12,217 nucleotides of DNA, from assembly GCA_017631725.1 (NCBI GenBank), contig JAGBSS010000218.1:1-12217 (forward strand). The letters run 5' to 3'. This DNA is from Clostridia bacterium (GTDB lineage Bacteria; Bacillota; Clostridia; Christensenellales; Borkfalkiaceae). Below the pieces are notes generated by a model. It ran no database searches, had not been told where the DNA came from, and saw only the letters and a program-made list of their open reading frames with translations. The translations under genes and the position numbers were made by a program. Below, piece by piece: positions 1 through 12,217 of this stretch. The first letter of the stretch is position 1, and each line of letters starts with the position of its first letter.

Positions 1-251
1 GATACGCTTTACCTAATAGCGAAATTATGATTCACCAACCTTTAGGTGGCGCTCAAGGTCAAGCGAGCGATATTCAAATTCAGGCAGAGCAAATTATTAA
101 AATTAAGCGCCGTTTAAACACTATTCTTGCTAAAAACACAGGTAGACCTGTAGAACAATTAGAAAAAGACACGGACAGAGATAATTATCTTTCCGCATTA
201 GATGCTAAAGAATACGGTTTAGTAGATGAAGTTATAGTTTCTAGACCATAA
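1..251 (+). CDS. clpP: ATP-dependent Clp protease proteolytic subunit ClpP (3' end only)
   Basis: This is the C-terminal part of ClpP, the serine peptidase that forms a double-ring chamber and degrades proteins fed in by ClpX or other Clp ATPases in the cytoplasm. The frame is open from base 3 and reads [17 protein letters not shown], a ClpP hallmark; the Met at 27 is internal and not a start. The catalytic His is in MIHQP (codon 33-35), and the catalytic Asp is the one in DRDNY (codon 180-182). The catalytic Ser lies upstream of the window. The end, [14 protein letters not shown], is a normal ClpP C-terminus. The gene sits 13 nt before clpX, so the two are probably cotranscribed. Identity is certain; only the N-terminal part is unseen. 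Confidence 0.97.
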
Positions 252-264
252 ACTTTGGAGATTT

Positions 265-1497
265 ATGAAAGAAGAATTAGAAAATCAATGTTGCTCGTTT
301 TGTGGTAAACCAAAATCAATGGTATCTAGGCTTATCGCAGGCCCAGAAGGGTTTTTCATTTGCAACGAGTGTATAGCAATTTGTCAAGACGTATTAAAAG
401 AAGACGAGGCTTTGGAGAAATCCTTAAGCCCCGTTAAACTTTTAAAGCCCCTTGAAATTAAAGAAAAGTTAGATGAATATATAGTTGGTCAAGATTCTGC
501 GAAAAAGGTTTTGTCCGTTGCAGTATATAACCATTATAAACGCATAAACTCATCAACTAAAAAAGGGGAAGTAGAACTTGATAAAAGCAACGTTTTATTG
601 TTAGGGCCAACGGGTAGCGGTAAAACCTTACTTGCAAAAACGCTTGCCCGTATTTTAGACGTGCCATTTGCCGTTGCCGATGCTACCACTTTAACCGAAG
701 CAGGCTACGTTGGTGAAGACGTTGAAAATATTTTATTAAAACTTATTCAAGCAGCCGATTTCGATATTAAAAGGGCAGAACGTGGCATTATCTATATTGA
801 TGAAATAGATAAAATAGCAAGAAAAAGCGAAAACGTTTCAATTACTCGAGACGTTTCTGGTGAAGGCGTTCAACAAGCACTTTTAAAAATTATTGAAAGC
901 ACCATTGCAAGCGTTCCACCACAAGGTGGCAGAAAGCACCCACAACAAGAATGTTTAAGAATTGATACTTCTAATATATTGTTTATATTGGGCGGTGCGT
1001 TTGTAGGACTTGATGAAATTGTTAAAAAAAGAAAGGAAAAATCAAGTTTAGGCTTTAATGCAAGGGTGAAAAGCACCGAAAAAGAAAGCGATTATGCTTA
1101 TTTAAGGGAAATTCAACCACAAGATTTAATTAAATATGGCCTTATTCCGGAGTTTGTTGGTAGAGTTCCCGTGACAGTAGGACTTCACCCCCTTGATGAA
1201 GATGCCTTAGTTTCTATTTTAGTAGAACCTAAAAACGCGTTAGTAAAACAATATAAAAAACTTATTGGTTTAGACAACGTAGAACTTGAAATAACCGACG
1301 ACGCCGTTCATGCAGTTGCAAGGCGTGCAGTAGAGTTGAAAACAGGGGCAAGGGGACTCCGTACGATTCTTGAAAACGTTATGATAGACACCATGTTTGA
1401 CGTTCCATCTATTGAAAATGCAGAAAAAGTTATAATAGATAAAGACGTTGTTTTAAACGGATCTACGCCAAAAATTATAAAAAAAGAGATTGCATAA
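265..1497 (+). CDS. clpX: ATP-dependent Clp protease ATP-binding subunit ClpX
   Basis: ClpX is the hexameric AAA+ unfoldase that recognises tagged or regulatory proteins, unfolds them and threads them into ClpP. All expected parts are visible in 410 residues. The N-terminal zinc domain has C10/C13 and C33/C36. Walker A is GPTGSGKT (114-121) and Walker B is IIYIDE (175-180). The substrate-gripping pore loop is GYVG (147-150), and the RKH loop is at 223-225. The ClpP-docking tripeptide is LGF (262-264) where IGF is usual. The arginine-finger region is GLIPEFVGR (292-300) and sensor 2 is GARGLR (361-366). A GGAG at 257-260 lies 4 nt before the ATG, slightly close but usable. Length and domain order are normal. 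No intrinsic terminator directly follows the gene. Confidence 0.98.
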
Positions 1498-1500
1498 CGC

Positions 1501-1550
1501 AAAAAAACAGGCAAAAAATAATTAAAAAAAGTTAAAAAAACTTGTAAAAA
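1501..1550 (+). promoter_or_regulatory. phased A-tracts upstream of the S10 operon promoter
   Basis: Five runs of 5 to 7 adenines lie at 1501-1507, 1513-1518, 1524-1530, 1534-1540 and 1546-1550. Their centres are about 10 to 11.5 bases apart, close to one helical turn, which is the known arrangement for intrinsically curved DNA. The nearest runs fall roughly 50 to 75 bases before the predicted start site, where A-rich UP elements contact the alpha subunit of RNA polymerase. That they raise promoter strength is an inference. Confidence 0.55.
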
Positions 1551-1564
1551 CCCCTTAAATTCGT

Positions 1565-1593
1565 TTGACAAGGCTTGTAATATTTAATATAAT
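1565..1593 (+). promoter_or_regulatory. consensus sigma-A promoter of the S10-spc operon
   Basis: A perfect -35 box TTGACA (1565-1570) is followed by a 17-base spacer and a perfect -10 box TATAAT (1588-1593). The predicted start of transcription is the G at about 1600. It is the only full-consensus promoter I see in the window and it points into rpsJ. No extended -10 TG motif is present. It probably drives all genes from rpsJ to secY and beyond. Confidence 0.88.
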
Positions 1594-1620
1594 ATTTAAG
1601 CTGTGTAATTTGGGTTGATG

Positions 1621-1662
1621 CGGAAAGTTACTTAAATTGCTTAATTGCAAAGATAATTTCCG
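1621..1662 (+). promoter_or_regulatory. first leader hairpin
   Basis: CGGAAA (1621-1626) pairs with TTTCCG (1657-1662). The stem continues as TTA (1628-1630) with TAA (1654-1656) past a bulged G1627. After an internal loop, TTGC (1637-1640) pairs with GCAA (1647-1650) around a TTAATT loop. There is no T-tract, so it is not a terminator. It could be the ligand-sensing domain of the leader, which is inference only. Confidence 0.5.
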
Positions 1663-1686
1663 TTGACAAGTGTGGGGGCTAGACCT

Positions 1687-1726
1687 CTGCGACTAACTTC
1701 ATAGAAGATAGTAAAGTCATTCGCAG
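1687..1726 (+). promoter_or_regulatory. candidate antiterminator hairpin in S10 leader
   Basis: CTGCGA (1687-1692) pairs perfectly with TCGCAG (1721-1726). Inside, CTA (1693-1695) pairs with TAG (1709-1711), and CTTC (1697-1700) pairs with GAAG (1704-1707) around an ATA loop, with one A-A mismatch between the two helices. A nine-base bulge (1712-1720) is left on the 3' side. Its 3' arm overlaps the 5' arm of the terminator, so the two folds exclude each other. It also competes with the small G-rich hairpin just upstream. Confidence 0.5.
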
Positions 1727-1765
1727 CGACTTATAAAAGTTTAAGTATCGGCGAATGATTTTTTT
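1713..1765 (+). terminator. intrinsic terminator within S10 leader
   Basis: TCATTCGC (1717-1724) pairs perfectly with GCGAATGA (1751-1758) and is followed by seven T residues (1759-1765). The stem extends inward with CG (1727-1728) to CG (1749-1750) and ACTTA (1729-1733) to TAAGT (1742-1746), leaving an eight-base loop. AAAG (1713-1716) can pair with the first T residues. On the opposite strand no T-tract follows the hairpin, so it acts in the + direction. Lying 81 bases before rpsJ and after the promoter, it would stop transcription early unless prevented. It is also the only good terminator between clpX and rpsJ. Confidence 0.75.
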
Positions 1766-1846
1766 ATTATCAAAAATATGACACACACGGCAAAGTGAAC
1801 ACTAAACCACAGCACACAAAAAAGTTAGGAAAAAAGGAGAAGAAAA

Positions 1847-2146
1847 ATGGCAAGTCAAAAAATCAGAATTAAACTTATGTCTTATGACGTAGAAATGCTC
1901 GACAGTGCGGCTTCTACTATAGTAGAAACCATGAAAAAGTCTGGCGCGAAAATTAGTGGTCCTGTTCCACTTCCAACGGAAAAGGAAATCGTAACTATAC
2001 TTCGTTCACCACACAAATATAAAGATTCACGTGAGCAATTCGAAATTAGAACTCATAAGAGACTTATCGATATTTATTCACCAAACGTTAAGTTGTTAGA
2101 CAGCATACACTTACCAGCAGGTGTAGATATCAAAATTAAATTGTAA
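1847..2146 (+). CDS. rpsJ: 30S ribosomal protein S10 (uS10)
   Basis: S10 sits in the head of the small subunit and, in well-studied bacteria, also serves as the NusE antitermination factor with NusB. The core is clear: [10 protein letters not shown] near the N-terminus, then [11 protein letters not shown], then [16 protein letters not shown], ending [11 protein letters not shown]. At 99 residues it is slightly short because the stretch between RLIDI and LPAGVD is 12 residues where Escherichia coli has 15. AGGAG at 1835-1839 lies 7 nt before the ATG. It is the first gene of the operon, directly after the structured leader, so its expression should report the leader's behaviour. Identity is certain. 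Confidence 0.98.
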
Positions 2147-2169
2147 AATATAAACATTATATATTATAT

Positions 2170-2177
2170 GGAGGTGA
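2170..2177 (+). promoter_or_regulatory. extended Shine-Dalgarno of rplC
   Basis: GGAGGTGA matches eight consecutive positions of the usual 16S anti-Shine-Dalgarno complement and lies 9 nt before the rplC ATG. It is among the longest matches in the window. It follows an A/T-only tract in the 40-nt rpsJ-rplC spacer, which should keep the site single-stranded. Confidence 0.75.
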
Positions 2178-2186
2178 ACTTTATCT

Positions 2187-2819
2187 ATGAATAAAGCAAT
2201 CATTGGAAGAAAGTTGGGTATGACACAGCTCTTTACCCCAGAAGGAAAGGTAATTCCTGTAACCGTTATCGAAGCAGGTCCATGTCCTGTAGTTCAAGTT
2301 AAAACCTTGGAAAGAGATGGATATTCTGCAGTTAAGTTAGGTTTCTCCGAAGTAGAAGAGAAAAAACTTAACAAACCAGAAGCAGGTCTTTTCAAAAAGA
2401 CCGGAATCGCTCCACAAAAAGTTTTAAAAGAATTTAAACTTGATGGTGCAGATTCAATGGCAGTAGGTACTGTAATCACATGCGACACTTTTGTTGCTGG
2501 CGACAAAGTAGACGTATCTGGTGTATCTAAAGGTCACGGTTATACCGGTGTTATTAAAAGATGGAACAATCACAGGCTTAAAGAAACCCACGGCGTAGGC
2601 CCTGTACACAGAGAAGTTGGTTCTATGGGTGCAAACAGCAGTCCATCAAGGGTATTTAAAGGCAAGAAAATGGCCGGTCAATACGGTCACGAAAACGTAA
2701 CGATCTTAAACCTTGAAGTTGTTAAGGTTGACAAGGAAAGAAACGCAATTTTAGTAAAAGGCGCAGTTCCAGGTCCTGTAAAAAGCATCGTTTACATTAG
2801 AAACAGCGTAAAAGCGTAA
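2187..2819 (+). CDS. rplC: 50S ribosomal protein L3 (uL3)
   Basis: L3 is an early assembly protein of the large subunit whose long loop reaches toward the peptidyl transferase centre. The 210-residue length is normal. It opens with [16 protein letters not shown], has the conserved [13 protein letters not shown] region (114-126) and the loop [20 protein letters not shown] (145-164), and ends with a typical VKSIVYIRN strand. Ala149 occupies the position of the Gln that PrmB methylates in Escherichia coli, so that modification is not expected here. The start follows a GGAGGTGA site after a 40-nt spacer. The stop TAA begins the AGGAG of rplD. Confidence 0.98.
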
Positions 2820-2831
2820 GGAGAAAAGATT

Positions 2832-3458
2832 ATGCCAAATGTTAAATTATTTGATATGAAAGCAAACGAAGTAGGCACTGTCAATTTGTCCGATGCGTTA
2901 TTTAATGCAGAATATAACGAGTCTGTAATTCACCAAGCAGTAGTTACAAGGCTTGCTAACGAAAGACAGGGCACAAAAAGCACATTAACCAGAAGCGAAG
3001 TTCGTGGCGGTGGTGCAAAACCTTGGAGACAAAAAGGAACAGGTAGAGCAAGACAAGGTTCTATTAGATCCCCACAATGGGTTAAAGGTGGCGTAGTATT
3101 TGCACCAAAATCTAGGGATTTCTCTAAAAAGATGAACCTTAAAGCAAAACAAGTTGCACTTTTCTCTGCACTTTCCCAAAAATTAAGAGATGACCAAATT
3201 ATTTTAATTGACGACATTAAAGTAGAAAATGCAAAAACAAAGGAAATGGCAGCATTCTTAAAAGCGTTCAAATTAGAAAAATCTGTTCTTATCGTAATGG
3301 ATAACGCAGATGAAGCAGTTTTAAGAGCAAGCGCAAACCTTGAAAAGGTATCTACTCTTCCAGTAAGCCAATTAAACACATACGACGTTGTTAAAAACGC
3401 AAACGTGGTTATTTCTAAAAAGGCAATTGAACAAATCGAGGAGGTCTATGGAGAATAA
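2832..3458 (+). CDS. rplD: 50S ribosomal protein L4 (uL4)
   Basis: L4 binds domain I of 23S rRNA, and its extended loop lines the exit tunnel. In 208 residues the loop is clear: LTRSEVRGGGAKPWRQKGTG (52-71) then RARQGSIRSPQWVKGGVVF (72-90). A C-terminal Rossmann-like half includes SVLIVMDNAD (151-160). AGGAG (2819-2823) overlaps the rplC stop and lies 8 nt before the ATG. The stop overlaps the rplW start by one base (TAATG), which favours coupled translation. In Escherichia coli L4 represses its own S10 operon through the leader, so it is an obvious but untested candidate ligand for the leader at 1600-1846. Confidence 0.98.
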   Translation: MPNVKLFDMKANEVGTVNLSDALFNAEYNESVIHQAVVTRLANERQGTKSTLTRSEVRGGGAKPWRQKGTGRARQGSIRSPQWVKGGVVFAPKSRDFSKKMNLKAKQVALFSALSQKLRDDQIILIDDIKVENAKTKEMAAFLKAFKLEKSVLIVMDNADEAVLRASANLEKVSTLPVSQLNTYDVVKNANVVISKKAIEQIEEVYGE

Positions 3459-3748
3459 TGACTGCACACGATATTATTAAAAAGCCCCTTCTCTCTGAAA
3501 AGAGTTATGCGGGCATAAAGGATAAAAAATATTCCTTTGTTGTTGAAAAATCTGCTAACAAAACTCAGATTAAACTCGCTATAGAAGAAATTTTCGGCGT
3601 AAAAGTTGAAAAAGTATACACGGCGAACGTTCACGGTAAGTTGAAAAGACAAGGCAAGTATGAAGGTTATACTTCAGATTACAAAAAGGCCATCGTTCAA
3701 CTTAAGAAAGATAGCAAATCGATTGAATTCTTCGATTCGTTATCATAA
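3458..3748 (+). CDS. rplW: 50S ribosomal protein L23 (uL23)
   Basis: L23 lies at the tunnel exit and docks trigger factor and the signal recognition particle. The 96-residue length is typical. It begins [17 protein letters not shown], carries the [20 protein letters not shown] helix-strand (33-52) and the basic loop [12 protein letters not shown] (59-70), and ends in [17 protein letters not shown]. The ATG shares its A with the rplD stop. Two binding sites are possible: AGGAGG at 3439-3444 (13 nt away) and GGAG at 3450-3453 (4 nt away). The overlap suggests most initiation comes from ribosomes finishing rplD. Confidence 0.97.
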
Positions 3749-3762
3749 AAGGAGGCAAACAA

Positions 3763-4590
3763 ATGGCTATTAAAAGATATAAACCGACCTCTTCTGCAAG
3801 AAGATTTATGACGGTTAGTGCCTACGATGAAATCACGACGACTAAACCTGAAAAATCTCTTCTTGAAGATCAAAGAAAGAGTGGCGGTAGAAACTTCCAA
3901 GGTAAAATAACCGTTCGTCACATTGGTGGCGGTAACAGAAGAAAATATCGTATTATAGACTTCAAACGTGCTAAAGACGGTATTCCAGCAACTGTTAAAA
4001 CCATTGAATACGATCCAAACCGTTCAGCTAACATCGCATTATTACAATATGCAGACGGCGCAAAGACTTATATCCTTGCTCCTGTTGGCTTAAAAGTAGG
4101 TGACAAACTTTTATCAGGTGAAACTGCGGATATCAAATCAGGTAACGCTTTAAAACTTAAAGATATTCCTGTTGGTACTATGGTTCACAACATTGAACTT
4201 CAACCTGGTAAAGGCGGACAACTTGCAAGAGCAGCAGGTATGAGCGCACAAATTATGGCTCGTGACGAAAAATACGTGACCATTAAAATGCCAAGTGGTG
4301 AAATGAGATACATTCTCGCTAACTGCAAAGCAACCATTGGTCAAGTTGGTAATTTAGAACACGAAATTATTAGAATTGGTAAAGCAGGTAAGACCAGATA
4401 TTTGGGTATTCGTCCTACCGTACGTGGTGTTGTTATGAACCCATGTGATCACCCACACGGTGGTGGTGAAGGTAAATCTCCAATCGGTATGCCTGGTCCT
4501 GTAACTCCATGGGGTAAACCAGCTCTTGGTTACAAGACTAGAAAGCATAAGAAAGCTTCTAACAAACTTATCATTACAAGGATAAATTAA
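3763..4590 (+). CDS. rplB: 50S ribosomal protein L2 (uL2)
   Basis: L2 is one of the most conserved large-subunit proteins, needed for subunit joining and for integrity of the peptidyl transferase centre. All 275 residues are in place: [19 protein letters not shown] at the start, [20 protein letters not shown] (41-60), the [10 protein letters not shown] segment (150-159), and the signature [20 protein letters not shown] (229-248). The signature includes the His region matching functionally important His229 of Escherichia coli. The C-terminus [15 protein letters not shown] is typical. GGAGG at 3751-3755 lies 7 nt before the ATG. The TAA stop runs into the GGAG of rpsS. Confidence 0.98.
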
Positions 4591-4600
4591 GGAGAACGGT

Positions 4601-4879
4601 ATGAGCAGAAGTGTTAAGAAAGGTCCTTACGTAGAACCTAAACTCTTAAAGAGAATAGAAGAATTAAACGAAAAGAACGAAAAGAAAGTTCTTAAAACCT
4701 GGTCAAGAGCTTCCACCATATTTCCACAAATGGTAGGTCATACCATTGCGGTTTACGATGGAAAGAAGCACGTTCCCGTATACGTGACCGAAGATATGGT
4801 TGGTTGCAAACTCGGTGAATTTGCTCCAACTAGAACCTTTAAGGGACACGGTGGTGAAAAATCTACCGGTGGCAGATAG
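4601..4879 (+). CDS. rpsS: 30S ribosomal protein S19 (uS19)
   Basis: S19 binds the head of the small subunit with S13 near the A-site tRNA and the bridge to the large subunit. The 92 residues show [20 protein letters not shown] at the N-terminus and the family signature [20 protein letters not shown] (40-59), followed by [14 protein letters not shown] (70-83). Cys69 stands where His is common just before KLGEF. GGAG at 4591-4594 is 6 nt from the ATG. The TAG stop is part of the TAGGAGG site used by rplV. Confidence 0.98.
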
Positions 4880-4889
4880 GAGGCTAAAG

Positions 4890-5276
4890 ATGGCAAGAAA
4901 TATCAGAGAAAAAACCGCTCGTATTGCGGAAAATAAAGATAGACGCCCAAAAGCAGTAGCAAAACATATAAGGATTTCTCCTTATAAAGTAAGAATCGTC
5001 CTCGATATTATTAGAGGTAAAGGTTATAAAGAAGCAGTTGCAATTTTGGAAAACACTCCAAAGTCTGCTTCCGAACCAATTAAAAAGGTTCTTATGTCTG
5101 CAGCTGCAAACGCAGAACACAACTTAGGAATGGTTAAAGACGACCTTTTTGTAGCAGCTTGCTACGCAGATCAAGGTCCTACTTTAAAAAGAGTTCAACC
5201 TGTTTCTAAAGGCAGAGCTTACAGAATTCTTAAGCGCACCAGCCACATAACAGTGGTTCTTGATGCAAGGGCATAG
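4890..5276 (+). CDS. rplV: 50S ribosomal protein L22 (uL22)
   Basis: L22 spans the large subunit and its beta-hairpin forms part of the exit-tunnel constriction. I place the start at 4890, giving MARNIREK and 128 residues. AGGAGG (4878-4883) is 6 nt upstream, and the longer reading from 4800 would lie inside rpsS. The core begins at [16 protein letters not shown] (20-35), and the tunnel hairpin and end read [20 protein letters not shown] (98-117) and SHITVVL. About 18 charged residues precede the usual start of the family core, an N-terminal extension. The TAG stop is fused to the AGGAGG of rpsC. Confidence 0.97.
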
Positions 5277-5287
5277 GAGGAAGCATA

Positions 5288-5956
5288 ATGGGACAGAAAG
5301 TTAATCCGCACGGTTTAAGAGTCGGAATAATTAAAAACTGGGATACTCAATGGATTGCTGGCAAAAAAGATTTTGCCTTAAATCTTAAAGAAGACTACGA
5401 TATAAGGGTTGCTTTAAAGAATAAATACGCACAAGCAGCTATTTCCAAAATCGTTATCGAACGTGCAGCACAAAGAGTTATAATAACAATATTTACCGCA
5501 AGACCTGGTGTTTTAATTGGTAAACAAGGTAGCGAAATAGAAATTATTAAAAAGACTGTTGCTAAAATTGCAAAAGGCAAGTAAATTGCTATTAACATTT
5601 CAGAAGTTAAAAAGCCTGATGCAGATGCACAACTCGTAGCAGAAGGAATTGCAACGCAAATTGAAAAGCGTGTTTCTTTCAGAAGAGCAATGAAACAAGC
5701 AATCTCAAGGTCAATGAGAAGTGGAATTAAAGGTGTTAAGGTTACCGTTAGCGGTAGACTTGATGGTGCTGAAATAGCACGTAGCGAAAGCTATCATGAA
5801 GGTTCTATTCCTCTTCAAACCTTAAGAGCAGATATCGATTATGGTTTTGCAGAAGCGCACACCACCTTTGGTATTATTGGTATTAAATGCTGGATATACA
5901 AAGGCGAAGTTATTGGCGCTCCTAAGAAAAAACCCGTTGAAGGAGGCGAAGCTTAA
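5288..5956 (+). pseudogene. rpsC: 30S ribosomal protein S3 (uS3), reading frame interrupted by TAA at codon 99
   Basis: S3 lines the mRNA entry channel and is essential. The frame is fully S3-like from [20 protein letters not shown] to the end (222 codons). It includes the KH-domain GKQG loop (78-81), [33 protein letters not shown] and [20 protein letters not shown]. Codon 99 (5582-5584) is TAA, yet the same frame continues with [20 protein letters not shown], so nothing is shifted or lost. The stop sits just before the last KH strand, so the 98-residue product should not fold properly. The first ATG after it is at 5690 (codon 135) without a ribosome binding site. One base change from AAA, CAA or GAA would explain it. 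Sequencing error, recent mutation and readthrough are all possible. AGGAGG lies at 5275-5280, 7 nt before the ATG. Confidence 0.9.
5582..5584 (+). other. in-frame TAA inside rpsC
   Basis: The reading frame goes GGC AAG TAA ATT GCT with clear S3 homology on both sides. In the corresponding place Bacillus-type S3 proteins read GKK before the INI strand, so Lys AAA changed to TAA fits best. TAA is the true stop of 18 of the 23 genes whose ends are visible, including rpsC itself, so a changed genetic code is unlikely. Confidence 0.92.
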
Positions 5957-5958
5957 TT

Positions 5959-6405
5959 ATGTTAATGCCTAAACGTGTTAAAAGAAGAAGAGTGCACCGT
6001 GGTAGAATGACCGGTAAGTGCAACAAAGGCAATACAATAGCATACGGCGATTACGGTTTAGTAGCAACCGAACCAGGTTGGATTAAATCAAATCAAATTG
6101 AAGCAGCCCGTGTTGCTATGACAAGATTTATCAAACGTGGTGGTAAAGTATGGATAGACATATTCCCACACAAACCTGTAACAAAGAAACCTGCTGATAG
6201 CCGTATGGGTAGCGGTAAAGGTTCTGTAGAATTCTGGGTTGCTGTTGTTAAACCAGGTAGAGTTCTTTTCGAAATGTCTGGTGTATCAGAAGAAATAGCA
6301 AAAGAAGCAATGCGTCTCGCAGGTCACAAACTTCCTGTTAAAACGAAGTTTATGAAGAAAGAGACTGTAAAACAAGAAATTATTGAAGAAGGCGGTGAAG
6401 GTTAA
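5959..6405 (+). CDS. rplP: 50S ribosomal protein L16 (uL16)
   Basis: L16 helps place tRNA in the A and P sites of the large subunit. It begins [19 protein letters not shown], a standard L16 start, and carries [20 protein letters not shown] (45-64) and [20 protein letters not shown] (82-101). Arg82 matches the Arg that is hydroxylated in Escherichia coli L16. Its 148 residues include an acidic tail ending EEGGEG. AGGAGG (5941-5946) lies inside the end of rpsC, 12 nt before this ATG, and the next in-frame ATG at 5965 would be too far. The stop overlaps the rpmC start as TAATG. It follows rpsC by 2 nt, so premature termination in rpsC could reduce its translation by loss of coupling. Confidence 0.97.
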
Positions 6406-6602
6406 TGAAAACGAAAGAAATCCGCGAATTAACTATTGAAGAACTTAATGCTAAACTTAAGGAATTATCCGAAGAGTTATTCAACCTTCGTTTCCGCCAT
6501 GCAATTGGCCAGCTTGAAAATTCCGCGTCTTTAAAAACTTGCAAAAAAGATATTGCAAAAGTAAAGACGATTCTCAAAGAAAAGGAAAGTCAAAAGGCGT
6601 AG
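6405..6602 (+). CDS. rpmC: 50S ribosomal protein L29 (uL29)
   Basis: L29 is a small two-helix protein at the tunnel exit beside L23. The 65 residues read [20 protein letters not shown] and then LFNLRFRHAIGQLENSASLK (26-45), the family signature, and end in a basic helix. The ATG overlaps the rplP stop (TAATG). Its binding site, AAGGCGGTGA (6389-6398, 6 nt away), has one mismatch to the ideal AAGGAGGTGA, because these bases also encode the Gly-rich L16 tail. Coupling to rplP is therefore probably important. The stop is TAG, merged with GGAG before rpsQ. Confidence 0.97.
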   Translation: MKTKEIRELTIEELNAKLKELSEELFNLRFRHAIGQLENSASLKTCKKDIAKVKTILKEKESQKA

Positions 6603-6613
6603 GAGTGTGAAAT

Positions 6614-6868
6614 ATGGAAAGAAATCTTAGAAAAGAAAGAGTCGGCATAGTTGTTTCTGATAAAATGGACAAAACAGTTGTTGTATCTATCGAAGAAAGA
6701 TATAAACACCCACTTTATAAGAAAACAGTTAAGAAAACTCACAAGTTTAAAGCACACGACGAAAACAATACTTGTGGCATAGGCGATAAAGTTTTAATCG
6801 CTGAAACCAGAAAACTCTCTAAAGACAAAAACTGGAGAGTAGTTGAAATCGTTGAAAAGGCTAAGTAA
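6614..6868 (+). CDS. rpsQ: 30S ribosomal protein S17 (uS17)
   Basis: S17 is an early-binding, OB-fold protein of the small-subunit body that contacts 16S rRNA. The 84-residue sequence begins [20 protein letters not shown] and continues [20 protein letters not shown] (21-40), with the conserved [20 protein letters not shown] segment near the C-terminus. Length is normal. GGAG (6602-6605) overlaps the rpmC TAG stop and lies 8 nt before the ATG. The TAA stop runs directly into the GGAG used by rplN. Confidence 0.97.
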
Positions 6869-6879
6869 GGAGAACTGAA

Positions 6880-7248
6880 ATGATACAAACGTTTACAAGA
6901 TTAAAAACAGCGGATAATTCCGGTGCAAAAGAAATAATGTGTATTAAAGTTCTCGGCGGTTCTAAAAGAAGAACGGGCAACATCGGTGACGTTATAGTTG
7001 CAAGCGTAAAGACTGCTAACCCAGGTGGCGCAGTTAAAAAAGGCGACGTTGTAAGGGCAGTTATAGTTCGTTCAACTAGCGGTATCAGAAGAAACGATGG
7101 TACTTACGTTCGTTTTGATGAAAATGCTGCAGTTATTATAGATAACCAAAAACAACCGAAGGGAACCCGTATCTTTGGGCCAATAGCAAGAGAACTTCGC
7201 GACAAAGATTATATGCGTATAATCTCTCTCGCTCCAGAAGTTTTATAA
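6880..7248 (+). CDS. rplN: 50S ribosomal protein L14 (uL14)
   Basis: L14 forms inter-subunit bridges and is the docking site of the silencing factor RsfS in studied bacteria. The 122 residues are the standard length. It opens [20 protein letters not shown], has the signature [20 protein letters not shown] (39-58), and ends [20 protein letters not shown] followed by PEVL. GGAG at 6869-6872 is 7 nt before the ATG. This is one of the most conserved genes of the window and shows nothing unusual. Confidence 0.98.
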
Positions 7249-7260
7249 GGAGAAAAGGTT

Positions 7261-7653
7261 ATGAAAGTTAAAAAGAACGATACAGTTTTAGTTATAACCG
7301 GTAAAGATGCAGGCAAAACTGCAAAAGTTTTGGTTGCTAATCCAAAGGCAAACAAAGTAGTAGTAGACGGAATTAACGTTCAAAAGAAACATAAAAAGGC
7401 AAGAAGTGCAAACGAAGTTAGTGAAATCGTAAGCCAATCTGGTGCAATCGATGCATCTAACGTTATGGTAGTTTGCCCCGTATGCAACAAAGCAACCCGT
7501 GTTGCTTACAAAGTAGAAGGGGACAAAAAAGCACGTATTTGCAAAAAATGTGGCGCTAGTTTAGATGCTACTAAAGAAGCAAAAGAAGTTGCAAAAACTT
7601 CTAAGAAAAAGACCAAAAAAGCAGCTGCAGAAACTCCTGCAGAAGCTAAATAA
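7261..7653 (+). CDS. rplX: 50S ribosomal protein L24 (uL24) with basic C-terminal tail
   Basis: L24 initiates large-subunit assembly and lies near the tunnel exit. Residues 1-60 form the KOW-type core ([20 protein letters not shown] at the start, then HKKARSANE). A zinc ribbon follows with C72/C75 (CPVC) and C94/C97 (CKKC), as in many Gram-positive L24 proteins. At 130 residues it is longer than the usual length of about 100. The excess is a tail from about residue 101 made mostly of Lys, Ala, Glu and Thr, probably disordered. GGAG at 7249-7252 lies 8 nt before the ATG. Confidence 0.97.
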
Positions 7654-7667
7654 GCGGAGGTAATGAA

Positions 7668-8213
7668 ATGGCAAACAGAATTAAGGCTTATTACGATGAA
7701 ACAGTAATACCTGCTCTTGTTAAAAAGTTCAATTACAAAAACAAGAATCAGGCTCCAAAGCTCGTAAAAATTACCATTAACTCCGGTTTAGGTGATGTTA
7801 AAGACAACTCAAAGAGCATTCAATTAGCTCAAGAAGAATTAAAACTTATCTCTGGTCAAAAGCCAATTTTAACACAGGCTAAAAAGTCTGTTGCAAACTT
7901 TAAAATCAGAGAAGGTATGAACGTAGGTATGAAGGTAACCTTAAGGGGAACCAGAATGTACGAATTCTTTGATAAGCTTATTTCTATCGCTCTTCCAAGA
8001 GTTCGTGACTTCCGTGGTGTTCCTACCAAGTCTTTTGACGGAAGAGGAAACTACAGTATGGGTATTAAAGAACATCTCATTTTCCCAGAAATTTCTTACG
8101 ATCAAGTAGAAAAAATCAGGGGATTTGACGTTTCGTTCACAACTACCGCAAACACCGATGAAGAAGCAAGAGAATTGCTCGCACTTCTTGGCATGCCTTT
8201 TGCAAATAAGTAA
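7668..8213 (+). CDS. rplE: 50S ribosomal protein L5 (uL5)
   Basis: L5 binds 5S rRNA and makes an inter-subunit bridge in the central protuberance. The 181 residues have the expected order: [20 protein letters not shown] (30-49), [20 protein letters not shown] (61-80), then [20 protein letters not shown] (114-133) and a C-terminus ending [14 protein letters not shown] (7656-7660) is 7 nt before the ATG. An overlapping ATG at 7663 is out of frame and leads nowhere. It works with L18, encoded further down, in the 5S particle. Confidence 0.98.
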
Positions 8214-8231
8214 GGATTAAGGAGAAAAATT

Positions 8232-8417
8232 ATGGCTAAAAAAGCGATGATAAACAAGCAGCAAAGACCTGCTAAATTTTCTACAAGAGCCTATACCAGA
8301 TGCAGTATCTGTGGTCGTCCACATGCAGTAATCCGTAAATACGGAATCTGCCGTATCTGCTTCAGAAACCTTGCTTACAAGGGACAAATCCCTGGCGTTA
8401 AAAAGGCAAGTTGGTAA
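8232..8417 (+). CDS. rpsZ: 30S ribosomal protein S14 type Z (uS14, zinc form)
   Basis: S14 sits in the head of the small subunit. This is the short, zinc-binding form, 61 residues, with C24/C27 (CSIC) and C40/C43 (CRIC) as metal ligands and the standard ending [11 protein letters not shown]. Bacteria carrying this form sometimes also have a zinc-free S14 elsewhere for zinc shortage; nothing in this window speaks to that. GGAG at 8221-8224 is 7 nt before the ATG. The upstream rplE end has an interesting TAAGGATTAAGGAG, so two candidate Shine-Dalgarno cores lie in tandem. The gene is often named rpsN. Confidence 0.97.
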
Positions 8418-8431
8418 AGGAGGATACAAAA

Positions 8432-8818
8432 ATGACAGACGTTATAGCAGATATGCTTACTAGAATTAGAAACGGTCTTTCCGCTAAACATGAAAAAGTA
8501 GAAATTCCAGCTTCTAACACTAAAAAAGCAATTGCAGAAATTTTATTAAAAGAAGGCTATGTAAGCGCTGTAGACTTTGTTGAAGGCGTTCAAGGCACAA
8601 TAGTTGTAACTCTTAAATACGATGGAAATCGTCCCGTTATTAGCGGTTTAAAAAGAGTAAGTAAACCTGGTCTTAGAATTTACGTAGGAACTGATGAAGT
8701 TCCAGAAGTTTTAGGTGGTCTTGGTATAGTAATTTTATCTACATCAAAGGGCATTATGACCGGTAAAGAAGCTAAAAAAGCTCATCAGGGCGGCGAAGTT
8801 CTCGCTTACGTATGGTAG
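8432..8818 (+). CDS. rpsH: 30S ribosomal protein S8 (uS8)
   Basis: S8 binds 16S rRNA helix 21 and is an assembly protein; in Escherichia coli it also represses translation of the spc operon by binding the mRNA near rplE. I choose the ATG at 8432 ([15 protein letters not shown], 128 residues). AAGGAGG (8417-8423) lies 8 nt upstream and this is the universal S8 start; a TTG at 8411 would overlap rpsN and leave no binding site. The C-terminus with [20 protein letters not shown] and VLAYVW is canonical. The TAG stop is merged with the AGGAGG of rplF. Confidence 0.97.
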
Positions 8819-8831
8819 GAGGTAATTAGGT

Positions 8832-9377
8832 ATGTCAAGAATTGGTAATGCTTTAATTAATATCCCAGCAGGCGTAACAGTAGAAATTAAAGATGGCGTT
8901 TTAACTGTAAAAGGTCCAAAAGGCACCTTAACAAGAGAATATGACACCATTATCACCCCTGTAGTAGAAGGCAACGTTTTAAAATTTACGAGAGCTAACG
9001 ATTTAGGCCCAACCAAAGCAAAACACGGCTTATATCGTGCACTTGCTTTCAATATGGTTAAAGGTGTAACTGAAGGTTATACTAAAAACCTTATTGTTAA
9101 CGGTGTAGGTTGGAAAGTTAACAAACAAGGCAACAAACTCGTTATGAACGTAGGTTTTTCTCACCCAGTAGAATTCCTTGACGTAGAAGGAATTACTATT
9201 GAATGCCCATCAGTTACCGAAATATCTGTTAAAGGTATTGATAAGGAACTTGTTGGTAAAGTAGCTGCTAAAATTCGTAGCATAAGAGAACCAGAACCAT
9301 ATCACGGCTATGGTATCCGTTACAGCGACGAAGTTATCGAAAGAAAAGTAGGTAAAGCAGCCGGTGGTAAAGGCTAA
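8832..9377 (+). CDS. rplF: 50S ribosomal protein L6 (uL6)
   Basis: L6 lies near the factor-binding site by the sarcin-ricin loop and consists of two similar domains. The 181 residues start MSRIGNALINIPAGVTVEIK and include GLYRALAFNMVKGVTEGYTK (66-85) and NGVGWKV (90-96). They end with the signature EPEPYHGYGIRYSDEVIERK (153-172). AGGAGG at 8817-8822 is 9 nt before the ATG. Unlike its neighbours, it is followed by an 86-nt spacer holding two hairpins before rplR. Confidence 0.98.
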   Translation: MSRIGNALINIPAGVTVEIKDGVLTVKGPKGTLTREYDTIITPVVEGNVLKFTRANDLGPTKAKHGLYRALAFNMVKGVTEGYTKNLIVNGVGWKVNKQGNKLVMNVGFSHPVEFLDVEGITIECPSVTEISVKGIDKELVGKVAAKIRSIREPEPYHGYGIRYSDEVIERKVGKAAGGKG

Positions 9378-9391
9378 AATTTAAAGTGCTT

Positions 9392-9421
9392 TTAGTGGAT
9401 GCGGATTACCGCATCTGCTGA
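9392..9421 (+). promoter_or_regulatory. 13-bp hairpin in rplF-rplR spacer
   Basis: GATGCGG (9398-9404) pairs perfectly with CCGCATC (9409-9415) around an ATTA loop. The stem continues outward for six more pairs, three of them G-U (9392-9397 with 9416-9421). No T-tract follows, so it is not a terminator. Possible roles are a protein-binding site, an RNase processing site or an mRNA stabiliser; the sequence alone does not decide. Confidence 0.65.
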
Positions 9422-9422
9422 G

Positions 9423-9436
9423 TGCGTGAAAACGCG
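9423..9436 (+). promoter_or_regulatory. GAAA-tetraloop hairpin before rplR
   Basis: GCGT (9424-9427) pairs with ACGC (9432-9435) around GAAA, a member of the stable GNRA tetraloop class, with a closing T-G pair outside. Only one base (9422) separates it from the preceding hairpin, so the two helices could stack end to end. It ends 16 bases before the GGAG (9453-9456) of rplR. Confidence 0.55.
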
Positions 9437-9463
9437 AAAAGTTATTAAATTAGGAGTAATAAA

Positions 9464-9832
9464 ATGATTACAAAAATCAATAAAAACAAAGATAGACTCA
9501 AAAGACATAAAAGAGTCAGAGGAAAGGTTAAAGGAACTCCAGAAGCTCCAAGACTTTCCGTTTACAGAAGCTTAGACAATATCTATGCTCAAATAATTGA
9601 CGACGTAGCAGGTAATACACTTGTTACAGCATCTACTCTCGATAAAGAAATTAAAGCTGAACTCGAGGGTAAAAACAAGAAGGAACAAGCATTTATGGTT
9701 GGTGAACTTCTTGCAAAAAAAGCAAAGTCGAAAAAGATTACCACTGTTGTATTTGACAGAGGCGGTTATCTTTACACCGGACGTGTTCAAAATTTAGCAG
9801 ACGGTGCAAGAAAGGGCGGCTTAGAGTTTTAA
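9464..9832 (+). CDS. rplR: 50S ribosomal protein L18 (uL18)
   Basis: L18 binds 5S rRNA with L5 and brings it into the central protuberance. The 122 residues begin with a basic arm, [20 protein letters not shown], followed by [20 protein letters not shown] (23-42), and end with [20 protein letters not shown] (94-113) and ARKGGLEF. Length and motifs are normal. GGAG at 9453-9456 lies 7 nt before the ATG. It is preceded by the structured 86-nt spacer, the longest gap inside the operon, so its dose could be set separately from rplF. The next gene follows after 27 nt. Confidence 0.98.
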
Positions 9833-9859
9833 GCCAGTAATTAAAGGAGAAATACTAAT

Positions 9860-10378
9860 ATGGCAAGAGAGCAAAGAGCACCCAGAAGAGCGGAAGAAAA
9901 CGACGGTCTTATTAAAAAACTTATCGCCGTTAACCGCGTAACCAAAGTTGTTAAGGGTGGTAGAAACATGAGATTTTCTGCACTTGTTGTTATTGGCGAC
10001 GGTGCAGGCAAAATAGGCTGTGCAATGGGTAAGGCTGCAGAAGTTCCAGAAGCAATTGATAAGGCAACTGCAAGAGCAAAGAAAAATATGTTCCCAGTTT
10101 CTTTATTAAACACCACAATCCCACACGAAGTATTAGGTAAATTTGGCAGAGGCTTTGTAAAAATGATGCCAGCTGCAGAAGGTACCGGTGTTATAGCAGG
10201 TGGTCCTGTTCGTGCGGTTATGGAAGCTGTTGGTATTAAAAACATCAGAACCAAATCTCACGGCACAAACAACCCAATTAACTGCGTAAAAGCAGCAATT
10301 GAAGGTTTAAGAATTTTAAGAACTGCAGAACAAGTTGCTGCTATCCGTGGCAAATCTGTAGAAGAAATCAACGGTTAG
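9860..10378 (+). CDS. rpsE: 30S ribosomal protein S5 (uS5)
   Basis: S5 lies at the mRNA entry channel and affects decoding accuracy; changes in its loop give spectinomycin resistance in other bacteria. The 172 residues carry the double-stranded RNA-binding region [20 protein letters not shown] (21-40), with an unaltered KGG (32-34), then [20 protein letters not shown] (47-66) and the second domain with [25 protein letters not shown] (9844-9849) lies 10 nt before the ATG. The TAG stop runs into AGGAGG for rpmD. In a normal organism it contacts S3 at the entry channel, relevant to the rpsC interruption. Confidence 0.98.
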
Positions 10379-10390
10379 GAGGGAGAAAAA

Positions 10391-10582
10391 ATGGCTAAAA
10401 AACAAGCTCAAATTAAAGTGACTCTCGTAAAGAGCACTATTGCAATTCTTCCCCAACACAAAAAGGTAGTAGAAGCATTAGGACTTAAAAAGATTCGTTC
10501 TTCTAACGTATTCGACGTTAACCCAGCAATTATGGGTATGATTGAAAAAGTTAGCTACCTTTTAAAAGTTGAAAACGTTTAA
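10391..10582 (+). CDS. rpmD: 50S ribosomal protein L30 (uL30)
   Basis: L30 is a small protein of the large subunit. The 63 residues show the family pattern: IKVTLVKSTIAILPQHKKVV (8-27), then EALGLKKIRSSNVFDVNPAI (28-47) and a closing KVSYLLKVENV. It is a few residues longer than the common length of about 60. AGGAGG (10377-10382) overlaps the rpsE TAG and lies 8 nt before the ATG. It ends in tandem stops TAA-TAA (10580-10585), and the second leads straight into the GGAG for rplO. Confidence 0.96.
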   Translation: MAKKQAQIKVTLVKSTIAILPQHKKVVEALGLKKIRSSNVFDVNPAIMGMIEKVSYLLKVENV

Positions 10583-10597
10583 TAAGGAGTAGACAAA

Positions 10598-11044
10598 ATG
10601 AGAATAGATACTTTAAGCCCTGCAGAGGGCGCAGTTACAGCCAGAAAAAGATTAGGCAGAGGTATCGGTTCCGGTCTCGGCAAAACCAGTGGTAAGGGGC
10701 ACAAAGGTCAATGGGCTCGTTCTGGTGGTGGTGTTCGTCCCGGATTTGAAGGCGGTCAAATGCCTTTAATCAGACGTGTTCCTAAACGTGGCTTTAATAA
10801 TCACTTTAAAAAGGTATACAGCATAGTTAACCTTTCTACCTTAGAAGGCTTTGAAGCAGGTGCAATAGTAAATATTGACACATTAAACGAAAAAGGACTT
10901 ATAAAGCTTGTAAAAGGTAGCGCTGGCTTAAAAGTTTTAGGCAACGGCGAACTTACTAAAGCAATAACCGTTCAAGCAGCTAAATTCTCTGCTTCTGCTA
11001 AAGAAGCTATTGAAAAAGCAGGCGGAAAGGTAGAACAAATCTAA
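10598..11044 (+). CDS. rplO: 50S ribosomal protein L15 (uL15)
   Basis: L15 is a late-assembly protein with a long basic N-terminal extension that reaches into 23S rRNA. The 148-residue sequence has the Gly/Arg/Lys-rich arm [20 protein letters not shown] (16-35), [20 protein letters not shown] (43-62) with KRGFNN, and the C-terminal signature [20 protein letters not shown] (113-132). GGAG at 10586-10589 is 8 nt before the ATG. It lies 21 nt before secY, the usual arrangement in the spc operon. Confidence 0.98.
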
Positions 11045-11065
11045 CAAAAATAAGGAGAGAGAAAA

Positions 11066-12217
11066 ATGCTCCAAACAATAATCAATGCGTTCAAAATTAA
11101 AGAAATAAGAAAAAAGATTTTAATAACCTTACTTCTTATCTTCGTTTATAGATTAGGATGCTATATTCCAGTTCCAGGCGTTACAATGTTTGAAGGTATT
11201 CAAGAAACAAACTTCTTAAACATTATGAGCGCGGTATCAGGTGGTGCTTTAACTTATGGTACCTTCTTTGCAATGGGTATAGGACCTTACATGAACGCAT
11301 CCCTTATTATTCAGTTATTATCTGTAGGTATTCCTGCACTTGAACGTTTGTCGAAACAAGGTGAAGAAGGTAAAAAGAGAATTAACACTTATACCCGTAT
11401 TTTAACCCTTATTCTTGCAATAGTTCAAGCAGTTGGTATACTTTTGGTTTTTGGTAAAGACGGCGTTAATTTAAACGCAATCTTCGGAAGCGAAGGTTTT
11501 GCAAGAGTTGCAAGCTATATATTCTTAGTTATGGTTTATACAGCAGGTGCTGCTCTTACCATGTGGATTGGCGAACGTATTACCGAATACGGTGTATCTA
11601 ATGGTATTTCAATGTTGATTTTTGCTGGTATTATTTCCAGTGCCGGCACATCTATAATCGGCTTGTTTACCAATTGGAATGATACTTCTGTTTGGGTTGT
11701 TATTGGTTTCGTTATTGCTGCAATTTTAATATTCGGCTCTATCGTAACAGTAGAATCTGCAGAACGTAAAATACCCGTTCAATATGCAAAACAAGTTAAA
11801 GGCAGAAAAATGTATGGTGGTCAATCTACCCACATTCCGATTAAAGTTAACGCTTCAGGCGTTATGCCTCTAATCTTTGCGTTCTCAATTCTTTCTTTCC
11901 CCGATATGATTATGAATTTATTCGGCGTATCGGATAACTGGTGGATTAGAAACGTTGGTACGGGTTCTTGGGTTTATATGGTATTATTGTGCGTGTTGAT
12001 TTTATTCTTCTCGTACTTCTATAACCAAATTCAATTCAACCCTGACGACATCAGTAAGAGTATACAAGGCAACGGCGGTTTTATCCCCGGTACACGTCCT
12101 GGTAAACCTACTGCAGATTATTTAAGAAGAATTGCAGGAAGAATTACTCTATTCGGTGCAATCTTCCTAGCACTATTAGCATTAGTACCTTCGTTGGTAT
12201 TCAAATCAATCGACACA
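11066..12217 (+). CDS. secY: protein translocase subunit SecY (N-terminal 384 residues; runs off the window)
   Basis: SecY is the channel of the SecYEG translocon in the cytoplasmic membrane, through which SecA or ribosomes pass secreted and membrane proteins. From the ATG at 11066 the frame stays open for exactly 384 codons to the window edge; full proteins have about 430. Seen in order are TM1 (about 17-35, ending in CYIPVPGV), a plug and TM2 region (about 50-90), IGERITEYGVSNGISML (168-184), the conserved PIKVNASGVMPLIFAFSI (258-275), and the basic cytoplasmic loop NGGFIPGTRPGKPTADYLRR (336-355), followed by a hydrophobic helix (360-378). GGAG at 11054-11057 lies 8 nt before the ATG. The last part is outside the window. 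Confidence 0.97.
   Translation, partial: MLQTIINAFKIKEIRKKILITLLLIFVYRLGCYIPVPGVTMFEGIQETNFLNIMSAVSGGALTYGTFFAMGIGPYMNASLIIQLLSVGIPALERLSKQGEEGKKRINTYTRILTLILAIVQAVGILLVFGKDGVNLNAIFGSEGFARVASYIFLVMVYTAGAALTMWIGERITEYGVSNGISMLIFAGIISSAGTSIIGLFTNWNDTSVWVVIGFVIAAILIFGSIVTVESAERKIPVQYAKQVKGRKMYGGQSTHIPIKVNASGVMPLIFAFSILSFPDMIMNLFGVSDNWWIRNVGTGSWVYMVLLCVLILFFSYFYNQIQFNPDDISKSIQGNGGFIPGTRPGKPTADYLRRIAGRITLFGAIFLALLALVPSLVFKSIDT

Follow-up and report, generated by a model that had tools for sequence, protein, structure and literature searches.

The S10-spc operon of this clostridial genome, which belongs to an uncultured bacterium of the gut, is probably governed by ribosomal-protein-responsive attenuation combined with translational control, both exerted through a leader related to the RF03136 family. 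In the window (the whole stretch of 12,217 nt analysed), the leader stands between clpX (265-1497, preceded by the end of clpP) and the ribosomal-protein genes, which follow from 1847 in the order rpsJ, rplC, rplD, rplW, rplB, rpsS, rplV and onward. It is a structured RNA of about 230 nt, and its core pattern is present in all 30 same-genus loci fetched. Regulated attenuation, proposed in an earlier note on this DNA, is the best reading because a kept terminator lies between a strong promoter and rpsJ within a conserved structured leader. Conservation covers the leader as a whole and is not confined to the terminator, which that note had not recognised. Its further suggestion, that the lineage has its own switch, is partly wrong: the core is common to the known S10 r-leader family.

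The promoter, which the note had called perfect, is just that, being the sole 12/12 match among the 22 promoter sites listed; judging from its spacing, we infer that the transcript begins near 1600. The features are collected in Table 1.

Table 1. Leader features and neighbouring genes, in window coordinates
Feature	Position	Strand	Support or remark
Promoter, TTGACA 1565-1570, 17-nt spacer, TATAAT 1588-1593	1565..1593	+	12/12 consensus bases
P1 5' strand GCUGUGU, inferred transcript 5' end; partners: early CGCAGC 1722-1727 (terminator arm), late ACACGGC 1785-1791 or CACAGC 1808-1813	1600..1606	+	swap tests, strong outside f1
Single-stranded conserved GGGUUGA	1612..1618	+	alignment A1; 2/7 positions vary
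P2 (1620-1626 with 1657-1663), conserved internal loop GUUAC/AGAUAA, P3 with variable tip	1620..1663	+	P2 covariation
P4 hairpin (1672-1678 with 1684-1690); CTGCGA overlaps its 3' arm	1672..1690	+	covariation
PK 5' strand CUAACUU	1693..1699	+	swap tests
P6 5' strands, 1699-1703 and 1707-1715	1699..1715	+	swap tests
Terminator hairpin, invariant 5' arm, internal loop AGCG/AUCG; stem TCATTCGC 1717-1724 / GCGAATGA 1751-1758, inner ACTTA 1729-1733 / TAAGT 1742-1746	1717..1758	+	
U-run, seven T, predicted transcript end	1759..1765	+	
P6 3' strands, 1763-1771 and 1777-1781; complete only after read-through	1763..1781	+	swap tests
Conserved motif ACACACACGG	1781..1790	+	98% pairwise identity, 31 g1 leaders; also required parse anchor
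PK 3' strand AAGUUAG, ends 7 nt before GGAG	1822..1828	+	swap tests
Shine-Dalgarno GGAG of rpsJ	1836..1839	+	
rpsJ (S10), first gene 3' of leader	1847..2146	+	Pfam PF00338, E 3.5e-33
rplD (L4), operon-encoded candidate ligand	2832..3458	+	Pfam PF00573, E 7e-72

A covarying core and its long-range helices

Positions 1600-1775 fold at -49.1 kcal/mol, whereas 200 dinucleotide shuffles averaged -35.0 (sd 3.6; z -3.9). In 40 near relatives the sequence upstream of rpsJ aligns over its full length and shows the same order of elements: GCUGUGU or a variant, GGGUUGA, P2 with GUUAC/AGAUAA, P4 and CGACUAAC, followed by a hairpin with a U-run, GACACACACGG, GUUAG, the Shine-Dalgarno sequence and AUG. Alignment A1 holds 39 of these 40 leaders (L008 was omitted as a near copy of L007), and the core covariance model R1 was built from it.

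Covariation in A1 shows the core to fold into P2/P3 and P4. For P2, two P3 pairs and P4, 99.7% of the 624 cells are paired, and both sides have changed in 10 of the 16 pairs, the two P3 pairs counted being invariant. None of 500 shuffles reached any of the five measures used, and slid controls were 47-58% paired.

With R1, the own genome gave one real copy (E 5e-21), and further copies were rejected since the second match had only E 9. Across the order, the core was detected in 109 of 347 genomes at E<=0.01. The core hits fetched lie in loci with rpsJ; L188 and L196, whose rpsJ went unrecognised at parsing, and L192 precede this gene as well, and no different gene behind the leader, which could have named the ligand, was found among them.

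The comparison sets were assembled as follows. rpsJ was located in 53 of 61 genomes, the best 80 loci from named records were kept (the nearest named relatives being animal-gut Clostridia MAGs), and 60 further places were fetched after the order search, 20 of whose 110 rows were left out. A regular expression found all anchors in 118 of the 193 loci with a recognised rpsJ, giving 108 distinct leaders, 103 of them with a parsed P4. Because 75 loci stayed unparsed, including 18 fetched order loci, most of which have a visible core, the sets lean to anchor-keeping leaders. We divided the 108 leaders into g1 (31; 30 of the same genus plus the sister L044), f1 (32; the rest of the family) and 45 from other families. 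Resemblance as we judged it placed L044 in g1, L038-L041, L043 and L045-L048 in f1, and L051 and L090 in f6, while the remaining g1, f1 and other labels follow the genus and family marks of the source genomes.

A few loci depart from the common arrangement. In L080 (1352-1420) and L096, upstream of rpsJ, the ACACACGG/ACACACCCGG motif stands within the core directly after GUUAC/GUUGC and not behind it, as though the leader were permuted; a pattern search for this arrangement matched L080 only, and L096 was seen by eye. Also by eye, a second ACACACGG-type motif was noticed upstream of the rpsJ promoter, before the leader, in L051, L158 and L159.

Long-range helices were assessed by a partner-swap test, in which the duplex energy of native strand pairs is compared with that of pairs permuted among leaders. 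In other lineages, this test shows a pseudoknot (PK) beside the Shine-Dalgarno sequence in relatives of the window leader, which links the sequence following P4 with that ahead of the ribosome landing site. The native mean was reached in 0/1000 permutations overall, 0/1000 within families and 0/1000 in f1, and a control strand shifted by 20 nt gave 654/1000 overall, although it was low in both of its within-family forms (35/1000 and 12/1000). A second set of 25 loci (L051 and L090 being also in the first) gave 0/5000 when the last 40 nt were used (control 1890/5000) and again 0/5000 with the last 60 nt, where, however, the control was also low (27/5000). Native pairs include CCAACAAA/UUUGUUGG (L138), CUAACC/GGUUAG (L161), CCCCGUU/AACGGGG (L194) and CUAACUC/GAGUUAG (L158), and the 3' strands listed end 17-28 nt before AUG.

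The closing helix P1, formed by the 5' end and the strand before ACACACGG, scored 0/1000 in non-f1 families (control 228/1000), and in f1 it did no better than its control (52/1000 and 46). In f1 the partner of the 5' end lies past the ACACACGG motif instead (0/1000, control 149), an arrangement that scored 61 in g1 and 951 in the non-f1 families. P6, which encloses the terminator, scored 0/1000 in g1 (control 743) and likewise 0/1000 in f1 (control 185), and was unseen in the swap test of non-f1 families (748/1000). Inside g1 the tests detect no covariation for PK (111/1000) or P1 (711/1000) because the letters there are nearly invariant. Two local hairpins were tried and found unsupported, namely one in which the PK 5' strand pairs with the sequence leading up to the terminator (172/1000) and a 3' hairpin, P7, that loci such as L070 and L053 had suggested at the ACACACGG motif (979/1000 overall).

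The terminator hairpin and the 5' end of the transcript

A strong terminator before rpsJ had been claimed from the letters, and its stem, inner stem and seven T are all in place (Table 1), with a fold of -19.3 kcal/mol for 1707-1765; a terminator scanner restricted to loops of 3-8 nt did not list this hairpin. A U-run preceded by a hairpin of at least -4 kcal/mol in stability was found in 31/31 leaders of g1 and 31/32 of f1, 62 of the 63 family leaders, and is rarer further away (11/16 in f6, 2/11 in f28 and 8/13 in others). Among shuffles the corresponding fractions were 0.34, 0.34, 0.06, 0.17 and 0.32 for g1, f1, f6, f28 and others. The mean hairpin energy was -18.4 in g1 versus -3.1 for shuffles, and -8.3 versus -3.0 in f1. 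Because g1 and most of f1 have unrelated hairpin sequences, the feature turns over and yet is kept.

Within g1 all 31 leaders (the 30 same-genus ones and L044) share one and the same 16-nt 5' arm and the 3' arm is 97% identical, in contrast to a mean identity of 48% at the fourfold sites of rpsJ and 43-51% in the flanking linkers. Such selection on the letters, beyond pairing, suggests that they are recognised directly or have another strand to pair with. The hairpin pattern was found in 22 of 25 same-genus and in 0 of 16 other genomes, as a single copy except in G004, which has two. A looser pattern gave 11 matches in 8 genomes (four of them this hairpin) versus 4 for a backward control, and copies elsewhere were rejected.

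Two same-genus genomes stand apart. G004, a MAG marked 5% contaminated, carries two rpsJ and two leader hairpins on contigs C83 and C92, likely from mixed strains. In G011, marked 96% complete, neither rpsJ nor the core nor the hairpin was found.

In nascent g1 leaders ending before the 3' arm of the terminator, GCUGUG at the inferred 5' end is predicted to pair with CGCAGC in the 5' arm with a mean probability of 0.93-0.97, exceeding 0.5 in 31/31 leaders, predictions that are not independent because the letters are invariant. Once GGCG of the 3' arm has been transcribed, the probability is 0.75 (25/31), and in the full leader it is 0. Compared with shuffled middle segments, the complementarity of the 5' end had a median p of 0.03 in g1 (largest 0.12), and 0.010, 0.008 and 0.07 in the sister loci L040, L041 and L038, three picked after inspection; in some rows of this test (e.g., L015) the promoter GCTGT was taken as the 5' strand. 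When all 13 f1 leaders whose 5' end has GCUG were combined, including these three, Fisher p was 0.29 (2/13 with p<0.05); 15 such non-f1 leaders gave 0.14 (0/15 with p<0.05), and the within-family swap test fails (516/2000). An early pairing of the 5' end that would hold throughout the order is unsupported. We regard GCUGUG/CGCAGC as a better competitor than the hexamer pairing of the earlier note (discussed below) and, with moderate support, as a candidate antiterminator of this genus rather than an established one.

These mostly negative results outside g1 bear on a different arrangement, in which the ligand and NusA act on a polymerase paused at the terminator with no alternative helix, a mode for which the S10 leader of E. 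coli is a precedent (PMC10931766). It fits the nesting of the terminator in the late P1, P6 and PK, with which it is not mutually exclusive, but the complementarity beyond shuffles in g1, L040 and L041 speaks against it, and we hold it to be a serious though somewhat unlikely alternative.

In f28, a family with small genomes, a different picture was observed. In L161, L179, L181, L187, L191 and L193 the U-run follows UCACA (AAUGACA in L193) with no hairpin of its own. This strand and, further on, that of P1 are each able to pair with the transcript 5' end, an arrangement in which the closing helix would double as the stem of the terminator. When the 5' end was tested against the strand preceding the U-run, partner swapping gave a weak result (101/2000).

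Kinship with known S10 leaders

The Rfam search that the earlier note proposed as a check returned no match to RF03136 (S10-Clostridia leader), either for the whole window at E<=1 or for 1590-1850 at E<=10, so the gathering score of 35.1 bits was not attained. In more distant loci (L095, L091, L081, L076 and L092) RF03136 does score above gathering. L199 has 35.7 bits, and R1 matches the same RNA at E 2.2e-5; in L091, L076 and L199 the two models match at overlapping coordinates. Since it is joined to RF03136 only through the intermediates L199, L091 and L076, the window leader is a divergent relative of this family and not a member as Rfam defines it.

The likeness lies in the position upstream of rpsJ in Clostridia and in a two-hairpin core with similar conserved strands (GAUGAAgCG, gUUGC, UUCCGcGGA and CGaC). 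The difference is that RF03136 is a two-hairpin model of 81 positions (by its cmscan line, in which a pseudoknot would not show) and stops short of P1, P6, the terminator, the ACACACGG motif and the PK 3' strand. The leader is a much extended variant of the known S10 r-leader kind.

Eckert and Weinberg (2020; PMC7247131) refer to Yao (2007) on the Firmicutes S10 r-leader and mention numerous examples from Clostridia, without further discussion. The rpsJ motif RLC-47-1 of Peptostreptococcaceae, proposed in 2024 as a ribosomal leader (PMC11109978), is likewise a structured rpsJ 5' UTR in Clostridia, a likeness by description. In E. coli, according to PMC10931766, L4 acts through the S10 leader on both transcription and translation. 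That leader too is structured, precedes rpsJ and combines a terminator with control at two levels, and an intrinsic-terminator-like hairpin is found in the leader before rpsJ here as well; we would see in this a resemblance in mode of action rather than evidence of kinship. Our literature searches, which reached few subscription journals and took in PMC7247131, PMC11109978, PMC10931766, PMC2965389 and PMC10085705, found no mechanism or ligand described for the RF03136 family.

Mode of control

We suppose that a surplus of ribosomal protein probably shuts the operon down by early termination and by hiding the ribosome landing site. The leader RNA folds into P2/P3 and P4, and a pseudoknot would tie the strand that follows P4 to the one directly ahead of the Shine-Dalgarno sequence. 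The observed hairpin and U-run are placed between the two PK strands and would serve as the terminator. A surplus protein of the operon, for which L4 is the first suspect by analogy with E. coli, would bind the leader and favour termination near 1765, and in read-through transcripts the folded PK beside the Shine-Dalgarno sequence may hinder ribosome binding. In this genus, the 5' end GCUGUG is predicted, with moderate support, to compete for CGCAGC before the 3' arm is made.

A more elaborate version, of a kind not met in the literature searched, would be a two-stage sensor, in which the 5' end acts first as an antiterminator and, after read-through, rearranges into the closing helix as the PK forms beside the Shine-Dalgarno sequence, one protein-binding core setting both termination and initiation and the genus-invariant terminator hairpin being a second recognition site of the regulator. 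We put this forward as speculation and consider it unlikely as a whole.

It is quite improbable that control is purely translational, with the ligand stabilising the PK near the Shine-Dalgarno sequence and the hairpin with its U-run, lengthened by P6, serving a structural role and causing little termination. The PK is the best supported long-range element and adjoins the Shine-Dalgarno sequence, P6 builds the hairpin into a longer arm, and the hairpin with a U-run was not found in 9/11 leaders of f28 and 5/16 of f6. However, its retention in all but one of the family leaders despite sequence change fits selection for termination.

A small-molecule riboswitch, or a terminator under no control, in place of a ribosomal-protein leader is very unlikely. 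This reading could draw on the lack of a named ligand in the literature searched and on the failure to find rRNA mimicry, but the fetched core hits, L188 and L196 included, lie in rpsJ loci, Rfam names the related family a ribosomal-protein leader, and no riboswitch or T-box family matches the window, the Rfam matches listed all scoring well under gathering (Plasmid_RNAIII, SNORD15 and two miRNA families within the leader, FuFi-1 in another part of the window). Mimicry of 23S rRNA, an early idea, was not found: ACACACGG and GCGACTTA are absent from L202-L204, only CAGCGAGTTA occurs in L202, and R1 gave no convincing match to the complete 23S of two relatives, a portion of that from a third, E. 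coli 16S and the first part of its 23S (best E 0.086, the other rRNAs being matched elsewhere). In six g1 genomes searched, no 23S was found.

Hardly tenable is the switch of the earlier note, in which CTGCGA (1687-1692) would pair with TCGCAG (1721-1726) as an antiterminator and a ligand would shift the balance: the elements are present, GCGACT occurring at 1689-1694 and 1726-1731, and all six pairs of this real complementarity are kept in 28/31 g1 leaders, but the pairing loses one pair uncompensated in the other 3/31, has a predicted probability of 0.000 at five transcript lengths (a mean of at most about 0.006 over 31 leaders and six lengths), costs 10.7 kcal/mol when enforced (-15.8 vs -26.5) and must open the covarying P4, in whose 3' arm CTGCGA sits.

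Two observations were made further down the operon. The rplC start region GGAGGTGAACTTTATCTATGAATAAAGCAATC (2170-2201) is exact in 30/31 g1 loci and in 12/45 loci of other families; CUUUAU/AUAAAG, with CUUUAA/UUAAAG in L043, would place the AUG in a hairpin loop, and the region may possibly be a second control point. In rpsC (S3, 5288-5956) the single frame is interrupted by an in-frame TAA at 5582-5584 (KGK*IAI), probably an assembly or sequencing error of the MAG.

The many intermediates show that the Rfam model falls far short of the real spread of the S10 leader. A very large ribosomal-protein cluster begins with the S10 operon, and for its control in Clostridia no mechanism or ligand is described in the literature found. 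A covarying pseudoknot at the Shine-Dalgarno sequence, with a terminator between its strands, provides a testable mechanism for this control.
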